Shown in pieces: positions 1 through 64,000 of a stretch of 64,000 nucleotides of DNA. How positions within the stretch are numbered: the first letter of the stretch is position 1; each line of letters opens with the position of its first letter. This DNA comes from Gordonibacter urolithinfaciens (GTDB taxonomy: Bacteria; Actinomycetota; Coriobacteriia; Coriobacteriales; Eggerthellaceae). The stretch lies in contig NZ_LT900217.1 of the NCBI RefSeq assembly GCF_900199375.1, positions 620,001 through 684,000 on the forward strand, given 5' to 3'. Made by a program: the position numbers and the translations under genes. The notes below the pieces were generated by a model. It searched no databases and had not been told where the DNA came from. It saw nothing but the letters and a program-made list of their open reading frames with translations.

Positions 1-1
1 C

Positions 2-172
2 CGCTACGCCGGGCCGTACCCGCCTGACAAGACGCACGATTACACGCTGACCGTGTATGCGCTCGACTGCGAGCTGGACCTGGCCGAGGGATACTACCTA
101 AACGAGTTCCGCCGCGCCATCCGCGGCCACGTGCTGGCCGAGACCTCGCTCGAGCTGCCGAGCCGCGCCTAG
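2..172 (+). CDS. YbhB/YbcL family PEBP-like protein, C-terminal end (5' truncated)
   Basis: Only the last 56 residues lie in the window, read in the frame that ends with TAG at 170-172. They contain GPYPPDKTHDYTLTVYALD, then NEFRRAIRGHVLAETSLE. The pattern GP-PP-x-H-x-Y-x-VYALD followed by a GHVL-type helix is the C-terminal half of the bacterial Raf-kinase-inhibitor-like (phosphatidylethanolamine-binding) family, small cytoplasmic proteins of unclear ligand. The gene is cut by the window edge, so start and promoter are unknown. It ends 14 bases before the next gene, which suggests co-transcription. Confidence 0.75.
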   Translation, partial: RYAGPYPPDKTHDYTLTVYALDCELDLAEGYYLNEFRRAIRGHVLAETSLELPSRA

Positions 173-186
173 CGGGACGCGCCGCC

Positions 187-696
187 ATGGAGCCGACGCA
201 TATCGAGCACCCGTTGGAACCGATCTTCGATGCCCGGTCGCGCGTGCTCGTGCTGGGCACGATGCCGTCGCCGAAGTCGCGCGAGGCGGGCTTCTACTAC
301 GCGCATCCGCAGAACCGCTTCTGGAAGGTGATGGCCGCGCTGTTCGAAGAGCCGGAGCCCCTCGGCAACGAGGCACGCGCGGCGTTCATGTTGGAGCGGC
401 GCGTCGCGCTGTGGGACGTGCTGGCCTCGTGCACCATCGAGGGCGCCTCCGATGCCTCCATTTCCAATGCCCGCCCGAACGACCTCTCGCGCATCGGCTT
501 GGCCGCGCCGCTCGAAGCCGTGTTCACCACGGGCTCGAAGGCGACGGGGCTCTACCGGCGCTTCTGTGCAGGCATGCTTCCGGGCGTGCCGCACGTGGGC
601 TTGCCCTCCACGAGCCCCGCGAACGCCCGCATGCGCCTGGCCGACCTCGTGGAGGCGTACCGGCCGCTCCGGGACGCGCTGCGCCGAAGCGCCTGA
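187..696 (+). CDS. DNA-deoxyinosine glycosylase, uracil-DNA glycosylase superfamily
   Basis: The 169-residue protein has the layout of the single-domain hypoxanthine/uracil-DNA glycosylase subfamily: GTMPSPKSR near residue 24, HPQNRFW at 40-46, and a C-terminal LPSTSPAN loop at 139-146 that corresponds to the DNA-intercalation motif. Such enzymes remove deaminated adenine (deoxyinosine) from DNA as the first step of base excision repair. The family is usually about 160-170 residues, so this copy is full length. ATG at 187 is the only start near the conserved N-terminus. The gene follows the PEBP-like gene by 14 bases, and a strong hairpin lies after its stop. Confidence 0.85.
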   Translation: MEPTHIEHPLEPIFDARSRVLVLGTMPSPKSREAGFYYAHPQNRFWKVMAALFEEPEPLGNEARAAFMLERRVALWDVLASCTIEGASDASISNARPNDLSRIGLAAPLEAVFTTGSKATGLYRRFCAGMLPGVPHVGLPSTSPANARMRLADLVEAYRPLRDALRRSA

Positions 697-754
697 GCCC
701 CGGCGCGTTGGCCTGCGCAACCGCGGGTCGGCGGACGTTCCGACAGTCGTACCA

Positions 755-786
755 CCGCCTCCCGCGCCCAGTCGCGCGGGAGGCGG
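755..786. terminator. Hairpin between convergent genes
   Basis: A perfect 13-bp inverted repeat (755-767 and 774-786, 6-nt loop) lies between the stops of the glycosylase gene and the convergent 60-residue gene. There is no clear T-run on either strand, but position and symmetry fit a bidirectional terminator. Confidence 0.5.
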
Positions 787-832
787 CCGATGCGGGACGG
801 CGGCAGACAGGCGTGGTCGCCTGCGAACGCAG

Positions 833-1015
833 CTACTTCTCCGCCTTCTCGGGATGGCCGTGGTCCTTCTGCCAGCGATCCCAGGTGGAATAGCAGATTG
901 CGGCGCGTTGGTCCTGGTCGGGCCATTTGTCCTTCTCATAGCGGGTGATGTGCTCCATGCAGCGGGAGATGTACGTCTCCTTCTTCTCGTTGCCGCGAGG
1001 GTCGGGTATGGGCAT
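833..1015 (-). CDS. Small conserved protein of 60 residues, unknown function
   Basis: ATG at 1015 is preceded by AGGAGG with 6-nt spacing, which fixes the start; the open frame upstream of it is not coding-like. The protein begins MPIPDPRGNEKKETYISRCM and continues with a WPDQDQRAAICYSTW motif. A basic N-terminus, an F/YISRCM segment and a DQR-AxCYSxW segment resemble a small protein often found in phages and bacterial genomes (my recollection of the pattern, not searched). It is hydrophilic, with no membrane segment or signal. It could be a phage-derived orphan or a host protein. Confidence 0.7.
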   Translation of the reverse strand: MPIPDPRGNEKKETYISRCMEHITRYEKDKWPDQDQRAAICYSTWDRWQKDHGHPEKAEK

Positions 1016-1406
1016 GTCCTGCCTCCTTTCGCCGGGCCGGCAGCGCGGCGCGCCGTCGGCCGTCCGGGTAACGTCAGCCGCATCGTAGGCGACGTGCGCC
1101 CGGCGCACCCGGAGTCCCTGCAGTTGCGACACGGCGGTTTCCGCCGGGTTGCCCTGCCGTCGCCCGCTACGCGGCGCCGTTCTTGCAGCCAATTGCTGCC
1201 TCGTGACCTACTTCCCTCCCCATCAGCCGCCTCAAGCCGAACCTCCCGCGGACGCGCTTCCTCCCGAGGCCCCCGCTGCCTGCCCCTACCTTCCCGCACG
1301 TTCACGCGGGAAATCCGCGTCCCGACGCAATCGCGGTCGACGCGTAGGATGCCAAGTCGTATACTGGCTGGTGGAATTGGCAGCACAGAGCGAAAGGATG
1401 CACACG
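1016..1406. other. 391-bp intergenic region with a possible promoter
   Basis: No convincing gene is seen on either strand. A TATACT hexamer at 1360-1365 lies about 42 bases before the aminotransferase start and could be its -10 element; I see no good -35 element at the usual spacing. The proximal part holds the AGGAGG ribosome binding site of the 60-residue gene. Confidence 0.4.
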
Positions 1407-2693
1407 ATGACAACGTACGCGGACCTGCCCGGAGACGAGCTCGGCTCCCTCAAGGCCGAGTTGGAGGCGCAGTACGCCGAGATCAAGGCGCGCGGCCTCG
1501 CGCTCAACATGGCACGCGGCAAGCCCGGGGCCGACCAGCTCGACCTGAGCATGCCCATGCTGGCCACGGTGACGACGGCCGAGGACTGCCGCGCGGAGGA
1601 CGGCACGGACTGCCGCAACTACGGCGTGCTGGACGGCCTGCCCGAGGCGAAGCGCTTCATGGCGTGCATGGTGGAGGAGGACCCGGCGAACATCGTCGTG
1701 GGCGGCAACTCCAGCCTTTCGCTCATGTACGAGACCGTGGCCCGCTGCCTCGACTTCGGCACGCTCGGTTCCAAGCCGTGGAGCCAGTACGACGGCATCA
1801 AGTGGCTCTGCCCCGTGCCGGGCTACGACCGCCACTTCGGCATCACCGAGGCGTTCGGCATCGAGATGATCCCCGTGGCCATGACGGCCGACGGCCCCGA
1901 CATGGACGAGGTGGAGCGCCTCGTGGCCGGCGATGCCTCCGTGAAGGGAATCTGGTGCGTGCCGAAGTACTCGAACCCTGGCGGCGTGACCTACTCCGAC
2001 GACGTGGTGCGCCGCCTGGCCGCCATGGAGTGCGCGGCCGACGACTTCCGCATCTTCTGGGACAACGCCTACTGCGTGCACCATCTCTACGACGACGCGG
2101 CCGACCAGGACCAGCTGCTCGACATCGGCGCGGCGTGCCGCGAGGCGGGCAACCCTCACCGCTACTTCAAGTTCGCCTCCACGTCGAAGGTGACGCACCC
2201 CGGCTCGGGCATCTCCGCCATCGCGGCCAGCCCCGACAACGTGGCCGAGATCAAGAAGCGCATGGGCGTGGGCACCATCGGCTACGACAAGCTCAACCAG
2301 CTGCGTCACGTGAGGTTCCTGAAGGACGCCGACGGCCTGGCGGCCCACATGGCCAAGCACGCCGCCATCCTGCGCCCGAAGTTCGAGCTCGTGGTGAGCA
2401 AGCTGGACGAGGGCCTGACCGAGGTGGGCGGCTGCTCGTGGTCGAGCCCGCGCGGCGGCTACTTCGTGTCGTTCGACGCCCCCGAGGGCACGGCGAAGCG
2501 CGTCGTGGGCCTGGCGAAGGAGGCCGGCGTGACCATGACCGGCGCCGGCGCTACCTACCCCTACAAGCAGGACCCGCGCGACAGCAACATCCGCATCGCT
2601 CCCACCCTGCCCCCGCTCGCCGAGCTGGACGCCGCCATGGACGTGTTCGTGTGCTGCGTGAAACTGGCCTACGCGGAGAAGCTGCTGGGCTAG
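1407..2693 (+). CDS. PLP-dependent class I aminotransferase (aspartate/alanine type, AspT-like subgroup)
   Basis: The 428-residue protein opens with LNMARGKPGADQLDLSMPML (residues 33-52), typical of the actinobacterial AspT-like class I aminotransferases. It carries the pyridoxal-phosphate lysine in STSKVTHPGSG (Lys261). Further marks are WDNAYCVHHL before the lysine and SWSSPRGGYFVSFD near the C-terminus, where the substrate arginine lies in this fold. Length is usual for the subgroup. ATG at 1407 is preferred over ATG at 1398 because the AAAGGA site is then about 8 bases away. The amino donor cannot be decided; aspartate or alanine is most likely. Confidence 0.85.
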   Translation: MTTYADLPGDELGSLKAELEAQYAEIKARGLALNMARGKPGADQLDLSMPMLATVTTAEDCRAEDGTDCRNYGVLDGLPEAKRFMACMVEEDPANIVVGGNSSLSLMYETVARCLDFGTLGSKPWSQYDGIKWLCPVPGYDRHFGITEAFGIEMIPVAMTADGPDMDEVERLVAGDASVKGIWCVPKYSNPGGVTYSDDVVRRLAAMECAADDFRIFWDNAYCVHHLYDDAADQDQLLDIGAACREAGNPHRYFKFASTSKVTHPGSGISAIAASPDNVAEIKKRMGVGTIGYDKLNQLRHVRFLKDADGLAAHMAKHAAILRPKFELVVSKLDEGLTEVGGCSWSSPRGGYFVSFDAPEGTAKRVVGLAKEAGVTMTGAGATYPYKQDPRDSNIRIAPTLPPLAELDAAMDVFVCCVKLAYAEKLLG

Positions 2694-2822
2694 GACGCTC
2701 AGAGGGCACGACACCGCGTCGCACCCCTTCCCCATCGATTCCCCCAGGCGACCCGGCACCCGTGCCGGGTCGCCTCGCATTCGCCGCCTCCCGCGTACGT
2801 CGACGCCCTCGCGAGGTTCTGG

Positions 2823-2837
2823 CAATTTTGATAGCTT
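2823..2837 (+). promoter_or_regulatory. 15-nt box A (CAAnTTTGAyAGCTT family) in the luxR promoter
   Basis: Reading toward the luxR gene the site is CAATTTTGATAGCTT. It ends 22 nt before a TATACT -10 hexamer (2860-2865), and its end overlaps a weak -35 (TTGCAT, 2836-2841, 18 nt from the -10). The same box in the same orientation and spacing is found upstream of the molybdoenzyme gene (8509-8523) and of a membrane protein gene (9203-9217). The position fits a class II activator site centred near -44, possibly for the adjacent LuxR protein. Confidence 0.6.
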
Positions 2838-2917
2838 GCATTTTCTTCGACAACCCCCCTATACTCGAAGCGAAAAACAACGACGGGGACAACCTCTCGG
2901 GGACGGGGAACACGACG

Positions 2918-3442
2918 ATGCTGACCCTTAGCGTGTACAGCGCGGACGGAGAGTTTATCCTCACGTGCCAGATGGAGGATATGGCGTCGTTTCTCCATGT
3001 CATACACACGGAGTTCGAGCCGCGTTGGGCTGCCGATCCTAACAAGGCCGCCATCAGCGGAAAGATGCTCGTCATAGACTCGGTGCGCGGCCCCGATTCA
3101 ATGACGCCTGTGCTGTCGCAGCGCCAGCGGGAAATCGTCGAGCTGCTGTCGCGCTCGTATTCGCCGAAGCAGATCGCCTGCGCGCTCGGCATATCCGAAT
3201 CGACCGTGCGCATGCACATCAACACGCTGAAGAAGCGCTTCAACGTGACGAGCTGCTACCATCTCATGACGGTGGTGACGGCGCTCGGGCTGTGCGACCC
3301 TTTCGTTGACGAGCCGCACGAAAAGTCCATCACCCTCCTCTACGATGACGACCGCGGCCTGCGCAAACCGAGACGCCTACAGCCTCCCAGGGAGCCGGAA
3401 GACCCGAGAGCCTCGCGAAAGGAAGGGGATGGAACCCCGTAG
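2918..3442 (+). CDS. Small LuxR-type transcriptional regulator
   Basis: The 174-residue protein has a LuxR/NarL winged helix at about residues 66-110 (LSQRQREIVELLSRSY, GISESTVRMHINTLKKRFNV) after a 65-residue N-terminal part unlike a standard receiver domain. A basic, proline-rich tail follows. ATG 2918 is chosen because the coding-like part and the GGGGA-type ribosome site begin there; the frame is open far upstream without protein-like content. It converges with the unknown gene at 3476 and stands at the edge of molybdoenzyme module 1. The shared box in its own promoter suggests autoregulation; the signal it senses is unknown. Confidence 0.8.
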   Translation: MLTLSVYSADGEFILTCQMEDMASFLHVIHTEFEPRWAADPNKAAISGKMLVIDSVRGPDSMTPVLSQRQREIVELLSRSYSPKQIACALGISESTVRMHINTLKKRFNVTSCYHLMTVVTALGLCDPFVDEPHEKSITLLYDDDRGLRKPRRLQPPREPEDPRASRKEGDGTP

Positions 3443-3475
3443 CCGGCATACTGGATGCCGGCTACAGCACGTATC

Positions 3476-3994
3476 CTAGCGGTTCACGTCGAAGTCATCG
3501 GGGCAAAGCTCGCGCGACGGGCTGGTGTGGGGCAGCTTCTCGAAGCCCACCCGCACCTCGTCGAGGTCGCGATAGCCGGCGGCCTGCAGCCGCTTCACTT
3601 CGGCACCGGAAATCCTCACCTGGTACTTTTCCGCTCCGTCGACCTTCGCCACCAAAAGCTCGCCCCACATACGCACGGGCGGATCGCCCTTGAAGAACCC
3701 CCCGTCGCCCGCCCGCCGCACCGTAAGGCCCACCTCCTCGGGGCCGAAACCTTCGGCCATGAGGTCGAGGTAGGCCTCGGGAGGCAGGCCCACCAGGCAC
3801 TCGAGATGGCCCATCACCTCGCAGAAGAAGAGCTTGCCCACGGTGGCAGAGCGCTCGTCCGGGCTTCCCCTCCCAGCACGCCCGCACCCGGCATCCGGGG
3901 CCGGGTGTGCGCTCGCACAGCGCTCGTCGGCACCGTACCGGCCAGACGGATCCTCCCAGGCGGGAAGATTGCCCCTACCGTTTCTTTCGTTCAC
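3476..3994 (-). CDS. Hypothetical protein, last gene of module 1
   Basis: The 172-residue product starts with GTG at 3994, preceded by AAGGAGG at 4001-4008. It has a low-complexity N-terminal 50 residues and then a compact hydrophilic domain with GKLFFCEVMGHLECLVGLP, VRMWGELLVAKVDG and a C-terminal CPDDFDVNR. I do not recognise the family. There is no signal peptide or membrane segment. It follows the zinc-ribbon gene by 41 bases, apparently at the end of the operon running leftward from the molybdoenzyme gene at 8408, so it may serve that system. Confidence 0.6.
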   Translation of the reverse strand: MNERNGRGNLPAWEDPSGRYGADERCASAHPAPDAGCGRAGRGSPDERSATVGKLFFCEVMGHLECLVGLPPEAYLDLMAEGFGPEEVGLTVRRAGDGGFFKGDPPVRMWGELLVAKVDGAEKYQVRISGAEVKRLQAAGYRDLDEVRVGFEKLPHTSPSRELCPDDFDVNR

Positions 3995-4035
3995 GATACC
4001 GCCTCCTTCACCGCAACGCCAACCTCGGCATCAGC

Positions 4036-4302
4036 TCACCTTCCCAGCGTTTTCGATGCACCGGGCGCCTTGGGGACACTGAAGGCGCCCGGCGCCTTGG
4101 GCGCCCCGTCAGCACCGGAAACTCCCGGAGCCCCGGGGACGCCGGGAGCGCCAGGGGCGCCAGGCGTCCCAGACGTCCCGGGCGCGGAAGCAGAAGGCAG
4201 CTCGGCCCCGCATGCAGGACAGGAGGTCGTTTTGGGCTCGCAGTCCTGCCCGCAGGCGGGGCACTTGCTGTCGAGCGATACCGTCGTCGGTCTGAAGCAC
4301 AT
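4036..4302 (-). CDS. Zinc-ribbon protein with collagen-like Gly-X-X tail (MCFRPT family, copy 1)
   Basis: The 88-residue protein begins MCFRPTTVSLDSKCPACGQD and has two CxxC knuckles (KCPACG, SCPACG) within residues 14-34, a typical double zinc-ribbon. The rest is a run of GAP/GVP/GTP triplets, rich in Gly, Pro and Ala. A clear paralogue lies at 61940-62176 beside another molybdoenzyme, with the same start, cysteine spacing and tail style. AAAGGGG precedes the ATG, and the gene sits 12 bases after the small helical protein gene, so it is operonic. Function is unknown; the ribbon may mediate protein binding or metal handling. Repeat-rich coding DNA may vary in length between strains. Confidence 0.75.
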   Translation of the reverse strand: MCFRPTTVSLDSKCPACGQDCEPKTTSCPACGAELPSASAPGTSGTPGAPGAPGVPGAPGVSGADGAPKAPGAFSVPKAPGASKTLGR

Positions 4303-4314
4303 TGCCTTCCCCTT

Positions 4315-4692
4315 TCAATACGCCGCTTCGTCGTCGGTCGCGCTGTCGTGCACGGCCAACTTCGACTGGGCGGACAAACGTTCCACGAAGCGACGCACGC
4401 GCTGGGCCCAGCGGTCGAACACCTCGCGCGCGTCGTCAACCGGATAAAGTTCTTCTTTGAAGTAGCGGCGGAACAGCACGTCGGAGAACGCGGCGTAGTC
4501 CTCGCTTCGCATGGCCTGCTCCATCGCGAACCCCGGCGCTATCATAGCGGCCAGGTTCGCGGCCTGGTACAGCTGGTAGAAGGCCACGCGTATCCGCGCC
4601 CGCCTGCGCTCTCCGTCTTCCGTTAGCGCCTCGTCCATAAGCTCGCTCGCCCGCCGGATGCCCGCGAAGGCGTCGTCGTAGGTCGTTGCCAT
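4315..4692 (-). CDS. Small helical protein, HEPN-like, partner of the AAA ATPase
   Basis: The 125-residue product is nearly all alpha-helical and charged. A RARIRVAFYQLYQAANLAAMI segment near residues 30-50 and a long C-terminal helix resemble HEPN-type four-helix proteins. I do not see the Rx4-6H ribonuclease motif, so nuclease activity is not supported. The start is ATG 4692 with a GGGGG-type site. The gene begins 14 bases after the ATPase stop and is followed 12 bases later by the zinc-ribbon gene. Pairing with an OLD-like AAA ATPase recalls two-gene defence or toxin-antitoxin modules, but the operon also carries a molybdoenzyme. Confidence 0.6.
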   Translation of the reverse strand: MATTYDDAFAGIRRASELMDEALTEDGERRRARIRVAFYQLYQAANLAAMIAPGFAMEQAMRSEDYAAFSDVLFRRYFKEELYPVDDAREVFDRWAQRVRRFVERLSAQSKLAVHDSATDDEAAY

Positions 4693-4706
4693 GGCGCACC
4701 CCCGCC

Positions 4707-5843
4707 CTAGGCGAACAGCTTCGCCATAGTCTCCCTGTCGGACAGGCCAACGCGCGTCGGCTGCGTCTCGCGGCCCTGCTTCTCGAAGTGGTAGACCCGC
4801 ACGTCGTCCTCGCCCAGGCCGTCGCGCTCGGCCAGGTCGGCCAGCGTCTGGAGGATATGGTCGGAGTGCGAGGTGATGAGCACCTGCTTGCCCTCCTGCG
4901 CCATGCCGAGCAGGATCTCGGCCATCGTGCGCTGGTAGCGCGGATGCAGGTGCGTCTCCGGCTCCTCGACCATCACGAGCGCGCCCTCTTCGGAAAGCGA
5001 GCCCAGCACCACGGTGGCAACCGACTGGTTCACGCCGTAGCCGGAGTTCACGGCGCTCACCCACATGCCGCCCTCCACGAGGTCCACCACCACGCTCGGA
5101 CCGTCCGTCACGTGCGGGCTCACCTCCACGCCGAGCTTCGCCAGGCGCGCGGCCATCACGTCGAGGCGCTTCTGCATCTCGGGGAAGCGCTTCGCCTCGT
5201 TCAGGCGGTACAGGATGAGGTTCGACAGCCACTCCTCCAAAGCCGACGCATCTCCGGCGCGGTTCGAGATGTCCTCGACAGAGGGGTTTCCGGCCAGAAG
5301 CGGGTAGTTGTAGCGCGTGAAGCCGCGGTTCGACGACAGGTAGAGCGCATCCTCGAACCACTTCAGCAGAGCTTTCTGGGCGGACAGCGTTCCCGTGTAA
5401 TCATCGGTTGCATAGGTGCCGCCACCGTAGCCGCCAGCTGCCAGCGGGAAGAACAGCCTGCCCGACGCCTCGATGACACCCTCCTTCCGGCTGTCCCACG
5501 ACCATGCGCGCTCGCCGCCCCGCGAGAACGACTCCTCCACGCCCTCGGGCGAGGTTTCCAAGCTGTACGCCATCTCGCCGGGACCGTCGTCGAGCGCGAC
5601 CTCGATGCGCACGGGCTGCGAAGCATCGTGGCCGTACGCTACCTCGCGGAAGTCGCCGAGGCGCAGCAGGTAGTCGTTGTAGCTGATCTCCTTGCGCTGC
5701 AAGCTCTGCTTGATGAAGGCGAGCGACTGGATCACCGAGGTCTTCCCGGTGGAGTTGAAACCGGTGAGCACCGTAACCTTCGCGAAGTCGAGGTCGATAT
5801 TCTTCAGGGCCTTGAAGTTCTCCAGATGAACGCGCTTGAGCAT
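4707..5843 (-). CDS. AAA family ATPase of the OLD/AAA_15 (SMC-like) type
   Basis: The 378-residue protein starts LKRVHLENFKALKNIDLDF, a typical RecF/OLD-like N-terminus. Walker A is GFNSTGKTS (residues 28-36), Walker B/D-loop MVEEPETHLHP (291-301), and TSHSDHIL follows near 325. Such ATPases without a fused nuclease often work with a partner encoded next to them; here that would be the 125-residue helical protein 14 bases downstream. ATG 5843 has AAAGGG 7 bases upstream. The gene lies between the ferredoxin and zinc-ribbon genes of a molybdoenzyme operon, an unusual place for this type. Its role (defence, repair or enzyme maturation) is open. Confidence 0.8.
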   Translation of the reverse strand: MLKRVHLENFKALKNIDLDFAKVTVLTGFNSTGKTSVIQSLAFIKQSLQRKEISYNDYLLRLGDFREVAYGHDASQPVRIEVALDDGPGEMAYSLETSPEGVEESFSRGGERAWSWDSRKEGVIEASGRLFFPLAAGGYGGGTYATDDYTGTLSAQKALLKWFEDALYLSSNRGFTRYNYPLLAGNPSVEDISNRAGDASALEEWLSNLILYRLNEAKRFPEMQKRLDVMAARLAKLGVEVSPHVTDGPSVVVDLVEGGMWVSAVNSGYGVNQSVATVVLGSLSEEGALVMVEEPETHLHPRYQRTMAEILLGMAQEGKQVLITSHSDHILQTLADLAERDGLGEDDVRVYHFEKQGRETQPTRVGLSDRETMAKLFA

Positions 5844-5875
5844 GACGGTTCCCTTTCGATGGAGCGGTTGTGTGA

Positions 5876-6100
5876 TTACCGTGCGAGGCGGCGGATGGCC
5901 GCCGGATGGGCCGGCCTGACCGAAAGCGCGCGCACGGGGCACCACTTCACGCAGTCGCCGCACCCCGTGCACACGTAGCCATCCGCTATCGCAACCTCGC
6001 CGTCGCGGGCTGCGAAGTTGCCCCGAGCACACCGGCGCACGCACGCTCCGCAGTTGCAGCACGCACTGCCGCGCCGGATGATGAACGGGGACTCGCTCAT
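5876..6100 (-). CDS. Two-[4Fe-4S] ferredoxin
   Basis: The 74-residue protein has two complete CxxCxxCxxxC motifs: C14, C17, C20, C24 and C44, C47, C50, C54. This is the classic bacterial 2[4Fe-4S] ferredoxin pattern, with a short Arg-rich tail after the second cluster. It follows the molybdoenzyme stop by 37 bases and probably supplies or removes electrons for that enzyme, replacing a DmsB-like subunit. No export signal is present, so it should act in the cytoplasm. An AAAGG site lies before the ATG. Confidence 0.85.
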   Translation of the reverse strand: MSESPFIIRRGSACCNCGACVRRCARGNFAARDGEVAIADGYVCTGCGDCVKWCPVRALSVRPAHPAAIRRLAR

Positions 6101-6137
6101 TTCTCGTCGGCCTTTCTCTTACGCCCTTAAGCCGGCG

Positions 6138-8408
6138 CTAGCCGAACAGCGAGCGGAACGGCACGTCGTCGGCGCGGTGCACGTTGCATTGGGCCAGCTT
6201 GACGTTGTACACGCCCGACAGCCTGCAGCAGTTGTCAGGATCGTTGTCGGTGCACATGTTGATGTTGGACATGAACCAGCCGCCGAGCCACGGCTCGGAC
6301 TCGGGCAGCTCGGGGAACCACCAGCCATGCTGAGCAGCCACGGTGTAGGGCGACACCGATGCGTCGAGCTTGGCCTTCTGCAGGCAGCGGCCGCGGCGCG
6401 TCTCGATCCAGCACCACATGCCGTCGCCGATTCCCAGATTTGCCGCCGTCTCGGGATGTATCTGGAAATGCGGCTCGGGATAGCGGTCGCGGCACCCGTT
6501 CACCTGGCGGTACTCGGAATGGTAGTACGGCATGACGCGCGAGCCGGCCGTGAGGATGAGCGGGAAGGCCTCGGCCACGTCGGGGGTGGAAATCGGCGAC
6601 TCGAAAGGCTCCTCGTAGTAGGGCAGCGCCTCTTTCTCGTCGAACAGGTCTTCGATGATGGTCGAGCGCAGCTCCACCTTGCCCGTAGGCGTGCCGAAGC
6701 CGTAGAGCTGACCGGTCTTCGGATCGGACATCTTGTGCCATTCCTCGGGCGAGGGGTTGAACACGGGATCCGTGATGGCGCCGCGCGCCGAGGTGCCCTG
6801 CGGCTCGAGCATGGCGTCGTAGGCCTCCTCGGTGGTCTGCCACGACCAGTACTTCTCGCACGTCTCCTCGTCGAACGTGCCCTCGGCCAGCGAGCGCCAG
6901 AACTCGTAGTTGTCGCGGCGCTCGTACAGCGGCGGCACGGCCGCCTCGCCCGTGAGGGCCACGCCGGTGATGCACGGGCCGCCCCCGCCCACGCCCCACA
7001 GCTGCGGACGCTCGAGCCAGCCGGCGGCCGGCAGCACGTAGTCGGAGAGCATGGCGAGCGGCGTCATGGTGTACTCATGGGTTATCACCAGGTCGAGCAG
7101 CTTCACGCACTCGTACACGTCCTGGGTGTTCGAGAGGTTCGAGAACGGGTTCGACGCCTGCGCGATGAGGCCCTTCACCGGATAGGGCTTGCCGGTGCGG
7201 ATGGCCTCGCTCACAGCACACCAGTTCTGCGCGCACGTGGCGTTCTGGCTCAGGAAGTAGGGATGGTGGAACACGCGGCTCTGGGCATCGGAGATCATCT
7301 GGTAGCTGGGCCATGAGTGGAACGGGAAGCGGTCGGAGCCGAGCTGCTTGTCGCGCTGCGACTTCGGCAGCATCTCGGGCATCTCGAACGTGGCGTGCGG
7401 CAGCACGTCGTTGGGAGGAGCCAGGTAGGTCTGGCCCGCCTTGTTGATGCCGATAAGCGCCTTGAGGCATGCCTTGGCGCGGTTGGCCTGCGCCTGGTTG
7501 CGACCGATGGCGTCGGTGGCCAGGCCCCAGGGCAGGTACGCCGGCAGGCAGGTGGCGTACATGCGCGCCGCCTTCACGATCTTCTCGGCCGGCACCCAGC
7601 AGATCTCGGCCACCTTCTCGGGCGGATAGGCCTGCACGGCCTTCTTCAAGTCCTCGAAGCCGTACGTCCACGCCTCGACGAACTCCTTGTCGTAGAGCTC
7701 CTCGTTGATGATGACGTTCATCCAGCCCATGGCCATGGCGCCGTCGGTTCCGGGCCGCAGGCGCAGCCATACGTCGGCGTTGGCCGCGTACTCGGTGCAG
7801 CGCGGGTCGACCACGATGAGCTTGGCATCGGGGTCGTTCGCGAACAGGTCCTGGTAGCCCCAGTGCTCGGGGAAGTCGCCGGATTGGGCGGGGTTGTGCC
7901 CCCACAACACCACGCAGCCCGTCTTGGCTGCCGTGAAGGCTGCTGCGAACTGGCCGTACGTCGCGCTCTCGTTCGTGTACGTGGGGCACCAGCAGATCTC
8001 GGAGCCGCCCATGGCCAGGTTGGGGCTGCCGTACAGGTTGAAGAACCGCCCTTCGTACCACTCGTCGGTGCGGCCCGTGCCGTGCGAGAAGATGACCGAC
8101 TCGGGGCCGTACTCGTCGGCGAGGTAGCGCAGCTTCTCACCGATCTCGGCGCACGCCTGGTCCCATGTGAGGCGCTCCCACTTGCCGCTGCCGCGCGCGC
8201 CCACGCGCTTGAGCGGGTAGTTGCAGCGCTTCGGGTGGTCGAGCCACTCCAGCTGGAAGTCCATACGCTCGCACACCCGGCCTTGGCTCACCGTGCACTC
8301 GGGGTCGCCCTCGAGCTTGGTGATCTTGCCGTCCTCTACTGTTGCCCGCACGCCGCAGTTGGCATGCGAGGCGAAGCATAGCGCTCGTTTGTACTCGACG
8401 TTTGACAT
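6138..8408 (-). CDS. Molybdopterin-dependent oxidoreductase, DMSO reductase family (module 1)
   Basis: The 756-residue protein has the family order: N-terminal Fe-S region, GTGRTDEWYEGRF, a VVLWGHNPAQS dinucleotide-binding loop, WLRLRPGTDGAMAMGWMNVI, and a C-terminal molybdopterin-dinucleotide-binding domain (TPTGKVELRS to HGWWFPELPES). The usual C-x2-C-x3-C-x27-C cluster motif is C11-x2-S14-x3-C18-x27-C46: the second cysteine is serine (codon tcg). There is no TAT signal, so it is cytoplasmic. The partner ferredoxin follows within 37 bases. Upstream lies box B, shared with the luxR promoter. Substrate unknown; acetylene-hydratase-, transhydroxylase- and dehydroxylase-like enzymes belong to this broad group. 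Confidence 0.85.
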   Translation of the reverse strand: MSNVEYKRALCFASHANCGVRATVEDGKITKLEGDPECTVSQGRVCERMDFQLEWLDHPKRCNYPLKRVGARGSGKWERLTWDQACAEIGEKLRYLADEYGPESVIFSHGTGRTDEWYEGRFFNLYGSPNLAMGGSEICWCPTYTNESATYGQFAAAFTAAKTGCVVLWGHNPAQSGDFPEHWGYQDLFANDPDAKLIVVDPRCTEYAANADVWLRLRPGTDGAMAMGWMNVIINEELYDKEFVEAWTYGFEDLKKAVQAYPPEKVAEICWVPAEKIVKAARMYATCLPAYLPWGLATDAIGRNQAQANRAKACLKALIGINKAGQTYLAPPNDVLPHATFEMPEMLPKSQRDKQLGSDRFPFHSWPSYQMISDAQSRVFHHPYFLSQNATCAQNWCAVSEAIRTGKPYPVKGLIAQASNPFSNLSNTQDVYECVKLLDLVITHEYTMTPLAMLSDYVLPAAGWLERPQLWGVGGGGPCITGVALTGEAAVPPLYERRDNYEFWRSLAEGTFDEETCEKYWSWQTTEEAYDAMLEPQGTSARGAITDPVFNPSPEEWHKMSDPKTGQLYGFGTPTGKVELRSTIIEDLFDEKEALPYYEEPFESPISTPDVAEAFPLILTAGSRVMPYYHSEYRQVNGCRDRYPEPHFQIHPETAANLGIGDGMWCWIETRRGRCLQKAKLDASVSPYTVAAQHGWWFPELPESEPWLGGWFMSNINMCTDNDPDNCCRLSGVYNVKLAQCNVHRADDVPFRSLFG

Positions 8409-8508
8409 AGTTCGCCCTTCTTCCTCTCAGGTCGTTCGCTTCGTCGAATGGCTGAATCGAGGATGCGCGGAACCTAAGGCGAAGGTACTCCCCCGCGCCC
8501 GCCGCGCC

Positions 8509-8523
8509 AAGCTGTCAAATTTG
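8509..8523 (-). promoter_or_regulatory. 15-nt box B upstream of the module 1 molybdoenzyme
   Basis: On the minus strand the site reads CAAATTTGACAGCTT. A TACCTT -10-like hexamer (8487 down to 8482) lies 21 nt downstream, about 74 bases before the molybdoenzyme ATG. Twelve of 15 positions are identical across boxes A, B and C; the three variable ones are 4, 5 and 11. The core TCAAATTTGA is a perfect 10-bp palindrome in this copy. Confidence 0.6.
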
Positions 8524-8543
8524 ATGGATGGGGGAATATGGAG

Positions 8544-8575
8544 AAGGGCCCGGACGCCTCGGCATCCGGGCCCTT
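8544..8575. terminator. Hairpin after the 4-helix membrane protein gene
   Basis: An 11-bp perfect stem (8544-8554 and 8565-8575) with 10-nt loop lies 5 bases beyond the stop of the gene at 8580 and upstream of the molybdoenzyme promoter. A short T-rich stretch follows on the minus strand. It probably separates the two units. Confidence 0.55.
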
Positions 8576-8579
8576 GCGC

Positions 8580-9074
8580 TCAGGCCTGCTCCCGGCCCGT
8601 CGCATCCTGCACGGCCGCTTCGGGCGCGCCCGGCAGGGGGACGCGCAGTATCTTGCCCGCTATCGCCATGCACAAGGGCTCCACCTGCACCGCCACCACA
8701 TAGCAGATCGCCCACATGAGCGGCATAGGCGCGAGCAGACGGTTCACGAACAGGGCGTCCATGCCGGTGACCATCCACGTGAGCACGAACGAGATAACGA
8801 ACACGAGCACCGTGCACAGGAGCACGTCCTTCAACAGGAACCAACCCGCCGATCCTTCGGGCGCCCCGCAACGCAGTGCGTACTTCATGGACAGAGGTAT
8901 GAGCGGAAACGCCGCCAGGATAACGGTGCCCAGGATCGTGCCCACGGCCACGCCCACGGCGAAGCCCATGGGCTCGAACGGCGCGCCGGATACCACCGGC
9001 GAGAACGCGCTCATGGTTATGGCCAGGAAAAACGACATGAGAAAGCCCATAAGGGCCCGATACGAAAACGTCAT
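8580..9074 (-). CDS. Membrane protein with four helices, possibly two DUF2798-like repeats
   Basis: The 164-residue protein has four hydrophobic segments at about 5-28, 38-60, 85-105 and 115-138. The two halves look alike: each has an S/T-rich first helix, a short G- or N-containing loop and a second helix ending in a Pro-containing turn (LAAFPLIPLS; VAVQVEPLCMA). This recalls the short two-helix DUF2798 family in duplicate, on pattern only. AAGGGGG precedes ATG 9074. Box C lies 130 bases upstream in the same geometry as for luxR and the molybdoenzyme, so it probably belongs to that regulon. Function unknown. Confidence 0.65.
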   Translation of the reverse strand: MTFSYRALMGFLMSFFLAITMSAFSPVVSGAPFEPMGFAVGVAVGTILGTVILAAFPLIPLSMKYALRCGAPEGSAGWFLLKDVLLCTVLVFVISFVLTWMVTGMDALFVNRLLAPMPLMWAICYVVAVQVEPLCMAIAGKILRVPLPGAPEAAVQDATGREQA

Positions 9075-9202
9075 AGAACCCCCTTAAGCCGAGTCGAAAA
9101 GACATCGCTGCACCATCGCATCCCCCCTTCGAGCGAGTCGACATGTAGTGCGCATCTTCCCATCAGCCAGGCTCCATGGTAGGGGGCGGGGCGATCGAGC
9201 GT

Positions 9203-9217
9203 AAGCTATCAAACTTG
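9203..9217 (-). promoter_or_regulatory. 15-nt box C upstream of the 4-helix membrane protein gene
   Basis: On the minus strand the site reads CAAGTTTGATAGCTT, with a TACCAT -10-like hexamer (9181 down to 9176) 21 nt downstream. The extended match with box A covers 18 of 20 bases (AAGCTATCAAA-N-TTGCCAG in reverse), much more than expected between unrelated promoters. Confidence 0.6.
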
Positions 9218-9283
9218 CCAGCCCGCTACCCGGCCGCTCCAGCCGTCCCTTCCCTCCACGTCGCCTATCCGCCCCTTGACGCA

Positions 9284-9309
9284 GAAGAACCGCCTTGCGG
9301 CGGTTCTTC
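9284..9309 (-). terminator. Terminator-like hairpin after nifJ
   Basis: A perfect 11-bp stem (9284-9294 and 9299-9309) with a 4-base loop lies about 27 bases beyond the nifJ stop. The stem ends in TTCTTC on both strands; a long T-run is absent. Confidence 0.55.
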
Positions 9310-9336
9310 GGTGGGAATCTGTCCTGCTAAGCGGCC

Positions 9337-12300
9337 TTACGCCTGGGCGTAGAGGTCCTTCAGCTTCAGCAGGTGCTCGTAGCGGTCCAGGGCGGCCTGC
9401 TCGTTGCGCTCGAAGAGCTCGGTGGCGCGCTCGGGGAACTCGCGGGTCAGGCGGCTGTAGCGGGCCTCGTTCATGAGGAAGTCCTGATAGCCGCCCGCCG
9501 GCTCCTTGGAGTCGAGCGTGAACTTCTTGCCCTCGGGCGCGGCCGGGTTGAAGCGGAACAGGTTCCAATAGCCGCAGTCCACGGCCTTCTTCATCTCGTC
9601 CTGGCAGTTCGCCATGCCGCCCTTGATGGAGTGCATCTCGCACGGCGAGTAGCCGATGATGAGCGACGGTCCGGGATACGCCTCGGCCTCGGCGATGGCC
9701 TTGATGGTCTGGGCCGGCTTGGCGCCCATGGCAACCTGCGCCACGTACACGTAGCCGTAGCTCATCGCGATCTCGGTGAGGCTCTTCTTCTTGATGTCCT
9801 TGCCGGCCGCGGCGAACTGCGCCACCTGGCCGATGTTGGAGGCCTTGGAGGCCTGGCCGCCCGTGTTGGAGTACACCTCGGTGTCGAACACGAACACGTT
9901 CACGTCCTCGCCGGAAGCCAGCACGTGGTCGAGGCCGCCGTAGCCGATGTCGTAGGCCCAACCGTCGCCGCCGAAGATCCAGACGGACTTCTTGGCCAGG
10001 TAGTCCTTCTCCTCGAGGATGGCGGGCGCCACGGGGCAGCCGTCGGCAGCCGCGGCCTCAAGGGCCGGGATCAGGGCCTTGGCGGCCTTTGCGTTGGCGG
10101 CGCCGTCGGAGGCGGTGTCCTTATACGCCGCGATGAGCTCCTTGGTCGCATCAGGCGTCTTGTCGCTGGCTGCCATTTCCTCCAGCTTGCCCATCAGGCG
10201 GTTGCGTACCGCCTCGTGCCCGAGCAACATGCCGAGGCCGTGCTCGGCGTTGTCCTCGAACAGCGAGTTCGACCAAGCCGGGCCGCGCCCATCCTTGTTC
10301 ACCGCGTAAGGAGACGTGGCAGCCGGGCCGCCCCAGATGGACGAGCAGCCGGTGGCGTTCGTGATGTACATGCGCTCGCCGAACAGCTGGGTGACGAGCT
10401 TGGCGTACGCCGTCTCGGCGCAGCCGGCGCAGGCGCCGGAGAACTCGAGCAGCGGCTGCTTGAACTGGCTGCCCTTGACGCTGGCGTCCTCCAGCTCGGG
10501 CTTGTCGGACACGTTGGCCACACAGTAGTCGAACACGTCCTGCTGGGCGAGCTCGTCTTCCTGCGGCACCATGGACAGCGAGTCGGACGGGCACACGTTC
10601 ACGCACACGCCGCAGCCCATGCAGTCAAGCGGCGACACGGCCAGCGTGTACTGCAGGCCGGCAGCGGCTTTGCCCTTCGCCGGCACGAGGGTGGTCGCCG
10701 CCGGCGCCGCCGCAGCTTCCTCCTCGGTGAGGGCGAACGGGCGGATGGTGGCATGCGGGCAGACGAACGCGCACTGGTTGCACTGGATGCAGGTGGCGGC
10801 ATCCCAAGCGGGAACGCTCACGGCCACGCCGCGCTTCTCGTACGCCGCAGCGCCCTGCTCGAACTGGCCGTCCACGTGCGGAACGAACGCGGACACGGGC
10901 AGGCGGTCGCCGTCCATGCGGCCCACCGGCTCCATGATCTCGCGGACCATCTTCACCACTTCGGCGCGGCCCTCGAGCGCGGGGGCCTCGCCCTCGTCGA
11001 CAGCCTCGGCCCAGCTAGCCGGAACCTCCACCTGCACGAACGCGGTGGCACCCGCATCGATGGCGCGGTGGTTCATATCGACGACGTCCTGGCCCTTCTT
11101 CATATAGGACTTCGTGGCCGCATCCTTCATGTACCGGATGGCCTCGTCCTGCGGGATGACGTTCGCCAGCGTGAAGAACGCCGATTGCAGGATGGTGTTC
11201 GTGCGCTTGCCCATGCCGATCTCGCGGGCAAGGTCGATGGCGTTGATGGTGTAGAGCTTGATGCCGTTGTTGGCGATGTAGCGCTTGGCCTCGGCGTTCA
11301 GATGGTGCTCGAGCTCTTCCGGCGTCCACTGGCAGTTGATCATGAACGTGCCGCCCGGCTTCACGTCGTTCACCATGCGGAAGCCCTTGGTGACGTAGGA
11401 CGGGTTGTGGCAGGCCACGAAGTCGGCCTTGTTCACATAATAGGTGCTGCGGATGGGAGAGTCGCCGAAGCGCAGGTGGCTGATGGTCACGCCGCCGGTC
11501 TTCTTCGAGTCGTACTGGAAGTAGGCCTGCACGTACTTGTCGGTGTGGTCGCCGATGATCTTGATGGAGTTCTTGTTCGCGCCCACGGTGCCGTCGCCGC
11601 CGAGGCCCCAGAACTTGCACTCCACCGTGCCCGCGGCCGCCGTGTTGGGGCTCGCCGGGTCCTCGGGAAGCGACAGGTTAGTCACGTCGTCCACGATGCC
11701 CACGGTGAACTCGCGCGCCGGGGCGTCCTTCTCCAGCTCCTTGTACACGGCGAACACCGAAGAGGGCGGGGTGTCCTTCGAGGCCAGGCCGTAGCGGCCG
11801 CCTACCACCGTGAGGTCGCCTCGGCCCTCGTGCGCCAGCGCGTTCACCACGTCCATGTACAGCGGCTCGCCGAGCGCGCCCGGCTCCTTCGTGCGATCCA
11901 TGACGGCGATCTTCTTGCACGTGGCCGGCAGCGCCGCCACGAACTTCTCGCTCACGAACGGGCGGTACAAGCGCACCTTCACCAGGCCCACCTTCTCGCC
12001 GTGCGCGTTCAGGTAGTCGACGACCTCCTCGACCACGTCGCAGAACGAGCCCATGGCCACGATCACGCGGTCGGCGTCCGGGGCGCCGTAGTAGTTGAAC
12101 AGCTCGTAGTTCGTGCCCAGCTTGGCGTTCACCTGGTGCATGTAGTCCTCGACCACGGCGGGCAGCGCATCGTAGATGCCGTTGCATGCCTCGCGGTGCT
12201 GGAAGAACACGTCGCCGTTCTCATGGCTGCCGCGCATGGCGGGGTGCTCGGGGTTGAGCGCATGCTCGCGGAAGGCGCGCACCGCGTCCATGTCGCACAT

Positions 12301-12879
12301 CTCGGCCAGGTCGTCGTAGTTCCACACGGAGATCTTCTGCACCTCGTGGGAGGTGCGGAAGCCGTCGAAGAAGTTGATGAACGGCACGCGCCCCTTGATG
12401 GCGGCGAGGTGCGCCACGGCGGACAGGTCCATGACCTCCTGCACGTTCGTCTCGGCCAGCATGGCGAAGCCCGTCTGGCGGCAGGCCATGACGTCGGAGT
12501 GGTCGCCGAAGATGGAGAGCGCCTGAGTGGCCACGGTACGGGCGCTCACATGGAACACGCACGGCAGCTGCTCGGCGGCCATCTTGTACATGTTGGGGAT
12601 CATGAGGAGCAAGCCCTGCGAGGCCGTGTAGGTGGTGGTGAGCGCGCCGGCGGCCAGCGACCCATGGACCGCGCCCGCGGCGCCGCCCTCGGACTGCATC
12701 TCGCACACCTTCACCTTCGTGCCGAAGATGTTCTTCTGGCCGGCGGCGGACCACTGGTCAACGAGGTCGGCCATCGGGCTCGACGGGGTGATGGGATAGA
12801 TGCCCGCCACCTCGGTGAACGCGTAGGACACGTACGCCGCGGCGTTGTTGCCGTCCATGGATTTGAATTCTCTCGTCAT
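9337..12879 (-). CDS. nifJ: Pyruvate:ferredoxin (flavodoxin) oxidoreductase, single-chain
   Basis: The 1180-residue protein contains all domains of one-chain PFOR: N-terminal pyrimidine-binding domain (YPITPSSPMADLVDQW), the gamma domain, two [4Fe-4S] ferredoxin motifs (CIQCNQCAFVCP near 696, CMGCGVCVNVCP near 755), a third cluster starting CAGCAE near 813, and the thiamine-diphosphate site GGDGWAYDIGYGG near 970. It converts pyruvate and CoA to acetyl-CoA, CO2 and reduced ferredoxin, the central anaerobic step. Length matches the family. ATG 12879 follows an AAGAGGAGAGG-type site. It stands alone, flanked by a hairpin downstream and orphan vsr upstream. Confidence 0.97.
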   Translation of the reverse strand: MTREFKSMDGNNAAAYVSYAFTEVAGIYPITPSSPMADLVDQWSAAGQKNIFGTKVKVCEMQSEGGAAGAVHGSLAAGALTTTYTASQGLLLMIPNMYKMAAEQLPCVFHVSARTVATQALSIFGDHSDVMACRQTGFAMLAETNVQEVMDLSAVAHLAAIKGRVPFINFFDGFRTSHEVQKISVWNYDDLAEMCDMDAVRAFREHALNPEHPAMRGSHENGDVFFQHREACNGIYDALPAVVEDYMHQVNAKLGTNYELFNYYGAPDADRVIVAMGSFCDVVEEVVDYLNAHGEKVGLVKVRLYRPFVSEKFVAALPATCKKIAVMDRTKEPGALGEPLYMDVVNALAHEGRGDLTVVGGRYGLASKDTPPSSVFAVYKELEKDAPAREFTVGIVDDVTNLSLPEDPASPNTAAAGTVECKFWGLGGDGTVGANKNSIKIIGDHTDKYVQAYFQYDSKKTGGVTISHLRFGDSPIRSTYYVNKADFVACHNPSYVTKGFRMVNDVKPGGTFMINCQWTPEELEHHLNAEAKRYIANNGIKLYTINAIDLAREIGMGKRTNTILQSAFFTLANVIPQDEAIRYMKDAATKSYMKKGQDVVDMNHRAIDAGATAFVQVEVPASWAEAVDEGEAPALEGRAEVVKMVREIMEPVGRMDGDRLPVSAFVPHVDGQFEQGAAAYEKRGVAVSVPAWDAATCIQCNQCAFVCPHATIRPFALTEEEAAAAPAATTLVPAKGKAAAGLQYTLAVSPLDCMGCGVCVNVCPSDSLSMVPQEDELAQQDVFDYCVANVSDKPELEDASVKGSQFKQPLLEFSGACAGCAETAYAKLVTQLFGERMYITNATGCSSIWGGPAATSPYAVNKDGRGPAWSNSLFEDNAEHGLGMLLGHEAVRNRLMGKLEEMAASDKTPDATKELIAAYKDTASDGAANAKAAKALIPALEAAAADGCPVAPAILEEKDYLAKKSVWIFGGDGWAYDIGYGGLDHVLASGEDVNVFVFDTEVYSNTGGQASKASNIGQVAQFAAAGKDIKKKSLTEIAMSYGYVYVAQVAMGAKPAQTIKAIAEAEAYPGPSLIIGYSPCEMHSIKGGMANCQDEMKKAVDCGYWNLFRFNPAAPEGKKFTLDSKEPAGGYQDFLMNEARYSRLTREFPERATELFERNEQAALDRYEHLLKLKDLYAQA

Positions 12880-13179
12880 GCTTTCCTCTCCTCTTAAGGG
12901 GATTTCGACCAGGGCCGAACCTCGCGCCTGGAGAACACACCTCGCCTATGATACCAGTAGGGGTTCGCCATCGAGCGCCGCAGGTGCAGTGGCTGGCACG
13001 GCACGGTCGCCCGCATCGGCAAGCGGTGGAAATTATGGCGAGGACGTGGAGAGACGCGGGGGACGGTGTGCAGGGGACGGCGCTTGGGCAACCCTGGGCT
13101 CGCATGAACGGCACGGCGGGCCGTCCGGCTCGTGCGGATCTCGCGCCGGCCTCCGCACGTTTCCCATGGGCAACCGAGA
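12880..13179. other. 300-bp gap between nifJ and vsr
   Basis: No gene is supported. It must hold the nifJ promoter; TATCAT on the minus strand (12953 down to 12948) is a possible -10 element, without a clear -35. Confidence 0.3.
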
Positions 13180-13800
13180 TCAACCAGGGCGACCATCCGA
13201 GCCGGCAGCCAGCTCCTTCCCTAGCTCCTCGGCGAGCGCGGGCAGGAGCTTGGCCATCGTGGCGTCGATGGTTTTCTTCTTCAGCTGGCATTCCCAGACC
13301 ACGTGCACCTTCCAGCCCAGGGCCTCCAGGGCGGTGCGGCTCTGCTCGTCGCGCTCCACGTTGCGCGCGAACTTCACTACCCAGTACTCCACGTTGCTCT
13401 TGGGCAGCGAGAGGTTGCAGTGCGGGCAACGGTGCCAGAAGCACCCGTTGACGAACAGGGCCACCTTCTTGCCCGGCCAGGCCACGTCGGGATGCCCCGG
13501 CACCTTCCACTGCAGGCGGTAGCCCGAAAGCCCCGCCGCGCGCAGGCGGGCCCGCACGACGAGCTCGGGCCTCGTGTCGGCGCGCTTGTTGCCCCGCATG
13601 GACTTGCGCACGTTCTCGTTCGTGGCGGGCGGGGCCGCCACGCGCACCGGGGCGGGCAGCGCGCGGCCGGCGAGCAGCTCCACGCGCGCCCGGAAGGGCC
13701 CAACGCCCGGCCCGGCCGCCTCGCAGCCCGCGGAACCTGCTCGCTCGCCCCGGTTCCCCACCCCGTTACCCATCTGTTTACTTACGCTCATGCGCCGCAT
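13180..13800 (-). CDS. vsr: Very short patch repair (Vsr) endonuclease, orphan
   Basis: The conserved part begins near residue 67 with MRGNKRADTRPELVVRARL. It continues with VALFVNGCFWHRCPHC, the catalytic zinc-site region of Vsr, and RDEQSRTALEALGWKVHVVW near the C-terminus. Vsr nicks DNA at T:G mismatches that arise where 5-methylcytosine deaminates. The family usually has about 140 residues; the extra 60 at the N-terminus are Gly/Arg/Pro-rich and may mean that the true start is downstream. No cytosine methyltransferase gene lies in this window, so the usual dcm-type partner is not adjacent. Confidence 0.8.
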   Translation of the reverse strand: MRRMSVSKQMGNGVGNRGERAGSAGCEAAGPGVGPFRARVELLAGRALPAPVRVAAPPATNENVRKSMRGNKRADTRPELVVRARLRAAGLSGYRLQWKVPGHPDVAWPGKKVALFVNGCFWHRCPHCNLSLPKSNVEYWVVKFARNVERDEQSRTALEALGWKVHVVWECQLKKKTIDATMAKLLPALAEELGKELAAGSDGRPG

Positions 13801-13983
13801 GATAGCACGTGTTTTCCCAGTTCATATATTTTCTTCTTAGAATGATAATCCCAATATTGAGTTTACAAGTTCTTTATTTTCTCGGCGTTTTACACCATAA
13901 TAGGCAAAGCTGTTGTGCGCGTGCGCAAGCACGTGCGTATGCTCGGGGCTAGGAAGGCCCCGTCACCGAATGGAGGGAAACCT
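13801..13983. promoter_or_regulatory. AT-rich promoter region before the ABC substrate-binding gene
   Basis: The stretch 13805-13910 is strikingly AT-rich for this genome. TTTATT (13873-13878) and CATAAT (13896-13901) are 17 bases apart and could form a promoter for the transporter. No gene is seen. Confidence 0.4.
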
Positions 13984-15594
13984 ATGGAACAGCCTTTGAA
14001 AGCACCTTTGACCCGCCGCACGTTCCTGGCGGGAGGCGCCGTCGCCGCGACGGCCGCCGGACTCGCGCTCGCCGGTTGCGGCGGCGGCGAGGCCCCCAAG
14101 GAAGAGCCCAAGCAGGACGCCGGCACCGACGCCCCTGCCGAGGGCGGCACCCTGACGGGCGCGTGCGCCTACACGTCCACGAACGTGAACCCCGTGGGCC
14201 TGAACGGCGGCTCCGCGCTCATGCTGGCCGCCACGTGGCACGTGTTCGAGGGCCTGTACGACCTCGACCTGCACACGTACAAGACCTACAACGCGCTCGC
14301 CGCCGGCGACCCCACGAAGGTCTCCGACACCGAGTACGAAGTGGCCCTGCGCGACGGCGCCAAGTTCTCCGACGGCACGGACGTGACCGTGGCCGACGTG
14401 GTGAACGCGCTCGAGGTCAACATGGCCGACGCCACCTGCGGCGCGTTCCTGTCGTTCATCGACTCGGTCGCCGAGAAGGACGACAAGACGGTCACCATCA
14501 AGCTGAAGTACCCCTTCGCGCTGTTGAAGGACCGTCTGACCGTGGCGAAGGTGTTCCCCGCCTCCCTCACCGAGGACCAGCTCAAGACCATGCCCATCGG
14601 CTCCGGCCCGTGGATGTACGAGAGCGTGAACGGCGACGACGGCGGCACCATCAAGTTCGTCCCCAACCCGAACTACGAGGGCCAGTACAAGCCCACGGCC
14701 GACGCCATGGAGTGGAACATCCTGCTGGACGGCACCGCCCGCACGACGGCGCTGCAGGAGGCCACGGTGCAGGTCATGGAGAACGTGCCCGACGCCAACG
14801 CCGACCAGCTCTCGGGCGCCGGCGCCACCGTCGAGTACGCCCAGGGCTTCAACCAGGCGTTCTTCATGTTCAACACGCTGAAGGCCCCGTTCGACGACTA
14901 CCGCGTGCGCCAGGCGCTCTACTACGCCGTGGACGTGGAGAAGCTCATCTCCAACCAGCTCAACGGCCATGCCGCCCCGGTCACGGGCTTCCTGCCGGAA
15001 GAGCATGCCAACTACCACAAGGCCGCCACGGTCTACACGCACGACGTGGAGAAGGCCAAGAGCCTGCTCGCCGAGGCCGGCGTTGAGAACCTGGCCTTCA
15101 CGCTCGTCGTGAACAACAACTGGGTGAAGGACCTCGCCCCGCAGATCAAGGAAGACCTCAAGGCCGCCGGCGTCGAGTGCACCATCGACGAGCAGAAGAT
15201 CAACTGGAGCGAGTACGCCGCCTCCGACACGACGCTCGCCTACGACGTCATGCTCACCCCGGGCGACCCGACCTGCTTCGGCAACGACCCCGACCTGCTC
15301 ATGAGCTGGTGGTACGGCGACAACATCTGGACGCAGGGCCGCACGTGCTGGAGCAAGGCCGCCGACGGCAAGTGGGCCGAGCTGCAGGAGCTCATGCAGC
15401 AGGCGCGCGAGGCGGATTCCTCCAAGCAGCAGGACCTGTGGAACCAGTGCTTCGACCTCCTGGCCGAGCAGGTGCCGCTGTATCCGCTGTTCCACCGTCA
15501 GATCGCCACGGGCTACCAGGAGAGCATGATCTCCGGCTTCAAGCCCATCGCCACGACGGGCCTCGTGTTCCTGGGCGCCAGCCCCAAGGCGTAA
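13984..15594 (+). CDS. ABC transporter substrate-binding lipoprotein, family 5 (peptide/opine/nickel type)
   Basis: The 536-residue protein starts with a twin-arginine lipoprotein signal: LTRRTFLAGGAVAATAAGLA and a lipobox LAGC, with Cys32 as lipid anchor. The mature part has family 5 marks: the KFSDGTDVTVADVVNAL segment, PIGSGPWMYESVN, and FDDYRVRQALYYAVD. Members capture peptides, nickel, opines or sialic acid. ATG 13984 follows TGGAGGG. It heads an operon with permease, permease-ATPase fusion and ATPase, followed by a sialic-acid-type catabolic set, which argues for an amino-sugar ligand; peptides remain possible. Confidence 0.85.
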   Translation: MEQPLKAPLTRRTFLAGGAVAATAAGLALAGCGGGEAPKEEPKQDAGTDAPAEGGTLTGACAYTSTNVNPVGLNGGSALMLAATWHVFEGLYDLDLHTYKTYNALAAGDPTKVSDTEYEVALRDGAKFSDGTDVTVADVVNALEVNMADATCGAFLSFIDSVAEKDDKTVTIKLKYPFALLKDRLTVAKVFPASLTEDQLKTMPIGSGPWMYESVNGDDGGTIKFVPNPNYEGQYKPTADAMEWNILLDGTARTTALQEATVQVMENVPDANADQLSGAGATVEYAQGFNQAFFMFNTLKAPFDDYRVRQALYYAVDVEKLISNQLNGHAAPVTGFLPEEHANYHKAATVYTHDVEKAKSLLAEAGVENLAFTLVVNNNWVKDLAPQIKEDLKAAGVECTIDEQKINWSEYAASDTTLAYDVMLTPGDPTCFGNDPDLLMSWWYGDNIWTQGRTCWSKAADGKWAELQELMQQAREADSSKQQDLWNQCFDLLAEQVPLYPLFHRQIATGYQESMISGFKPIATTGLVFLGASPKA

Positions 15595-15627
15595 GGGAAC
15601 TGCTGCTCGCGCACGATGCTTTTCTTA

Positions 15628-15658
15628 GGGCCTGCCCATTTGGTGCAGGCCCTTTTTT
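15628..15658 (+). terminator. Rho-independent terminator between substrate-binding gene and permease genes
   Basis: A GC-rich stem (15628-15652) is followed by six T. It should end or attenuate most transcripts after the binding-protein gene, so that the lipoprotein is made in excess over the membrane parts. Confidence 0.8.
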
Positions 15659-15875
15659 CGGGTGTGCGACCCACGCGGCAACAGGCCGCACATTGTCGGC
15701 CCCACCTGCGTCCCCTTTCTCACTTTGCTCCCTAATTTTCACAGAGAATCCCCAAAGACTCATATAGAATAGGGAAAGCTGCTCCACGAGGGGTCATGGT
15801 CACCATGCGCGCGAGAAGGGCAGCTGCCAACAAGTAACGGTAACCGATCAGAGCCAAGAGCGAAAGGAGGGTGCG

Positions 15876-16832
15876 GTGAGCAACCTGCTGCGTATGATCG
15901 GACGGCGCCTCATAGCGCTGCCGATCATGATATTCGGTGTCACCATCCTCGTATTCTTCGTCATGGCGCTCTCGCCTATCGACCAAGCGTATTCGGTCCT
16001 GGGAGAGAACGCGACCGAGGCGCAAGTCCAACAGTATCGCGAGGACCACGGGCTGAACGACCCGATCCTCGTGCAGTACGGCAACTACATGGTGGGCCTA
16101 GCCCAAGGCGACCTGGGTACCTACGGCGCGAACAACGCCTCCGTGGCCGAGCGCATCGGCCAGGCGCTGCCAGTCACACTCCAGCTGACGTTCTTCGGCC
16201 TCATCATCGGCGTGGTGGTGGCGGTGATCCTGGGCGTGGTCTCGGCGCTGTACCGTGACCGATGGCCCGACCAGATCATCCGCGTGTTCTCCATCGCGTG
16301 CATCGCCACCCCGTCGTTCTGGCTGGCGGTGCTCATGATCCTGCTGTTCTCGTCCATGCTGCACGTGCTGCCCGCCTCGGGCCCCCTGCCCTCCTTGTTC
16401 TCCGATCCCGGCGGATGGCTCGCGCGCATGGCGCTGCCGGCCATCGCGCTGGGCGTGCCGGTATCGGGCCAGCTCACGCGTGTCATTCGCACGTCAATGG
16501 TGGAGGAGCTCGACCGCGACTACGTGCGCACCGCGCTCGGCGCCGGCATCCCGAAGAGCGTCGTGGTGGCCCGCAACGTGCTGCGTAACGCGCTCATCAC
16601 CCCGGTGACGGTGCTGGGCCTGCGCATCGGCTACCTCATCGGCGGCGCCGTGGTCATCGAGGTCATCTTCAACCTGCCCGGCATGGGCATGGCCATCCTC
16701 TCGGGCATCCAGTCCAGCTACACGATGCTCGTCCAGGGCGTCGTGCTGGTGGTGGCCATCACGTTCATCATCATCAACATCATCGTGGATATGCTCTATA
16801 TCCTGATCGATCCGCGCATCAGGACGGTGTGA
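15876..16832 (+). CDS. ABC transporter permease, DppB/OppB type
   Basis: The 318-residue protein has the DppB layout: first helix in MIGRRLIALPIMIFGVTILV, a large extracytoplasmic loop, five further helices, and the EAA-type cytoplasmic loop ALGAGIPKSVVVARNVLRNA. It forms half of the membrane channel. The start is GTG 15876, placed by AGGAGG 5 bases upstream. It overlaps functionally with the next gene, whose ATG is one base after its stop. The 281-bp gap to the binding-protein gene carries a terminator and may have its own promoter. Confidence 0.9.
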   Translation: MSNLLRMIGRRLIALPIMIFGVTILVFFVMALSPIDQAYSVLGENATEAQVQQYREDHGLNDPILVQYGNYMVGLAQGDLGTYGANNASVAERIGQALPVTLQLTFFGLIIGVVVAVILGVVSALYRDRWPDQIIRVFSIACIATPSFWLAVLMILLFSSMLHVLPASGPLPSLFSDPGGWLARMALPAIALGVPVSGQLTRVIRTSMVEELDRDYVRTALGAGIPKSVVVARNVLRNALITPVTVLGLRIGYLIGGAVVIEVIFNLPGMGMAILSGIQSSYTMLVQGVVLVVAITFIIINIIVDMLYILIDPRIRTV

Positions 16833-16833
16833 C

Positions 16834-18861
16834 ATGGTTAAGCTACGAGAAAACACTACCGCAAAGCTCGAGTCCAACCCCGGCAAGGTGCACTTCCGCC
16901 GCTGGAAGGCCATGTCCATCGGGTCGCGCATCTCGCTCATCGTGCTGGTCCTCATCGTCATGATCGCCGTGCTGGCCAACATCCTCGCGCCGCACGACCC
17001 GTACGCCATCTTCACCGCCCGCCAAGCGCCCGACGCGCAGTTCCTGTTCGGCACCGACGACAAGGGCCGCGACGTGCTGTCGCGCATGATGTACGGCGCG
17101 CGCTACTCGCTCATCATCGGCCTGGGCGCCACGGCGTTCGCGCTCATCTGCGGCTCCATCATCGGCGCTATCGCCGCCGTGTCACGCAAGTGGGTGTCGG
17201 AAGTCATCATGCGCGTCCTCGACGTGGTCATGTCCTTCCCCGGCATCGCCCTGGCCGCCACGTTCGTCATCGCGTTCGGCAGCTCGGTGCCCTCGCTCAT
17301 CTTCGCCATCGGCTTCCTGTACATTCCGCAGATCGCGCGTATCGTGCGTGCCAACGTGGTGAGCGAGTACAACCAGGATTACGTGCGCGCCGTCGTCGTC
17401 TCCGGCGCACGGGCGCCGTGGATCCTCGTGAAGCACGTCATCCGCAACTGCATCGCCCCGGTCATGGTGTTCACCATCGTGCTGGTGGCCGACGCCATCG
17501 TGTTCGAGGCATCCCTGTCCTTCATCTCGGCCGGCATCCCTGAGCCCACGCCCACGTGGGGCAACATTTTGTCCGACGCGCGCGGCGGCGTGCTGGCGGG
17601 CCGCTGGTGGCAGGCGCTGTTCCCGGGCCTGGCCATCATGATCACGGTGCTCTGCCTGAACATCCTGTCCGAGGGCATCACCGACGCCATGGCCGCGGCC
17701 CCCAAGGCCCCGGTCAAGGCCGCCGACGACGCGCTCGCCGCGAACCGCGAGGCCGACAAGATGGTGGCCGACCCGACGCTGGCCTACGCCGCCCAGGCCG
17801 AGATGCTGGAGAAGCGCCTGGCCCAGCTGCAAGCCGTGGAGAAGACGCGCACCGACCGCTTCGAGGCGCGCACGGACGTGCCGCCCATCCTGGAGGTCAA
17901 GGACCTCTGCATCAAGTTCCCGCGCCATGGCGACGTGAACGTGGTAGACCATGTGAGCTTCGTGGTGCGCCCGCGCCAGACCATGGGCCTCGTGGGCGAG
18001 TCGGGCTGCGGCAAGTCCATCACCTCGCTCACCATCATGGGCCTTTTGGACCCGAAGGCCACCGTCACCGGCGAGGTGCTCTACGACGGGCAGAACCTGC
18101 TCGCCATGAGCCAACGTCAGATGAACGCGCTGCGCGGCCGCGAGATCGCCATGATCTACCAGGACGCGCTGTCGTCCTTGAACCCCTCCATGCTCATCAA
18201 GTCGCAGATGAAGCAGCTGACGAAGCGCGGCGGCACCCGCAGCGCCGAGGAGCTGCTGGAGCTGGTGGGCCTGGATCCGAAGCGCACGCTTGGCTCCTAC
18301 CCCCACGAGCTCTCCGGCGGGCAGCGCCAGCGCGTGCTCATCGCCATGGCGCTGACGCGCGACCCGAAGCTCATCATTGCCGACGAGCCTACCACCGCCC
18401 TCGACGTGACGGTGCAGAAGCAGGTCATCGACCTGCTGAACAAGCTGCAGAAGGAGCTGGGCTTCGCGATGGTGTTCGTGAGCCACGACTTGGCCCTCGT
18501 GGCCGAGGTGGCCAACTCCATCACTGTCATGTACGCCGGCCAGGTGGTGGAGCAGGGCCCGGTCACGGACATACTGTGCCACCCCGTGCACGAGTACACG
18601 CGCGGCCTGCTGGGGTCGGTGCTGTCCATCGAGGCCGGCGGCGCCCGCCTGCACCAGGTGCCGGGCTCCGTGCCCTCGCCGAAGGACTTCCCCGAGGGCG
18701 ACCGCTTCACGCCGCGCTCGAGCCATCCCGACAAGGTCTCGCAGCTGCGCCCCGTGCTCAAGCGCGTGGAGGGCACCGACCACTACTACGGCGAGCTGCC
18801 TGACAGCGAGCTGAAACGACTCGGTATCAAGCCCTATGTGCCAGGAGGTCCGCTGATATGA
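16834..18861 (+). CDS. ABC transporter permease-ATPase fusion (DppC + DppD in one chain)
   Basis: The 675-residue chain joins two usually separate subunits. Residues 1 to about 275 are a DppC-type permease (GTDDKGRDVLSRMMYGARYS, EAA loop VSGARAPWILVKHVIRN). A charged Ala-rich helical linker spans about 285-345. From about 350 follows a DppD-type ATPase: Walker A VGESGCGKS near 386, LSGGQRQRV near 493, ADEPTTAL near 516, and a C-terminal oligopeptide-type domain. No stop or frameshift separates them. I recall a permease-ATPase fusion in the sialic acid transporter SatABCD of Haemophilus ducreyi, which would fit the downstream genes, but cannot check this here. Confidence 0.92.
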   Translation: MVKLRENTTAKLESNPGKVHFRRWKAMSIGSRISLIVLVLIVMIAVLANILAPHDPYAIFTARQAPDAQFLFGTDDKGRDVLSRMMYGARYSLIIGLGATAFALICGSIIGAIAAVSRKWVSEVIMRVLDVVMSFPGIALAATFVIAFGSSVPSLIFAIGFLYIPQIARIVRANVVSEYNQDYVRAVVVSGARAPWILVKHVIRNCIAPVMVFTIVLVADAIVFEASLSFISAGIPEPTPTWGNILSDARGGVLAGRWWQALFPGLAIMITVLCLNILSEGITDAMAAAPKAPVKAADDALAANREADKMVADPTLAYAAQAEMLEKRLAQLQAVEKTRTDRFEARTDVPPILEVKDLCIKFPRHGDVNVVDHVSFVVRPRQTMGLVGESGCGKSITSLTIMGLLDPKATVTGEVLYDGQNLLAMSQRQMNALRGREIAMIYQDALSSLNPSMLIKSQMKQLTKRGGTRSAEELLELVGLDPKRTLGSYPHELSGGQRQRVLIAMALTRDPKLIIADEPTTALDVTVQKQVIDLLNKLQKELGFAMVFVSHDLALVAEVANSITVMYAGQVVEQGPVTDILCHPVHEYTRGLLGSVLSIEAGGARLHQVPGSVPSPKDFPEGDRFTPRSSHPDKVSQLRPVLKRVEGTDHYYGELPDSELKRLGIKPYVPGGPLI

Positions 18862-19718
18862 GCGATGAGAAACTGAACGGGACGTCCACCGCGCCTGCGG
18901 GCGCGGACGGCGAGCCCACCCCCATCATCTTCCTCGATGACATCCGCGTGACGTTCAAGACGCGCACCGGCTACATCCTGCACCCGAACAAGGTGCAGGC
19001 CGTGCGCGGGCTCACGCTCAAACTCATGCCGGGACAGACGCTGGGCATCGTGGGCGAATCGGGCTGCGGCAAGTCCACGACGGCCAACGTCATGTGCGGC
19101 TTGCAGCAGCCCACGTCGGGCAGGGTGTTCTTCAAGGGCAAGGACGTGACGAAGCGCACCGCCGCCGAGCGCCGCCTCATCGGCCGCGTGATCTCGGTGG
19201 TGTTCCAGGACCCGGCCACGGCCCTGAACGCCCGCATGAGCGTGCACGACCAGCTCATGGACCCGCTCGTGGTGCACAAGATCGGCGACAAGGCCTCGCG
19301 CGAGGCACGCGTGCAGGAACTCATCGAGATGGTGGGCCTGCCGGGATCGGTGCTCGACGCGCTACCGGGGCAGCTTTCCGGCGGCCAGCGGCAGCGCGTG
19401 GCCATCGCCCGCGCCCTGTCGCTCAAGCCCGACGCCATCATCGCCGACGAGCCCACGAGCGCGCTGGACGTGTCGGTGCGCGCACAGATCCTGAACCTGC
19501 TGATGGACCTGAAGCGCGACCTGGGCCTGTCGATGGTGTTCATCAGCCACGACATACAGACGGTGCGCTACATATCGGATCGCATCATCGTCATGAACGC
19601 CGGCGTGGCCGTGGAGAACGGCACGGCGGAGGAGGTGTTCTCGAACCCTAAGGACGAGTACACGAAGCTGCTTTTGGGCGCAGCGCCCTCGCTGCTGCAT
19701 CCCGAACTGGGCAAGTAG
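18858..19718 (+). CDS. ABC transporter ATPase, DppF/OppF type
   Basis: The 286-residue ATPase has Walker A VGESGCGKS near residue 64, signature LSGGQRQRV near 173 and Walker B with ADEPTSALDVS. Its start overlaps the stop of the fusion gene (ATGA arrangement), which suggests translational coupling. With the ATPase half of the fusion protein it would form the heterodimeric motor of the importer. It lacks the long C-terminal extension with a conserved cysteine found in some DppF proteins. A hairpin at 19745-19774 follows. Confidence 0.92.
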   Translation: MSDEKLNGTSTAPAGADGEPTPIIFLDDIRVTFKTRTGYILHPNKVQAVRGLTLKLMPGQTLGIVGESGCGKSTTANVMCGLQQPTSGRVFFKGKDVTKRTAAERRLIGRVISVVFQDPATALNARMSVHDQLMDPLVVHKIGDKASREARVQELIEMVGLPGSVLDALPGQLSGGQRQRVAIARALSLKPDAIIADEPTSALDVSVRAQILNLLMDLKRDLGLSMVFISHDIQTVRYISDRIIVMNAGVAVENGTAEEVFSNPKDEYTKLLLGAAPSLLHPELGK

Positions 19719-19744
19719 GCCCGAATCCGGCGCATTCGGCGGAT

Positions 19745-19774
19745 CGCGGCCCCCGGAGAGATCCGGGGGCCGCG
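19745..19774 (+). terminator. Hairpin after the ABC transporter genes
   Basis: A near-perfect GC-rich inverted repeat (19745-19774) is followed by TTGTAT only, so termination may be partial. It separates the transporter genes from the catabolic genes. Confidence 0.55.
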
Positions 19775-19836
19775 TTGTATCGCTAGCCATGCACGCCGAT
19801 CCGGGCGCTTTTCTTGTGGTCGCCCCTTACCGTGCG

Positions 19837-19865
19837 TTGACGGCGACCATCAGGGGAATTAAAGT
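19837..19865 (+). promoter_or_regulatory. Possible promoter of the aldolase-epimerase-kinase genes
   Basis: TTGACG (19837-19842) and TAAAGT (19860-19865) are separated by 17 bases and lie about 44 bases before the aldolase ATG. The -10 is a weak match. Confidence 0.4.
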
Positions 19866-19908
19866 TCTATCGTTTAGATTCGAACAACGGAAAAGAGGAT
19901 TAGCTCCC

Positions 19909-20892
19909 ATGACTGACTCACCGTTTCGCGGCGTGATCCCACCGGTCGTCATACCGCTGACCGAGAAGCGCCAACTCGACCTCGAGGCACTCGAGCGCTC
20001 CATCAACCGCATGATCGATGCCGGCGTGGACGGCCTGTTCTTCCTCGGCTCCTCGGGCGAGGTGGCCTTCCTCACCGATGCGCAGCGCTATCACGTGCTG
20101 CAGGAGGCCGTGGCCATGGTACATGGCCGCGTGCCGGTGCTGGCAGGCATCATCGACATGGAGACGTTGCGCGTGGTCGACCAGGCCAAGCGCGCGTCCG
20201 GCTACGGCGTGGACGCACTCGTGGCCACCGCCCCCTTCTACGCCCTCGGCGGCCCGAAAGAGGTGGAACGTCACTTCCGCGCCATCCGCGAACACACCGA
20301 CCTGCCACTGTTCGCCTACGACCTGCCCGTGTGCGTGCACACGAAGCTCGACCCCACGATGCTCGTGCGCCTGGGCAAGGACGGCGTGCTGCAGGGCGTG
20401 AAGGACTCCTCGGGGGACGACGTGTCGTTCCGCTGGCTGCTGCTGGAGAACGAGGATGCGGGGCACCCGCTGCAGCTGCTCACCGGCCACGAGGTATGCG
20501 TGGACGGCGCATACCTCGCAGGTGCGGACGGCGCCGTGCCGGGACTCGCGAACCTCGACCCGGCGAGCTACGTGGAGCAGTGGCGCGCGGCGCAGGCCGG
20601 CGACTGGGAGCGCGTGCGCGACATCCAGAATCATCTGGCCCGCCTTATGTTCGTGACGCGCGAGGTGAAGGCCACCGTGGGCTTCGGCGCCGGCGTGGGC
20701 GCGTTCAAGACGGCGCTGTGGCAGATGGGCGTGTTCAATACGAACCAGATGCGCGAGCCCGTGTGCGCGCTCGAGGGCGAGGACGTGGAGCACATCGTGA
20801 CCGTGCTCAAGCAGGCCGGCCTCATGGACGCCGACGCACCCACGCGCGAGTCCACCTGGAGCGCCTGCCCCGTCTTCGGCTGTTCGAAGTAA
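19909..20892 (+). CDS. nanA: Dihydrodipicolinate synthase-family aldolase, probable N-acetylneuraminate lyase
   Basis: The 327-residue TIM-barrel aldolase has GSSGE at 47-51, the catalytic tyrosine Tyr137 in YDLPVCVHTK and the Schiff-base lysine Lys165 in GVKDSSGD. Tyr137 and Lys165 carry the same numbers as in E. coli NanA as I recall it. The family also includes dihydrodipicolinate synthase and keto-deoxy-sugar aldolases, so residues alone do not fix the substrate. The next genes, an AGE epimerase and a sugar kinase, with nagA and nagB, make sialic acid the best assignment: Neu5Ac to pyruvate and N-acetylmannosamine. It is about 30 residues longer than typical NanA at the C-terminus. Confidence 0.75.
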   Translation: MTDSPFRGVIPPVVIPLTEKRQLDLEALERSINRMIDAGVDGLFFLGSSGEVAFLTDAQRYHVLQEAVAMVHGRVPVLAGIIDMETLRVVDQAKRASGYGVDALVATAPFYALGGPKEVERHFRAIREHTDLPLFAYDLPVCVHTKLDPTMLVRLGKDGVLQGVKDSSGDDVSFRWLLLENEDAGHPLQLLTGHEVCVDGAYLAGADGAVPGLANLDPASYVEQWRAAQAGDWERVRDIQNHLARLMFVTREVKATVGFGAGVGAFKTALWQMGVFNTNQMREPVCALEGEDVEHIVTVLKQAGLMDADAPTRESTWSACPVFGCSK

Positions 20893-20902
20893 GGAGGGGC
20901 CT

Positions 20903-22117
20903 GTGACTGACGACACCCTTCAGAAGCTAACCGCCACGCGCGACTGGTGCCGCTCCGAGCTGGACGCCTGCGTGGACTTCTGGCTCGCGCACGGCATGGA
21001 CCGCGAGAACGGCGGCGTGTACACCTGCCTCGACCGCACGGGCGAGGTGTACTCCACCGACAAGAGCGTGTGGATGCAGGGGCGCTGCGCCTGGACGTTC
21101 GCGCACCTGTGCCGCCTGTACGGCGAGCGCCCCGAATGGATGGAGGCCGCGAAGAGCTGCCTGGACTTCCTGGAGGAGCACTGCATCAACCGCGAGGCGG
21201 GCGGCCGCCTGTACTTCACGGTGACGGCCGAGGGCAAGCCCCTGCGCCAGAGGCGCTACTGCTTCTCGGAGGGCTTCTACGCCATCGCGAACGCCGAGTA
21301 CTACGGGCTCACGGGCGAGGTTGAGCATCTGGAGCGCGCGCGCCGGGCGTACGAGATGATCCACAACCTGAACAACGGCCTGATCGAGGACCCGACAGGG
21401 CTCGGGCCCAAGACCATCGCGGAAACGCGCTCGGGCTACGCGCTGGGCGACCCGATGATCTTCCTGAACATCATCGGCATCATGCGACGCGTGGACCCGG
21501 CGAACGCGGAGGAGTACGACCGGCACGCGCGCGAGTGCACCGACCGCATCGTGAACTGGCACTACCGACCGGAGCTGGGATGCACGCTGGAGAGCGTGAA
21601 CGCGCAGGGAGAGCCGGAGCTCGAGTACACGGCCGGACGCGTGGTGAACCCGGGCCACGACATAGAGTGCAGCTGGTTCATGATGGACGAGGCCAACTAC
21701 CGCGGCGACAAGGAGCTGCACCGCACGGCCGAGCAGATCTTCCGTCTGGCCATCGAGGCCGGATGGGACGACGAGTACGACGGCCTGCTGTACTTCATCG
21801 ACGCGCTGGGCAAGCCGACGGAAGCCTACGAGCACGACATGAAGCTGTGGTGGCCCCACAACGAGATCATGATCGCCGCGTCGAAGGCGTACCGCGACAC
21901 CGGTGACGAGTACTACCTGGATTGGCTGCTGCGCACGGTGGACTACTGCAAGGAGCACTTCGCCGACCCCGAGTTCGGCGAATGGTACGGCTACCTGCGC
22001 CGCGACGGTCTGCCCACCATGCCCCCCACGAAGGGCTCCACGTTCAAGGGCCCCTTCCACGTGCCCCGCGCCCTGTCCATGACCGAACGAGTGCTGACCG
22101 AGCTGATAGGAGACTGA
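20903..22117 (+). CDS. AGE-family epimerase (N-acetylglucosamine/N-acetylmannosamine 2-epimerase type)
   Basis: The 404-residue protein has the (alpha/alpha)6-barrel signature of N-acylglucosamine 2-epimerases: DRENGGVYTCLDRTGEVY at the N-terminus, VWMQGRCAWTFAHL, NPGHDIECSWFMM near 250 and KLWWPHNEIMIA near 313, regions that hold the catalytic histidines. It would turn N-acetylmannosamine from the lyase into N-acetylglucosamine, as in the Bacteroides-type sialic acid route. GTG 20903 is the start, with AAGGAGG close upstream. It follows the aldolase by 10 bases and precedes the kinase by 4. Confidence 0.85.
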   Translation: MTDDTLQKLTATRDWCRSELDACVDFWLAHGMDRENGGVYTCLDRTGEVYSTDKSVWMQGRCAWTFAHLCRLYGERPEWMEAAKSCLDFLEEHCINREAGGRLYFTVTAEGKPLRQRRYCFSEGFYAIANAEYYGLTGEVEHLERARRAYEMIHNLNNGLIEDPTGLGPKTIAETRSGYALGDPMIFLNIIGIMRRVDPANAEEYDRHARECTDRIVNWHYRPELGCTLESVNAQGEPELEYTAGRVVNPGHDIECSWFMMDEANYRGDKELHRTAEQIFRLAIEAGWDDEYDGLLYFIDALGKPTEAYEHDMKLWWPHNEIMIAASKAYRDTGDEYYLDWLLRTVDYCKEHFADPEFGEWYGYLRRDGLPTMPPTKGSTFKGPFHVPRALSMTERVLTELIGD

Positions 22118-22121
22118 CGAC

Positions 22122-23495
22122 ATGAACTACCTGGGTATCGATTACGACGTCAAGAACATGCCCGTCCTGGACGAGGGCTTCATCCCCTTCGGCGTGTGGA
22201 TGAAGGCGTACCTCGAGGGCGCCACCCAGCCCATCGCCGTGGCCGTTGAGCGCGAGGACGGCTTGATCTCGGTGCGCGAGAGCTTCATCCGCGGCGGCGA
22301 GTTCGCCGAGGCCGACTTCCGCTACGTGGAGCGCCTGGTGAAGTTCGAGCTGTGGAGCATCGGCGGCTTCCGGGTGTACCTGCGCGGCTGCGATGACATC
22401 GCGGCGAAGCTGGCCGAGGCGTACTCGCCGGAGGGCGCACGTTCGTTCGACTACGGCTTCGTGGGCGACGTGTACGAGAAGCCGCTCGAGGTCGTGGCGT
22501 GCACGGAGGCCGACTTCCCCGCCGCCAACGAGGCCGCCAAGAAGATCGGCGGCCACCTGAAGGGCTGCCGCATCGGCTTCGACGCCGGCGGGTCGGACCG
22601 CAAGGTGTCGGCCGTCATCGACGGCGAGTCGGTGTACTCCGAGGAGGTCGTTTGGTTCCCGAAGGTCACCGAGGATCCGGAGTACCACTTCAACGAGATC
22701 GTGACCGCGTTCAAGACCGCCGCCTCCAAGATGCCGCGCGTGGACGCCATCGGCGTGTCGTCGGCCGGCACGTTCGTGGGCAACAGCCCCATGGTGGCCT
22801 CCCTGTTCATCAAGGTGCCGCGCGATCGCCGCGAAGAGGTGAAGAGCATCTACGACCGCGCCGGCTTGGAGATCGGCGACGTGCCGCTGGTGGTGGCCAA
22901 CGACGGCGACGTGACCGCGCTCGCGGGCTTCATGAGCACGGGCAAGGGCGACATCCTCGGCATCGCCATGGGCACGAGCGAGGCCGTGGGCTACGTGAAC
23001 GACGAGGGCAACGTGCTCGGTTGGATCAACGAGCTGGCGTTCGCGCCGGTGGACCTGTCGCCCGAGGCCATGCAGGACGAGTGGTCCGGCGACTTCGGCG
23101 TAGGCTGCAAGTACTTCAGCCAGGACGCCGTCATCAAGCTGGCGCCGGCCGCAGGTATCGAGCTGGACCCGGAGCTCTCCCCCGCCGAGAAGCTCAAGGT
23201 GGTGCAGGGCCTGGCCAACGAGGGCCACGAGGGCGCGCTCGACATCTTCCGCTCCATCGGCGTGTACCTGGCGCACACGCTCGTGCTGTACAGCTCGTTC
23301 TACGAGATCAAGACGCTCCTGGTGCTGGGCCGCGTGGCCTCCGGCGTGGGCGGCGACCTCGTGATCAGCGAGTGCAACCGCGTGTTGGCCGAGGAATACC
23401 CCGAGCTCGACGCGCAGATCAACGTGACGCTGCCCGACGAGATGATGCGCCGCGTGGGCCAGTCCGTGGCCGCCGCCTCGCTGCCGGAGGCGTAA
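22122..23495 (+). CDS. ROK-like sugar kinase (ASKHA fold), atypical
   Basis: The 457-residue protein has the actin-like kinase marks from about residue 160 on: IGFDAGGSDRKVSAVIDGE (phosphate 1), AIGVSSAGTFVGN, VVANDGDVTALAG with the likely catalytic Asp, and GIAMGTSEAVGYV (adenosine/phosphate 2). It lacks the CxCGxxGCxE zinc signature of classical ROK kinases and has an extra N-terminal domain of about 150 residues. By position it should phosphorylate N-acetylglucosamine (or N-acetylmannosamine) so that NagA can act. Its start lies 4 bases after the epimerase stop. Confidence 0.7.
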   Translation: MNYLGIDYDVKNMPVLDEGFIPFGVWMKAYLEGATQPIAVAVEREDGLISVRESFIRGGEFAEADFRYVERLVKFELWSIGGFRVYLRGCDDIAAKLAEAYSPEGARSFDYGFVGDVYEKPLEVVACTEADFPAANEAAKKIGGHLKGCRIGFDAGGSDRKVSAVIDGESVYSEEVVWFPKVTEDPEYHFNEIVTAFKTAASKMPRVDAIGVSSAGTFVGNSPMVASLFIKVPRDRREEVKSIYDRAGLEIGDVPLVVANDGDVTALAGFMSTGKGDILGIAMGTSEAVGYVNDEGNVLGWINELAFAPVDLSPEAMQDEWSGDFGVGCKYFSQDAVIKLAPAAGIELDPELSPAEKLKVVQGLANEGHEGALDIFRSIGVYLAHTLVLYSSFYEIKTLLVLGRVASGVGGDLVISECNRVLAEEYPELDAQINVTLPDEMMRRVGQSVAAASLPEA

Positions 23496-23535
23496 AACGG
23501 CGCAAGGGGCATTCCCCCTTCATCGTTTAGACGAG

Positions 23536-23563
23536 GCCCGCGCCGCATGGCGCGGGCTTTTTT
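23536..23563 (+). terminator. Rho-independent terminator of the aldolase-epimerase-kinase operon
   Basis: An 8-bp GC stem (23536-23543 and 23550-23557) is followed at once by six T (23558-23563), 41 bases after the kinase stop. Confidence 0.85.
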
Positions 23564-23594
23564 CCGGCCTCTTCCGATCTCGTTCAAGGGCCTT

Positions 23595-23790
23595 GACGCC
23601 GAAAGAGCCGGTTGCTGCCAAAAACGGGGCGGTTTGGCAATCGTAGCGCGCCGCATGAGACAGATTCTGCGATAGAACAGCAGTCCGGGACGGTGTTTTC
23701 CCAGGTAGCGTTCTGTGATGATAATCCGAGCGAATAACCATGGATTGCCAAACCGACTTGTTTTTGACACTGAGGGCCCGTTTCGGCGTC
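23595..23790. repeat. 196-bp element with 47-bp imperfect terminal inverted repeats (MITE-like)
   Basis: Arms 23595-23641 and 23744-23790 match at 35 of 47 positions in inverted orientation, in blocks of 12, 7 and 10 identical bases, with the outermost 10 bases perfect. The 102-bp interior has no gene. The element lies between the operon terminator and the convergent nagA stop. It looks like a non-autonomous element or a decayed insertion; no second copy is seen in this window. Confidence 0.5.
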
Positions 23791-23935
23791 AGCAATGCCA
23801 GCCTTCGTAACGCTTCAGGCGGCCGCTGCCCCGATGCCCGCCCCGCATGCAGGCATCGGGGCAATCCCCCACTTAGGCAAAGCGCCCTCCGCGATCGCTC
23901 GCAGCGGGGCGCTTCTAGCGGCATCCGATGGTGCG

Positions 23936-25063
23936 CTACGCCAGCAGCTCGCCGCGCAGGACGACGGCGCGCACGTCGAGCGTCTCCTTGTCCAGCAGCA
24001 CGGCGTCGGCCACCTTGCCCGCCTCGATGGCGCCGCGCTCGGCGTCCAGGCCGAGGGCGCGCGCCGGGTTCGCGCTCGCCGCCTTCACGGCGCTCGCCAG
24101 CGGGATGCCCATGTCGCGCACGGCAACGGTCAGGCAGCGCATGAGGTCGCTCACCGAGCCGGCGAGCGCGCCGTTGTCGATGGTGGCCACGGGGCCGCGC
24201 ACCGTGACGTCCTGGCCGCCCAGGTCGTAGGTGCCGTCCTCGAGGCCGGCCGCGCGCAGCGTGTCGCTGATGAGGATCATGCGGTTGTCGCCGAACAGCT
24301 GGAAGGCCAGGCGCACCATGGCGGGATGGATGTGCACGCCGTCGGCGATGATCTCGGCCGTCACCTCGCCGTGCTCGACGGCGGCCGGGATGGGGCCGGG
24401 CTTGCGGTGGTGCATGGGGTCCATGGCGTTGTACAGGTGCGTGAGCTGGCGCGCGCCCAGCTCGAACGCGCGGGCGGCCGTGTCGTAGTCCGTGCAGGTA
24501 TGCGCGAGCGAAATGCGTACCTCGTTCGCCATCTCGCGGATGAACTCCTCGGCACCCGGCTCCTCGGGCGCGATGTCCACGAGCTTGAACAGGCCGCCGG
24601 CCGCCTCCTGCAGGCGGCGGAACTCCTCGGCCGAGGGGTTGCGCACGTAGTCGGGGTTCTGCGCGCCCACCTTGCTCGGCGAGATGAAGGGGCCCTCCAT
24701 GTTGATGCCCACGAGCGCCGCCTCGTCCGCAGCCGGCTCGTAGGCCGCCGCAGCCTGCGCGGCGCGCATGAGCACGTCCTCGGGCAGCGTCATCGTGGCC
24801 GGGCACATGGCCGTGACGCCGCGCGAGGCCTCGTAGGCGCCCATCCTGTGCAGGCCCGCCAGGTCGCCGTCGCTGATGTCGGCGCCGGCGCTACCGTGGA
24901 AATGCAGGTCCACCAAACCGGGGATCACGTAGCAGCCGGCCGCGTCGACGGTCTGGCCGCCTTCCGCTCGCGCGGCCTCCCCCACGAAGCGGCCTTCCGC
25001 CACGAACACGTCGCGCTCGACAAACCCCTCGCCAACGAACACGCTTCCGTTGATGATGCGCAT
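23936..25063 (-). CDS. nagA: N-acetylglucosamine-6-phosphate deacetylase
   Basis: The 375-residue amidohydrolase has VDLHFHG (HxH at 54-56), NMEGPFISPSKVGAQ near 124, the metal-binding AHT near 187, HLYNAMDPMHHRKPG near 208 and the catalytic Asp in ILISDTLRAAG near 267. It removes acetate from N-acetylglucosamine-6-phosphate to give glucosamine-6-phosphate, the substrate of NagB encoded 423 bp upstream on the same strand. It converges with the kinase gene, so its products join the pathway although the strands differ. GGAGAATGCCCT precedes ATG 25063. Confidence 0.92.
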   Translation of the reverse strand: MRIINGSVFVGEGFVERDVFVAEGRFVGEAARAEGGQTVDAAGCYVIPGLVDLHFHGSAGADISDGDLAGLHRMGAYEASRGVTAMCPATMTLPEDVLMRAAQAAAAYEPAADEAALVGINMEGPFISPSKVGAQNPDYVRNPSAEEFRRLQEAAGGLFKLVDIAPEEPGAEEFIREMANEVRISLAHTCTDYDTAARAFELGARQLTHLYNAMDPMHHRKPGPIPAAVEHGEVTAEIIADGVHIHPAMVRLAFQLFGDNRMILISDTLRAAGLEDGTYDLGGQDVTVRGPVATIDNGALAGSVSDLMRCLTVAVRDMGIPLASAVKAASANPARALGLDAERGAIEAGKVADAVLLDKETLDVRAVVLRGELLA

Positions 25064-25485
25064 AGGGCATTCTCCTTCCGAACTGCCTCAAGCAGGTGAT
25101 TTTAGCAGGGACATTATACTGCCCCATCGGCCATTTTTCGTCCTCTGCTCCGAGAAGGTTGCCTCCGATTCGCCCCTTCTTCGCAAATTCGAGGTTCGAA
25201 TTGCACGGAAATCGCCGCTCTGAAGCTCTGGAGGAGCCTGCAAGGCCCTTTTGCGCCGTCCGGCATCGCCATCCGATACGGTTTGCCCAGTTCGTGGAAT
25301 ACGATGCTCGTCCATGCCGGCTCCGTGAGCTTCAGAGCGGCGATTTCCGTGCATCCAAGGGGCGATATTTTCGAAGCGCACCTTTGATTCGCTCGCAGCG
25401 AGAGGGAGCCGCACGATGCGGCCCCCTCTCGCTGCGACAGCCGCTGCGCCGATCCTCCCCCGGCACAGCGGCTTCTTTGCGCGCT
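25064..25485. other. 422-bp gap between nagB and nagA with a large palindrome
   Basis: No gene is supported. The gap contains a perfect 27-bp inverted repeat (25202-25353, listed separately) and a second hairpin at about 25396-25440 whose arms are 14 bp. Any promoter for nagA should lie between 25064 and 25200. Confidence 0.5.
25202..25353. repeat. 152-bp element with perfect 27-bp inverted repeats
   Basis: Arms 25202-25228 and 25327-25353 are perfect inverted copies over 27 bases, separated by 98 bases without a gene. It could be a small mobile palindromic element or a long regulatory hairpin between nagB and nagA. The sequence differs from the element at 23595-23790. Confidence 0.6.
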
Positions 25486-26226
25486 TTACGCCAAATCGCG
25501 GCAGAGCTCGCCGGCGGCGGGGTCCACGATGACGGTGGCGTTGGGATGGAACTGCAGGATGGAGGCCGGCACCTGCGGAGTGACCGGGCCGAAGAACGCC
25601 TTCTTCACGATCTCGGCCTTGTGGGAGCCTTCCACCACCACAAGGACGCTGCGCGCGGCCATGATGGTGCCGATGCCCATGGTGTAGGCCTGACGCGGCA
25701 CGTCGTCGATGCTGTCGAACAGGCGGCTGTTGGCCTGGATGGTGCTCTCGGTGAGGTCGACGCAGTGGGTGGCCTTGGGGAACGTGTCCTCCGGCTCGTT
25801 GAAGCCGATGTGGCCGTTCGGCCCGAGGCCCAGCAGCTGCAGGTCGATGCCGCCCGCCTCTTCGATGGCCTCCTCGTAGGCTGCGCACAACACGGCATCG
25901 GCGTCCGGATTGAACCCTTCCGGCACGTGCGTACGAGCCTGGTCGATGTCCACATGGTCGAACAGGTGCTTCTTCATGAAGTAGCGGTAGCTCTGGTCGT
26001 GCTCGGGGTTGAGGCCGCGGTACTCGTCCAGGTTGAACGTGGTCACGTCGGCGAAGCTGATCTTGCCGGCCGCGCAGTCCTCCACGAGGCACGCGTACAG
26101 GCCGATGGGCGTCGTGCCCGTGGCCAGCCCCAGCACGCAGGACGGGTCGGCGTCGACGTACGAGGCGATGCGGTCGGCCGCCTGGCGGCTCATGTCCTCG
26201 GTGCTCTCGGCGATGATGAATTCCAT
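25486..26226 (-). CDS. nagB: Glucosamine-6-phosphate deaminase
   Basis: The 246-residue protein has the NagB layout: GLATGTTPIGLYACL near residue 33, the catalytic Asp in FNLDEYRGL (Asp67), LLGLGPNGHIGFNEP near 130 and the C-terminal SILQFHPNATVIVD. It isomerises and deaminates glucosamine-6-phosphate to fructose-6-phosphate and ammonia, the last step of amino sugar use. Length is slightly short of the E. coli enzyme, as in many Gram-positive forms that lack the allosteric tail. ATG 26226 follows GGGAAGAGAGGG. Confidence 0.95.
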   Translation of the reverse strand: MEFIIAESTEDMSRQAADRIASYVDADPSCVLGLATGTTPIGLYACLVEDCAAGKISFADVTTFNLDEYRGLNPEHDQSYRYFMKKHLFDHVDIDQARTHVPEGFNPDADAVLCAAYEEAIEEAGGIDLQLLGLGPNGHIGFNEPEDTFPKATHCVDLTESTIQANSRLFDSIDDVPRQAYTMGIGTIMAARSVLVVVEGSHKAEIVKKAFFGPVTPQVPASILQFHPNATVIVDPAAGELCRDLA

Positions 26227-26329
26227 GGAACCCTCTCTTCCCTTGCGTTTATTGCTTTCTATGCCGCGCATGCCGCAACGGCGGCGCGGCGCCTCCCTCG
26301 GCCCCGGTCGGAGCCGGAGGGGTTGGTGC

Positions 26330-28519
26330 CTAGGTCCAGAACTGAGCCGTCTCGATAACGTCCTGGTACGCCCACGAGTACACATCGGAATACCAGCCCG
26401 TTTCGGGCACGAAGCATACGAGCACGCTGTAGACCACCGAAACGGCCACCAGCACCAGCAGCACCTTCATGAGCAGGTTCTGCGCCATCGTCCCAGGCGA
26501 CAGGTTCTCGTTCACGATGAACGCCAGCAGCACGACGGCCGCTAGGAACATGAAGCTGAAGTCGGCGAAGTAGCGCTGCAGGATGCCGGCCATCTGCGCG
26601 TCCAAGAGCGCCACGATGACGCCCGACGCCAGCAGCACCACGATGACGCCCATGATGGTGCGCGTGGAGCGCTGGCGCATGCGCAGCGCGAGGATGCGCT
26701 TCGCGAACGGCAGCACCCACAGCACCGGCAGGCACGCCAGGATGCCGCCGAACGTGACCTCCTTGATGGTCTGCCCCATGTAGGTGGTGTCGAACGGAGC
26801 CGGCTGCACGTACGGGAACACGCCCGTCACGCACGGAGGCTGCAGAAAGTACGCGAACAGCGCCGGCGCGAGGCGGCCCAGGTTCCAACCGCGCTTCGTC
26901 ATGTCGTTCACCGTGAGGTTGTAGTTCGCCCCGAAATCCGTGAGCGAGCCGAAGCGGGCGTAGTTGTAGCCCATGAGGCCGGCCGCCACCACCGCATAGG
27001 GAGCCACGAGGCAGGCGAACTCGCGTCCGCCGCGCGGCGTGAACAGCCGGCGCTCCGTGATGTAGGGGCGCCAGAACAGCGGGAAGGCCAGCAGCGACAG
27101 CACCACGAGCTGCGGGCGGCAGCCCACCACGAGCGCCATGCACAGCGACCCTGCCAGGTACCACTTCTCCGGCCCGGTGGAACGCGCTGCCGACGCGCGG
27201 CCGCGCATCCAGAAATACAGCCCCCACACGGAGAACGCCAGCCCCAGCATGATGGGCAGCGAGTAGAACGTGGGGAACTTCAGCAGGTACAGGATGCCGC
27301 AGCAGGTGACGAGCGGTATCTGCAGCAGCAGGTACAGGCCCAGGCTCACCCGCTTGAAGTGATAGCGCGCGAAGCGGTCGAGCAACGCCGAGCAGCCCAG
27401 CACGAAGGCGACGCACGCAATGAGCACGCCGATAGCCGTGGGGAAGTTAGCGCCGGTGAGCAAGTAGAACGGCAGGTAGAACAACACGACCGGCACCACG
27501 CCGAAGTAGACGTAGTAGTGCCCGTCATGGTAGGCCACGTCGAACAGGTACGGCTCCCCCGTCTCCTTCTGCGCCTCGTCGCGCGCGCCCTTGTCGTAGG
27601 GGTCGGCCATGTCCTGCAGCCACTGGGGCGGCTCCTCCTCGAGGTAGAGCTGGCCGTGCGCCATGGCCTTGGCAAGCTCGGCATACTGCTGGGCGTTGTC
27701 GCCGCCCACCTCGAAGGTATTCACGATGCTGTGCCCGTCCCACGAGCCGCTGTTGTAGCCCTGCGTGGCGACGCCCACAAGGTTCGAGCCCATGAACAGG
27801 AACGCGGACATGAGGTACACCTCGATGACCACCGTGGCGATGATGGCCGCCTTCGACTTGCGCGGCTCGTCCACGATGTGGATGCGGTAGATGGCCGAGC
27901 GCGGGCGGAACGCGAACGCCAAGAGCAGAATGCCGGCCGTGGCCAGGAAGCGCCCCGTGTTGAAGTCGAACGGATGGTGCGCGTTCAGCACGATGTCCGA
28001 GAGCTTGATGGGATAGCTCACGTTCTCGCCCGTGATCTCGATCCTCAGGTTGTCCACGAGCCCCGCCGTGTTCAGGTTGATGTACTCGCTCTGGTCGGAC
28101 AGGGTGGACACCGCCACGTCGGGCACGCCCACCGTGTACTCCGTGGAGTCGAAGTACGTGTGGTGAGCATCGTCGGTGAACTGGATCTTCACCGTGAGCT
28201 CCTGGGCGGCCTGGCGGTAGTCGAAGTTAAGCCAGATATTGTGCACCTCGGTGTTGAGGTTCGAGAACTCCAGCGTGTGGTTCACGGCCGTGAGCTTGTA
28301 CTGCTCGTCGGTCGTCTCCTGCAGGTTGAGCTTGTCGTTCAGGCTGATGGAGTTGTAGCCGGCAGACGTGAAGTAGTTCAGGTTGAACAGGAACGTCTCC
28401 AGCAGGAACGCCACGGCGAGGATGGCGAGGATGCTCTTCGCCAGGTGCCTGACCGCCGGCCGATGCGCGCGCATGAAGCCCGTGTAGGCGTAGGATATGT
28501 TCTGGCGGACGGTGGGCAT
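26330..28519 (-). CDS. Large multi-spanning membrane protein, GT-C-like
   Basis: The 729-residue protein has one N-terminal helix (about 24-45), an extracytoplasmic beta-rich domain to about residue 185 rich in Asn/Asp/Thr, and then some ten hydrophobic helices. The overall plan and the long periplasmic loop with QYAELAKAMAHGQLYLEEEP resemble GT-C glycosyltransferases acting on lipid-linked sugars, but I see no decisive catalytic motif. It starts at ATG 28519 with TATAAT (12-17 bases upstream) close by, right after the adk terminator. It is probably transcribed alone; role in cell-envelope glycan assembly is inference. Confidence 0.75.
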   Translation of the reverse strand: MPTVRQNISYAYTGFMRAHRPAVRHLAKSILAILAVAFLLETFLFNLNYFTSAGYNSISLNDKLNLQETTDEQYKLTAVNHTLEFSNLNTEVHNIWLNFDYRQAAQELTVKIQFTDDAHHTYFDSTEYTVGVPDVAVSTLSDQSEYINLNTAGLVDNLRIEITGENVSYPIKLSDIVLNAHHPFDFNTGRFLATAGILLLAFAFRPRSAIYRIHIVDEPRKSKAAIIATVVIEVYLMSAFLFMGSNLVGVATQGYNSGSWDGHSIVNTFEVGGDNAQQYAELAKAMAHGQLYLEEEPPQWLQDMADPYDKGARDEAQKETGEPYLFDVAYHDGHYYVYFGVVPVVLFYLPFYLLTGANFPTAIGVLIACVAFVLGCSALLDRFARYHFKRVSLGLYLLLQIPLVTCCGILYLLKFPTFYSLPIMLGLAFSVWGLYFWMRGRASAARSTGPEKWYLAGSLCMALVVGCRPQLVVLSLLAFPLFWRPYITERRLFTPRGGREFACLVAPYAVVAAGLMGYNYARFGSLTDFGANYNLTVNDMTKRGWNLGRLAPALFAYFLQPPCVTGVFPYVQPAPFDTTYMGQTIKEVTFGGILACLPVLWVLPFAKRILALRMRQRSTRTIMGVIVVLLASGVIVALLDAQMAGILQRYFADFSFMFLAAVVLLAFIVNENLSPGTMAQNLLMKVLLVLVAVSVVYSVLVCFVPETGWYSDVYSWAYQDVIETAQFWT

Positions 28520-28540
28520 ACTGGTAACGAATTATAGATG

Positions 28541-28577
28541 AAAAAAGGCGGACAGGGCAGCTCAAGCCCTATCCGCC
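28541..28577 (-). terminator. Rho-independent terminator of adk
   Basis: A 12-bp stem with one mismatch (28547-28558 and 28566-28577) is followed on the minus strand by six T (28546 down to 28541), 35 bases beyond the adk stop. Confidence 0.9.
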
Positions 28578-28611
28578 TTCAAGATTGCGTGCAAAACGCC
28601 GCGTTCGGCGC

Positions 28612-29238
28612 CTACAGGGCCAGCGCCTTCTTCACGTCGGCGTACACCACGTTCGGGTCACGGTCGCCGTCGATGGAGACGAGCAGGTCGCAGCCGCGGT
28701 AGTAGTCGATGAGCGGCGCCGTGGACTTCTCGTACACGTCGAGGCGGTTGCGCACCGTGGCCTCGTTGTCGTCGTCGCGCTGGTACATCTCGCCACCGCA
28801 CTTGGGGCAGGTCTCGTCGGCGGCGGTGCCGATGTAGTTGCAGTCGCGGCACATGCGGCGCGACGTGAGGCGCTTGACGATGACCTCGGGGTCCACGTCC
28901 ACGAGCAGCGCCGCGTCCAGCGGGCGGCCCAGCTTGGAGAGCTCCGCGTCAAGCGCGACAGCCTGGGCGGACGTGCGCGGGAAGCCGTCGAGGATGAAGC
29001 CCTTCTCGGTGTCCGCGTCCTGCAGGCGCTCGGTCACCAGGCCGATGATGACGTCGTCGGGCACGAGCTCGCCGGCGTCCATGTAGGACTTGGCCTTCTT
29101 GCCCAGCGGCGTGCCGGCTTTGACGGCCGCGCGCAGCATGTCCCCCGTCGAGATGTGCGGCGTGGCGAACTCTTCAACCAGCTTGGCCGCCTGCGTGCCC
29201 TTCCCGGCACCCGGCGCCCCCAACAACACGATGTTCAT
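28612..29238 (-). CDS. adk: Adenylate kinase, zinc-lid type
   Basis: The 208-residue kinase has the P-loop GAPGAGKGT at 7-15, ISTGDMLRAAV, the DGFPRTSAQA segment, and a LID domain with four zinc cysteines (CRDCNY and CPKC). It balances AMP, ADP and ATP. In many bacteria adk directly follows secY in the spc operon; here secY ends at 35269, and 6 kb with a molybdoenzyme module lie between them. It has its own terminator, and the usual followers map and infA are absent. AAAGGAAATC precedes the ATG. Confidence 0.95.
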   Translation of the reverse strand: MNIVLLGAPGAGKGTQAAKLVEEFATPHISTGDMLRAAVKAGTPLGKKAKSYMDAGELVPDDVIIGLVTERLQDADTEKGFILDGFPRTSAQAVALDAELSKLGRPLDAALLVDVDPEVIVKRLTSRRMCRDCNYIGTAADETCPKCGGEMYQRDDDNEATVRNRLDVYEKSTAPLIDYYRGCDLLVSIDGDRDPNVVYADVKKALAL

Positions 29239-29337
29239 GAGTGATTTCCTTTCGACATACCATCGATGCCCCGTATTGTAGCAAACGGCGAAGCGCGCCG
29301 ATCATATTTCAAAAGAAAGACGGAGGACGGGGACGGC

Positions 29338-29454
29338 AGGGAGACGGCGAAATCGCACACTTGCAGGATATACCGCAAGTTGGACGCGAACTCCCGCGAG
29401 GAGTTGCTCACCCTTGTGGAAAATGCCTCGGCATGCGAAGACGCCGACTAGGGC
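29338..29454 (+). pseudogene. Remnant of a LuxR-type gene (C-terminal HTH end only)
   Basis: The frame encodes GRETAKSHTCRIYRKLDANS followed by REELLTLVE. This is the recognition helix and last helix of a LuxR/NarL DNA-binding domain (compare TVKSHTYHIYQKAGVNSRRE in the intact regulator at 29473). Everything before it lacks LuxR similarity, so the sensor part and the start of the HTH are gone. It lies on the plus strand, just upstream of the divergent adk start, beside the end of the intact 12-helix LuxR gene. Confidence 0.65.
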
Positions 29455-29472
29455 GATGCGAAGCGAGCCAGG

Positions 29473-30912
29473 CTACCCGCCGTCGCGCTTCTCCAGCAGC
29501 TCCCGCCTCGAGTTGACCCCCGCCTTCTGGTAGATATGGTACGTGTGGGACTTCACCGTATGGGGCGACAGAAACAACTTCTCAGCGACGGCATTCGTAT
29601 CGTAGCCCTGCATTAGCAGCACAAGCACCTCGGTCTCTCGCCGCGACAGGCCGAACTCCTCGGCCATGGCCTTGCTCTTGGCGACGCCGCCGTCTACGCC
29701 GCCTGCCTCCCTCTCTGCACGCGCCGATGCCATACCCGGATCGTGGGGCATGACATCGATCTTGCCGCTGGCCGCCACCATGACGAACAGCAGCACGGCC
29801 AAGAAAAACGGCATGACGAAAGCGTAGTCGCGCGACAAGTCGAGGAAGTTCACGAGGACTAGGTTGACGGCACCTGCCGCCACCATGCCGCACTGAATGT
29901 ATATCCTGCCTCGGGCGATGCTCTTGATGGGCGTGAGGCGCAGCCGATCCGTCAGATCGAACAAGAAGCAGAACGTGGACGCGTCGAACGCGGTGAGCAA
30001 CATGAGCAGCAGCAGGTACATAACCCATTTCATGGTTCCCGACGCACCGGTGAGCACCATAAGGATAACTGCCACGGCAGGTAGCAGCACGGTAATGAAC
30101 GTCTCGAACGCAATGGCGCGCTTCGTGTGCACCTCGAAGAGCAGCAGGCCGCCCACGCCTGCGGCAAGCGCTAAGCCCGTCAGGGGGTAACTCACGTACA
30201 CTGGCAGATCAGGCGCCATGCAAGCATAGATGCCCACGCCGAACACGGCCCCGTAGATGACAAGGACAACGTTGCTCTTTCTGAGCGAGCGTGCGACATC
30301 CTTTGTCACAGGTCGATCGCCCAACGCATGGCTCGGCCAGAATTGATGCGTGAACACATAGCAAACAAGCGAGAGGAACGCCAGCAGCAGCGTAACGAAC
30401 ATACCGGCGGAAGAGGCCACCAGCGTAGTGAGCAAGAACAGCATCGCCCCAATGACGATGGATAGGTACAGGTAGCGCCGGACACTCTTGCGGTCCAGAT
30501 ACATGAACGCCTCGGCCCACAGGATATGGAAGGCACCCTGCCACATACCCGCCGCCAGCATGGCGATCGCGCATGGCCAACCGCCCAAGCCGAGCGCTTC
30601 GCCCAAGGCGCTCACCACCACCATGGCCGCAAGCGCAATATAAGCGGCGACGGCGAGCGGGATGCGGAATCGCGTGGAGCAGAAGCGTCCGAACAGCGCA
30701 TAGAGCGCCATCTCGAATACGACGATGCCCCCAAGGTAACCGATGCGGCCCACATCGCGCTGCAAGGACGAGAACGCGTCAAGCGGCGTGAACACGAAGC
30801 TGTAGGCGATGATGTACATGACGGCCCAGCAAAGGCCAAACCCCACCACGACGAATGGTGCGAACTGGCCGTACGAGACCTCGGTCACGCGCGCTTGTGC
30901 TTTCTCCGACAT
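29473..30912 (-). CDS. LuxR-family regulator with 12-helix membrane domain
   Basis: The 479-residue protein has about twelve hydrophobic helices over residues 15-385 and a C-terminal LuxR-type HTH from about 415 (LSRRETEVLVLLMQGY, LSPHTVKSHTYHIYQKAGVN). This membrane-LuxR architecture is typical of Eggerthellaceae, where many such genes stand beside molybdoenzyme or other reductase operons and are thought to sense the substrate. It is divergent from the module 2 molybdoenzyme with 334 bp between, so it probably controls it. ATG 30912 (MSEKAQARVT) fits the first helix and follows an AAAGGGGG site; the frame remains open upstream without coding character. Confidence 0.88.
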   Translation of the reverse strand: MSEKAQARVTEVSYGQFAPFVVVGFGLCWAVMYIIAYSFVFTPLDAFSSLQRDVGRIGYLGGIVVFEMALYALFGRFCSTRFRIPLAVAAYIALAAMVVVSALGEALGLGGWPCAIAMLAAGMWQGAFHILWAEAFMYLDRKSVRRYLYLSIVIGAMLFLLTTLVASSAGMFVTLLLAFLSLVCYVFTHQFWPSHALGDRPVTKDVARSLRKSNVVLVIYGAVFGVGIYACMAPDLPVYVSYPLTGLALAAGVGGLLLFEVHTKRAIAFETFITVLLPAVAVILMVLTGASGTMKWVMYLLLLMLLTAFDASTFCFLFDLTDRLRLTPIKSIARGRIYIQCGMVAAGAVNLVLVNFLDLSRDYAFVMPFFLAVLLFVMVAASGKIDVMPHDPGMASARAEREAGGVDGGVAKSKAMAEEFGLSRRETEVLVLLMQGYDTNAVAEKLFLSPHTVKSHTYHIYQKAGVNSRRELLEKRDGG

Positions 30913-31246
30913 GACACGCCCCCTTTCGGCGCCGACATGCCCGCCCGAAGCGTTCGGCATGCCGCTGCGCCCAGTGTACCCGCCCATTATATGGGGCACG
31001 GCGCTCGAAGACCGCAGAATAAGTGTCTCCCGGAGCCAACGCAGCACCCATAGGCTTTGCCACCTGCCATTACATCGGAGTATGAATTTTCTCATACCGA
31101 CACCGACACCTAGGGGGAAACGTATGAAACGCGCATTCAATCCAATCGAGCGAAGATGCGCACTCCGGACGAGCCTAGAATCGCCCTGTCCCGCGAATGA
31201 CGAAAGCGGGACAGGGCGAGTGAAAGAAGCGAGCGGAAGGAACAGC
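30913..31246. promoter_or_regulatory. Divergent promoter region of module 2
   Basis: The 334-bp region lies between the membrane LuxR gene and the molybdoenzyme. It contains a perfect palindrome GTATGA-N6-TCATAC (31080-31097), a candidate operator, and near the enzyme start a perfect 13-bp hairpin (31182-31194 and 31206-31218). An in-frame ATG at 31124 with AGGGGG is an alternative start or leader peptide. Confidence 0.5.
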
Positions 31247-33496
31247 ATGAGCGAGAACAAGTACCATCTCGTAGAGCACGAGAAGCCGTTCAAGTACGAT
31301 GAGGACGGCCTGCACGTCACGCGCGGCAGCGCCTGGTCGGGCCCCGGCTGCCATATCGGCTGCGGCGTGCTGCTGTACACCGACGACGAGGGGAAGCTCG
31401 TCAAGGTGGAGGGCGACCCGGAGAACCCCTACAACCAAGGCAGGCTCTGCAACCGCTGCCTGGCGCTGACCGAGGTGGTGTACAACCCCGACCGCGTCAC
31501 CACGCCCATGAGGCGCGATCCTGCGCACCGCGGTCAGGACAAGTGGGTGGACATCACCTGGGACGAGGCACTCGACCTCGTGTACGAGAAGTTCACCGAG
31601 ATCAAGGAGAACTACGGCGCCTGGTCCATCCCGTTCGTGCAGGGCACGGGGCGCGACATAGCTGCCTGGATCACGCGCCTGGCCTGGTCGTTCGGCAGCC
31701 CAAACTATATGTTCAACATGTCGGGCATGGCCTGTTACCTACCGCGCGTGGCCGGCTGCGCCGCCACGACGGGCAACTTCTGGGTGGGCGACTTCTCCCA
31801 GCAGTTCCCCGACCGCTATGACGATCCCGCCTGGGTCCCCGCCGAGTACATCATGGTATGGGGCAACAACCCGCTCGTCGCGAACTCGGACGGCTTCTAC
31901 GGTCATTGGATGGTCGACGTTATGAAGCGCGGCTCGAAGCTGATCGTGGTGGACCCGCGCTTGACGTGGCTCGCCTCGAAGGCCGAGTGGTGGCTGCAGG
32001 TGCGGCCGGGAACGGACGCGGCCCTCGCCCTCGGCATGCTGAACGTCATCATCTCCGAGGACCTCTACGACCACGATTTCGTGGACCGCTGGTGCTATGG
32101 CTTCGACGAGCTGGCCCAGACCGCGGCGGCCTACCCCGTTGGCAAGGTGGCCGAGATCACCTGGGTGCCCGCCGAGAAGATCGTCGGCGCGGCCCGCGCA
32201 TGGGCGGGTGCCGAGAACGGCATCGTGCAATGGGGCCTGGCCGTGGACACCACAAAGGAGTCGCTACCGGCGGCCCAGGCCATCGGGGCGCTGTGGCAGG
32301 TATGCGGCTTCTGCGAGAAACCGGGCTGCATGATCGTACCGCCCGAGATCCTGGCCTACTCCGGCGGGTTCGGCGGCGAGCTGGTCACGCCCGAGATGGA
32401 TGCGCACCGCATCGGACTGGACAAGTACTCCCTGCTGAAGTTCGGCTTCCAGGTGGCGTCCTCCGACGAGGTGATGAAAACGCTCGAGACCAAAGAGCCC
32501 TACAAGCTGCACGGCGCCTGGCTGCAAACGACGAACTTCCTCACCTGCACCTCCCCCGACCCCGAACGCTCCATGAGGGCCTGGCGCACGCTCGACTTCA
32601 TCGTGGTGGTGGATATGTTCATGACGCCCACGGCCATGGCGTTGGCCGACGTGTTCCTGCCAGCCTGCACCTATGCCGAGCGCGACGGCATCCGCGTGGG
32701 CGACGGCGCGCAGCGCGGCGAGACCATCAACAAGGTGTGCCAGGTGGGCGCATGCAAATCGGACATGCAGATCAACCTGGAACTGGGAAAGCGCTTCAAC
32801 CCCGAGGCGTGGCCGTGGAAGGACGACAAGGAGATGTTCAGCTCCGTCATCGCCTGCACGGGCTATACGTTCGAGGAGCTGCAGCAGGTGGCGCCCGCCT
32901 ACATCCCCTTCGAGTACGGCCGCCACGAGAAGGGCCTGCTGCGCCCCGACGGCCAACCCGGCTTCAACACGCAGACGGGACGCATCGAGCTGTGGTCGAC
33001 GTTCTACCACAATGCGGGCTTGAGCCCCGTGCCCTACTTCGAGGAGCCAACCGAGAGCCCGGCCGCGACACCCGACTTGTACGACGAGTACCCGTTCGTG
33101 CTCACCACCGGCGCGCGCAACTGGTTCATGTTCCACTCCGAGCATCGGCAGGTCCCGCACCTGCGAGCCGGCCGCCCCTGGCCCCTCGTGCAGATCAACC
33201 CCAAGGCCGCGGAGCGCATCGGCGTGCACGACGGCGAGTGGGTATGGCTGGAGAACGAGCGCGGTCGCTGCAAGCGCGTCGTGGAGTGCACGAACATCAT
33301 GGACGAGCGCGTGGTTATGTCCGATCACGGCTGGTGGTTCCCCGAGGCTCCCGGCGAGGAGAAGGACGGGCTGTTCGGCATGCTCGATCTGAACGTCAAC
33401 AAGCTTCTGAATTCGTACGTTCCCGGCAAATCCGGGTTCGGCGCCAACTACAAGTCCATGCTCTGCAAAATCTATCCCGCAAAGGACGGTGAATAA
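31247..33496 (+). CDS. Molybdopterin-dependent oxidoreductase, DMSO reductase family (module 2)
   Basis: The 749-residue enzyme has no signal peptide. The N-terminal cluster site is GPGCHIGCG and GRLCNRC (C35, C39, C68, C71): the first cysteine of the usual C-x2-C-x3-C-x27-C is Gly32, and an extra cysteine follows the last one. Then come VQGTGRDIAAW, MVWGNNPLVANSDGF, WLQVRPGTDAALALGMLNVI and the C-terminal dinucleotide-binding domain with DHGWWFPEAPGEE. It closely resembles the enzyme at 59211. The small Fe-S gene starts 2 bases after its stop. Candidate relatives are gut catechol dehydroxylases and pyrogallol transhydroxylase; the substrate is unproven. Start 31247 has GGAAGG; 31124 remains possible. 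Confidence 0.88.
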   Translation: MSENKYHLVEHEKPFKYDEDGLHVTRGSAWSGPGCHIGCGVLLYTDDEGKLVKVEGDPENPYNQGRLCNRCLALTEVVYNPDRVTTPMRRDPAHRGQDKWVDITWDEALDLVYEKFTEIKENYGAWSIPFVQGTGRDIAAWITRLAWSFGSPNYMFNMSGMACYLPRVAGCAATTGNFWVGDFSQQFPDRYDDPAWVPAEYIMVWGNNPLVANSDGFYGHWMVDVMKRGSKLIVVDPRLTWLASKAEWWLQVRPGTDAALALGMLNVIISEDLYDHDFVDRWCYGFDELAQTAAAYPVGKVAEITWVPAEKIVGAARAWAGAENGIVQWGLAVDTTKESLPAAQAIGALWQVCGFCEKPGCMIVPPEILAYSGGFGGELVTPEMDAHRIGLDKYSLLKFGFQVASSDEVMKTLETKEPYKLHGAWLQTTNFLTCTSPDPERSMRAWRTLDFIVVVDMFMTPTAMALADVFLPACTYAERDGIRVGDGAQRGETINKVCQVGACKSDMQINLELGKRFNPEAWPWKDDKEMFSSVIACTGYTFEELQQVAPAYIPFEYGRHEKGLLRPDGQPGFNTQTGRIELWSTFYHNAGLSPVPYFEEPTESPAATPDLYDEYPFVLTTGARNWFMFHSEHRQVPHLRAGRPWPLVQINPKAAERIGVHDGEWVWLENERGRCKRVVECTNIMDERVVMSDHGWWFPEAPGEEKDGLFGMLDLNVNKLLNSYVPGKSGFGANYKSMLCKIYPAKDGE

Positions 33497-33498
33497 TC

Positions 33499-33831
33499 AT
33501 GACGGAATACGGCATGCTCATCGACTACGAATGGTGCACCGGCTGCCATAGCTGCGAGACAGCCTGTCAGATGGAGCACCACCTGCCCGTCGGCCAGTTC
33601 GGCATCAAGCTGAACGAGATCGGCCCCTTCGAGTACGCCCCCGACCGCTGGCAGCTGTCCTACGTGCCGGTGCCCACCGACCTGTGCGACTTCTGCGCCG
33701 AGCGGCAGGCGAAGGGCAAGCTGCCTACCTGCCAGCACCACTGCCAGGCACAGTGTCTGGAAGTCGGTCCTATCGATGAGTTGGCCAAGAAGATCGCATC
33801 GAAGAAGAAACTCGTGTTGTTCAACATCTAA
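33499..33831 (+). CDS. Small two-cluster Fe-S subunit of module 2 molybdoenzyme
   Basis: The 110-residue protein has one complete CxxCxxCxxxC motif (C13, C16, C19, C23) and a second set LCDFC and TCQHHCQAQC. It resembles a DmsB-type electron-transfer subunit cut down to two [4Fe-4S] clusters. It starts 2 bases after the molybdoenzyme stop and should form a cytoplasmic complex with it. The paralogue at 58850 serves module 3 with the same IDY-x-x-C-x-GC start. Confidence 0.88.
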   Translation: MTEYGMLIDYEWCTGCHSCETACQMEHHLPVGQFGIKLNEIGPFEYAPDRWQLSYVPVPTDLCDFCAERQAKGKLPTCQHHCQAQCLEVGPIDELAKKIASKKKLVLFNI

Positions 33832-33900
33832 CATGGGACGGCCGCGCCGCCGTGCGGACACGACAGCATGTACGGCGGCGCCCCTTAGAAGGAGGAAGCG

Positions 33901-34290
33901 ATGGACAAAGTGAAGGGATGGGCACTCGCATTCGCCGTCGGCGGCCTGTATGCCGTTATTGGACAGATTATCTGGAACATATTCGCCGGCGCCCTGGGAG
34001 CCGATTTTCCCTATCTCGGACCTCTCACGCTGCTGGGGATGGGCGCGGTAGCCCTCGTGCTGTACCTTCCCGGCATCCAGCAGAGGATAGGCGCTGTGAG
34101 CGGTTTCGGCTCGATCCTGCCGTTCAACGGGTTCGCAGGCGGCGTGGCAGGCGCCTACGAAAGGGCCGTTGCCGAAACCGGACAGCCAGGTAAAGGCGTG
34201 GCGGCGTCTGTAAAGCTCGTTCTGCTCGTCATCGGTGTCGGCGGCCTCGTCGACGCAATCGTGGGCGCATTGGCGTTCCTCGTGGCATAG
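33901..34290 (+). CDS. SpoVAC-like membrane protein (SpoVA family)
   Basis: The 129-residue protein has about four hydrophobic segments. The block GMGAVALVLYLPGIQQRIGA, then FGSILPFNGFAGGVAGAYE and a final VKLVLLVIGVGGLVDAIVGA, follows the SpoVAC/SpoVAE pattern (short-helix pair, GAG-x-x-x-P-x-x-GF, E-x-x, K-x-x-x-x-V). In spore formers SpoVA proteins move dipicolinic acid across the forespore membrane. No sporulation is expected here; the gene sits in a molybdoenzyme operon with GAAGGAGGAAG before ATG. Transport of an aromatic acid substrate is an attractive inference. Confidence 0.65.
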   Translation: MDKVKGWALAFAVGGLYAVIGQIIWNIFAGALGADFPYLGPLTLLGMGAVALVLYLPGIQQRIGAVSGFGSILPFNGFAGGVAGAYERAVAETGQPGKGVAASVKLVLLVIGVGGLVDAIVGALAFLVA

Positions 34291-34301
34291 GAGGCACCGC
34301 A

Positions 34302-34697
34302 ATGGAATTCATCATGGCTTTCCTAGTGGGCGGAACGCTCTGCCTTCTGTTTCAAATCGTCGCGGACGCCACGAAAGCGCCCGTTCCCCTCATCTTGCTC
34401 GTCGGTTTGGCCCTTGGAGGCATCCTGACGCCCTTCGGCATCATGGATCAACTCGCAGAGTGGGGCGGCGCCGGCTTCACCATCATGGTGGTGGGCGCCG
34501 GGCAGGCCGTTTGCGCCACGACGCAGGCAGCTCTCGCCGGCAACCCCTGGCCGCTGCTGTCCGTCATCGGCGTGTTCTTAGCCCTCACGGCCATCGGATT
34601 GGTCTGCGGAAGCGGATACTGCGCACTCCACAAGCAGGACGACAACGCACATGGGGACGATGCGGCCGAAAAGCAAGCTACGATCGCTCGCCAATGA
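34302..34697 (+). CDS. SpoVAE-like membrane protein (SpoVA family)
   Basis: The 131-residue protein begins MEFIMAFLVGGTLCLLFQIV, close to SpoVAEb proteins (FLVGG-x-x-C-x-x-x-Q). It goes on with a PLILLVGLALGGILTPFGIM helix, a GGAGFTIMVVGAG segment and a final helix ending in a hydrophilic His/Asp-rich tail. It follows the SpoVAC-like gene by 11 bases with an AGGAGG site. SpoVAC and SpoVAE proteins act together in DPA transport, so the pair here probably forms one membrane complex. The tail after residue 110 is not part of the family pattern. Confidence 0.6.
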   Translation: MEFIMAFLVGGTLCLLFQIVADATKAPVPLILLVGLALGGILTPFGIMDQLAEWGGAGFTIMVVGAGQAVCATTQAALAGNPWPLLSVIGVFLALTAIGLVCGSGYCALHKQDDNAHGDDAAEKQATIARQ

Positions 34698-34772
34698 CGG
34701 CCCATCCATCCCCTGGCGGGCACCTCGCGCAGGCGTCCGCATCCGCAGAACCCCCGACAAGGAGATGAAGCC

Positions 34773-34964
34773 ATGTCATGTGGATACGCCTGCGTAAGCT
34801 GCGGACGCTGCCGGGGAAAGCCCCGGAAGTTGAACATCACTACTGTGTGCTTCCGTTGCGGGCACAAGAACCCCGAAGGCGCGGCACGATGCGAGAATTG
34901 CGGCCTCGAACTTCCGCGTCCACCGAAACCGTCCATCCCCATCGTCGCGGCCCAGCCGGAATAG
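34773..34964 (+). CDS. Small zinc-ribbon protein (CGRCRG family, copy 1)
   Basis: The 63-residue protein has four CxxC pairs: CVSCGRCRG near the N-terminus and CFRCGHKNPEGAARCENCG in the middle. It ends in a Pro-rich tail. The family member at 57075 in module 3 shares the CxxCGRCRG start and the double ribbon, NPEGAARC against DPGTRAC. AAGGAG precedes ATG 34773. It is the last gene of the module 2 operon, with a terminator hairpin 20 bases further on. No function is known; a role in assembly of, or electron transfer to, the molybdoenzyme is possible. Confidence 0.75.
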   Translation: MSCGYACVSCGRCRGKPRKLNITTVCFRCGHKNPEGAARCENCGLELPRPPKPSIPIVAAQPE

Positions 34965-34984
34965 CAGTACCGCCGGGAACTGAC

Positions 34985-35013
34985 AGAAGGGCCCGGATTG
35001 TTCGGGCCCTTCT
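34985..35013 (+). terminator. Terminator of the module 2 operon
   Basis: A perfect 11-bp stem (34985-34995 and 35003-35013) followed by a CTCTTC stretch lies 20 bases after the zinc-ribbon stop. Confidence 0.7.
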
Positions 35014-35213
35014 CTTCGCCAATCCATAATTGCAACCCGCAGCGAGCGAGTGAGGGCCTCATCCTGCTGCTGTCCATCCCGAAGGATATCGCGATTCCGC
35101 CAACCTCGTGTCAGCCGGCAGGAACCGTCTTTGCCAGCGCACCCGAAGGCGCGAAGCGCCCTGCATCCTCCCGGGCGAGCGCCTTACAGCCCCCCCCCCG
35201 CCTCCGAAAACCA

Positions 35214-35241
35214 GCATCGGCGGCCCGAGGGCCGCCGATGC
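35214..35241 (-). terminator. Hairpin after secY
   Basis: A near-perfect 12-bp inverted repeat (35214-35241) lies 28 bases beyond the secY stop. No T-run follows on the minus strand. It is the probable end of the ribosomal protein transcript. Confidence 0.55.
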
Positions 35242-35268
35242 GCAGTTCGCCGTTCTTTCGATGCTTCC

Positions 35269-36549
35269 CTACTTGAAGAACCCGTCGTAGTTGTGCATCT
35301 TCAGCTGGCTCTCCACCTTGCTCATGGTGTCGAGGGCCACGCCGATCATGATGAGGATCGAGGTGCCGCCGAACGCCTGGATGAGCGTGTTGCCGGTGAA
35401 GAAGAACACGATGGACGGCACGACCGCGATGGCGGCGATGAAGATGCCGCCGGGAAGCGTCACGCGGTGCAGCACGTTCTTGATGTAGGTGACGGTGGCC
35501 GTGCCCGGGCGCACGCCGGGGATGAAGCCGCCCTGCTTGCGCAGGTTGTCGGCCGTGTCCTCGGGGTTGAACACCATGGAGGTGTAGAAGTACGCGAAGA
35601 ACACGATCAAGAGCACCGTGAGGATCCAGTTGATCCAGCCCGTCGACATCGCGTTGGCCACGTTCGTGAGCCACTCTATGTTGAAGAGCGCCGCCAGCTG
35701 CGCGGGGAAGTAGATCAGGCAGCTCGCGAAGATGATGGGGATGACGCCCGCCGCGTTCACCTTCAGGGGGATGTACGTGGACTGGCCGCCCATCATCTTG
35801 CGCCCTTGCACGCGCTTGGCGTAGTTCACGGGGATGCGACGCTGCGCGCGCTCCACGAAGATGATCGCGGGGATGCACGCCAGCACCACGAGGATGATGA
35901 GTGCCGTGATGGCAATGCCCATGCCCAAATCCGCCGTCAGGTTCACCGACGAGAAGATGGCGCTCGGCACGCGCGACACGATGCTCACGAAGATGATGAG
36001 CGACATGCCGTTGCCGATGCCGCGCTGCGTGATGAGCTCGCCCATCCACATGATGAACGCGGTGCCCGCCACGAGCGTGAACACGACGATGATGTCGGTG
36101 AGCAGCTCGGGAACCTCCGTGCTGAACACCACGCCGTACGCCGACGACTTGAACAGGAACAGGTAGCCCACCGCGTTGATGAGGCCGAGTCCCAGCGTCA
36201 GGTAGCGCGTAACCTGCGTGATCTTCTTGCGCCCCGCATCGCCCTCCTTCGCCCAGCGGCCCACGGCGGGGATGACACCCTGCATGAGCTGCATGATGAT
36301 AGAGGCCGTGATGTAGGGCATGATGCCCAGCGAGAACACCGAGAAGTTCGACAGCGCGCCGCCCGTGAACAGGTCGAGCATCGTCATGGACACGCCCGAA
36401 TCCTGGAACGAATTCGCGAACTCGTTGAACGGGATGCCCGGCACCGGCACGTACGCGCCGAAGCGGTACAGTGCGAGGATAGCCAGCGTGAAGAGGATCT
36501 TCTTACGCAGCTCCGGTACCTTGAACGCATCGATGATCGAGCTTAGCAA
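35269..36549 (-). CDS. secY: Preprotein translocase subunit SecY
   Basis: The 426-residue protein has the ten-helix SecY plan: [12 protein letters not shown] after the first helix, a plug-region [20 protein letters not shown], and [17 protein letters not shown]-type central helices. It forms the channel of the Sec translocon with SecE and SecG. It begins with a TTG codon at 36549 that overlaps the rplO stop by 7 bases, so translation is probably coupled; GGAGGAAAGG lies about 14 bases upstream. Its usual neighbour adk is 6 kb away here. Confidence 0.95.
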
Positions 36550-36992
36550 GGCTCTTCGACCTTTCCTCCAGCTGCTTCGATCTTCGCCTTGGCCGAAGCA
36601 GAAACCTTATCGACCTTGACCGTGAGCGCCTTGGTCAGGTCGCCGTCGCCGAGCACCTTCACCAGTGCGTCGGCATGCTTGATGATGCCCTTGGCCTTCA
36701 GGCTCTCGCCGTCGACCACGTCGCCGGCCTCGAACTTTTCGTCGAGACGGCTCACGTTGACGGGCAGGTACTCCACATGGTTGATGTTCTTGAAGCCGGG
36801 GAGCTTCGGCAGACGACGCGCGAGCGGGGTCTGGCCGCCCTCGAAGCCGACGCCCTTGCCGCCGCCAGCGCGGGACTTCTGGCCGTTCATGCCGCGGCCG
36901 GACGTCTTGCCCGTGCCGGAGGCAGGACCGCGGCCCACGCGCTTGCGGTTCTTGGTCGCGCCCTCGGCCGGCTTGAGATCCTTCAATTCCAT
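36543..36992 (-). CDS. rplO: 50S ribosomal protein L15
   Basis: The 149-residue protein starts [20 protein letters not shown] and has the Gly-rich [20 protein letters not shown] segment followed by [18 protein letters not shown], both diagnostic of L15. It binds 23S rRNA late in 50S assembly. AGGAGT precedes the ATG. A gap of 183 bases with a strong hairpin separates it from rpmD, unlike the tight spacing in most of the cluster. Confidence 0.97.
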
Positions 36993-37175
36993 GGTTGTGA
37001 CTCCTTCTCAGTCGCAAACGGGCCCGCGGCCCGCGCTGGCAGCTCGCCGCCAGCTAACTTCCTTGGGCGTCCCGCCCCTTGGCGGAAACGCGATCACGCC
37101 GCAGAGGCGGCGATGATTCACAATCGAATATGATAACACGCGCCGCCCGAAGGCGGCGCGTGTAACCTCGCTGGT
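36993..37175 (-). promoter_or_regulatory. 183-nt gap with hairpin inside the spc gene cluster
   Basis: A perfect 12-bp stem with tetraloop (37136-37147 and 37152-37163) follows the rpmD stop by 12 bases, then TTATCATATT on the minus strand. Further inverted repeats lie nearer rplO. It could attenuate transcription into rplO-secY or be a ribosomal-protein binding site. Confidence 0.5.
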
Positions 37176-37367
37176 TTACAGCTCTTCGACCTGCACGAGG
37201 TGCTTGACCTTGAAGATCATGCCGCGCACGCAGTCGTTGTCCACCTGGTCGACCGTGCGGCCGATCTTGCCGAGGCCGAGCGCACGCAGCGTCTGGCCCT
37301 GGTCGGCTTTACGGCCGACGGAGCTCTTCACCTGGGTGATGCGCAGCGTCTTCTTCGCGTCTGCCAT
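37176..37367 (-). CDS. rpmD: 50S ribosomal protein L30
   Basis: The 63-residue protein has the short L30 form: LRITQVKSSVGRKADQGQTL then LGLGKIGRTVDQVDN. Its ATG overlaps the rpsE stop by one base (TAATG), which suggests coupled translation. Confidence 0.96.
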   Translation of the reverse strand: MADAKKTLRITQVKSSVGRKADQGQTLRALGLGKIGRTVDQVDNDCVRGMIFKVKHLVQVEEL

Positions 37368-37897
37368 TACTCCTTCTCCTTCCAGCCGTAGATCTTCGCG
37401 ACGGACGTGTCGCGGCGCGCAGCCACCTGCTCGGGGCTCTCCATGTTCTTGAGGCCCTCGGCGGCCGCCTTCACGATGTTCATGGCGTTGTTCGTGCCGA
37501 GAGACTTCGTGAGCACGTCGGTCACGCCGGCGAGCTCCATGATGGCGCGCACCGGGCCGCCGGCGATAACGCCGGTACCGGGCGTGGCCGGCTTGATGAG
37601 CACGCGGCCGGCGCCGTAGATGCCCATGATCTCATGCGGCAGCGTCTTCTCGGGCGTCAGCGGCACGGTGAACATGTTCTTCTTCGCGTCCTCGACGCCC
37701 TTCTTGATGGCGATGGGCACTTCCTGGGACTTGCCCATGCCCACGCCGACGCGGCCGTTGCCGTCGCCGACGACCACGAGCGCGGTGAGCGCGAAGCGGC
37801 GGCCGCCCTTGACGACCTTGGACACGCGGTTGATGTAGACGACGCGCTCCTGGAGCTCGGGAACCCCGGCGTCGTTCTGCTGCTTGTTACGAGCCAT
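37367..37897 (-). CDS. rpsE: 30S ribosomal protein S5
   Basis: The 176-residue protein has the S5 double-stranded RNA-binding half ([39 protein letters not shown]) and the C-terminal domain with [20 protein letters not shown] and [13 protein letters not shown]5 contributes to decoding accuracy at the entry of the mRNA channel. It lies 15 bases after rplR. ATG 37897 is preceded by AAGGGG. Confidence 0.97.
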
Positions 37898-37912
37898 AAG
37901 CTTTAACCCCTT

Positions 37913-38281
37913 CTAGAATTTCAGGCCGGCTTCGCGAGCCGCATCGGCCAGAGCCTGCACGCGCCCGTGATACAGATGACCGCCACGGTCGAACACGACC
38001 TCCGTGACGCCGTTCTCCTGCGCCTTCTTGCCGACGATCTCGCCGAGGGCAGCCGCGCCCTCGACGGTGCCGCCCTTCTTGCCCGTGGCCTTGAACTCGG
38101 CACCGAGCGTGGACACGCCGCAGATGGTCTTGCTGGCGACGTCGTCGACGAGCTGGACGTAGATGTTGTTGTTGCTGCGCGTGACGCACAGGCGCGGACG
38201 CGCCGCCGTGCCGGAAACCTTGCCGCGCACGCGGCGATGGCGGCGAGCCAACCCGGCTTGTTTCTTCTGAAGCTTGTTCAT
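37913..38281 (-). CDS. rplR: 50S ribosomal protein L18
   Basis: The 122-residue protein has [33 protein letters not shown] and the C-terminal [20 protein letters not shown], standard for L18, the 5S rRNA-binding protein of the central protuberance. It follows rplF by 40 bases. Confidence 0.97.
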
Positions 38282-38321
38282 GATTATCCCTTCGATCTCA
38301 AACCGTGTAGAGGCTCAAACG

Positions 38322-38864
38322 TTAGTCGCCCTTGGCGGCCTTGCCCAGCTTGCGACGCACATGCTCGCCCTCGTAGCGAATGCCCTTGCCCTTGTAGGGC
38401 TCCGGCTTGCGCCACTTGCGGATGTTCGCCGCCACCTGGCCGACCTGCTCCTTGCTGGGGCCGGACACGATGATCTCGGTTTGGCTCGGGACCTCGAACG
38501 TGATGTTCTCCGGCGCCTCCACGAGCACGGGATGAGAGAAGCCGAGCTGCATCTCCAGGTCCTTGCCCTTGAGCGCGGCGCGGTAGCCGACGCCCACGAG
38601 CTGGAGCTTCTTGGAGAAGCCGTTCGCGGTGCCCTCGACCATGTTCGCGATGAGCGTGCGCACGAGGCCGTGGAAGGCCTTCGCGTCGCGGCTGTCGTCC
38701 GGACGCTCGACGATGATGTCGTCGCCCTCGCGCTTGATGATCATGATCTCGGGGAAGCTGCGGGTGAGCTCGCCCTTCGGGCCCTTGACCGTCACGGTGT
38801 TGCCGTCGATGGTAACGTCGACGCCGGCAGGAACGGTGATGGGCTGTTTGCCGATACGAGACAT
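38322..38864 (-). CDS. rplF: 50S ribosomal protein L6
   Basis: The 180-residue protein starts [20 protein letters not shown] and has the repeated L6 domains with [20 protein letters not shown] and the C-terminal [20 protein letters not shown]6 sits near the factor-binding site of the 50S subunit. It follows rpsH by 19 bases with AAAGGGAGG before its ATG. Confidence 0.97.
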
Positions 38865-38883
38865 ATCTACCTACCTCCCTTTC

Positions 38884-39282
38884 CTACCACACGTACGCGA
38901 TGACCTCGCCGCCAACGCCCTTTTTGCGGGCGTCGCGGTCGGTCATCACGCCGAGGCTCGTCGAGATGATTGCGGTGCCGAGTCCGCCGAGCACCCGGGG
39001 CAGCTCGTCCTTGCCCGCGTAGATACGCAGGCCGGGCTTCGAGATGCGCTTGATGCCGCGGATGGTCTTGGCCTTCTTGTCGCCGTACTTCAGCACGATC
39101 TCCAGCGTCGCGCGGGGCTCGCCCTCGACGACGTCGTAGCGCTGGATATAGCCCTCTTCCTGCATGATGCGGGCTATCTCGACAAGCTTCTTGCTCGACG
39201 GCATGGAAACCGTCTGCTTGCCGGCAGAGTTTGCGTTACGCACGCGCGTAAGCATGTCTGCGATGGGGTCGGTCATGGTCAT
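38884..39282 (-). CDS. rpsH: 30S ribosomal protein S8
   Basis: The 132-residue protein has [18 protein letters not shown] at the start and the C-terminal [20 protein letters not shown], diagnostic of S8. ATG 39282 is chosen because AAAGGAG lies 9 bases upstream; a second ATG follows two codons later, and the longer open frame has no S8 similarity. In E. coli S8 represses the spc operon at a site near rplE. Confidence 0.97.
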
Positions 39283-39393
39283 GGTTCTGTTCTCCTTTGG
39301 TCCGTGATGAGCCGCGCGCACGGTTCGTCGGCGCCCGTAACGCCTCCGCCTTCTACGCGGGCACACCCTTGAACGTGACTTGAGTCTGGCGGC

Positions 39394-39579
39394 TTACCAC
39401 GAAGACTTGGTCACGCCGGGCAGTTCGCCTTTGTTGGCCAGCTCGCGCAGGCACACGCGGCACAGGCCGAACTTGCGGTAGTAAGCGCGGGGGCGTCCGC
39501 AACGCGTGCAGCGGTTGTGCTGGCGCGTCGAGAACTTCGGCTCGCGCTTCGCCTTGGCGATCATCGATTTCTTAGCCAT
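39394..39579 (-). CDS. rpsN: 30S ribosomal protein S14, zinc-binding type Z
   Basis: The 61-residue short form has the zinc site [20 protein letters not shown] (C24, C27, C40, C43). Type Z S14 is typical of actinobacteria and firmicutes. The start [20 protein letters not shown] is standard. Confidence 0.97.
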
Positions 39580-39650
39580 GCAATTCCTTCTTTCCTATCC
39601 TCGACCCGCGCTCGCGCGCGGGTGCAAGTACCATCGTGGGATCAAGCAAC

Positions 39651-40199
39651 CTACTTGTCCTTGAAGGGGAAGCCCAGCGCGGAGAGCAGCGCGAAGGCGT
39701 CCTCGTTGTTGTCCGCGGTCGTGACGACCGTGATGTCCATGCCGCGCGTGCGGTCGATCTTGTCGTAGTCGATCTCCGGGAAGATCAGCTGCTCGGTGAT
39801 GCCCATCGTGTAGTTGCCACGGCCGTCGAAGCTCTTCGGCGAGATGCCGCGGAAGTCGCGGACGCGCGGGAGGGCGGTCGCCAGCAGGCGGTCCAGGAAC
39901 TCCCACATGCGGTCGCCGCGCAGCGTGACCTTGCAGCCGATGGCCTGGCCCTCGCGCAGGTGGAAGCCGGCGATGGACTTCTTGGCGCGCGTGACGCAGG
40001 GCTGCTGGCCCGTGATGGTGCGCAGGTCGGCCATGGCGGCGTCGAGCAGCTTCGAGTCGGAGGCTGCGGCGCCCACGCCCATGTTCACGACGATCTTCTC
40101 GAGGCGCGGGACCTCGTTGATGTTCTTGATGCCGAGCTCCTGCTCGAGCTTGGGCACGATCTCGGTCTTGTACTGTTCCTTCAGGCGAGGAGCGGTCAT
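39651..40199 (-). CDS. rplE: 50S ribosomal protein L5
   Basis: The 182-residue protein starts [20 protein letters not shown] and has [33 protein letters not shown] and [20 protein letters not shown], diagnostic of L5, which binds 5S rRNA and contacts the P-site tRNA. ATG 40199 has GAAAGGAAACG upstream. A 258-bp gap full of hairpins separates it from rplX. Confidence 0.97.
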
Positions 40200-40457
40200 T
40201 TCGTTTCCTTTCGATGAATTAAACGCAGGATTTCCGACCCTGCGTCCCTCGCCGCCGAAGCGGCAGGGGCCATTGTACTGCATTGGCCGTCGCTGGTCGC
40301 CGAAAAGTCAGCGAGGGCGGCTGTGGTGCCTCGAATTCGCGGGATCGCGAAGGCGAAGCGTACTTGGGTACGCGAGCCTTCGCGATCGTGCGAAGGCGGG
40401 GTGCCACAGCCACCCGCAGCGTCGACCCGTTCCGCCGATCGGAGATCGGCGGAACTA
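40200..40457. repeat. 258-bp gap with nested palindromes between rplX and rplE
   Basis: Three structures are seen: a perfect 12-bp hairpin just after the rplX stop (40429-40440 and 40444-40455); a nested palindromic element (40319-40411: outer 8-bp arms, 11-bp arms 40344-40354 and 40376-40386, inner 5-bp arms); and a 7-bp hairpin before rplE (40223-40229 and 40239-40245). No gene is seen. The middle unit looks like a dispersed palindromic element in the ribosomal operon; a regulatory RNA is the alternative. Confidence 0.55.
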
Positions 40458-40778
40458 CTAATCGATGTCCTTGCCGCACTTCTTGCAGACGCGGATCTTC
40501 TTGCCGTTCTCGTCGCGCTTCTTGCCCGTACGCGTGGGCTGCTTGCACTCGGGGCAGATGACCATGACGTTGGACACGTGGATGGGGGCCTCCATGGTGG
40601 AGATGCCGCCCTGCGGGTTCTGCTGGGTGGGGCGCATGGCCTTCTTGATCATGTTGACCTTCTCCACCACCACGCGCTCCTTCTGCGGAAGCGCGCGCAG
40701 CACGACGCCCTCCTTGCCCTTGTCCTTGCCGGACAGGACCTTGACCTTGTCGCCCTTCTTGATGTTCATACCACTCAT
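40458..40778 (-). CDS. rplX: 50S ribosomal protein L24
   Basis: The 106-residue protein has the KOW motif [20 protein letters not shown] and [20 protein letters not shown], then a C-terminal zinc-finger-like part (CPECKQP and VCKKCGKD). ATG 40778 is chosen over upstream codons because GGGGAGG is then 10 bases away. L24 starts 50S assembly. Confidence 0.96.
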
Positions 40779-40794
40779 ATTACGCACACCTCCC

Positions 40795-41163
40795 CTACAG
40801 CGTTTCCGGTGCCAGAGACACGATCTTCATGTACTTCTTGTCGCGCAGCTCGCGGGCAACCGGCCCGAAGATGCGGGTGCCGCGGGGCGCGCCGTCGTTG
40901 TTGATGAGCACGGCGGCGTTCTGGTCGAACTTGATGTAGCTGCCGTCGGGGCGGCGGACTTCCTTCTTCACGCGCACGACGACGCAGCGCACGACCTCGC
41001 CCTTCTTGACGTTGCCGTTGGGCGCCGCTTCCTTCACGCTGCAGATGATCACGTCACCGAGGCCCGCGTAGCGGCGCTTGGAGCCGCCGAGGACCTTGAT
41101 GCACTGCACCTTGCGAGCGCCGGAGTTGTCGGCCACTGCGAGCATGGTTTGCATCTGAATCAT
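40795..41163 (-). CDS. rplN: 50S ribosomal protein L14
   Basis: The 122-residue protein has [20 protein letters not shown] and the C-terminal [20 protein letters not shown], diagnostic of L14, which helps form the bridge to the 30S subunit. ATG 41163 is preceded by AGG at 8 bases; two further Met codons follow within seven codons. Confidence 0.97.
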
Positions 41164-41211
41164 TGCTGTAACCTAACTTTCCTCTTACGGGCATGCATGC
41201 GAGCACGCAGG

Positions 41212-41472
41212 CTATTTGGCCTTTTCCACGATCTCGATCAGACGCCAGCGCTTCATCTTGGACAGCGGGCGCGTCTCCATGATGCGCACGGTGTCGCCGA
41301 CGCCGGCCTCGTTGTTCTCGTCGTGGGCGTGGAACTTCTTCGTGGTCGTCATCATCTTGCCGTACACGGGATGCGGCTTGCGCTCCTTGACCTGCACGAC
41401 GCAGGTCTTGTCGTTGACGGCGCTCACCACGGTGCCCTGGCGGACCTTGCGGGAGTTACGATCTTCACTCAT
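41212..41472 (-). CDS. rpsQ: 30S ribosomal protein S17
   Basis: The 86-residue protein has [20 protein letters not shown] and the C-terminal [20 protein letters not shown], the S17 OB-fold pattern. S17 is an early-binding 16S rRNA protein. AAGGAAGG precedes the ATG. Confidence 0.97.
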
Positions 41473-41497
41473 GTATATAACCTTCCTTATCCGCGCT

Positions 41498-41692
41498 CTA
41501 GGCGTTCAGCTCGCGGGCACGCATCTCGGTCTGGATGCGGGCGATGTCCTTTTTGACCTGACCCACGCGGGCGGTGTTGTCGAGCTGGCTCGTGGCCATC
41601 TGGAAGCGCAGATTGAAAAGCTCCGCGCGCGCTTCTTTGAGTTTCGCCTGCAAATCGTCGGCAGAAAGCTCACGGATCTCTGCTGCTTTCAT
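41498..41692 (-). CDS. rpmC: 50S ribosomal protein L29
   Basis: The 64-residue helical-hairpin protein has [20 protein letters not shown] and [15 protein letters not shown], standard for L29, near the peptide exit tunnel. Its ATG directly follows the rplP stop (TAAATG), so translation is likely coupled. Confidence 0.97.
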
Positions 41693-42115
41693 TTATTCCT
41701 GCCCTTCCGTTTCCTTGGAAACAATCTTGCACTTGATGGGCAACTTGTTGATGGCGAGACGCAGAGCTTCCTTGGCGGTCTCCTCGTCGACACCGTCGAT
41801 CTCGAACATGATGCGGCCGGGCTTGACGACGGCGACCCATGCCTCGGGGTTGCCCTTGCCGGAACCCATGCGGGTTTCTGCCGGCTTCTGCGTGATAGGC
41901 TTGTCGGGGAAGATCGTGATCCACACCTTGCCGCCACGCTTCATGTGACGGGTCATGGCGATACGGGCTGCCTCGATCTGACGGTTGGTGATCCAGTGCG
42001 CCTCGAGCGCCTGGATGCCCCACGTGCCGTGGTTCAGCCGGGTGCCGCCCTTGGCCTTGCCCTTCATGGAACCACGCTGCACCTTGCGGTGCTTGACGCG
42101 CTTAGGTACGAGCAT
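41693..42115 (-). CDS. rplP: 50S ribosomal protein L16
   Basis: The 140-residue protein has [20 protein letters not shown] and [20 protein letters not shown], diagnostic of L16, which helps position tRNA in the A site. It joins rpsC without spacer (TAAATG). Confidence 0.97.
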
Positions 42116-42829
42116 TTACTTCGCCCCCCTCTCGTTGCGGTCGTTGCGACGGGAACGGTTCGGACGGGAGCTGCCCTCGAGCGCCGGGTTCGGCGCCTTC
42201 TGGCCGGGGAGCATCTCGCCGTGGTACACCCACACCTGCACGCCGATGGAGCCCATCGTGGTGGCGGCGGTGCAGAAACCGTAGTCGATCTTCGCGCGCA
42301 GCGTGTGCAGCGGCACGCGGCCTTCGCGATACCACTCGCGGCGGCTCATCTCCGCGCCGCCCAGGCGGCCGGAGCACTGGATGCGGATGCCCTTGGCACC
42401 GCTCTTGCGGGCGGACTGGACCGCCTTGCGCATGGCGCGGCGGAAGGCCACGCGGCCCTCGAGCTGCTCGGCCACGGACTGCGCGATGAGCGCGGCATCG
42501 AGCTCGGGGCGCTTGACCTCGACGACCTCGATGGACACCGGGCCGCTGGCAACCTTCTCCAGCTTCTTGCGCAGGGAGTCGATCTCGGCGCCCTTCTTGC
42601 CGATCACAACGCCCGGGCGGGCCGTGGTGACGATGACCTTGATCTTGTCGCCGGCGCGCTCGATCTCAACCTTGGAGACGGCGGCACGGGCGAGGTACTT
42701 GTCCAGGAACTTCCTGATGGCCAAGTCGTTTTCCAGGTTCTTGGCGTAGTCCTTGTCGGAGTACCAACGGCTGCGCCAATCTTCGGTGATGCCAAGGCGG
42801 AACCCGGTGGGGCTAACTTTCTGACCCAT
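42116..42829 (-). CDS. rpsC: 30S ribosomal protein S3
   Basis: The 237-residue protein has [20 protein letters not shown] at the start, a KH domain with [20 protein letters not shown], and [20 protein letters not shown] in the C-terminal domain. The last 25 residues are basic and Asn/Arg-rich. S3 forms part of the mRNA entry. It starts 5 bases after the rplV stop. Confidence 0.97.
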
Positions 42830-42834
42830 ACGGC

Positions 42835-43176
42835 TTATGCCTCCTCTCGCGGTGCAACGATGATCGTGATGTGGCTCGTGCGCTTGCGGATGCGCGACGC
42901 GGAGCCCTTGGCGCGCGGACGGATGCGCTTCAGCGTGGGGCCCTCGTCGACGAAGGCCGTCTTCACGATGAGCGATTCCGGACGCACGTGGTGCTGGTGC
43001 TCGGCGTTGGCCACGGCGGAGTTCAGCGTCTTCTCGACGGCTTCCGCCACACCGCGGTTCGTGAACGCGAGGATCTCGCGGGCCTGGATAACGGACTTGC
43101 CGCGGACCAGGTCTACTACGATGCGCGCCTTGCGGGGCGAAACGCGGACATAGCGTGCTACAGCTTTAGCTTCCAT
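42835..43176 (-). CDS. rplV: 50S ribosomal protein L22
   Basis: The 113-residue protein has [20 protein letters not shown] and the C-terminal [20 protein letters not shown] loop that reaches into the exit tunnel, where macrolide resistance changes occur in other bacteria. ATG 43176 is chosen because AAGGGG is 8 bases away; a GTG three codons upstream is less well placed. Confidence 0.96.
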
Positions 43177-43191
43177 TGTTTTCACCCCTTC

Positions 43192-43464
43192 TTATCGCTT
43201 GCCCTTGTCGGCGGAGTGACCCTTGAACGTGCGGGTCGGGGCGAATTCGCCCAGCTTGTGGCCGACCATGGATTCGGTAACGTAGACCGGCACGTGCTTG
43301 CGGCCATCATGCACGGCGATGGTGTGGCCCACCATCTCCGGGAAGATGGTGCTGGAGCGCGACCAGGTCTTCACGACGTTCTTCTCGCCCGCCGCATTCA
43401 TCTTCTCGATACGATCAAGAAGCCGCGGCTCAACGAAAGGACCCTTCTTCAAACTTCTACTCAC
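43192..43464 (-). CDS. rpsS: 30S ribosomal protein S19
   Basis: The 90-residue protein starts with GTG (43464, AAGGAG upstream) and has [20 protein letters not shown] and [20 protein letters not shown], diagnostic of S19 in the 30S head. Confidence 0.97.
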
Positions 43465-43486
43465 TATTACTCCTTAACGCTTTGCG

Positions 43487-44317
<831 letters not shown>

Positions 44318-44484
44318 TACTGTCCTTTCTTCGGATCTTTGCTCGCACGCCTCTCCGTACCCCAAAGACCCCTTGTCGCTTCGTGGACTGCCGATTGCCG
44401 CTGCGCCTTGGGGAGGCTTGACGCACGCGACTCCGGTGTACCACGCGTCCGGGTGTATCTATCAATGACCAGACGCAACCGAGA

Positions 44485-44513
44485 ATTATAAACCCCTCCG
44501 GGTCAGGTATCAA
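44485..44513 (-). promoter_or_regulatory. Strong sigma-70 promoter of the ribosomal cluster
   Basis: On the minus strand TTGATA (44513 down to 44508) and a perfect TATAAT (44490 down to 44485) are 17 bases apart. The transcript would start near 44478 and carry about 160 nt of leader before rplB. Confidence 0.85.
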
Positions 44514-44528
44514 GTGTTGATTTGCGCA

Positions 44529-44550
44529 CACAAGTTGCGCACAAGTTGCG
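44529..44550. repeat. Tandem 11-bp repeat just upstream of the rplB promoter
   Basis: CACAAGTTGCG occurs twice without spacer (44529-44539 and 44540-44550), beginning 16 bp upstream of the -35. The period equals about one helical turn, so the two copies face the same side of the DNA, as expected for an activator site. Confidence 0.6.
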
Positions 44551-44872
44551 GGGGCTTTTGGAGGACGGTACGGGGTACGTGAAGGGGGCGCCGCAGCTGT
44601 CCGTCCCGCCTGGCGCCTTCGGCGGGACCGGGGCGGGCATGCGAGAATGCACGAAAGGCGAGAGGCGCGGGGCGCGGGATAGCCACGCAAGTCCAGGGCG
44701 TCATCGGCTTTTTGCACAGTATTTACCAGTTTTCTACATCGGGAACCCCTAGGAGAGCCCTTTTCGGAATCGCGGAAACAACGAGCTGGGGTAATGCTGC
44801 CCAGATCCAATCGCAAGATGAGCAAACGGGTTTGCGGGGGCCAAAGATGCAATAATCCGGTGAAAAGTGTGC

Positions 44873-44894
44873 GGAACCGGCCACGACCGGTTCC
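44873..44894. terminator. Hairpin in the rplB-ygiQ gap
   Basis: A perfect 8-bp stem (44873-44880 and 44887-44894) lies 78 bp below the ygiQ stop toward lower T content: on the minus strand it is followed by CACACTTTTC. It is upstream of rplB and downstream of nothing on the plus strand, so its role is uncertain. Confidence 0.3.
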
Positions 44895-44971
44895 GGGATG
44901 TCGAGCACAGCAAGCGGGAATCGCGCTTCCGTACCTATGCTTTTCAGGACGACCGCGCCAAAGGCCGTGCG

Positions 44972-47119
44972 CTAGCGGCGGGTCTTGCCGCCGCCCTTGG
45001 CGCGCGAAGCGCTCGAACTGCCGCTCGGGCGCTTCGGCGAGCCCTTTCCACCTGGGCGCTGCGCTTCCTTGCGCGGCCCCTTGGCCCCTGCAGCGTCGCG
45101 CGCGCCCTTGGACGACGAGGCGACGCGCTGGCCTTTACCGCTCCCCTTGCGCGAAGCCTCGCCCTTGCCCGCGCCCTTGCCGCTCCCCGTACGCGCAGGC
45201 TCTCCTTTGCCTGCACCCTTGCCGCCGCCCTTGCGCGCAGGCTCGGCCTTGCTCGCGGCCTTGCGCAGGGTGGACGAGCCGGACGCCTTGCCGCGGGGGC
45301 CCTTGGCGGGCGGGGCGCCCTCGGGGCGCACGAGGCATTCGCGGCCGTGGCCCACCAGGTCCATGCGGCCGGCCTTTTTCAGGGCCTCCAGCACGAGGGG
45401 GCGGTTCTTCGGGTCGCGATACTGGATGAGGGCGCGCTGGAGCGCCTTCTCGTGCGGGGACTTCGGCACGTAGACCGGCTGCATGGTGCGCGGGTCCACG
45501 CCGGTGGCGTACATGACCGTGGACATAGTGGAGGGCGTGGGGTAGAAATCCTGCACCTGCTCGGGCATGTAGCCCAGGTCGCGCACGTACTCGGCCAGCT
45601 CCACGGCCTCGTCGAGCGTGGAGCCGGGGTGCGACGACATGAGGTAGGGCACGAGGTACTGCTTCTTCCCCAGCTCCTCGTTCGCCTGCTCGTACTTCTG
45701 CACGAAGCGCTCGTACACGGCGCGGGGCGGCTTGCCCATGTGGGCGAGCACGGTGTCGGACACGTGCTCGGGCGCCACCTTCAGCTGGCCGCTCACGTGG
45801 TTCTCGCAGAGCTCGTAGATGAACTCGTCGCCGTGCTTGCGGTCGGCCAACACGTAGTCGAAGCGGATGCCGGAGCGCACGAACACCTTCTTCACGCCGG
45901 GCAGCTTCTGCAGCCGCTCGAGCAGCTTGAGGTAGTCCACATGGTCGGCCTCGAGGCGCTCGCACGGCTCCGGGAACAGGCAGCGCTGGTGCGGGCAGGC
46001 GCCGGCCTTCGTCTGCTTGGCGCAGGCGGGGGCGCGGAAGTTCGCCGTGGGGCCGCCCACGTCGTGGATATAGCCCTTGAAGCCGGGCTCGTCCACGATG
46101 GCCCGCGCCTCCTCCACCAGCGAGTCGTGGCTGCGCGCCTGCACGATACGCCCCTGATGGAACGTGAGCGCGCAGAACGAGCACTCGCCGAAGCAGCCGC
46201 GGCTGCTGGTGAGGCTGAACCGCACCTCCTTGATGGCCGGCACGCCGCCGGCCTCCTCGTACATCGGATGGTACGTGCGCGCGAACGGCAGGCGGTACAC
46301 GGCGTCCATCTCGGCCTGCGAGAGCGGGGCGGCCGGGGGGTTCTGCACGACGAACTCGTGGTCGGAATAGGGCTCCACCAAGCGCTTTCCAATGAAGGGG
46401 TCGCTGTTGGCGTACTGCACGGCGAAGCTGCGCGCGTAGTTCAGGGGATCGGCCTGCAGGTCGGGGAACGAGGGCAGCTCCACCGCGTCGTAGACGTGCT
46501 CGAGCGAGCTTGCGCGGTAGACGGTGCCGTCGATGAACGTGAGGTCGTCGATGGACAGTCCCGCATCGAGCGCGTCGGCTATCTCCACCACCGAGCGCTC
46601 CCCCATGCCGAAGCTCACGAGGTCGGCGCCGGAATCCAGCAGGATGGAGCGTTTGATCTTGTCCGACCAGTAGTCGTAGTGCGCGAGCCGCCGCAGGCTG
46701 GCCTCGATGCCGCCCAGCACGATGGGCGTTTTCTTGAACGTGCGGCGGATGAGGTTGGAGTACACGACGGCCGCGTGGTTCGGGCGCAGGCCCGCCTGCC
46801 CGCCTGGCGAGTACGCGTCCTCGCGGCGGCGCTTGCGCGCCACGGTGTAGTGGTTCACCATGGAGTCCATGTTGCCGGCCGACACGAGGAACGCCAGCCG
46901 CGGCTCGCCGAGCGCGGCCATCGAGGCCGGGTCGTTCCAATCGGGCTGCGCGATGACGCCCACCCGGTAGCCGTGCGACTCCAGAAGCCGCGTGATGATG
47001 GCCGCGCCGAACGAGGGGTGGTCGACGTACGCGTCGCCCGACACGTACGCGAAGTCGACCTGGTCCCAGCCGCGTTCCGCCATGTCCTGACGGTTCACCG
47101 GGAGAAACTGTGCGCTCAT
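44972..47119 (-). CDS. ygiQ: YgiQ family radical SAM protein with Lys/Gly/Ser-rich tail
   Basis: The 715-residue protein starts MSAQFLPVNRQDMAERGWDQ and has the YgiQ N-terminal domain (VSGDAYVDHPSFGAAIITRL) and a radical SAM cluster site in SSRGCFGECSFCAL (C-x3-C-x2-C). The family binds a [4Fe-4S] cluster and SAM; its substrate is not established. From about residue 605 the protein becomes a low-complexity tail of repeated KGxGKGAGKGE units, strongly basic, which could bind nucleic acid. ATG 47119 has AAGGAG 5 bases upstream. Confidence 0.9.
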   Translation of the reverse strand: MSAQFLPVNRQDMAERGWDQVDFAYVSGDAYVDHPSFGAAIITRLLESHGYRVGVIAQPDWNDPASMAALGEPRLAFLVSAGNMDSMVNHYTVARKRRREDAYSPGGQAGLRPNHAAVVYSNLIRRTFKKTPIVLGGIEASLRRLAHYDYWSDKIKRSILLDSGADLVSFGMGERSVVEIADALDAGLSIDDLTFIDGTVYRASSLEHVYDAVELPSFPDLQADPLNYARSFAVQYANSDPFIGKRLVEPYSDHEFVVQNPPAAPLSQAEMDAVYRLPFARTYHPMYEEAGGVPAIKEVRFSLTSSRGCFGECSFCALTFHQGRIVQARSHDSLVEEARAIVDEPGFKGYIHDVGGPTANFRAPACAKQTKAGACPHQRCLFPEPCERLEADHVDYLKLLERLQKLPGVKKVFVRSGIRFDYVLADRKHGDEFIYELCENHVSGQLKVAPEHVSDTVLAHMGKPPRAVYERFVQKYEQANEELGKKQYLVPYLMSSHPGSTLDEAVELAEYVRDLGYMPEQVQDFYPTPSTMSTVMYATGVDPRTMQPVYVPKSPHEKALQRALIQYRDPKNRPLVLEALKKAGRMDLVGHGRECLVRPEGAPPAKGPRGKASGSSTLRKAASKAEPARKGGGKGAGKGEPARTGSGKGAGKGEASRKGSGKGQRVASSSKGARDAAGAKGPRKEAQRPGGKGSPKRPSGSSSASRAKGGGKTRR

Positions 47120-47347
47120 GGGACTCCTTGCCGGCGCGCGGGGGCGCGCGTGATCGTTGGGGCTACCCCGCCATCGTAGCGGAAATACGGGCCGTCCGCC
47201 ACCCGCGTAACCCCTTCCCCACGACCCGGTGACGCCTCCGGGCCGCCGGAGGGGGCCGGCGGGGAGGCCGCTAGACTGTATCGATTGAAATCGCGAACCG
47301 CTATTGCGCGTTCGATCCCCCGCGAACCCGACAACAAGGAGAAGGCC

Positions 47348-48238
47348 ATGCACCTGCAAACGTACAGCCAATGGCGCGAGACGTGCATCGCGCTGCATAT
47401 GACGGCCCAGATGATGGGCAAGGTGAAGCTGGAATGCCTGGAGCCCCAGCCGGAGTGGAACCACGTGCTGCTGGACGCGACGCCCGACGGGTTCACCACC
47501 GGGTTCGTGCCGCACGGCACGGGCGGGTTCGAGATCCAGCTGCGCTTGGACGAGCCGCAGGTGCAGGCCGTGGCGACAACCGGCGAGGAGGCGTCGTTCC
47601 CGCTGGAGGACGGCACGTCCGTGGCCCGCTACTACGAGCGGTTCACGTTGCTGCTGGAGGCCATCGGACACCCGGTGCCCCTCTACCCGGTGCCGCAGGA
47701 GATGTTCACGCAGGCGCCCTTCTACACGCTCGTCGAGCCGCTCGCGTTCGACGGCGAGGCGGCCCGGCGCTACTTCGCGCAGTGCCTGTTCGCCCGCAAC
47801 GCGCTGCTGGACTTCTCGGCCGGATTCCGCGGGAAGAAGATCCAGCCGTCGCTGTTCTGGGGCACGTTCGACATGACGTGCGTTCTGTTCTCGGGCAAGC
47901 CGTGCCCGTACTCCGGGGAGGGCGGCATCGTGGAGCGCGTGGCGTTCGACGAGCAGTTCGTTGAGTTCGGCTTTTGGCCGGGCGACGAGAAGGCCGACGA
48001 CCCGGCGTTCTTCGTGCTGGCCTACCCCTTCCTCGAGGGGGCGATGCCCGAGGTCTCGGTGCCGGGCGCGTACTACGACCCCGCGAGCGCCGAGTACTTC
48101 CTCAAGCTGGAGGACGTGCTGCGCGCCGACGACCCGCACGCCGCCGTCGTGCGGTTCTGCCACGACGCCTTCGTGAACGTGGCCGCAGCCCAGCGCTGGG
48201 AGCGCTTCGACTGGCTCACGCGCCCGCTGTTGGTGTAG
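47348..48238 (+). CDS. DUF5996 family protein
   Basis: The 296-residue protein starts after AAGGAGAAGG and has the DUF5996 opening: LQTYSQWRETCIALHMTAQM, MGKVKLECLEPQPEWNHVLL and GFTTGFVPHGTGGFEIQL. Further on come YYERFTLLLEAIG, LFWGTFDMTCVLFSGKPCPY and an acidic C-terminal half. It is hydrophilic and probably cytoplasmic; the family has no assigned function. It is transcribed alone. Its 3' end overlaps the convergent lipid kinase frame by 23 bases. Confidence 0.8.
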   Translation: MHLQTYSQWRETCIALHMTAQMMGKVKLECLEPQPEWNHVLLDATPDGFTTGFVPHGTGGFEIQLRLDEPQVQAVATTGEEASFPLEDGTSVARYYERFTLLLEAIGHPVPLYPVPQEMFTQAPFYTLVEPLAFDGEAARRYFAQCLFARNALLDFSAGFRGKKIQPSLFWGTFDMTCVLFSGKPCPYSGEGGIVERVAFDEQFVEFGFWPGDEKADDPAFFVLAYPFLEGAMPEVSVPGAYYDPASAEYFLKLEDVLRADDPHAAVVRFCHDAFVNVAAAQRWERFDWLTRPLLV

Positions 48239-49328
48239 GACGGTGGGAAGAAGTAGCTCGTGCCGAACGCAAACGCGAAGAGCCACGGCCCCGGGGGCGG
48301 CACAGGCTGGCTCTCGCAGAGCGGCTGACCGCTCCAGACCGGCCGCCCGCGGCTGACCGGGCGGAGCCGATATGCGGCCCGTCCGGAATCTCGCGCAGGT
48401 CAGGCGGGCGTTCGGGCACGAGCACGTCGAGGGCGCGGGGGACGACGTCGATGGCGTACTCGGAGGCCTCGAGGGGCTCGCCGTCGATCTGGACGGGCGG
48501 GGGCGCGTCGAAGCGCACCGACAGCGTGCGGGCTCGGCGCAGCTCTATCTGCCGGAAGCCGGTGTGACGGCCGCCTTTCGCCAGCAGGAACACGAAGACG
48601 GCGCGCGCGATGCCGAAGGGCGGGTGCGCGATGCACACGTCCAGCAGGCCGTCGTCGATGCGCGCGTCCGGGCAGATGCGGAAGCCTCCGCCGTAGGTGG
48701 GGCCCACCTGCACCGCGAAGGTGAACGACGCGCCGCGCACGGGCTCGCCGCCGTCGAACGAGGCCGTGTAGCGGTGGCAGTCCAGGTGGTGCAGCAGCCG
48801 GTCCATGCCGCTGGCCAGGTAGAGCGCCGTGCCGGTCCTGCCGGTGCGCGCCCGCCGCTCCACCGTGTCGAGCGCGATGGCCGCGTCCACGCCGAACGAG
48901 AGCGTCTCCACGAAGAACTTGCCGTTGCACCGTCCCACGTCGGCCGGGCGGGCGCAGGCTGCGAGCAGCTGCGCCACGGCCGCGTCCACCGAGCGCGCCG
49001 ACATGCCGATCGTGCGCGCGTAGTCGTTTCCCGAGCCCACCGGCACGATGCCGAAGGCCGGGCGCTCCCCCGCCGGCAGCTGCATGAGCCCGTTGGCGGC
49101 CTCGTGGATGATGCCGTCGCCGCCGAGGGCGAGCACCGTTTCGTACGCGCCCGCGCCCGCTGCCAGGCGCACGGCCTCGCCGGGGCCGCGCGTGGGAGCC
49201 ACATCGAGCGAGCCGTCGCCCAGGGCATCCCCCAGCAGTGCCGCCGCACGCTCGGCCGCAGCGGCGCCGTTGCCGTTCTGCGCCGCCGGATTGGCAATGA
49301 GCAGCGTCTTTCCCAAAGGGGTTGGCAT
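48216..49328 (-). CDS. Diacylglycerol/lipid kinase family protein with extended C-terminus
   Basis: The 370-residue protein has the YegS/DgkB pattern: LLIANPAAQNGNGAAAAERA at the start, LALGGDGIIHEAANGLMQLP near 70 and PVGSGNDYARTIG near 98, then a C-terminal beta-sandwich with IDDGLLDVCIAHPP. Such enzymes phosphorylate diacylglycerol or similar lipids with ATP. The family usually ends at about 300 residues; after DVLVPERPP some 60 residues of Arg/Ser/Pro-rich sequence follow and run 23 bases into the convergent gene. This looks like lost stop codon read-through. ATG 49328 lacks a strong ribosome site. Confidence 0.85.
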   Translation of the reverse strand: MPTPLGKTLLIANPAAQNGNGAAAAERAAALLGDALGDGSLDVAPTRGPGEAVRLAAGAGAYETVLALGGDGIIHEAANGLMQLPAGERPAFGIVPVGSGNDYARTIGMSARSVDAAVAQLLAACARPADVGRCNGKFFVETLSFGVDAAIALDTVERRARTGRTGTALYLASGMDRLLHHLDCHRYTASFDGGEPVRGASFTFAVQVGPTYGGGFRICPDARIDDGLLDVCIAHPPFGIARAVFVFLLAKGGRHTGFRQIELRRARTLSVRFDAPPPVQIDGEPLEASEYAIDVVPRALDVLVPERPPDLREIPDGPHIGSARSAAGGRSGAVSRSARASLCRPRGRGSSRLRSARATSSHRPTPTAGA

Positions 49329-49423
49329 GGGCTTCCTCTCGCGCGTATCGTTCCCGCCGGGCCGGATCCCGGCGGATGCCGTCACCGCCTATTATAGGGG
49401 GAAAGCACGACTGCCGGCAGCAG

Positions 49424-50608
49424 TTACTTCCCCAGTCCGCTCACGACGGCGCGCTGGAGCTCTTCCAGGCTGGCGGCGTCGGCGGTCCACTGGTGCGCGA
49501 GCGTGCCGAGCGCGAGGTCGAAGCCGCACTTCTCAAGCACCTCGGCCACCTCGTCAGGGCCGTTCTTCCCCCAGCCGTACGAGCCGAACGGGATGCCCAC
49601 GCGGCCTTCCCAGCCCGACTTCGGCGAGAGGCCCTTCAGGTAGCAGAGGAACGCCGCCACGGTGGGCATCATGCCGTTGTTGAGCGTGGGAGAGCCCACG
49701 GCCACGTACCTCGCCGACAGCACCTCGGTCATGATGTCGGAGATGTGGTTCGCCTTGAGGTCGAACAGGCGCGCAGGCACGCCGCACTCGATGAACGCCT
49801 CCAGTATCTCGTGGGCCATGGCCTCGGTGGAGTGCCACATGGAGTCGTACACCACGATGGCGTACTCCTCGGGGGCGAGCGAGCTCCACCGCGCGTACGT
49901 CTCCAGTATCTCGGGCACGTGGCTGCGCCAGACCACGCCGTGGCTCGGCGCGATCATGTCGATGTCCAGGCCGCCGAGCGCCCCCAGCGCGCGCTGGACG
50001 TGGCGCGAGTAGGGCATGACGATGTTCGCGTAGTACTTCTTGGCCTGGGCCAGCACCTCGGGCAGGCCCACCTCGTCGTCGAAGTGCTTGGAGGAGGCGT
50101 AGTGCTGGCCGAACGCGTCGTTGGAGAACAGGATGCGATCGACATCGGAGTACGCGGCCATGTTGTCGGGCCAGTGCACCATGACGGTCTGGGTGAACGT
50201 GAGCGTGCGCTTGCCGATGTTGAGCGTGTCGCCGGTCTTCACGGGCACGTAGCCGCGATCGCCGTAGTGCGCCGCGAGGCCGTTCACGCCGTGCGGGGCG
50301 CTTGCGTAGATGCGCGCGTTCGGCGCGAGCTCGCAGAGGGCGGGAAGCGCGCCGGAGTGGTCCTGCTCCACGTGGTTCGCCACGATGTTCTCGATGTGCG
50401 CGGGGTCAACCACCTCGCGCACGCGCTCGACGAGCTCGTCGGCGAACGCGGGCTTGCACGTGTCGATGAGCGTGGGATGCTCGTCCATGATGAGGTAGGC
50501 GTTGTACGTGGACCCCCGATCCGTCGTGTAGCCGTGGAAGTTCCGCTCGTTCCAATCGACTCCCCCGACCCAGTACACGTCCGGCTTTACCTCGACCGCA
50601 TGCAGCAT
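49424..50608 (-). CDS. Flavodiiron protein (FprA/ROO type, A-class)
   Basis: The 394-residue protein joins an N-terminal metallo-beta-lactamase-like diiron domain (NHVEQDHSGALPAL holds the H-x-E-x-D-H ligands near 78) and a flavodoxin domain from about 250 (IVVYDSMWHSTEAMAHEILE binds FMN). Such enzymes reduce oxygen to water or nitric oxide to nitrous oxide and protect strict anaerobes. No rubredoxin or reductase domain is fused. ATG 50608 follows AAAGGAG. AGTATA at 50637-50642 (TATACT on the minus strand) may be its -10 element. Confidence 0.93.
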   Translation of the reverse strand: MLHAVEVKPDVYWVGGVDWNERNFHGYTTDRGSTYNAYLIMDEHPTLIDTCKPAFADELVERVREVVDPAHIENIVANHVEQDHSGALPALCELAPNARIYASAPHGVNGLAAHYGDRGYVPVKTGDTLNIGKRTLTFTQTVMVHWPDNMAAYSDVDRILFSNDAFGQHYASSKHFDDEVGLPEVLAQAKKYYANIVMPYSRHVQRALGALGGLDIDMIAPSHGVVWRSHVPEILETYARWSSLAPEEYAIVVYDSMWHSTEAMAHEILEAFIECGVPARLFDLKANHISDIMTEVLSARYVAVGSPTLNNGMMPTVAAFLCYLKGLSPKSGWEGRVGIPFGSYGWGKNGPDEVAEVLEKCGFDLALGTLAHQWTADAASLEELQRAVVSGLGK

Positions 50609-50962
50609 GATTAGCTCCTTTCTCGCGTTTTCGTCCAGTATAGCGACGGAGCGCTGTCGGCCGAGGGGTGCGCAGGTAAATGATAGCGAAAGACCCGCAT
50701 TCGGATTGCGCGGGAGGTGCGGGCGTGGGCTGCGCAGGGAGGCGTTGTGGGGAGCGTAGGCGGGGCCAAGCGAGGGGCGTGGGCTATGTTTTGGGAAGGC
50801 ATTGCGAAGAGCAGGCTGCGCAGGGGTCACGGGCTGAACGGGGGGGGCAGTTCTCGCGGGCGTTACCGCTGCCGAAGGGCCGCGTAACGCTGCGCGCCGG
50901 GGCGGGGCGGCGGGCGGGCGCAGGCGTAAGCTGCGCCCGTACCCGTGGGAAAGGAGCCCCTT
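50609..50962. other. 354-bp divergent promoter region between flavodiiron protein and SDR genes
   Basis: The region is GC-rich with a run of eight G near 50840. TATACT on the minus strand (50642 down to 50637) is a likely -10 for the flavodiiron gene. No gene or clear promoter toward the SDR gene is seen. Confidence 0.4.
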
Positions 50963-51841
50963 ATGACGCAAACCGCAATGCTCGAGACCCAGGCCCCGAA
51001 GGCAGGCTACGCCATGGACGACGTGCGCGCGAACGTGGATCCGAAGCCGCAGATCGAAAGTGACGACTACCGTCCCGCCGGCAAGCTGGAGGGCAGAGCC
51101 GCCCTCGTGACCGGGGGCGACAGCGGCATCGGTGCCGCTGCGGCCATCGCCTTCGCCAAGGAGGGAGCCGATGTGGCTCTCGTCTACTACTCCTCCGACG
51201 ACGACGCGCAGGCGGTGGCCGAGCGCATCCGCTCGCTCGGCCGGCGCGCGCTCGTGTTCAAGGGCGACGTGGGCGACGAGGAGTTCTGCCGCCGCACGGT
51301 GGGCGGCATCGTGGACGCCTGGGGCCGCCTGGACGTGCTCGTGAACAACGCCGGCGAGCAGACGCCGCAGAAGAGCATCCTCGACATCACGCAGGCTCAG
51401 CTCGTGCGCACGTTCCAGACGAACATCTTCAGCATGTTCTTCCTGGTTAAGGCCGCCCTGCCGCATATGCCGCGGGGCGGGGCCATCGTGAACACCACGT
51501 CGGTGACGGCCTACCAGGGAAGCCCCCAGCTTCTGGACTACTCGGCCACGAAGGGCGCCATCACGGCGTTCACCCGCTCGCTCTCCGAGAACGAGGAGCT
51601 GGTGGGCCGCGGCATCCGCGTGAACGCCGTGGCGCCCGGCCCCATCTGGACGCCGCTGAACCCCGCGTCCTACGGCGCCGACAGCGACAAGGTGCGCCAC
51701 TTCGGCGAGAGCGTGCCGATGGGCCGCCCCGGCCAGCCCTACGAGCTTGCCCCCGCCTACGTGTTCCTGGCCTGCGACGACTCCAGCTACATCTCGGGGC
51801 AGGTCATCCATGTGAACGGCGGCACCGTGGTGAACGGGTAG
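50963..51841 (+). CDS. Short-chain dehydrogenase/reductase (YghA/YhdF-like)
   Basis: The 292-residue oxidoreductase has the cofactor loop TGGDSGIG (50-57), NNAGEQ near 131, catalytic Ser-Tyr-Lys with YSATK at 193-197, and AVAPGPIWTPLNP. The 40-residue N-terminal stretch with MDDVRANVDPKPQIESDDYR is typical of the YghA/GsiB-like SDR branch often linked to stress. The substrate is unknown. ATG 50963 has AAAGGAG 8 bases upstream. A hairpin at 51849-51880 follows. Confidence 0.9.
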   Translation: MTQTAMLETQAPKAGYAMDDVRANVDPKPQIESDDYRPAGKLEGRAALVTGGDSGIGAAAAIAFAKEGADVALVYYSSDDDAQAVAERIRSLGRRALVFKGDVGDEEFCRRTVGGIVDAWGRLDVLVNNAGEQTPQKSILDITQAQLVRTFQTNIFSMFFLVKAALPHMPRGGAIVNTTSVTAYQGSPQLLDYSATKGAITAFTRSLSENEELVGRGIRVNAVAPGPIWTPLNPASYGADSDKVRHFGESVPMGRPGQPYELAPAYVFLACDDSSYISGQVIHVNGGTVVNG

Positions 51842-51848
51842 GCGCCGA

Positions 51849-51880
51849 GCGCCCGCCGGCCGGTCGGGGTCGGCGGGCGC
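51849..51880 (+). terminator. Hairpin after the SDR gene
   Basis: A perfect 10-bp GC stem (51849-51858 and 51871-51880) lies 7 bases after the stop; no T-run follows. Confidence 0.5.
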
Positions 51881-52196
51881 GAACGCCGACCGGGGTCAGG
51901 AAGGGTACGGTTGATTCCGTTAATCGTAAAAACAGCGGAGAGCGCGAAACGGCTTCGCCCACTGCAAGCGGGAATCATGGAGTCCGACGCAGACGCTGCA
52001 GGCCCGCTTCCGCGTGGAACACGGGCGTCACCTTCCTCTAAAAGCCGTCTGTCCGCAGGACGGGATCGACGTTCGCCAGGAACTTTAGACGGAATTGTGC
52101 CGGGCAGGGCGAAGACGAGACGGTACAATACAGCAGGGGGTTGCGGGATGTGGCCCTCTCGGCGGGCGCCGGGGAAAACGAGGATGGGCGAACGAC
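51881..52196. other. Gap before the GGDEF/EAL gene
   Basis: About 316 bases without a supported gene. TACAAT at 52124-52129, some 68 bases before the next ATG, is a possible -10 element. Confidence 0.35.
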
Positions 52197-54164
52197 ATGG
52201 GATGGAACGTATCGGCCGAGGTCATCGCCTTCATCATCGTGCTCATCATCTCCGTGTACTCGCGCCAAAGCCATGCGGTGCCGTCGCTGAAGAACCGGGT
52301 GTTCCGGCTCTGCCTGGGCACGACGCTGGGCGCCATCGGCACGAACCTGGCTTCCACGCTTCTGATTGCCTACGCGCCCCTGGAGCTGCTGCCGCTCACG
52401 TACCTCGTCACCCACTGCTACTTCGTGCTCACGCCGCTTTTGGGCACCGTGTACTTCTATTACGCCGTGGCCGTGGTGAGCGAGGCGCGGCCGGTCGGGC
52501 GGGCCTTCGCCCTTGCCAGCGGAGTGCCGTGCGCGGTGTACTTCCTGCTGGTGCTGGCGAACGTGCCCACCGGATGGTTGTTCTCCTTCGACGCGGCGGG
52601 CGCCTACGTGCAGGGGCCGTTCATCATCGCCACGTACCTGGTGTTCTACTTCTACTGCATGGCCTGCTTCGCGCTCGTCATGTTCACGCGGGCGCCCATC
52701 GACCCCGTCATCAAGCGCATCCTGGCCGTGTTCCCGCTCATCGCCGTGGCCGTGATCGCCGTGCAGCAGCTGTTCCCAACCTATCTGCTGTCGGGATCGG
52801 CGGCCGCGTGCTCGCTGCTCATCATCTACCTGTACTTGCAGAACAAGCGCCTGTCGGTCGACCAGCTTACCGGCGCCTCCAACCGCCAGGAGTTCCTGTC
52901 CATGGTCTCGCTCATGAACGAGAAGGAGCAGCCGTTCACGGCCGTGCTCGTGTCGCTTTCGAACTTCAAGTTCATCAACGACAAGTTCGGCCACGAGAGC
53001 GGCGACCGGTTCCTGCGCGAGTTCGCCTCGTACCTGGGCGCCATCGGCGACGCGCGGCTCTACCGCTACAGCGGCGACCAGTTCGCCTTCATCGTGAGCC
53101 GCGACGGCGGTTGGGGCACACATGGCGGACAAGACGGGGACGACGCGACCGCCTCCCTGCTGGCCCCGCTGCGACAGCGCCTCGGGGAGCCATGGCGCAT
53201 CGGCGGGCGCTCCTACACCGTGGGCGCCGCCATCGGGGCGGTGAGCTACCCCGTTATCGCGCGCACGCCCGGCGACGTGGTGGCCGCGCTGGAATACGCC
53301 ACGGAGGAGTCGAAGAAGCTCGAGCCGAACACGCCGTGCGTGTGCACGCCGGGCATGATGAAGGCCATCCACCGCCGCAGCGCCATCGCCGACGTGGTGC
53401 GGCGTGCGGCCGAGCAGGACGGCTTCACCATGAACTTGCAGCCCGTGTGGTCCGAGAGCGCGCAGCGGTTCGTGGCGGCCGAGGCGCTCTGCCGCCTGAC
53501 CGACGACGAGTTGGGTCCCATCCCGCCCGACGAGTTCATCCCCATCGCGGAGCAGATCGGCGTCATCTCCGACGTCACGCGCTTCATGCTGGACCGCGCC
53601 TGCGCGTTCGTTCGCTCCTATCGCGGCGCCCACCCCGGCTCAACGTTCCGCGGCGTGTCGGTGAACTTCTCGGCCGTGCAGTTCATACAGGACGACCTGG
53701 CCGAGTCGGTGCTGGCCGTGGTGGAGCGCCACGGCATTCCGGCATCGTGCCTGCGCGTGGAGGTGACGGAGAGCGCCATCATCGCGAACCCCGACGCCGT
53801 GCGCGCGTTCATGGAGAGGATGCACGCGCAGGGCGTGCGCTTCTACCTGGACGACTTCGGCACGGGGTACTCGAACCTCTCCACGCTGCTGGAGCTGCCG
53901 TTCGACGTGGTGAAACTGGATAAGAGCATCCTGCGATCCGCGACGGAGAACGAGCACCTGGTGGAGTTCTTCGGGCTCCTGGCCTCCGGTTTCGGCGCAC
54001 TGGGCACGCAGGCGCTCTCCGAGGGCGTGGAGACGCCGGAGCAGCGCGCCTTCCTGAACCTGTGCGGCTGCGACCTCATGCAGGGCTACCTGTTCTCGCG
54101 CCTCTTGCCGCCCGACGAGGCCGCCGCGGTGATTGCCGCGAGCGAGGAGCGCGCCGAGGGGTAG
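52197..54164 (+). CDS. Membrane-bound GGDEF/EAL domain protein, GGDEF degenerate
   Basis: The 655-residue protein has some seven N-terminal helices (residues 5-215, a 7TM sensor-like part). Then a GGDEF domain follows near 220-345, in which the active-site motif is SGDQF, so cyclase activity is doubtful. An EAL domain comes near 385-645 and keeps EAL (AAEALCRL), VNFSAVQF, VEVTES, DDFGTGYS, KLDKSIL and EGVET. It thus looks like a c-di-GMP phosphodiesterase or receptor. ATG 52197 is the first codon of the membrane part. Confidence 0.88.
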   Translation: MGWNVSAEVIAFIIVLIISVYSRQSHAVPSLKNRVFRLCLGTTLGAIGTNLASTLLIAYAPLELLPLTYLVTHCYFVLTPLLGTVYFYYAVAVVSEARPVGRAFALASGVPCAVYFLLVLANVPTGWLFSFDAAGAYVQGPFIIATYLVFYFYCMACFALVMFTRAPIDPVIKRILAVFPLIAVAVIAVQQLFPTYLLSGSAAACSLLIIYLYLQNKRLSVDQLTGASNRQEFLSMVSLMNEKEQPFTAVLVSLSNFKFINDKFGHESGDRFLREFASYLGAIGDARLYRYSGDQFAFIVSRDGGWGTHGGQDGDDATASLLAPLRQRLGEPWRIGGRSYTVGAAIGAVSYPVIARTPGDVVAALEYATEESKKLEPNTPCVCTPGMMKAIHRRSAIADVVRRAAEQDGFTMNLQPVWSESAQRFVAAEALCRLTDDELGPIPPDEFIPIAEQIGVISDVTRFMLDRACAFVRSYRGAHPGSTFRGVSVNFSAVQFIQDDLAESVLAVVERHGIPASCLRVEVTESAIIANPDAVRAFMERMHAQGVRFYLDDFGTGYSNLSTLLELPFDVVKLDKSILRSATENEHLVEFFGLLASGFGALGTQALSEGVETPEQRAFLNLCGCDLMQGYLFSRLLPPDEAAAVIAASEERAEG

Positions 54165-54219
54165 CCCCGTGCTGCGCAACGTAGCTGATGCAGGATTCCT
54201 ATCGCTTTACCGCGAGCGT

Positions 54220-54927
54220 TCAAGCGGGGCAGGGGAAGAACGGGCAGCCGACCTTCAGGCATTCCCGGTTGCGGTGGTAATAGCGGCAGGTTATGCGCTC
54301 GGGCATCTCCATCTCCACACCGCTCAGCTCGGCCGTGTACGCCGCCGCCTCCTGAAGGGCGACGAAGCCCGTGCGCTTGCAGCAGCGCGGCCCGCCCAGG
54401 TCGGCCAGGCGGCCGAGGATGCGCGAGGTCAAACGCTGCGTCTCGGCCCACGGCCCGCGCGTCATGGGCGTGGAACCCGACACGATGCTCCAGTACATGC
54501 CCGCGCTCACGGCCGCGCCGCAGGCCCCCCAGAGCCCGCAGGCGCCGCCCGGCACGTTCATCGAGCGGTTTCGCATCTCGGCGAGCGCCCGGGGCAGGTC
54601 GAGGTCGCCGCCGGCGTTCTTGTAGGCGGCGAGCAGCGCGGCGCCCACGAGCGTGTGGTGCTCCGGCCCGTTGGGGAAGATGGACTTGTCGTCCATCATG
54701 GCCATCGCCATCTCCACCGGGTTCCTCGAATCGGCGGACGAGCAGTACTCCATGGCATGGTCGACGCCGCCCTTGCGGTGGCAGGCATCGCACACGTAAT
54801 GCCCCGCCGTGCACACGGAATGCCCCGTCTCCTTCTTACCGCAGATATGGCAGGCAACCTCCCGCGCCTCCTCGAAGTAATCGAGCGGCTTCCCGCACAC
54901 CAGGCAGATCGCCAATCCTGCTGACAT
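54220..54927 (-). CDS. DUF5714 family protein with N-terminal zinc fingers
   Basis: The 235-residue protein starts MSAGLAICLVCGKPLDYFEE and has CHICG and HYVCDACHRKGG (zinc-finger-like cysteine pairs), then the FPNGPEHHTLVGAALLAAYK segment of DUF5714. Several conserved cysteines lie in GGACGLWGACGAAV, CCKRTG and a C-terminal CPFFPC. The last groups suggest a metal or cluster site. The family often stands with radical SAM or corrinoid genes, but not here. ATG 54927 follows GGAGAGG. Confidence 0.8.
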   Translation of the reverse strand: MSAGLAICLVCGKPLDYFEEAREVACHICGKKETGHSVCTAGHYVCDACHRKGGVDHAMEYCSSADSRNPVEMAMAMMDDKSIFPNGPEHHTLVGAALLAAYKNAGGDLDLPRALAEMRNRSMNVPGGACGLWGACGAAVSAGMYWSIVSGSTPMTRGPWAETQRLTSRILGRLADLGGPRCCKRTGFVALQEAAAYTAELSGVEMEMPERITCRYYHRNRECLKVGCPFFPCPA

Positions 54928-55307
54928 ACGCCTCTCCTTCCCTCTCCTTCTTGCCGGCACGACCTCACGCCCTCAACTCCACTTGACGGTTTTCCTCACC
55001 ACCATGCCCACCAGCCCGTTGAGCACCGTCACCACGACACCCACCATGATAACGATCCCTGCAGCAGCTAACCACTGCGCCGTGGTTAGCGATCATAGGC
55101 TATCTGCACAGCCGAGAGCAGAAACGCCGCGGTTCCCGCACTCGCGTCGCAAGCCAACTTCGCACACCTGGCCCGCCCCGCCCCTTCCCATCCGGCACGC
55201 CTCCCTCCCGGATCCGCACGGTTACGCCGCATCTCCTGCTATACTGTTCGGGTATACCGGAAAGCAGCACCTGCGCCTCCGGCCGTCACGTGAATGGGGG
55301 GTTCTCA
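54928..55307. other. 380-bp divergent region with a membrane-peptide fragment
   Basis: On the minus strand 54973-55047 encodes a 24-residue peptide (MVGVVVTVLNGLVGMVVRKT and 4 more), a clean membrane helix with a basic end. The open frame upstream adds a few hydrophobic residues but no good start. TATACT at 55240-55245 and a GGTATACC palindrome just after may belong to the promoter of the PucR-like gene. Confidence 0.4.
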
Positions 55308-57005
55308 GTGGCATCTCACGATTTCGGGGACGACGTCTTCCTCACGCCCGCGCAAGGGGGCAGCCTGGCGACGGTGACGCTGCCCATGCTGGAAGATTTC
55401 CTGTCGGACTGCGAGGTCGTCCACCGCCCTCCCGCCGCGCGCCGCACGTTCCGCTGGTTCGCCGCCGTGTCGCACGAGCAGGTGGCGAGCACGGCGCCGA
55501 GCGACCTGGACGACGCGCGGCTGCTGTTCGTGTGCCGCCTCGGCATGGCCGGCACGCTCCTGCGCGACCGCCCGCGGGCCTTCGCGCTGGCGCTGGCGGA
55601 CGGCGGGGAGCACGTCGGGCCCGCCCTCGCGGACGTGGCCGACCGCCTGCTCGTCATCCGCCAACAGGACCGCTTCTCCTACTTCATCTTCCTCGTGCAA
55701 TCCTATTTCATGCGCCTTTTGCTGTGGGAGGGCGAGCTCGACCGCATCGCGCTGCGCCACGGCACGCTCGCCGAGGCGCTCGACGCGAGCGCGCCGGTGA
55801 TGCGCAACTTCATGTTCGTGACCGACAACGAGTTCAACCTCGTCGCGCGCACCTCCGCCATCGAACCGCCCGACGCCCTGCACCGGCGCCTCGTCGAAAC
55901 CGGCTGCCTGTCGCCCCAGATGATCGCGGAGAAGCGCTTCCACCTGCCCGAGAAGGCGTTCTACGAGAAGGAACCCTCCGCCATCACGCCCTACGCGCGG
56001 CTTTCGCACCCGCTGTACCTAAGCCACACCTACTTCGGATCGCTGTCCATGTCATGCCACGTCGCGCCGCTCACCGAGGGGCTGAAGGACCTGTTCTGCA
56101 TCTTGATACGCCACGTCATGCCGCTGTGCGAGCAGCAGTGGCGCTCACAGGTGAAGCTGAACATACCCCACTACTTCTTCTTCGAGAAGCTGCTGGAGCA
56201 CGAGCCCGTGTCGTGCGAGTACGTGGACACGCAGCGGGAGATGGCCGGGCTCGCGGCCAACGCGCAGTACAAGCTCGTGGTGCTGGAGGTGGACGAGGGG
56301 GCCGATCCCGAGAAGGCGGGGCGCGCGGTGCGGGCGGCCGGGCGGCTGAACGGCGGCGACGTGCACTGCTTCGCGTACCGGGCCGAGGTGCTGGCGCTCT
56401 GCTACGCGCCGCCGAGCGACTGCCGCCTCGCGCACCGCCGCACCCTGGACGAGCTCGAGGAGCACGTGAGCGGCCCCTTGGGCATCGACTGCGGCGTGTC
56501 GGAGATATTCGAGGGCATCGAGAACCTCGACCTGGCATACCGGCAGGCGAAGATCGCGCTCGGGCTGCGCCAGACCATCCGCCTGCAGCTCTCCGCCGCC
56601 GAGGACGCCGACCGCGGTGCGTACCTCTTCGGCGACGCGCTCATGTACTTCCTCGTGGATCCGGCGGAGAAGGACGAGCGGTTCATGCGCTTCTGCTTCT
56701 CGCATACCGTGGTGGAGAAGATCCACGCCGAGGACGTTGCCAACAACACGAACTACCTGGCCCTGTTCTGGCACTACCTGAACAGCGGCCGCAACGCCAC
56801 CGCCGTGGCCTCGCGGCTCCACCTGCACCGCAACACCGTGCTCTACCATATAGAGAAGATCCAGCGTCGCTTCGACTTCGACCTCGCCCTCCCCGGCGCC
56901 CGCGAGCGCATGCTCCTGGACTTCAAGGCCTTCTTCCTCACCGAGGGCAGCGATTCCGTAGAGCGGGCGATCGTCGGCGCACGAAGCCCCGAGCAGGAAA
57001 GCTAA
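55308..57005 (+). CDS. PucR/CdaR-like transcriptional regulator
   Basis: The 565-residue protein ends with the PucR-type HTH near 505-545 (YLNSGRNATAVASRLHLHRN, TVLYHIEKIQRRF) after a GGDEF-like regulatory domain that in this family is a degenerate CdaR core. The N-terminal 300 residues lack a known sensor pattern. GTG 55308 is chosen because GGGGGG lies 6 bases upstream; GTG 55290 is possible. It stands at the left edge of module 3, and a second protein of similar type starts at 63767 on the right edge, so one or both may control this module. Confidence 0.8.
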   Translation: MASHDFGDDVFLTPAQGGSLATVTLPMLEDFLSDCEVVHRPPAARRTFRWFAAVSHEQVASTAPSDLDDARLLFVCRLGMAGTLLRDRPRAFALALADGGEHVGPALADVADRLLVIRQQDRFSYFIFLVQSYFMRLLLWEGELDRIALRHGTLAEALDASAPVMRNFMFVTDNEFNLVARTSAIEPPDALHRRLVETGCLSPQMIAEKRFHLPEKAFYEKEPSAITPYARLSHPLYLSHTYFGSLSMSCHVAPLTEGLKDLFCILIRHVMPLCEQQWRSQVKLNIPHYFFFEKLLEHEPVSCEYVDTQREMAGLAANAQYKLVVLEVDEGADPEKAGRAVRAAGRLNGGDVHCFAYRAEVLALCYAPPSDCRLAHRRTLDELEEHVSGPLGIDCGVSEIFEGIENLDLAYRQAKIALGLRQTIRLQLSAAEDADRGAYLFGDALMYFLVDPAEKDERFMRFCFSHTVVEKIHAEDVANNTNYLALFWHYLNSGRNATAVASRLHLHRNTVLYHIEKIQRRFDFDLALPGARERMLLDFKAFFLTEGSDSVERAIVGARSPEQES

Positions 57006-57074
57006 GGGAGGGATCGGAGAGGCGCGCTTCCCTGAAGCTAGAGCCATATCGAGGACGGGTATTCTCCGCCACGC

Positions 57075-57284
57075 TCAAGCGGTAGTGCCCGGATCGCGCT
57101 GCGGCATGCCCGGCGCGAGGCTCGTCGTGCCGGATTGCAGCTCGAGGGAGCCGCCGCAGGCGGCGCAGGCGCGCGTGCCCGGATCGTTCATGCAGCCGCA
57201 CGACGGGCAGCGGCGCACGAGGATGGCCGGAGGCTTCTCGCCCCGGCAGCGGCCGCAGTTCATGCAGTAATGGCAGTTGCCCAT
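57075..57284 (-). CDS. Small zinc-ribbon protein (CGRCRG family, copy 2)
   Basis: The 69-residue protein starts MGNCHYCMNCGRCRGEKPPA and has a second ribbon with RRCPSCGCMNDPGTRACAAC. It shares CxxCGRCRG and the ribbon spacing with the module 2 protein at 34773. The tail is hydrophilic. It follows the MFS gene by 65 bases at the end of the leftward module 3 operon. ATG 57284 has GGGGAGGGGG upstream. Confidence 0.75.
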   Translation of the reverse strand: MGNCHYCMNCGRCRGEKPPAILVRRCPSCGCMNDPGTRACAACGGSLELQSGTTSLAPGMPQRDPGTTA

Positions 57285-57349
57285 AAGCAGCCCCCTCCCC
57301 TCGCTTCACGTGGGGAACCGGGCGGCTCGGCGCCCGGTTCCCGCTGTTC

Positions 57350-58618
57350 TTACTCCGCCTGCTCGTCGGGAGCGGCCGCCTGCTCGTCGGCTATCTTGCG
57401 TGCCACGGAGCTGCGCACGTTCGGGAACAGGAAGAGCGACGCCGCGGCAACGAGGCAGAGCACGGCCGTGGCCACGTAGACGCCCTGGTAGTACGGCACG
57501 CCGTCCACGGCCCCCGTCGCCGCGATGGCGAGGGGCGAGATCACGTAGGACGCGATGAGGAACATGCCGAAGTTCTGGAGCGTGGCCTGGATGCCGCCCA
57601 CCACGCCGTAGTGCTCGGGCTTCACGCTGGGAAGCAGCGTGGGGAGCATCTTCGTGAACGGCATGACCGAGGCCATGAGCATGGGCTGTATGCAGAAGAG
57701 CGCCCAGGTGAGAGGCCCGTACGGCAGGAAGAACACGAGCGCGAAGCACGCGGCGGTGCCCACGAGGCAGATGATGAAGGGCGCCCGCATGTTCTTGAAA
57801 AGCTTCGCGAACACCACCGGCAGCGCCATGGAAGCCACGCAGGCGATCACCGTGTTCAGCGTGGACAGGTCGCCCGCCACGGCCGTAAGGCTCGGATCGC
57901 CCATGAGCGTGGTCACGGCAGCCACCATGTAGGAGCCGTTCACGTTCGTCATGCCGAACACCAGAAGCGCCACGATGGCCACGGCCCACACGTGCCCGTT
58001 CCTCACCACCACGCGCAGGTACGTGCCCACCGGCTCGACCGAGCGGTGCTCGCCGTCGGGATGCTTGCGATACACCGCGAACCACGCCATCACGCCCACC
58101 ACCATGAGGCCGAAGCTGAACCACCACGCGTCCTGGATGGAGGCCACGCGCGAGCCGTACCAGATGGCCAGCGCTGCGCCGGCCGACATGCCGGCCGTGT
58201 ACACGCCCATGGCGAACGAGTTCGCCGTCCCGGGGAACCACAGGCGCAGGAGCTTCGCGGAGTTCGCGTTGAGCGCCGCCACGCCCATGCCCATGAAGAA
58301 GCTCGAGGCGAAGAGCGTCCAGTAGTCGGCCGAGAAGCAGCGCGCGAACGCGCCCAGAAGCGACACGACGAACGCCGCCGCGAACACCTTGCCGAGGCCC
58401 AGGCGGTCGGCCAGCACGCCACCGGCCATGCAGAACAGCACGCCCGAGAAGTACGGAATGGACATGATCATGGAGAACATCATGGGCTCGCACTGGTACT
58501 GCTGCATCACCAGAATCGCCGCGCCGCCCGGCACGATGAACGAGAACTGCAGGCTCACGAGCAGCACCGTCATGCCTATCAGGATGGCCCATCGCCACGG
58601 ATAGAGTTTCTCTTGCAT
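57350..58618 (-). CDS. MFS transporter (module 3, left)
   Basis: The 422-residue protein has twelve helices, the MFS motif ADRLGLGKVFAAAF after helix 2, and a cytoplasmic loop near the middle (YRKHPDGEHRSVE). It belongs with the carboxylate/nitrate-type MFS importers by general style; the substrate is not deducible. It lies between the Fe-S subunit gene and the zinc-ribbon gene on the same strand, so it probably moves substrate or product of the molybdoenzyme. ATG 58618 is preceded by a GAAAGGAT-free AAGGGGG region at about 58628. Confidence 0.88.
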   Translation of the reverse strand: MQEKLYPWRWAILIGMTVLLVSLQFSFIVPGGAAILVMQQYQCEPMMFSMIMSIPYFSGVLFCMAGGVLADRLGLGKVFAAAFVVSLLGAFARCFSADYWTLFASSFFMGMGVAALNANSAKLLRLWFPGTANSFAMGVYTAGMSAGAALAIWYGSRVASIQDAWWFSFGLMVVGVMAWFAVYRKHPDGEHRSVEPVGTYLRVVVRNGHVWAVAIVALLVFGMTNVNGSYMVAAVTTLMGDPSLTAVAGDLSTLNTVIACVASMALPVVFAKLFKNMRAPFIICLVGTAACFALVFFLPYGPLTWALFCIQPMLMASVMPFTKMLPTLLPSVKPEHYGVVGGIQATLQNFGMFLIASYVISPLAIAATGAVDGVPYYQGVYVATAVLCLVAAASLFLFPNVRSSVARKIADEQAAAPDEQAE

Positions 58619-58762
58619 GTTCGACCCCCTTGCGAAACGAAAAGGTAACACCCGGCGCGCCCCTTGCACGCCGGGCGGTGAGGCCGTTGAAGAGCCTCGT
58701 CCGAAACGCCACCAGCCGGTCGTTTTACCGACCAGCCGATCCATGGTGCAGATTGTGAAGCG

Positions 58763-58787
58763 GGCGGGCGGCTTGGCGCCGCCCGCC
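58763..58787 (-). terminator. Hairpin between Fe-S subunit gene and MFS gene
   Basis: A perfect 10-bp GC stem (58763-58772 and 58778-58787) lies 63 bases after the Fe-S gene stop, without a T-run. It may lower transcription of the MFS gene. Confidence 0.45.
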
Positions 58788-58849
58788 GAGAGAGGGAGCG
58801 CGGCGGGAGCGGAAAGCCCCACCCGCCGCAGCGCCTTCCCGCCGCGAGG

Positions 58850-59197
58850 CTACTTCGCGAAGATCACCATCTTGTCCTTCGCGGCCGCCTTCGCCTTGGC
58901 GGCGAGCTCCTCCAGCGTGCCGTAGACCATGACGCCGGCCTGGCAGTGGTGCACGCAGGTGGGAAGCTTGCCGGCCTCCACGCGCACGGCGCACAGGTCG
59001 CACAGGTGCGTGGGCACGGGCAGGTGGTCGTACTCCCACACGCCGTCGGAGCACTGGCGCGGGCCGTCCTGCACGATCTTGATGCCGAAGTCGCCCTTGG
59101 GCAGGTCGTGCTCCTTCTTGCAGGCCACCTCGCAGGCGTGGCAACCCGAGCAGTACTGGTAGTCGATCAGAAGGCCGTATTCGCCGATGTTTGCCAT
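58850..59197 (-). CDS. Small two-cluster Fe-S subunit of module 3 molybdoenzyme
   Basis: The 115-residue protein has CSGCHACEVAC (C16, C19, C22, C26) and a second set LCDLC and TCVHHC. It matches the module 2 subunit in order (IDYQYCSGCH against IDYEWCTGCH) and in LPVPTHLCDLCA. It should carry electrons between the molybdoenzyme and a cytoplasmic donor or acceptor. The gene starts 13 bases after the molybdoenzyme stop. Confidence 0.88.
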   Translation of the reverse strand: MANIGEYGLLIDYQYCSGCHACEVACKKEHDLPKGDFGIKIVQDGPRQCSDGVWEYDHLPVPTHLCDLCAVRVEAGKLPTCVHHCQAGVMVYGTLEELAAKAKAAAKDKMVIFAK

Positions 59198-59210
59198 GAG
59201 TACCTCCTCC

Positions 59211-61610
59211 TTACTTGTTCTGGTCGTAGAAGCTCGGCGTGTCGCTCTTGTGCGACGGGCCGTGCGTGTAGCCGTTCGTGGCCGTCACCTGGTAGGTGGG
59301 CTGGTCCTCGGGCGCGCTGTTCTCGGGCGTGCAGGGGTACACCTTCGCCATGCCGCACTTGATGGGCGCGCCGTAGCCGCTGTCGCCGTTCTCGCACATG
59401 GGAATGAGGTTGTTCGGGTTGCAGTCGAACACGCCGAACAGGCTCGGCTCGGCCGCCTCCTGCTCGGGGAACCACCAGCCGTGCTCGGTGGACACCACGC
59501 GCTCATCGAGCGTGGCGTTCAGGCGCACGACCTGGCGGCACTTGCCCATCTGGTTCTCGATCCAGGCCCACTCGCCCTCGTGCAGCCCGTACTTCGCCGC
59601 CGTGTCGGGGTGGATGTCGAAGTACGGCACCGGGTGCAGCTCGCGCGAGGTGGTGTTCGCCTGGCGCCACTCGGAGTGGAAGAACTCGAAGGAGCGCTTG
59701 CCCGTGGTGAGCACGAGCGGGTACTCCTCGGCGAGCTCCGGCGTTGCCACGGGGCTGGTGGGCGGCTCCTCGTAGTACGGCAGCGCGTCCACGCCCCAGC
59801 TGTCGAACAGGCTGATGTAGAACTCGTAGCGGCCCGTGGGCGTCATGAAGCCGGGCTGGCCGTCGGGGCGCAGCAGGCCCTTCTCGTACTTGTAGTAGCG
59901 GAAGTCGTTGTAGATCATGCCCGCATGCTCGTTCTCCAGCTCCTCCATGGTGAAGCCGCAATTGCCCACCTGCAGGCGCCAGTTCATGTAGTCGCGGGGC
60001 TCCTTGACCCACTCCGGCCACGCATCGGGATTGAGGCGGTGGCCCAGATCGATCATGATCTGCTCGTCCTCCTTCGCCTCGTAGAAGCTGGAGCACTTCG
60101 TGAGCGAGCGGACCGGATCGAACCACACGCGGATGCAGTCGCGCTCGTTGGACATGGCGCAGGGCAGCAGGAGGTCGGCGCATGCTACGGCGAACGGGGT
60201 CTTGAACAGGTCGACCACGCAGATGAACGGGACGTTCTTCATGGCGCGGTAGATGCGCGGGGCGTCCTGGCCCATGTTCGTGATGGGGTTGGAGGACTGG
60301 ATCCACAGCATGTTCACCGGGCGCGGATCGCCCTTCTCGTCGAGGCCGGTCTCGCATGCCACGAGGATGCAGTCGGACTGCGACGACGCCGTGAAGCCGT
60401 ACTTCTTCAGGTTGTACTTGGAGTTGCCCAGGCGCTTCTCGACCATGCCCTCCTTCAGGTACTCGATGCCGGAGTTGTAGCCGAACTCCAGGCCGCAGGC
60501 CTGGTCGATGAGGATGTTGCCGCCGGGGTTGTCGATGTTGCCCGTGATGCCGGCCAAACACGCGATGGCATGGGCCGTAGGGGTGCCGATCTTGGACATG
60601 TCCACCGCAAGGCCCCACTGGATGGTGGAGGGGTGCGCCTTGGCGTAGAAACGTGCGGCCTCCACGATAAGCTCGGGCTCGACCCAGCAGATCTCGGCCA
60701 CCTTCTCAACCGGATAGTCTTTCACGCGCTCGGCGAGCGCCTCGTAGCCGTAGGTCCACTTGTCGATGAAGTCGTGGTCCACGAGGTCCTCGCCGATGAT
60801 GACGTTCATCATGCCGAGGGCGAGCGCCGCGTCGGTGCCGGGGCGCAGGCGCAGCCAGTACTTCGACTTGGAGGCGATCCACGTGAGCTGCGGGTCGATG
60901 GTCACGAGCTTGCTGCCGCGCTTCATGGCCTCCACGATCCAGTGGCCGAGGAAGGCGTCGGAGTTGCACACCACCGGGTTCGTGCCCCAGATGACGATGC
61001 ACTCGGGAATCTGCCACTCGGGGTCGTTCTCGTAGCGGTCGGGGCGGAACTGGCTCATGTCTGCCACCCACTGGTTGCCCATGACCACGTAGCAGAGCGC
61101 CGTGCGGGGCAGCATGCACGAGTCGCCCGACAGGAAGCAGAGCGTGAGGTCGGGGCCGCCGAAGTTAGCGTACTGGTTGTGCGCGATAACCTGCGATACG
61201 TTGCGGCCGGTGCCGATCATGGAGATGATGGACTCGGGGCCGTCCTTCTCCTGGAACGCGCGCACCTTCTCCTCGATGAGGTCGTAGGCCTCGTCCCAGC
61301 TCACGCGCTCCCACTTGTCCTCGCCGCGCTCGCCTGCGCGCTTCAGGGGGTAGCGCAGGCGCTCCTCGTGGTTCACGAGCTCGGGCAGCTCCAGGCAGCG
61401 CATGCAGAGGCGCCCCTGGTTGAACGGGCTGTTGGGGTCGCCCTCCACCTTCACGAGCTTGCCGTCGTCGTCCGTGTAGAAGATGACCTGGCATCCCTCG
61501 TGGCAGCCCGGGCCCGACCACATGGTCGTGCGCGTGGCGGTGAGGTCGCCTTCCTTCCAGTGCAGCTTCTTCGGGTACAGGTCAAGGTTGTACTCGTTGT
61601 TGTACTCCAT
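59211..61610 (-). CDS. Molybdopterin-dependent oxidoreductase, DMSO reductase family (module 3)
   Basis: The 799-residue enzyme lacks a signal peptide. Its N-terminal site is GPGCHEGCQ and GRLCMRC (C36, C40, C69, C72), the same spacing as in module 2, again with Gly in place of the first cysteine. Then follow MIGTGRNVSQV, IVIWGTNPVVCNSDAF, WLRLRPGTDAALALGMMNVI and a C-terminal domain with TEHGWWFPEQEAAE. It is about 50 residues longer than the module 2 enzyme, at the C-terminus. With MFS transporters next to it and a soluble Fe-S subunit it resembles cytosolic catechol dehydroxylase loci of gut actinobacteria. ATG 61610 has GAGGAATAGG upstream. Confidence 0.9.
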   Translation of the reverse strand: MEYNNEYNLDLYPKKLHWKEGDLTATRTTMWSGPGCHEGCQVIFYTDDDGKLVKVEGDPNSPFNQGRLCMRCLELPELVNHEERLRYPLKRAGERGEDKWERVSWDEAYDLIEEKVRAFQEKDGPESIISMIGTGRNVSQVIAHNQYANFGGPDLTLCFLSGDSCMLPRTALCYVVMGNQWVADMSQFRPDRYENDPEWQIPECIVIWGTNPVVCNSDAFLGHWIVEAMKRGSKLVTIDPQLTWIASKSKYWLRLRPGTDAALALGMMNVIIGEDLVDHDFIDKWTYGYEALAERVKDYPVEKVAEICWVEPELIVEAARFYAKAHPSTIQWGLAVDMSKIGTPTAHAIACLAGITGNIDNPGGNILIDQACGLEFGYNSGIEYLKEGMVEKRLGNSKYNLKKYGFTASSQSDCILVACETGLDEKGDPRPVNMLWIQSSNPITNMGQDAPRIYRAMKNVPFICVVDLFKTPFAVACADLLLPCAMSNERDCIRVWFDPVRSLTKCSSFYEAKEDEQIMIDLGHRLNPDAWPEWVKEPRDYMNWRLQVGNCGFTMEELENEHAGMIYNDFRYYKYEKGLLRPDGQPGFMTPTGRYEFYISLFDSWGVDALPYYEEPPTSPVATPELAEEYPLVLTTGKRSFEFFHSEWRQANTTSRELHPVPYFDIHPDTAAKYGLHEGEWAWIENQMGKCRQVVRLNATLDERVVSTEHGWWFPEQEAAEPSLFGVFDCNPNNLIPMCENGDSGYGAPIKCGMAKVYPCTPENSAPEDQPTYQVTATNGYTHGPSHKSDTPSFYDQNK

Positions 61611-61939
61611 ACCTATTCCTCTCTTCCCTCGTCCTTTGGGTCTCCGAACGCCGGGTGGAACCGGCCGCTCGTCGAATACCGCCATTCTAGGGAGCGGGCC
61701 TGCGGCCGCGAAACGGAGGAAGTTCCAAAAACTCGGGCGAACTTTTGGAACATCCTCTATAGGCCGCCGATCGGGGCGTTTTCTATACTGCAAAGCGTGG
61801 CGGACCCGTCGGACGCTGTGGACGTGAAACGCGTCGTGCCTGATGGGAGAGGTATCCGCTCGCAGCGAATGCCGCGCGCGGCCATGCGCCGACGCACCGC
61901 CAACCTGTCGGAACCAATCGGGAAAGAGGTTGAGAGACC
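61611..61939. promoter_or_regulatory. Divergent promoter region of module 3
   Basis: It separates the leftward molybdoenzyme operon from the rightward zinc-ribbon/MFS pair. It contains the palindrome GTTCCAAAA-N12-TTTTGGAAC (61722-61751), a TATAGA -10-like element toward the left (61761 down to 61756), and a TATACT toward the right (61784-61789). Confidence 0.55.
61722..61751. promoter_or_regulatory. 30-bp palindromic operator candidate
   Basis: Two perfect 9-bp half sites, GTTCCAAAA and TTTTGGAAC, are separated by 12 bases, so their centres are 21 bp or two helical turns apart. The site lies between the two divergent -10 candidates and suits a dimeric regulator, perhaps a PucR-like protein of this module. 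Confidence 0.6.
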
Positions 61940-62176
61940 ATGTGCTTCAGACCAACGGCCGTCGAACTGAACAAGAAATGCCCGGAGTGCGGACGCTCGT
62001 GCGAGCCGAGCCTGTCCGCCTGCCCCGACTGCGGCGCAGCGCTGCCCGCGGGACCGTCGGCACCGGGCGCCCCGGGAGCGGCCGCCCCGGGAGCGCCCGG
62101 TGCTCCCGGGGCGCCGGCGGCGCCGGGGGCTCCCAAGCCGCCCGCCGTGCCCGGGAAGGCGCCGGGGCAGAACTAG
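61940..62176 (+). CDS. Zinc-ribbon protein with collagen-like Gly-X-X tail (MCFRPT family, copy 2)
   Basis: The 78-residue protein begins MCFRPTAVELNKKCPECGRS and has two CxxC pairs (KCPECG, ACPDCG), then a tail of GAP triplets ending PGKAPGQN. Its first 38 residues align without gaps with the protein at 4036 beside module 1. It opens the rightward unit of module 3 and precedes the MFS gene by 94 bases. GAAAGAGG lies before ATG. The function is unknown. Confidence 0.75.
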   Translation: MCFRPTAVELNKKCPECGRSCEPSLSACPDCGAALPAGPSAPGAPGAAAPGAPGAPGAPAAPGAPKPPAVPGKAPGQN

Positions 62177-62270
62177 CCTGCGGGCGCCCCGGCCAGCCGG
62201 GGAGGCGCGAGCTAGCGCAGGGTGCGGCCGCAAGCGGCCGCACGGGGAATCGACCAGCAAGGAGAGGAAC

Positions 62271-63509
62271 ATGGGAGAGAAAAGCAAGACCGGCAACGCC
62301 TGGGTGAACTTCATCCTCATCTTCGTCATGGGGGCCATCTTCGCCATCGGGTTCTTCAAGGTGCCGCCCGCCATGGGCAGCCTCATGGAGTACTTCCAGT
62401 GCGGCCTGGGCGAGGCGGGCTGGTTCATGTCGGCGTGCTCCGTGGCCGGCACCGTCATCGCGTTCGCAACCGGCGCCATCCAGACGAAGATCGGGCCGAA
62501 GGGCATGCTCATCGCCGCGCTGGTGTGCATGGCGCTCGACTCGCTCGTGGGCGTGCTCGCCCCGAACGTCGAGGTGTTCATCGCATCGCGCTTCATCGGC
62601 GGCCTGGGCAACGGCTTTCTGGCCACGGCCGGCCCCACGCTCATCGCGCTCTTGTTCAAGGATCCCGCCAAGCGCGGCCTGCCGAACTCCATCTGGGCCT
62701 GCTGGACGGCGGCCGGATCGCTCATCATGCTGAACTCCTATGCGTTCATCTTGGGCGCCACCGGCAGCTGGCAGGGCGTGTGGTGGGTGTGCCTGGCCAT
62801 CGTGGTGGTTGGCCTCGTGCTCACCGTGTTCGGCATCCACGTCGACCATGCCGAGGAGATGCAGATGGTGGCCGCCGGCGGCGACGTCAAGCCGTGGGCC
62901 GGCCTCACGTCCCTGAACTCGTGGCTGCTCGTGATCGTGTTCGCCTGCTTCGCGTTCATCTTCTCGGTATGGTCGGCCATGGCGCCCACCTACCTGCAGA
63001 CGCCGCTCGTGGGCATGGACATGGCCGCTGCGAACTCCGTGTCGTCCATCACCACCGTCACCGGCATCGTGGGCTCGCTCATCATCGGCGTGGTGCTCAC
63101 GAAGGTGAGGAACCAGCCGCTCGTGCTCGTGGGCACCATGGTGCTCTGCACCGTGGCCGGCGTGATCCAGTTCGTGTTCACCGGCCAGGCGGCGATCATC
63201 GTGGTGGCCGTGCTCGTGGGCCTGTTCACGAACATCGTGCCGCCCGCGCTGTTCTCGAACGCGCAGTGGGCCGCGAAGACCCCGGCCGGCGTGGCGCTGG
63301 TCATGGCCGCGCTGCCCATCGGCTCGAACTTCGGCGGCATCCCCGCCGCCCCCATCGCCGGCGCCATCGTGGAGTCCACGGGCAGCTGGGCCATGGTGGC
63401 CGTGCCGCTGGGCATCGTGGGCGCCGTCGGACTGGTGTGCGCCGTCGTGTTCATGGCACGCTGCGGCAAGTACGCGGTGGGCGCCGCGAAGGCCGAGGAC
63501 GCGCAGTAG
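62271..63509 (+). CDS. MFS transporter (module 3, right)
   Basis: The 412-residue protein has twelve helices and a short N-terminal cytoplasmic part (MGEKSKTGNAWVNFILIFVM). It is not closely similar to the MFS protein at 57350, so the two are not a recent duplication. GGAGAGG precedes ATG 62271. The segment ASRFIGGLGNGFLATAGPTL in helix 4 is a usual MFS feature. It may import the substrate while the other exports the product, or the reverse; both directions are inference. Confidence 0.88.
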   Translation: MGEKSKTGNAWVNFILIFVMGAIFAIGFFKVPPAMGSLMEYFQCGLGEAGWFMSACSVAGTVIAFATGAIQTKIGPKGMLIAALVCMALDSLVGVLAPNVEVFIASRFIGGLGNGFLATAGPTLIALLFKDPAKRGLPNSIWACWTAAGSLIMLNSYAFILGATGSWQGVWWVCLAIVVVGLVLTVFGIHVDHAEEMQMVAAGGDVKPWAGLTSLNSWLLVIVFACFAFIFSVWSAMAPTYLQTPLVGMDMAAANSVSSITTVTGIVGSLIIGVVLTKVRNQPLVLVGTMVLCTVAGVIQFVFTGQAAIIVVAVLVGLFTNIVPPALFSNAQWAAKTPAGVALVMAALPIGSNFGGIPAAPIAGAIVESTGSWAMVAVPLGIVGAVGLVCAVVFMARCGKYAVGAAKAEDAQ

Positions 63510-63606
63510 GGCGACGGGCACCGGGGAGGCGCGAGACGCCCCTTCCATCCCCGACGTTTCGCGGGCCCCGGCGCCTCCCCTGGACGCCGCAACCGCCGAA
63601 ACCAGA

Positions 63607-63635
63607 GCGGGCCGCAGGTTCAACCTGCGGCCCGC
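63607..63635 (+). terminator. Terminator-like hairpin after the right MFS gene
   Basis: A perfect 14-bp inverted repeat (63607-63620 and 63622-63635) lies about 100 bases after the stop, without T-run; a run of nine G follows near 63643. Confidence 0.5.
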
Positions 63636-63725
63636 TTGCGTTGGGGGGGGGCTCGCGCGCCGGGACACTCCTTCGCTCGGCGGCACGCTCCGGGTAGCAT
63701 CGCTGTCGGCAGGCTTGGACTCCTT

Positions 63726-63733
63726 GGTATAAT
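63726..63733 (+). promoter_or_regulatory. Extended -10 promoter of the last gene
   Basis: TTGGTATAAT gives a TGn-TATAAT extended -10 (TATAAT 63728-63733), 34 bases before the ATG at 63767. A -35 element is not clear, as is common for extended -10 promoters. Confidence 0.65.
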
Positions 63734-63766
63734 ATGGCAAACACGTTTTCCCGCGAAAGGCCGTCC

Positions 63767-64000
63767 ATGAAGCTAAGCCTTCACACCATCGAGCACGAGC
63801 TGGGAGCTGCGGTCGCAGGTTCGAGCATCGCGTCGGACGCCTGCGAGCCAGCACTCGAGTACCCGGCCCTCTTCAACGAGAGCGAGCACCGACTCTTCGA
63901 GCACATCGCGTACGTGGCCTCGTCGGACGATATCGACGCGTCGAAGGAGAAGATCAGGCGCCAGCTGAGTCGCAACCCCCATCTCACCCTTGCGTTCATA
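63767..64000 (+). CDS. Probable PucR-like regulator, N-terminal part (cut by window end)
   Basis: Seventy-eight residues are seen, starting MKLSLHTIEHELGAAVAGSS. A start of the form MKLS-x-HTxEHEL is, to my recollection, common in coriobacterial PucR-type regulators with a C-terminal HTH. The visible part is hydrophilic with EHIAYVASSDDIDASKEKIR, and no domain can be named with certainty. It lies downstream of the module 3 MFS gene behind its own promoter. Confidence 0.5.
   Translation, partial: MKLSLHTIEHELGAAVAGSSIASDACEPALEYPALFNESEHRLFEHIAYVASSDDIDASKEKIRRQLSRNPHLTLAFI

Follow-up and report, generated by a model that had tools for sequence, protein, structure and literature searches.

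The window analysed here is a 64,000-nucleotide stretch of the Gordonibacter urolithinfaciens genome, and near its middle lie two adjacent genes for small membrane proteins, here called A and B (Table 1). The genes for a molybdoenzyme, a small Fe-S protein, A, B and a zinc-ribbon protein are all on the forward strand with short gaps, and from this arrangement they apparently form one operon. Shine-Dalgarno-like sequences were found close 5′ of both the A and the B reading frames. The first-pass annotation had placed the pair between the Fe-S subunit of a molybdoenzyme and a zinc-ribbon protein, and the 4Fe-4S gene upstream and the PF13240 gene downstream bear this out. The start of the divergent LuxR-type gene was inferred from homology, and its longest reading frame extends to 31404. 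Its product belongs to a described family of membrane-LuxR regulators (PMC9734109). The hairpin behind the last gene possibly marks the operon end; it was missed by the terminator scan because it has no T tract.

Table 1. The SpoVA-like pair, its neighbours and the loci compared with it. Positions refer to the window unless a contig or locus is named.
Feature	Position	Strand	Remarks
LuxR-type regulator, divergent	29473..30912	-	Pfam GerE E 1.7e-15; ~11 predicted N-terminal TM helices (hydropathy)
Soluble molybdopterin oxidoreductase, catechol-dehydroxylase-like	31247..33496	+	Pfam PF00384/PF01568/PF04879; start inferred at MSENKYH
Small 4Fe-4S electron-transfer protein	33499..33831	+	110 aa; Pfam Fer4 families; DMSO_dmsB-like (NCBIfam)
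SpoVAC-like membrane protein A	33901..34290	+	129 aa; PF03862 above cut-off; hhalign closer to SpoVAC than SpoVAE
SpoVAE-like membrane protein B	34302..34697	+	131 aa; PF03862 above cut-off; hhalign closer to SpoVAE than SpoVAC
Zinc-ribbon protein	34773..34964	+	63 aa; PF13240 above cut-off; homologues recurrent in related modules
10-bp perfect hairpin	34986..35012	+	3′ of last gene; read from sequence; possible operon end
Comparison module 3: molybdoenzyme, Fe-S, MFS, zinc ribbon	57075..61793	-	MFS_1 E 5.3e-28
Core SpoVA paralogue of the same genome	near C1:2412865-2413542; L054:7608-8624 (G000:C1)		

Compared with Pfam family PF03862 (SpoVAC/SpoVAEB), whose gathering cut-off is 25 bits, A scored 30.7 bits (E 4.2e-7) and B scored 40.7 bits (E 3.5e-10). 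Five Bacillota plasmids supplied SpoVAC and SpoVAE sequences for a profile comparison (hhalign), which gave E values for A of 5.7e-14 with SpoVAC and 3.3e-9 with SpoVAE, and for B of 1.2e-12 with SpoVAE and 3.8e-9 with SpoVAC. Both results agree with the first-pass annotation, which had described adjacent small membrane proteins of the SpoVAC and SpoVAE pattern and had suggested the Pfam search as a check. The N-terminal FLVGG that it gave for the pair is present in B, whereas A reads FAVGG. The top NCBIfam match of A was spore_V_AC (TIGR02838), with 25.4 bits against an equivalog cut-off of 164, and that of B was spore_V_AE (TIGR02839), with 42.5 bits against 131.1. As these scores are far under the cut-offs, we term A and B SpoVA-like and not sporulation equivalogs. 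Identity to the spore proteins was ~24–31% in profile alignments and ~30–34% in tblastn pieces. SpoVAE carries a polar PITSFGN stretch that B, by its alignment, has not retained. A sequence match between B and PDB 7qhm_J (E 0.011) was taken as chance.

Modelled by itself with AlphaFold2, B reached a mediocre pLDDT of 71, and a structure search with this model returned no useful match. The model of a natural C-E fusion (L079), which itself lies in an enzyme operon, reached a pLDDT of 90.8 and a pTM of 0.84. It confidently predicts a membrane fold of two similar halves for this relative, with helices broken at the conserved motif. No solved structure close to this model was found. The best VIA Z was 4.3, for an ExbB chain, and Foldseek returned nothing with E < 0.001.

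A list of conserved core genes of sporulation includes SpoVAC and SpoVAEb (PMC3533761), whose products form a DPA-conducting membrane complex of spores (PMC13059800). The host had been called non-spore-forming, and we likewise saw no sign of sporulation in the two genes searched for, Spo0A and SpoVAD. The genome (G000), a single contig of 3.29 Mb, gave no match to Spo0A (PF08769), for which the B. subtilis control was positive. For SpoVAD (PF07451), there was no match above cut-off in 137 Eggerthellaceae, this genome included. The operon likewise contains no SpoVAD gene, and no gene lies between A and B.

The best solved relative of the enzyme is acetylene hydratase (2e7z, 283 bits), which is reported to be the nearest relative of the catechol dehydroxylases (PMC7028382). 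No Tat motif was found in the enzyme, whose N-terminus, MSENKYHLVEH, has no RR. With a soluble bis-MGD subunit, no Tat signal, a small 4Fe-4S partner and kinship to acetylene hydratase, it follows the Gordonibacter-type layout, which is described as having no Tat motif and a small 4Fe-4S partner (PMC11887054). Neighbours described for such enzymes include MFS genes (PMC12771579) and LuxR regulators (PMC9734109). The MFS genes beside such cytoplasmic enzymes are presumed to serve substrate import (PMC12771579; PMC7028382).

Module 3 of the window had been cited as carrying an MFS gene in the slot of the pair, and an MFS_1 gene is indeed located there between the Fe-S and zinc-ribbon genes. Among relatives of the enzyme, the slot behind the Fe-S gene may hold an MFS-sized membrane protein, a SpoVA pair or a 4-TM protein of ~175 aa, or it may hold none of these; the Pfam comparison covers some of these membrane proteins. 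The 4-TM protein (MHSKKYYIIYGLFFS...) was seen 3′ of the Fe-S gene in L110, L112, L115, L116, L119, L122 and L123 and is possibly another transporter type. Its one member examined, from L116, had no Pfam match. A zinc-ribbon protein (often MCGYACxxCGRCG...) recurs by these enzymes, with SpoVA, MFS or no transporter.

The most direct comparison comes from the adk-secY site. In the host genome and in G065, a genome of the same genus, this site holds the LuxR, enzyme, Fe-S, C, E and zinc-ribbon genes. In two other Gordonibacter species (G066 and G068), it holds a 93%-identical enzyme, MFS-type genes and two further enzymes, and no SpoVA; one MFS gene of this locus was compared with Pfam, and secY is visible in the G066 stretch only. 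An 85%-identical orthologous enzyme in G011 (L100), in an apparently similar setting, adjoins neither SpoVA nor MFS; such enzymes may thus not need a dedicated transporter. Overall, the pair was present in only 5 of ~55 relatives of the enzyme at ≥60% identity, among the matches listed, of which no more than seven were scored in each genome.

PF03862 was present in 49 of 138 Eggerthellaceae and in 74 of 397 Coriobacteriales. Across the phylum sample, it was found in 3 of 396 genomes, all three of them Eggerthellaceae. Two kinds of SpoVA occur in this family: a fused core paralogue, and split pairs or shorter fusions that mostly adjoin molybdoenzymes. The core paralogue (~300–340 aa; ~316–338 aa for that at L054) is conserved in many Eggerthellaceae, mostly in settings without a molybdoenzyme, and the host genome has only one further SpoVA locus besides the pair (Table 1). 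In a tree of joined C and E sequences, the core paralogue formed one clade (support 100), and the molybdoenzyme-linked sequences were scattered over several lineages, with weak deeper branches. The core gene is often followed by a gene for a 2-TM protein of ~98 aa that has no Pfam match. At L067:1330-8820, a core-type fusion ends a co-directional string of genes for a molybdoenzyme, an Fe-S protein, a sodium:sulfate-symporter-family protein and a CitMHS-family transporter. Another small-molecule setting was seen at L150:6037-10238, where a fused SpoVA-like gene is co-directional with genes for an enoate-reductase-like flavoenzyme and a zinc alcohol dehydrogenase.

A molybdoenzyme was found within 4 kb at 16 of 20 non-core Eggerthellaceae loci and within 5 kb at 4 of 20 core-paralogue loci (Fisher p 4e-4). 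A co-directional one was found within 1.6 kb at 11 of 21 non-core loci (L079 added) and at none of 20 core loci (Fisher p 2e-4); as the loci are kin by descent, these two p-values overstate independence. The survey of Eggerthellaceae that the first-pass annotation had called for was favourable for the non-core loci, but the core paralogue lies mostly far from such enzymes. The four non-core loci without a molybdoenzyme were L039, L041, L042 and L044, and L042 meets a contig end. At L044:3269-8860, a SpoVA pair lies 3′ of genes for two URO-D-family proteins, an MFS protein and a CobW protein. MFS genes are also near SpoVA in L034 and L045. Where SpoVA pairs adjoin molybdoenzymes, the large membrane proteins nearby are mostly LuxR regulators and not MFS. 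A 489-aa membrane protein of L037 and L047 was considered as MFS and ruled out: that of L047 is a LuxR protein, and that of L037 matches the LuxR query.

The order molybdoenzyme, Fe-S, C, E, zinc ribbon was also found in Ca. Gordonibacter avicola (L035/L078), in L036 and, outside Eggerthellaceae, in L138 from another Coriobacteriales family. Three further loci outside Eggerthellaceae showed related orders. L079 has zinc ribbon, enzyme, Fe-S and fused SpoVA, and L151 has a fused C-E SpoVA after the enzyme and Fe-S genes. In L146, SpoVA also follows the enzyme and Fe-S genes, and the contig has only the C-terminal domain of the enzyme. At L151:2447-4747, two SpoVA fusions stand in tandem behind one molybdoenzyme and Fe-S gene. 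At L040:8186-9427, the molybdoenzyme gene is decayed, and the SpoVA pair and the zinc ribbon are intact; in a sister species of the same genus (L041), the enzyme gene is gone and the pair and zinc ribbon are kept. No molybdoenzyme was found beside the SpoVA fusions of Atopobiaceae-type genomes (Parafannyhessea, Olsenella and others); the homologues without a molybdoenzyme include L081-L089.

Given the recurrence of the pair, its association with molybdoenzymes and the exchange with MFS at the adk-secY site, the reading that it occupies the transporter slot of the enzyme operon is well supported by sequence comparison. Since related dehydroxylating enzymes carry a transporter in this slot, the pair probably moves the aromatic substrate or product of the enzyme. 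We lean towards the view that A and B form a SpoVAC/SpoVAE-type heteromeric complex serving as a permeation path for the catechol-dehydroxylase-like enzyme. Such a C-E complex, without a SpoVAD plug, would give the cytoplasmic molybdoenzyme a path through the membrane. An aromatic, probably carboxylated phenolic, substrate would enter and/or the dehydroxylated product would leave, a task that in such operons usually falls to MFS transporters. As the operon has no ATPase, facilitated diffusion driven by substrate consumption would be the most likely mode. Its pore or carrier activity, cargo and direction are what we infer from these comparisons. The first-pass annotation had proposed that a SpoVA complex serves the molybdoenzyme. 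Family membership, operon setting, recurrence and the MFS exchange at one locus favour this proposal, but other findings speak against a strict link: most core and Atopobiaceae homologues lie at a distance from such enzymes, most relatives of the enzyme have no pair, and in L040 and L041 the pair outlasts the enzyme.

The main alternative gives the pair a general role as a vegetative osmotic or mechanosensitive channel; it would have come to lie by molybdoenzymes through chance or operon drift and would be untied to the substrate of the enzyme. For SpoVAC in spores, an osmotic/mechanosensitive channel has been proposed. The homologues without molybdoenzymes, both Atopobiaceae and core, fit this alternative, as does the pair kept after enzyme loss in L041. 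Molybdoenzymes are also very abundant: a search of the 3.3 Mb host genome (G000) for molybdopterin oxidoreductases gave 66 matches or more. However, the association recurs in several separate lineages and families with the same gene order, MFS takes the place of the pair at one locus, and adjacency is far rarer for the core paralogues. We consider a general channel unlikely.

In other molybdoenzyme operons, L048 among them, anchor genes lie directly after the Fe-S gene, the position that the pair takes here. It could in principle anchor the soluble enzyme or the Fe-S subunit to the membrane and relay quinol electrons like DmsC/NrfD. However, neither the A nor the B alignment contains an invariant His or Cys, and orthologous enzymes occur without the pair. 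We rejected this role as highly improbable mainly because L048 carries both the pair and its own DmsC-family anchor. Least probable of all is a part in sensing, with the pair handing an inducer to the membrane-LuxR regulator or forming a complex with it. A membrane-LuxR gene does lie near many SpoVA-molybdoenzyme loci, but modules whose transporter is MFS, or which have none, often carry such a gene too.

If the permeation reading is right, this operon would offer a vegetative, genetically tractable system for small-aromatic-acid movement by SpoVA complexes, and an unrecognised transporter type in gut polyphenol metabolism. Within the genus, G. urolithinfaciens DSM 27213 can be transformed (PMC9734109). 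A SpoVA match by itself is no marker of spore formation. More broadly, with a chance that we put a little short of even, the Coriobacteriia SpoVA proteins, split or fused, may be a separate permeation-complex family of anaerobic gut metabolism, including phenolic-acid movers that replace MFS in catechol-dehydroxylase operons, and SpoVA would then not be sporulation-specific. The first-pass annotation knew of no description of this family in use outside sporulation. In agreement, no paper linking SpoVA with Eggerthella or Gordonibacter was found in the literature searched, a scope outside which most subscription papers lie.

Compared with SpoVAC-SpoVAD-SpoVAEb of Bacillus and Clostridium spores, the pair belongs to the same Pfam family and keeps the C-then-E order, and a heteromeric two-half membrane complex would be expected in both. 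In contrast to the spore system, it is without SpoVAD, is only distantly similar in sequence, and lies in a metabolic operon of a genome without Spo0A. The Eggerthella-type catechol dehydroxylases (Dadh, Hcdh and Cadh) are of the same broad class as the enzyme here, but Tat export and a membrane anchor are reported for them and the enzyme here shows neither. The operon also resembles the Gordonibacter-type operons (Dodh and Eadh), which share the cytoplasmic molybdoenzyme, the small 4Fe-4S partner, the LuxR gene and the kinship to acetylene hydratase. By sequence, the enzyme here is a candidate dehydroxylase, and where those operons have an MFS transporter, this one has the SpoVA pair instead.
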